Origin: Candidatus Latescibacterota bacterium
GTDB taxonomy: Bacteria; JAAXHH01; JABIQT01
Reading direction: 5' to 3'
Assembly: GCA_018667995.1 (NCBI GenBank)
Contig: JABIQT010000614.1
Location: forward strand, 1 to 5,024
Length of the DNA stretch: 5,024 bases
Below the pieces are notes generated by a model, which saw nothing but the letters and a program-made list of their open reading frames with translations, was not told the DNA's origin and did not search any database. The position numbers and the translations under genes were made by a program. Position 1 is the first letter of the stretch; each line of letters begins with the position of its first letter. Shown here one piece after another: positions 1-5,024 of the stretch.

Positions 1-595
<595 letters not shown>

Positions 596-663
596 TCAAC
601 GTTTTACTGCTACGGTGCCCACACTCGATTGTATCCGGAACATGAGCCTTGAAAGGAATTGAA

Positions 664-951
664 TTACTTGACGATGCCCAGAATGTCTTCTTCGCGCATC
701 ATCAGGAATTCCTCATCCTCCAACTTGACTTCCGTGCCGGAGTATTTTCCGAACAGAATCTTGTCGCCGACACTGACTTCCAGAGGAGTGCGCTCGCCGT
801 TGTCGCCAAGCTTGCCCGTGCCGACAGCAACAATTTCGCCTTCCTGGGGTTTCTCTTAAGCGGTGTCGGGAATGATGATGCCGCCGCGCTGCTGCTCTTC
901 CTCTTCGAGACGCCGGACCATAACACGATCGCCCAGTGGTTGTACCGTCAT
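664..951 (-). pseudogene. groES: Co-chaperonin GroES (Hsp10), with an in-frame TAA at codon 32
   Basis: GroES forms the seven-subunit lid of the GroEL chamber. Reading the minus strand from ATG 951 gives [19 protein letters not shown], the mobile-loop region [12 protein letters not shown] (residues 20-31), then TAA (856-858), and in the same frame [35 protein letters not shown] and a normal C-terminus [12 protein letters not shown] with stop TAA at 664-666. The total of 95 codons is the usual length for the family. Most homologues read PDTAKEKPQEG here, so the stop replaces a lysine codon; one A-to-T change from AAA is enough. Everything on both sides is conserved and in frame, so the damage is either very recent or a sequencing or assembly error. 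If real, the product is a 31-residue fragment without the beta-barrel core. No in-frame start shortly after the stop would rescue it. AGGAG lies 8 nt before the ATG. It is the first gene of the groES-groEL operon. Confidence 0.9.
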
Positions 952-966
952 GAAGGTGACTCCTTA
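952..966 (-). promoter_or_regulatory. groES ribosome binding site
   Basis: On the minus strand AAGGAG is followed by an 8-nt spacer and the ATG at 951. The match is good and supports this start, which gives the canonical GroES N-terminus. Confidence 0.65.
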
Positions 967-985
967 TCTTGGGTGGAACTTGTGG

Positions 986-1008
986 TGCGCTCACACGATT
1001 GTGGCGCA
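986..1008 (-). repeat. Inverted repeat in the groES leader, candidate operator or RNA hairpin
   Basis: On the minus strand the arms are TGCGCCACA (1000-1008 region) and TGTG-A-GCGCA, around a 4-nt centre ATCG. They form nine base pairs interrupted only by one bulged A. It ends 35 bp before the groES start codon, between the predicted sigma-54 transcription start and the ribosome binding site, which is where HrcA-bound CIRCE elements usually lie in front of groES. Aligned to CIRCE (TTAGCACTC-N9-GAGTGCTAA) with the exact 9-nt spacing, only about 10 of 18 arm positions agree, so it is at best a degenerate relative. The structure is directly visible; a role as repressor operator or leader hairpin is inference. 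Confidence 0.5.
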
Positions 1009-1093
1009 AATGAAAGAAAACCGGTATAGACTATCGACTGAAGCTGACTTGTCCTGCCGGGTCAAACACCTATGTGTTGTGCATCATGATCCT

Positions 1094-1109
1094 TGCAAAG
1101 TGCGTGCCA
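1094..1109 (-). promoter_or_regulatory. Sigma-54 (RpoN) -24/-12 promoter for groES-groEL
   Basis: The minus strand reads TGGCACGCACTTTGCA, which matches the sigma-54 consensus TGGCACG-N4-TTGCA at every specified base. The invariant GG and GC dinucleotides have the required 10-bp separation. Transcription would start near 1083-1085, giving a leader of about 130 nt before groES. Sigma-54 promoters need an enhancer-binding ATPase acting from an upstream site. A known precedent is the NifA/sigma-54-controlled groESL3 operon of Bradyrhizobium, but I see no NifA-type TGT-N10-ACA site upstream here. I found no convincing sigma-70 or sigma-32 promoter in the same leader; a weak TTGACC and a TATACC occur but are badly spaced. 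Confidence 0.75.
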
Positions 1110-1216
1110 GTTCGGACACGTTGTGGCATGCTCTTTGGTAAGTCGTTGAAAAGGAGCAATTAACACCGGAGCTCCAGTTTCGATTTATCGCGGCCTTCGG
1201 CCCAACAAGGATTTTA

Positions 1217-1245
1217 TGGCCAATAGTGCCAAAATGGCGCGGCCA
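1217..1245. repeat. Nested inverted repeat upstream of the sigma-54 promoter
   Basis: On the plus strand, outer arms TGGCC (1217-1221) and GGCCA (1241-1245) enclose an inner stem GTGCCA (1226-1231) and TGGCGC (1235-1240) around an AAA loop, with one G-T pair. It starts about 38 bp after the stop of the 1283-2248 gene and lies about 135-160 bp upstream of the expected sigma-54 start. That distance is typical for an enhancer-binding-protein site. In the minus-strand transcript it could instead be a stem-loop at the end of the upstream gene, but UAAAAU follows rather than a run of U. The repeat is visible; both functions are inference. Confidence 0.4.
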
Positions 1246-1282
1246 AATAGGCATTAGTGGATCGATATGTCGCGGAGTCTTG

Positions 1283-2248
1283 TCAGGGCAGGTTGATTTC
1301 GAGAGAGACGGCATCCTTTGATGTGAGCGACAGTCTGGGGGCCAGCAAAGTATGTGTGAAAGCTCGGTCCCAGAATGTGATCCCTGAAACAGGCTCTTGA
1401 CCAGCGATACTGCGTGATAGCATGGATCGATGTTCGCGGCTGAGTCTGTATAGATCGCGGGGGTAGCGTCCTGTAATCCAGTAGTTGCCCAGATCGAATG
1501 GAGGGAATGCGGCCACACCTGTACTGTCCGTTTCCGCTGATATTACTGTGGCCGCCCGGTAGACGGTCGCCGCTACGATAGCTTTTTCGATGAGATCTCG
1601 ATGGTAGCCCTGGTCGTAGTCCTCGATGGCTCGAAGCCAGTTGTAGTAACGCTCGAAAGTCAGCGCGTCTGGCGTGAGGATCACCGTACTGACCCCGACC
1701 TCTTGAATAGTAGGTTCACTTGTCTCAACTCGTGAGGGATCATAGTAGGAGACCTCTCTTCGAAGTGTACTCGGAAGCACTGATGTAACTTTCGATTTCA
1801 GGTCCAACACAACTAAAGGGCCATGAGTCCTGCGGATCGCATCTACGAGAATCGCGTATTCAGGTGTCTTCTGTGTATGATTGAGGTATAGTTGGCGCGC
1901 GGTTGCCACACGATTGAGCATGCTTATCACGTTAGGTGACATTGCGAATCCACGCCGTTCGATAGCACCCCTCAGGAATACCTCGCGGTTCGCATCTTCC
2001 AAGGCGCGGATGATCCCCTTCGGTGGCCGCAACGCTTCAACGTGCCTGATGGAGTCGATGATTGATACCGCGCTTCGGGACAGAATGTCCAGTCTGCTGC
2101 CCGACGCCGGTCCCTTGATACCTGTAGGGTCAGTGAACACCGCCTCAACAGAAAGATGGCTGGTGGGGCGCCCTATAATCCAGTGCGATACAACAAGCGT
2201 CAGAACGGCTATGAATATCAGGAGATACGGAGTTAAGCGACTTTGCAT
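1283..2248 (-). CDS. Membrane-anchored protein of unknown function, possible C-terminal Ig-like domain
   Basis: I do not recognise this 321-residue protein. It starts with a short basic N-terminus and one hydrophobic segment (about residues 7-25, PYLLIFIAVLTLVVSHWII), so it is probably anchored in the inner membrane with the rest outside the cytoplasm; no lipobox cysteine is present, and I see no cysteine at all. Residues about 55-145 look helical. Residues about 225-262 (VYRAATVISAETDSTG, then FPPFDLGNYWITG) resemble the TD..G.F.....G.Y pattern of carboxypeptidase-regulatory-like beta-sandwich domains; this is a weak pattern match, not an assignment. The ATG at 2248 has an in-frame TGA two codons upstream and only a weak GAGA-type ribosome site. 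It follows the glycosyltransferase gene by 37 bp on the same strand, so co-transcription and a link to envelope glycan handling are plausible. It ends with TGA at 1283-1285. Confidence 0.8.
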   Translation of the reverse strand: MQSRLTPYLLIFIAVLTLVVSHWIIGRPTSHLSVEAVFTDPTGIKGPASGSRLDILSRSAVSIIDSIRHVEALRPPKGIIRALEDANREVFLRGAIERRGFAMSPNVISMLNRVATARQLYLNHTQKTPEYAILVDAIRRTHGPLVVLDLKSKVTSVLPSTLRREVSYYDPSRVETSEPTIQEVGVSTVILTPDALTFERYYNWLRAIEDYDQGYHRDLIEKAIVAATVYRAATVISAETDSTGVAAFPPFDLGNYWITGRYPRDLYRLSREHRSMLSRSIAGQEPVSGITFWDRAFTHTLLAPRLSLTSKDAVSLEINLP

Positions 2249-2259
2249 GGGGTCTCAAG

Positions 2260-2273
2260 CAGACTGACGTCTG
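2260..2273. repeat. Short perfect inverted repeat between the glycosyltransferase and the anchored protein
   Basis: CAGAC (2260-2264) and GTCTG (2269-2273) flank a 4-nt centre TGAC in the 37-bp gap. It lies just upstream of the start codon at 2248, with 11 bp between, so the hairpin could influence translation of the downstream gene. No U-rich tract follows, so it is not an intrinsic terminator. At 5 bp it could easily be chance. Confidence 0.25.
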
Positions 2274-2285
2274 TCCGGGGTGACG

Positions 2286-3764
2286 TTAACCATGAATGCG
2301 TTGCGAACCGGAGGGCCACAGTGACATGACCCCTACGTAGAGAAAACCGACAAAAAACAACAGCAAGAACGGAATGGAACTGTAGATTTTATTCACTGCT
2401 GTGTAGTAGATCAACAGCGCAAAGTGACCTGCAAACAGCAATTCGAGCGCCGGCAACCAATTACGGCTTCCCCTGTACTTGGTAGATTTCAGACGCTCCT
2501 GGTCGGGTGCAAAGCCAAATTTGGGGGTCCTCTGGAAATCAGTCCAATATCCTGTTAGTGCCTCGAGGACAGCCTTGGAATTATTGATACAGATCCCGAT
2601 GCCGATGGACATGAGAAAAGGGAGATAAATGATACGCTTCTTCCAATGGCGCATTGATATCTCTCTCTGGGCACACAAATAGAATATGGATATAGAGACC
2701 GTTGCAGCGAGTAGAAATGGAAGATCTATCCAGAATGAGCTGATCCAGCCTTCCCGAACCCTGATGACAATTGACGGGAACATCAAAACGGACAGCATGA
2801 GCATAAGCAAATAAGCGAGATTATTGGTCAGATGGAACACCGCTTCGAGTTTCACGCGCCAGGGCATGTCGCTACGCAGCACATCAGGGAGGAGTTTTCG
2901 CGCGGTTTGAATGGATCCCTTGGCCCAACGGTGTTGCTGAGATTTGAAGGCATTAATGTCAACGGGTAGCTCAGCCGGTGACACCACATCGTCTACAAAA
3001 AGAAAGCGCTGCCCGGCAAGTTGGGCACGATAGCTCAGATCAAGATCTTCAGTCAGCGTATCATGTTGCCACCCGCCTGCCTCGGCTATGCTGCTACGGC
3101 GCCATATGCCGGCCGTACCGTTGAAATTGTAGCATCTTCCTGACCGATGTCTGGCGCCGTGCTCCATAACGAAATGGCCGTCCAGCATCATTGCCTGGAC
3201 CTGCGTGAGCAGGGAGTAGTCCCGATTAAGGTGATCCCATCTTGTCTGTACCATGGATATGCCCGCGTCGGCGAATCCGGGAATGGTCCTCTTCAAGATG
3301 TCCGGCGGAGGGATAAAGTCAGCATCGAAGATAGCCACAAATTCGCCGTGAGACTGCTTGAGACCTTCCTCGAGCGCACCGGCCTTGAAGCCGGACCTAT
3401 CCGGCCGATGAAGATATTGAATCTCGACACCCCGAGCTTGGTGTTTATCCACGCATGCCCGGGCTATTCCAGTAGTCTCGTCTGTTGAGTCGTCCAGGAC
3501 CTGTATTTCAAGTTTGCTCGGGGGGTAGTCAATTACACATATCGTGTCGATCAATCTTTCGACGACGAATTGCTCGTTGAATACTGGGAGCTGGATCGTT
3601 ACTGTGGGCCATTCAGCGGGCTCAGTTTCGGCTTTCGGCCCGCCGGTACGGTCTTTATATTTGTAATACAGGTACACCATCAGATACCTATGGGCACCGT
3701 AGATGGCCAAGAGAAGCAGGACTGTAAAATACAGGGCGAGATAAGTTATGGAAAAGAAGGACAT
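2286..3764 (-). CDS. Family 2 membrane glycosyltransferase, cellulose-synthase-like
   Basis: This is a processive inner-membrane beta-glycosyltransferase that would use a nucleotide sugar to extend a glycan on the cytoplasmic side. Numbering from Met at 3764 (492 residues), it has one N-terminal membrane helix (about 6-27), then a GT-A catalytic domain: TIQLPVFNE (56-64), VLDDSTDET (89-97, UDP-binding Asp pair), DADF (147-150, metal-binding DxD), GTAGIWRR (216-223), TEDLDLSYR (238-246, catalytic-base region) and QQHRWAKGS (276-284, the Q-x-x-R-W signature). About five further hydrophobic segments follow (near 311-335, 341-363, 377-393, 437-455, 462-482). All catalytic motifs are intact. An in-frame ATG at 3857 would add 31 polar residues but has no ribosome site and would overlap the divergent gene by 110 bp; I prefer 3764 because homologues begin at the first helix. 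The sugar and product cannot be read from sequence. It ends with TAA at 2286-2288. Confidence 0.93.
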   Translation of the reverse strand: MSFFSITYLALYFTVLLLLAIYGAHRYLMVYLYYKYKDRTGGPKAETEPAEWPTVTIQLPVFNEQFVVERLIDTICVIDYPPSKLEIQVLDDSTDETTGIARACVDKHQARGVEIQYLHRPDRSGFKAGALEEGLKQSHGEFVAIFDADFIPPPDILKRTIPGFADAGISMVQTRWDHLNRDYSLLTQVQAMMLDGHFVMEHGARHRSGRCYNFNGTAGIWRRSSIAEAGGWQHDTLTEDLDLSYRAQLAGQRFLFVDDVVSPAELPVDINAFKSQQHRWAKGSIQTARKLLPDVLRSDMPWRVKLEAVFHLTNNLAYLLMLMLSVLMFPSIVIRVREGWISSFWIDLPFLLAATVSISIFYLCAQREISMRHWKKRIIYLPFLMSIGIGICINNSKAVLEALTGYWTDFQRTPKFGFAPDQERLKSTKYRGSRNWLPALELLFAGHFALLIYYTAVNKIYSSIPFLLLFFVGFLYVGVMSLWPSGSQRIHG

Positions 3765-5024
3765 TCGGACTCGATCGCCTGGCGCGGAATCTGTTAACTC
3801 GGGCCGGAACCTAATAGGTGTGATACTGTTGGGGCTTCTGCTAGAAGCTGCGTGCATCGAAATAGTGCGAATCGGAGACCTGAGAACGAGTCTGACGCCT
3901 GTAGCGATTAGCGGGATACCGATTACACTGCTGGTCTTTTGGCTTCCATTTTTCGCTGCGTTTATTGTCTATATCGTAGGAATCCTCCGGACGAGCCGGC
4001 AGGAAAGTCGTTCCGACACATCTGTCCGCCCCGCCATAGATCGGGTGACGTGGGGAATCCTTCTTTTCGCGATGGTTTTCCGATTTACTTTGCTCCTGAG
4101 CCCGGCCACCTTGTCAGACGATATCTACCGATATGTTTGGGATGGGAGCGTGCAGAACCATGGAATAAATCCCTACCTGCACCCTCCAGAAGCGTTAGAG
4201 ACCTCCGTATATCGGGATGGCTACTGGACAGGGGTCAATAATAAGCACATCCCCACTATATATCCACCATTATTGCAGCTTGCTTTTCGCACCGTCGACG
4301 CGATCGCGCACACGCCCTTGGCCATGAAGTTTTTCTTCATGATGTGCGACCTTGGGATAATTGTTGTATTGTTGCAGATGCTGAGATTGAGAAGGGTAGC
4401 TACTTCCCGAATTCTCATATATGCTTGGAACCCTCTCGTACTCGTAGAAATCACCGGCAGTGGGCACAACGACTCGCTGGCGCTTCTTCTGCTTCTTCTC
4501 TCAATTCTCTTCATGATCCGCGACCGTCAGGTATTCTCCATCGTCTGGCTCGCCTTGTCCTTCGTTGCAAAGTTCTTTTCTGTAGTCTTGATCCCTTCCT
4601 TTTACCTCCAGGTCCGACGTATCGCGCCATTCCTCGCCTTTCCCGCTGTGATCACTTTGTTCTACATGTTCTATATAGATGCCGGGATGGACCTGTTTCA
4701 GGGTCTCATGGTCTACAGTGATAAGTGGCGATTCAATGATAGTATCTTCACGGCGGTGCTTGAAATGACCGGATCGTTAACGGGAGCAAAGATAGTGATC
4801 GGAAGTATATTTGCCGTTGTCGTATTGGGGCGCCTGTTGGGTGGCACTGATCACATTCGTACCGCATACATCCTCATTGGAGCCTATTTACTGTTGACGC
4901 CCACGCTCCAGGTTTGGTATCTGGTGTGGATTGTACCATTTCTATGTTTTTATCCTAACCGCGCCTGGATATTGCTGACAGGCCTTGCAATGCTATCATA
5001 TAATGTCCTCGTTCAGTTCGTTCA
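3748..5024 (+). CDS. GT-C-type multi-spanning membrane glycosyltransferase, 3' end outside the window
   Basis: This open frame runs from ATG 3748 to the right edge (425 codons, no stop reached). It encodes a highly hydrophobic protein with helices near residues 21-40, 53-80, 100-119 and about 195-212, and several more further on. After the third helix comes LSDDIYRYVWDG (122-133) followed by GINPY, the acidic first-loop signature of GT-C enzymes that use polyprenyl-phosphate sugars and act on the outer face of the inner membrane. Further marks are TIYPP (170-174), YAWNPLVLVE (225-234), GSGHNDS (237-243) and TPTLQVWYLVWIVPF (384-398). These resemble bacterial DUF2029/GT87 and MptA/PIG-M-like mannosyltransferases; the donor, acceptor and exact family are inferred. 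The ATG lies three codons after an in-frame TAA and has only a weak upstream GAG. GTG 3820 is a later alternative that would remove the overlap with the divergent gene but would also remove most of the N-terminal tail. Confidence 0.88.
   Translation, partial: MEKKDIRTRSPGAESVNSGRNLIGVILLGLLLEAACIEIVRIGDLRTSLTPVAISGIPITLLVFWLPFFAAFIVYIVGILRTSRQESRSDTSVRPAIDRVTWGILLFAMVFRFTLLLSPATLSDDIYRYVWDGSVQNHGINPYLHPPEALETSVYRDGYWTGVNNKHIPTIYPPLLQLAFRTVDAIAHTPLAMKFFFMMCDLGIIVVLLQMLRLRRVATSRILIYAWNPLVLVEITGSGHNDSLALLLLLLSILFMIRDRQVFSIVWLALSFVAKFFSVVLIPSFYLQVRRIAPFLAFPAVITLFYMFYIDAGMDLFQGLMVYSDKWRFNDSIFTAVLEMTGSLTGAKIVIGSIFAVVVLGRLLGGTDHIRTAYILIGAYLLLTPTLQVWYLVWIVPFLCFYPNRAWILLTGLAMLSYNVLVQFV

Follow-up and report, generated by a model that had tools for sequence, protein, structure and literature searches.

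Does an in-frame stop codon inside a conserved co-chaperonin gene reflect an unusual use of that codon by the cell, a gene copy that has recently been lost, or a fault in the sequence itself? The question is raised by a groES (Cpn10) frame on the window analysed here, which is the whole of one 5,024-base contig (C1101) in a metagenome-assembled genome of Candidatus Latescibacterota (6.06 Mb in 1,165 contigs, 85.07% completeness, 4.16% contamination). The frame lies on the minus strand at 664..951, comprises 95 codons and a stop, and is broken by a TAA at codon 32 (856..858), at the C-terminal end of the mobile loop, where nearly all relatives carry lysine.

An interrupted but conserved groES

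Translated with an X at the internal stop, the frame matched the Pfam profile PF00166 (Cpn10) with 123 bits (cut-off 21.1) over positions 2-93 of 93, and also passed the thresholds of several co-chaperone GroES models in NCBIfam, so the sequence-only reading of a full-length groES running from 951 to 664 with a TAA at 856-858 is borne out by both translation and profile. The stretches before and after the TAA are each homologous to GroES and together make up the full length; judged by this homology on both sides, the broken frame is not a chance effect of open reading frames. The frame sits directly upstream of groEL on the same strand (frame 577 to 2), as a groES would, and lacks the uninterrupted coding of mobile loop and barrel, since the TAA falls at codon 32 of 95. 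The groEL N-terminus at 2..577 (minus strand, 192 codons) is intact, runs off the contig end, and is 84-88% identical to relatives of the same order. The other frames of the window, namely those of a glycosyltransferase, a 321-aa and a 425-aa product, are open as well. The 321-aa frame (1283-2248, minus strand), located between groES and the cellulose-synthase-like glycosyltransferase, had no match in Pfam or NCBIfam.

Comparison with relatives, the closest of which are of the same order, with none of the same genus or family in the collection searched, placed the stop in sharp relief. Codon 32 encodes lysine at 103 of 109 homologous groES loci (AAG at 75, AAA at 28), the remainder having alanine, glutamine or threonine, which upholds the earlier claim that the family normally has lysine there. 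None of the 109 loci has a stop within the match, nor was an internal stop present in any other groES in a search of 240 genomes, among the approximately 150 matches listed. A single A-to-T substitution on the coding strand separates AAA from TAA. The codons on both sides had been described as undamaged, and the differences from five order relatives agree with this, being mostly synonymous before and after the stop; against one of these relatives (L056) we counted 14 synonymous and 4 nonsynonymous differences upstream, and 28 and 13 downstream. The predominance of synonymous differences on both sides suggests that the whole of groES diverged under selection and that any lesion would be very recent; by this measure, the flanks of the stop are free of signs of decay.

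If the stop were real, the 31-residue product would, by analogy with the known GroES fold, keep the N-terminus and the mobile loop and be without the barrel. Internal re-initiation past the stop was considered and rejected, given that a usable start codon is lacking until the C-terminus: the next in-frame ATG occurs only in ...FLMMREED, near the end of the protein, which leaves re-initiation unable to rescue the gene. Where its essentiality has been examined (Escherichia coli), GroES cannot be dispensed with. A real stop in the sole groES of a living cell would mean either that UAA is read through in an essential gene, or that GroES has been lost while groEL is kept.

Stop codon usage across the genome

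Reassignment of TAA to a sense codon throughout the lineage would account for the interruption, and the groES TAA is itself the one observation that speaks for it. TAA is also a normal terminator in this genome. It ends both groES (664-666) and the neighbouring glycosyltransferase (2286-2288), from which the sequence-only reading had already argued against reassignment, and that argument is strengthened by two wider surveys. In 100 sampled contigs, 34 of which, all shorter than 3 kb, are read as N, leaving approximately 408 kb readable, 239 long frames (> 250 codons) end in TGA (101), TAA (72) or TAG (66). No internal stop was present in the 192 conserved-domain matches listed from the same genome (36 adh_short_C2, 78 GFO_IDH_MocA and 78 ABC_tran), which by a rough estimate represent some 28,000 codons. 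In addition, no stop anticodon occurred among the tRNAs identified by ARAGORN (29 tRNA matches), and a pattern search for a tRNA with a TTA anticodon was empty, both in a genome that is partly missing or masked. Since TAA is a normal terminator, the 192 domain matches are free of stops, and no stop-reading tRNA was found, recoding of TAA across the genome can in practice be excluded, and we regard the chance of such a reassignment in this lineage as negligible. The genome resembles neither a reassigned code, in which TAA would recur inside genes and go unused as a terminator, nor, among the tRNAs identified, one with a suppressor tRNA.

The stop also appears isolated within the genome. In a codon-usage scan of the readable 408 kb for genes broken by a single stop, the groES stop ranked first and no other convincing break was seen, at a threshold at which the scan recovers about 26% of random breaks; the other candidates inspected read as natural gene ends followed by the next gene, or as antisense frames.

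A different kind of stop codon was noted on another contig, C870, where a peroxidase-related AhpD-like frame (L002 730-1302; TIGR01926, 120.7 bits when read through) contains a TGA at 1009-1011. This TGA, in the context CVY-TGA-LESH, falls where the second cysteine of a CxxC motif would be expected and is a selenocysteine candidate; NCBIfam includes a (seleno)protein family of this kind, AhpD_rel_CFYUT. Downstream of the TGA the fold is only weakly stable (z -1.43), and neither tRNA-Sec nor SelB was found above the family cut-off in the incomplete genome.

Decoding of the TAA could instead be confined to this one site, with the codon usefully read as lysine or another amino acid, perhaps for regulation. 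The normal constraint on groES downstream of the TAA would fit such decoding, as would the lack of another canonical groES in the visible assembly. Against this, a stop that recurs in none of the homologous loci or listed matches is not a conserved device and does not amount to a conserved programmed readthrough, and the tRNA searches offer no decoder; the TAA is directly followed by GAG, and no relative has a stop here. The sequence-only reading had listed readthrough or suppression among its options, and nothing in the tRNAs or the relatives supports it. We therefore consider site-specific readthrough or recoding to be very improbable, and its more particular form, a lineage-specific UAA readthrough that would tune the co-chaperonin level against that of GroEL, slightly more so. 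More generally, one internal stop on one contig of a fragmented bin should not be taken as evidence on the genetic code.

Chaperonin gene copies in the bin

The other alternative is a real and recent nonsense mutation that kills this copy of groES, making it a pseudogene of recent origin or a variant of a strain, while an intact groES is present elsewhere in the cell or in the binned population, and translation of the downstream groEL, with a start of its own, may continue. No second canonical groES was present in the visible assembly, which is 85% complete and has contigs < 3 kb read as N. The sole other Cpn10 match in a whole-genome search was a divergent 131-aa protein on C870 (L002 128-523, minus strand), in which the Pfam match is N-terminal, covering profile positions 5-50, and the C-terminal half is unusual. 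We rejected this protein as a replacement for groES in view of its partial profile match and because order relatives, most of which have two Cpn10 matches with one canonical, seem to carry it in addition to an ordinary groES. Its role is thus probably that of a regular companion to groES, not of a spare copy. As a second Cpn10 match is present in most of the order's genomes, the protein may be a co-chaperone conserved as a companion of GroES. In two genomes of the same order (G005, listed as 98% complete, and G015) only a weak Cpn10 match (~7e-11) was recorded and canonical groES was not found, which may be an assembly gap or a real loss.

In this bin groEL is found as three pieces: the N-terminus on the window, a further N-terminal piece on C1131, and a C-terminal piece on C1002. 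The C1131 copy has no groES beside it and is preceded by a CIRCE-like element, TTGGCACTC-N9-GAGTGCCAA, with two mismatches (L034 968-994); no CIRCE match was obtained at the window groES. C1002 carries the 3' half of groEL followed by FmdB-like and MoxR-like genes, in the order seen downstream of groESL in two related loci (L057 and L058), and its start overlies the contig end of the window (1..49, no strand assigned). These 49 bases differ at 8 positions; four of the resulting codon changes are synonymous and three alter the amino acid, mostly conservatively, a pattern as in real divergence. For this reason C1002 was rejected as a plain continuation of the window groEL, and the mismatches indicate that the two are copies from different loci or organisms. 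The bin thus contains at least two groEL genes of the groESL type, either paralogues or co-binned relatives. In tetranucleotide composition, C1101, C1002 and C1131 all fall inside the spread of the bin's other contigs, so that this measure cannot tell a contaminant.

The sequence-only reading listed a second groES elsewhere among the possible implications of a real lesion. A second groESL-type groEL half does exist in the bin, and the groES that belongs to the C1002 copy may lie in the missing 15% of the genome or on a contig < 3 kb. With a second groESL-type groEL, a real lesion in a redundant copy would be tolerable, which keeps the nonsense mutation alive as an explanation, as do the additional groEL with its CIRCE-like element and the intact flanks, which a very young change would leave behind. 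The evidence on the other side is that each of the order relatives shows a single canonical groES, with a second Cpn10 match that fits the divergent protein, and that no second lesion was seen in groES or in the groEL fragment. On balance, we see a real nonsense mutation as a serious possibility, if not the one that we favor.

Origin of the stop and comparison with known systems

Our preferred explanation, held with moderate confidence, is that the functional groES of the living cell most likely lacks the TAA, which would be an error or a rare read variant in the consensus. Under this explanation, an A-to-T change, turning AAA into TAA on the coding strand, would have come into the consensus by a base-call or consensus error, or from a rare variant among the reads, in a metagenome assembly that is fragmented and probably of low coverage. 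The real groES would encode lysine at codon 32 and yield a normal GroES, the partner of the GroEL encoded immediately downstream. We favor an error over a real lesion because GroES is essential, the flanks are undamaged and the assembly is tangled at this locus: the contig breaks inside groEL, where the mismatched overlap with C1002 points to mixed or duplicated sequence, and the redundant groEL fragments make the groES locus unreliable. The error itself is what we infer; the stop, its distance of one substitution from a lysine codon, its intact flanks, its isolation and the ambiguous assembly are read directly from the data. Counting against an error, the rest of the assembly looks clean, as the stop-free domain matches indicate, so such errors must be rare here and one in groES needs some bad luck; the same cleanness speaks against generally poor sequence, and leaves the real lesion its share. 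Literature searches on nonsense alleles of groES, and on the rate of stop-codon errors in metagenome bins, yielded nothing of use. The options named by the sequence-only reading, i.e. a recent change, a sequence error, or a change tolerated through redundancy, were in our judgement the right ones.

Compared with canonical bacterial GroES (PF00166, groESL operon), the window groES is alike in its full-length homology, the mobile-loop motif GGIIIPDTA and the groEL downstream, and differs by one in-frame TAA. With stop-codon recoding systems, such as suppressor tRNAs, selenocysteine or pyrrolysine insertion and reassigned codes, it has in common a stop within a conserved frame, and it departs from them in that no suppressor tRNA was found, the stop recurs neither in other genes nor in relatives, and TAA serves as an ordinary terminator. 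A further likeness is to the sporadic nonsense changes and base errors of fragmented metagenome-assembled genomes; there the groES case, as a presumed instance, corresponds in the single substitution, the intact flanks, its uniqueness as sampled, and a contig that ends inside a conserved gene.
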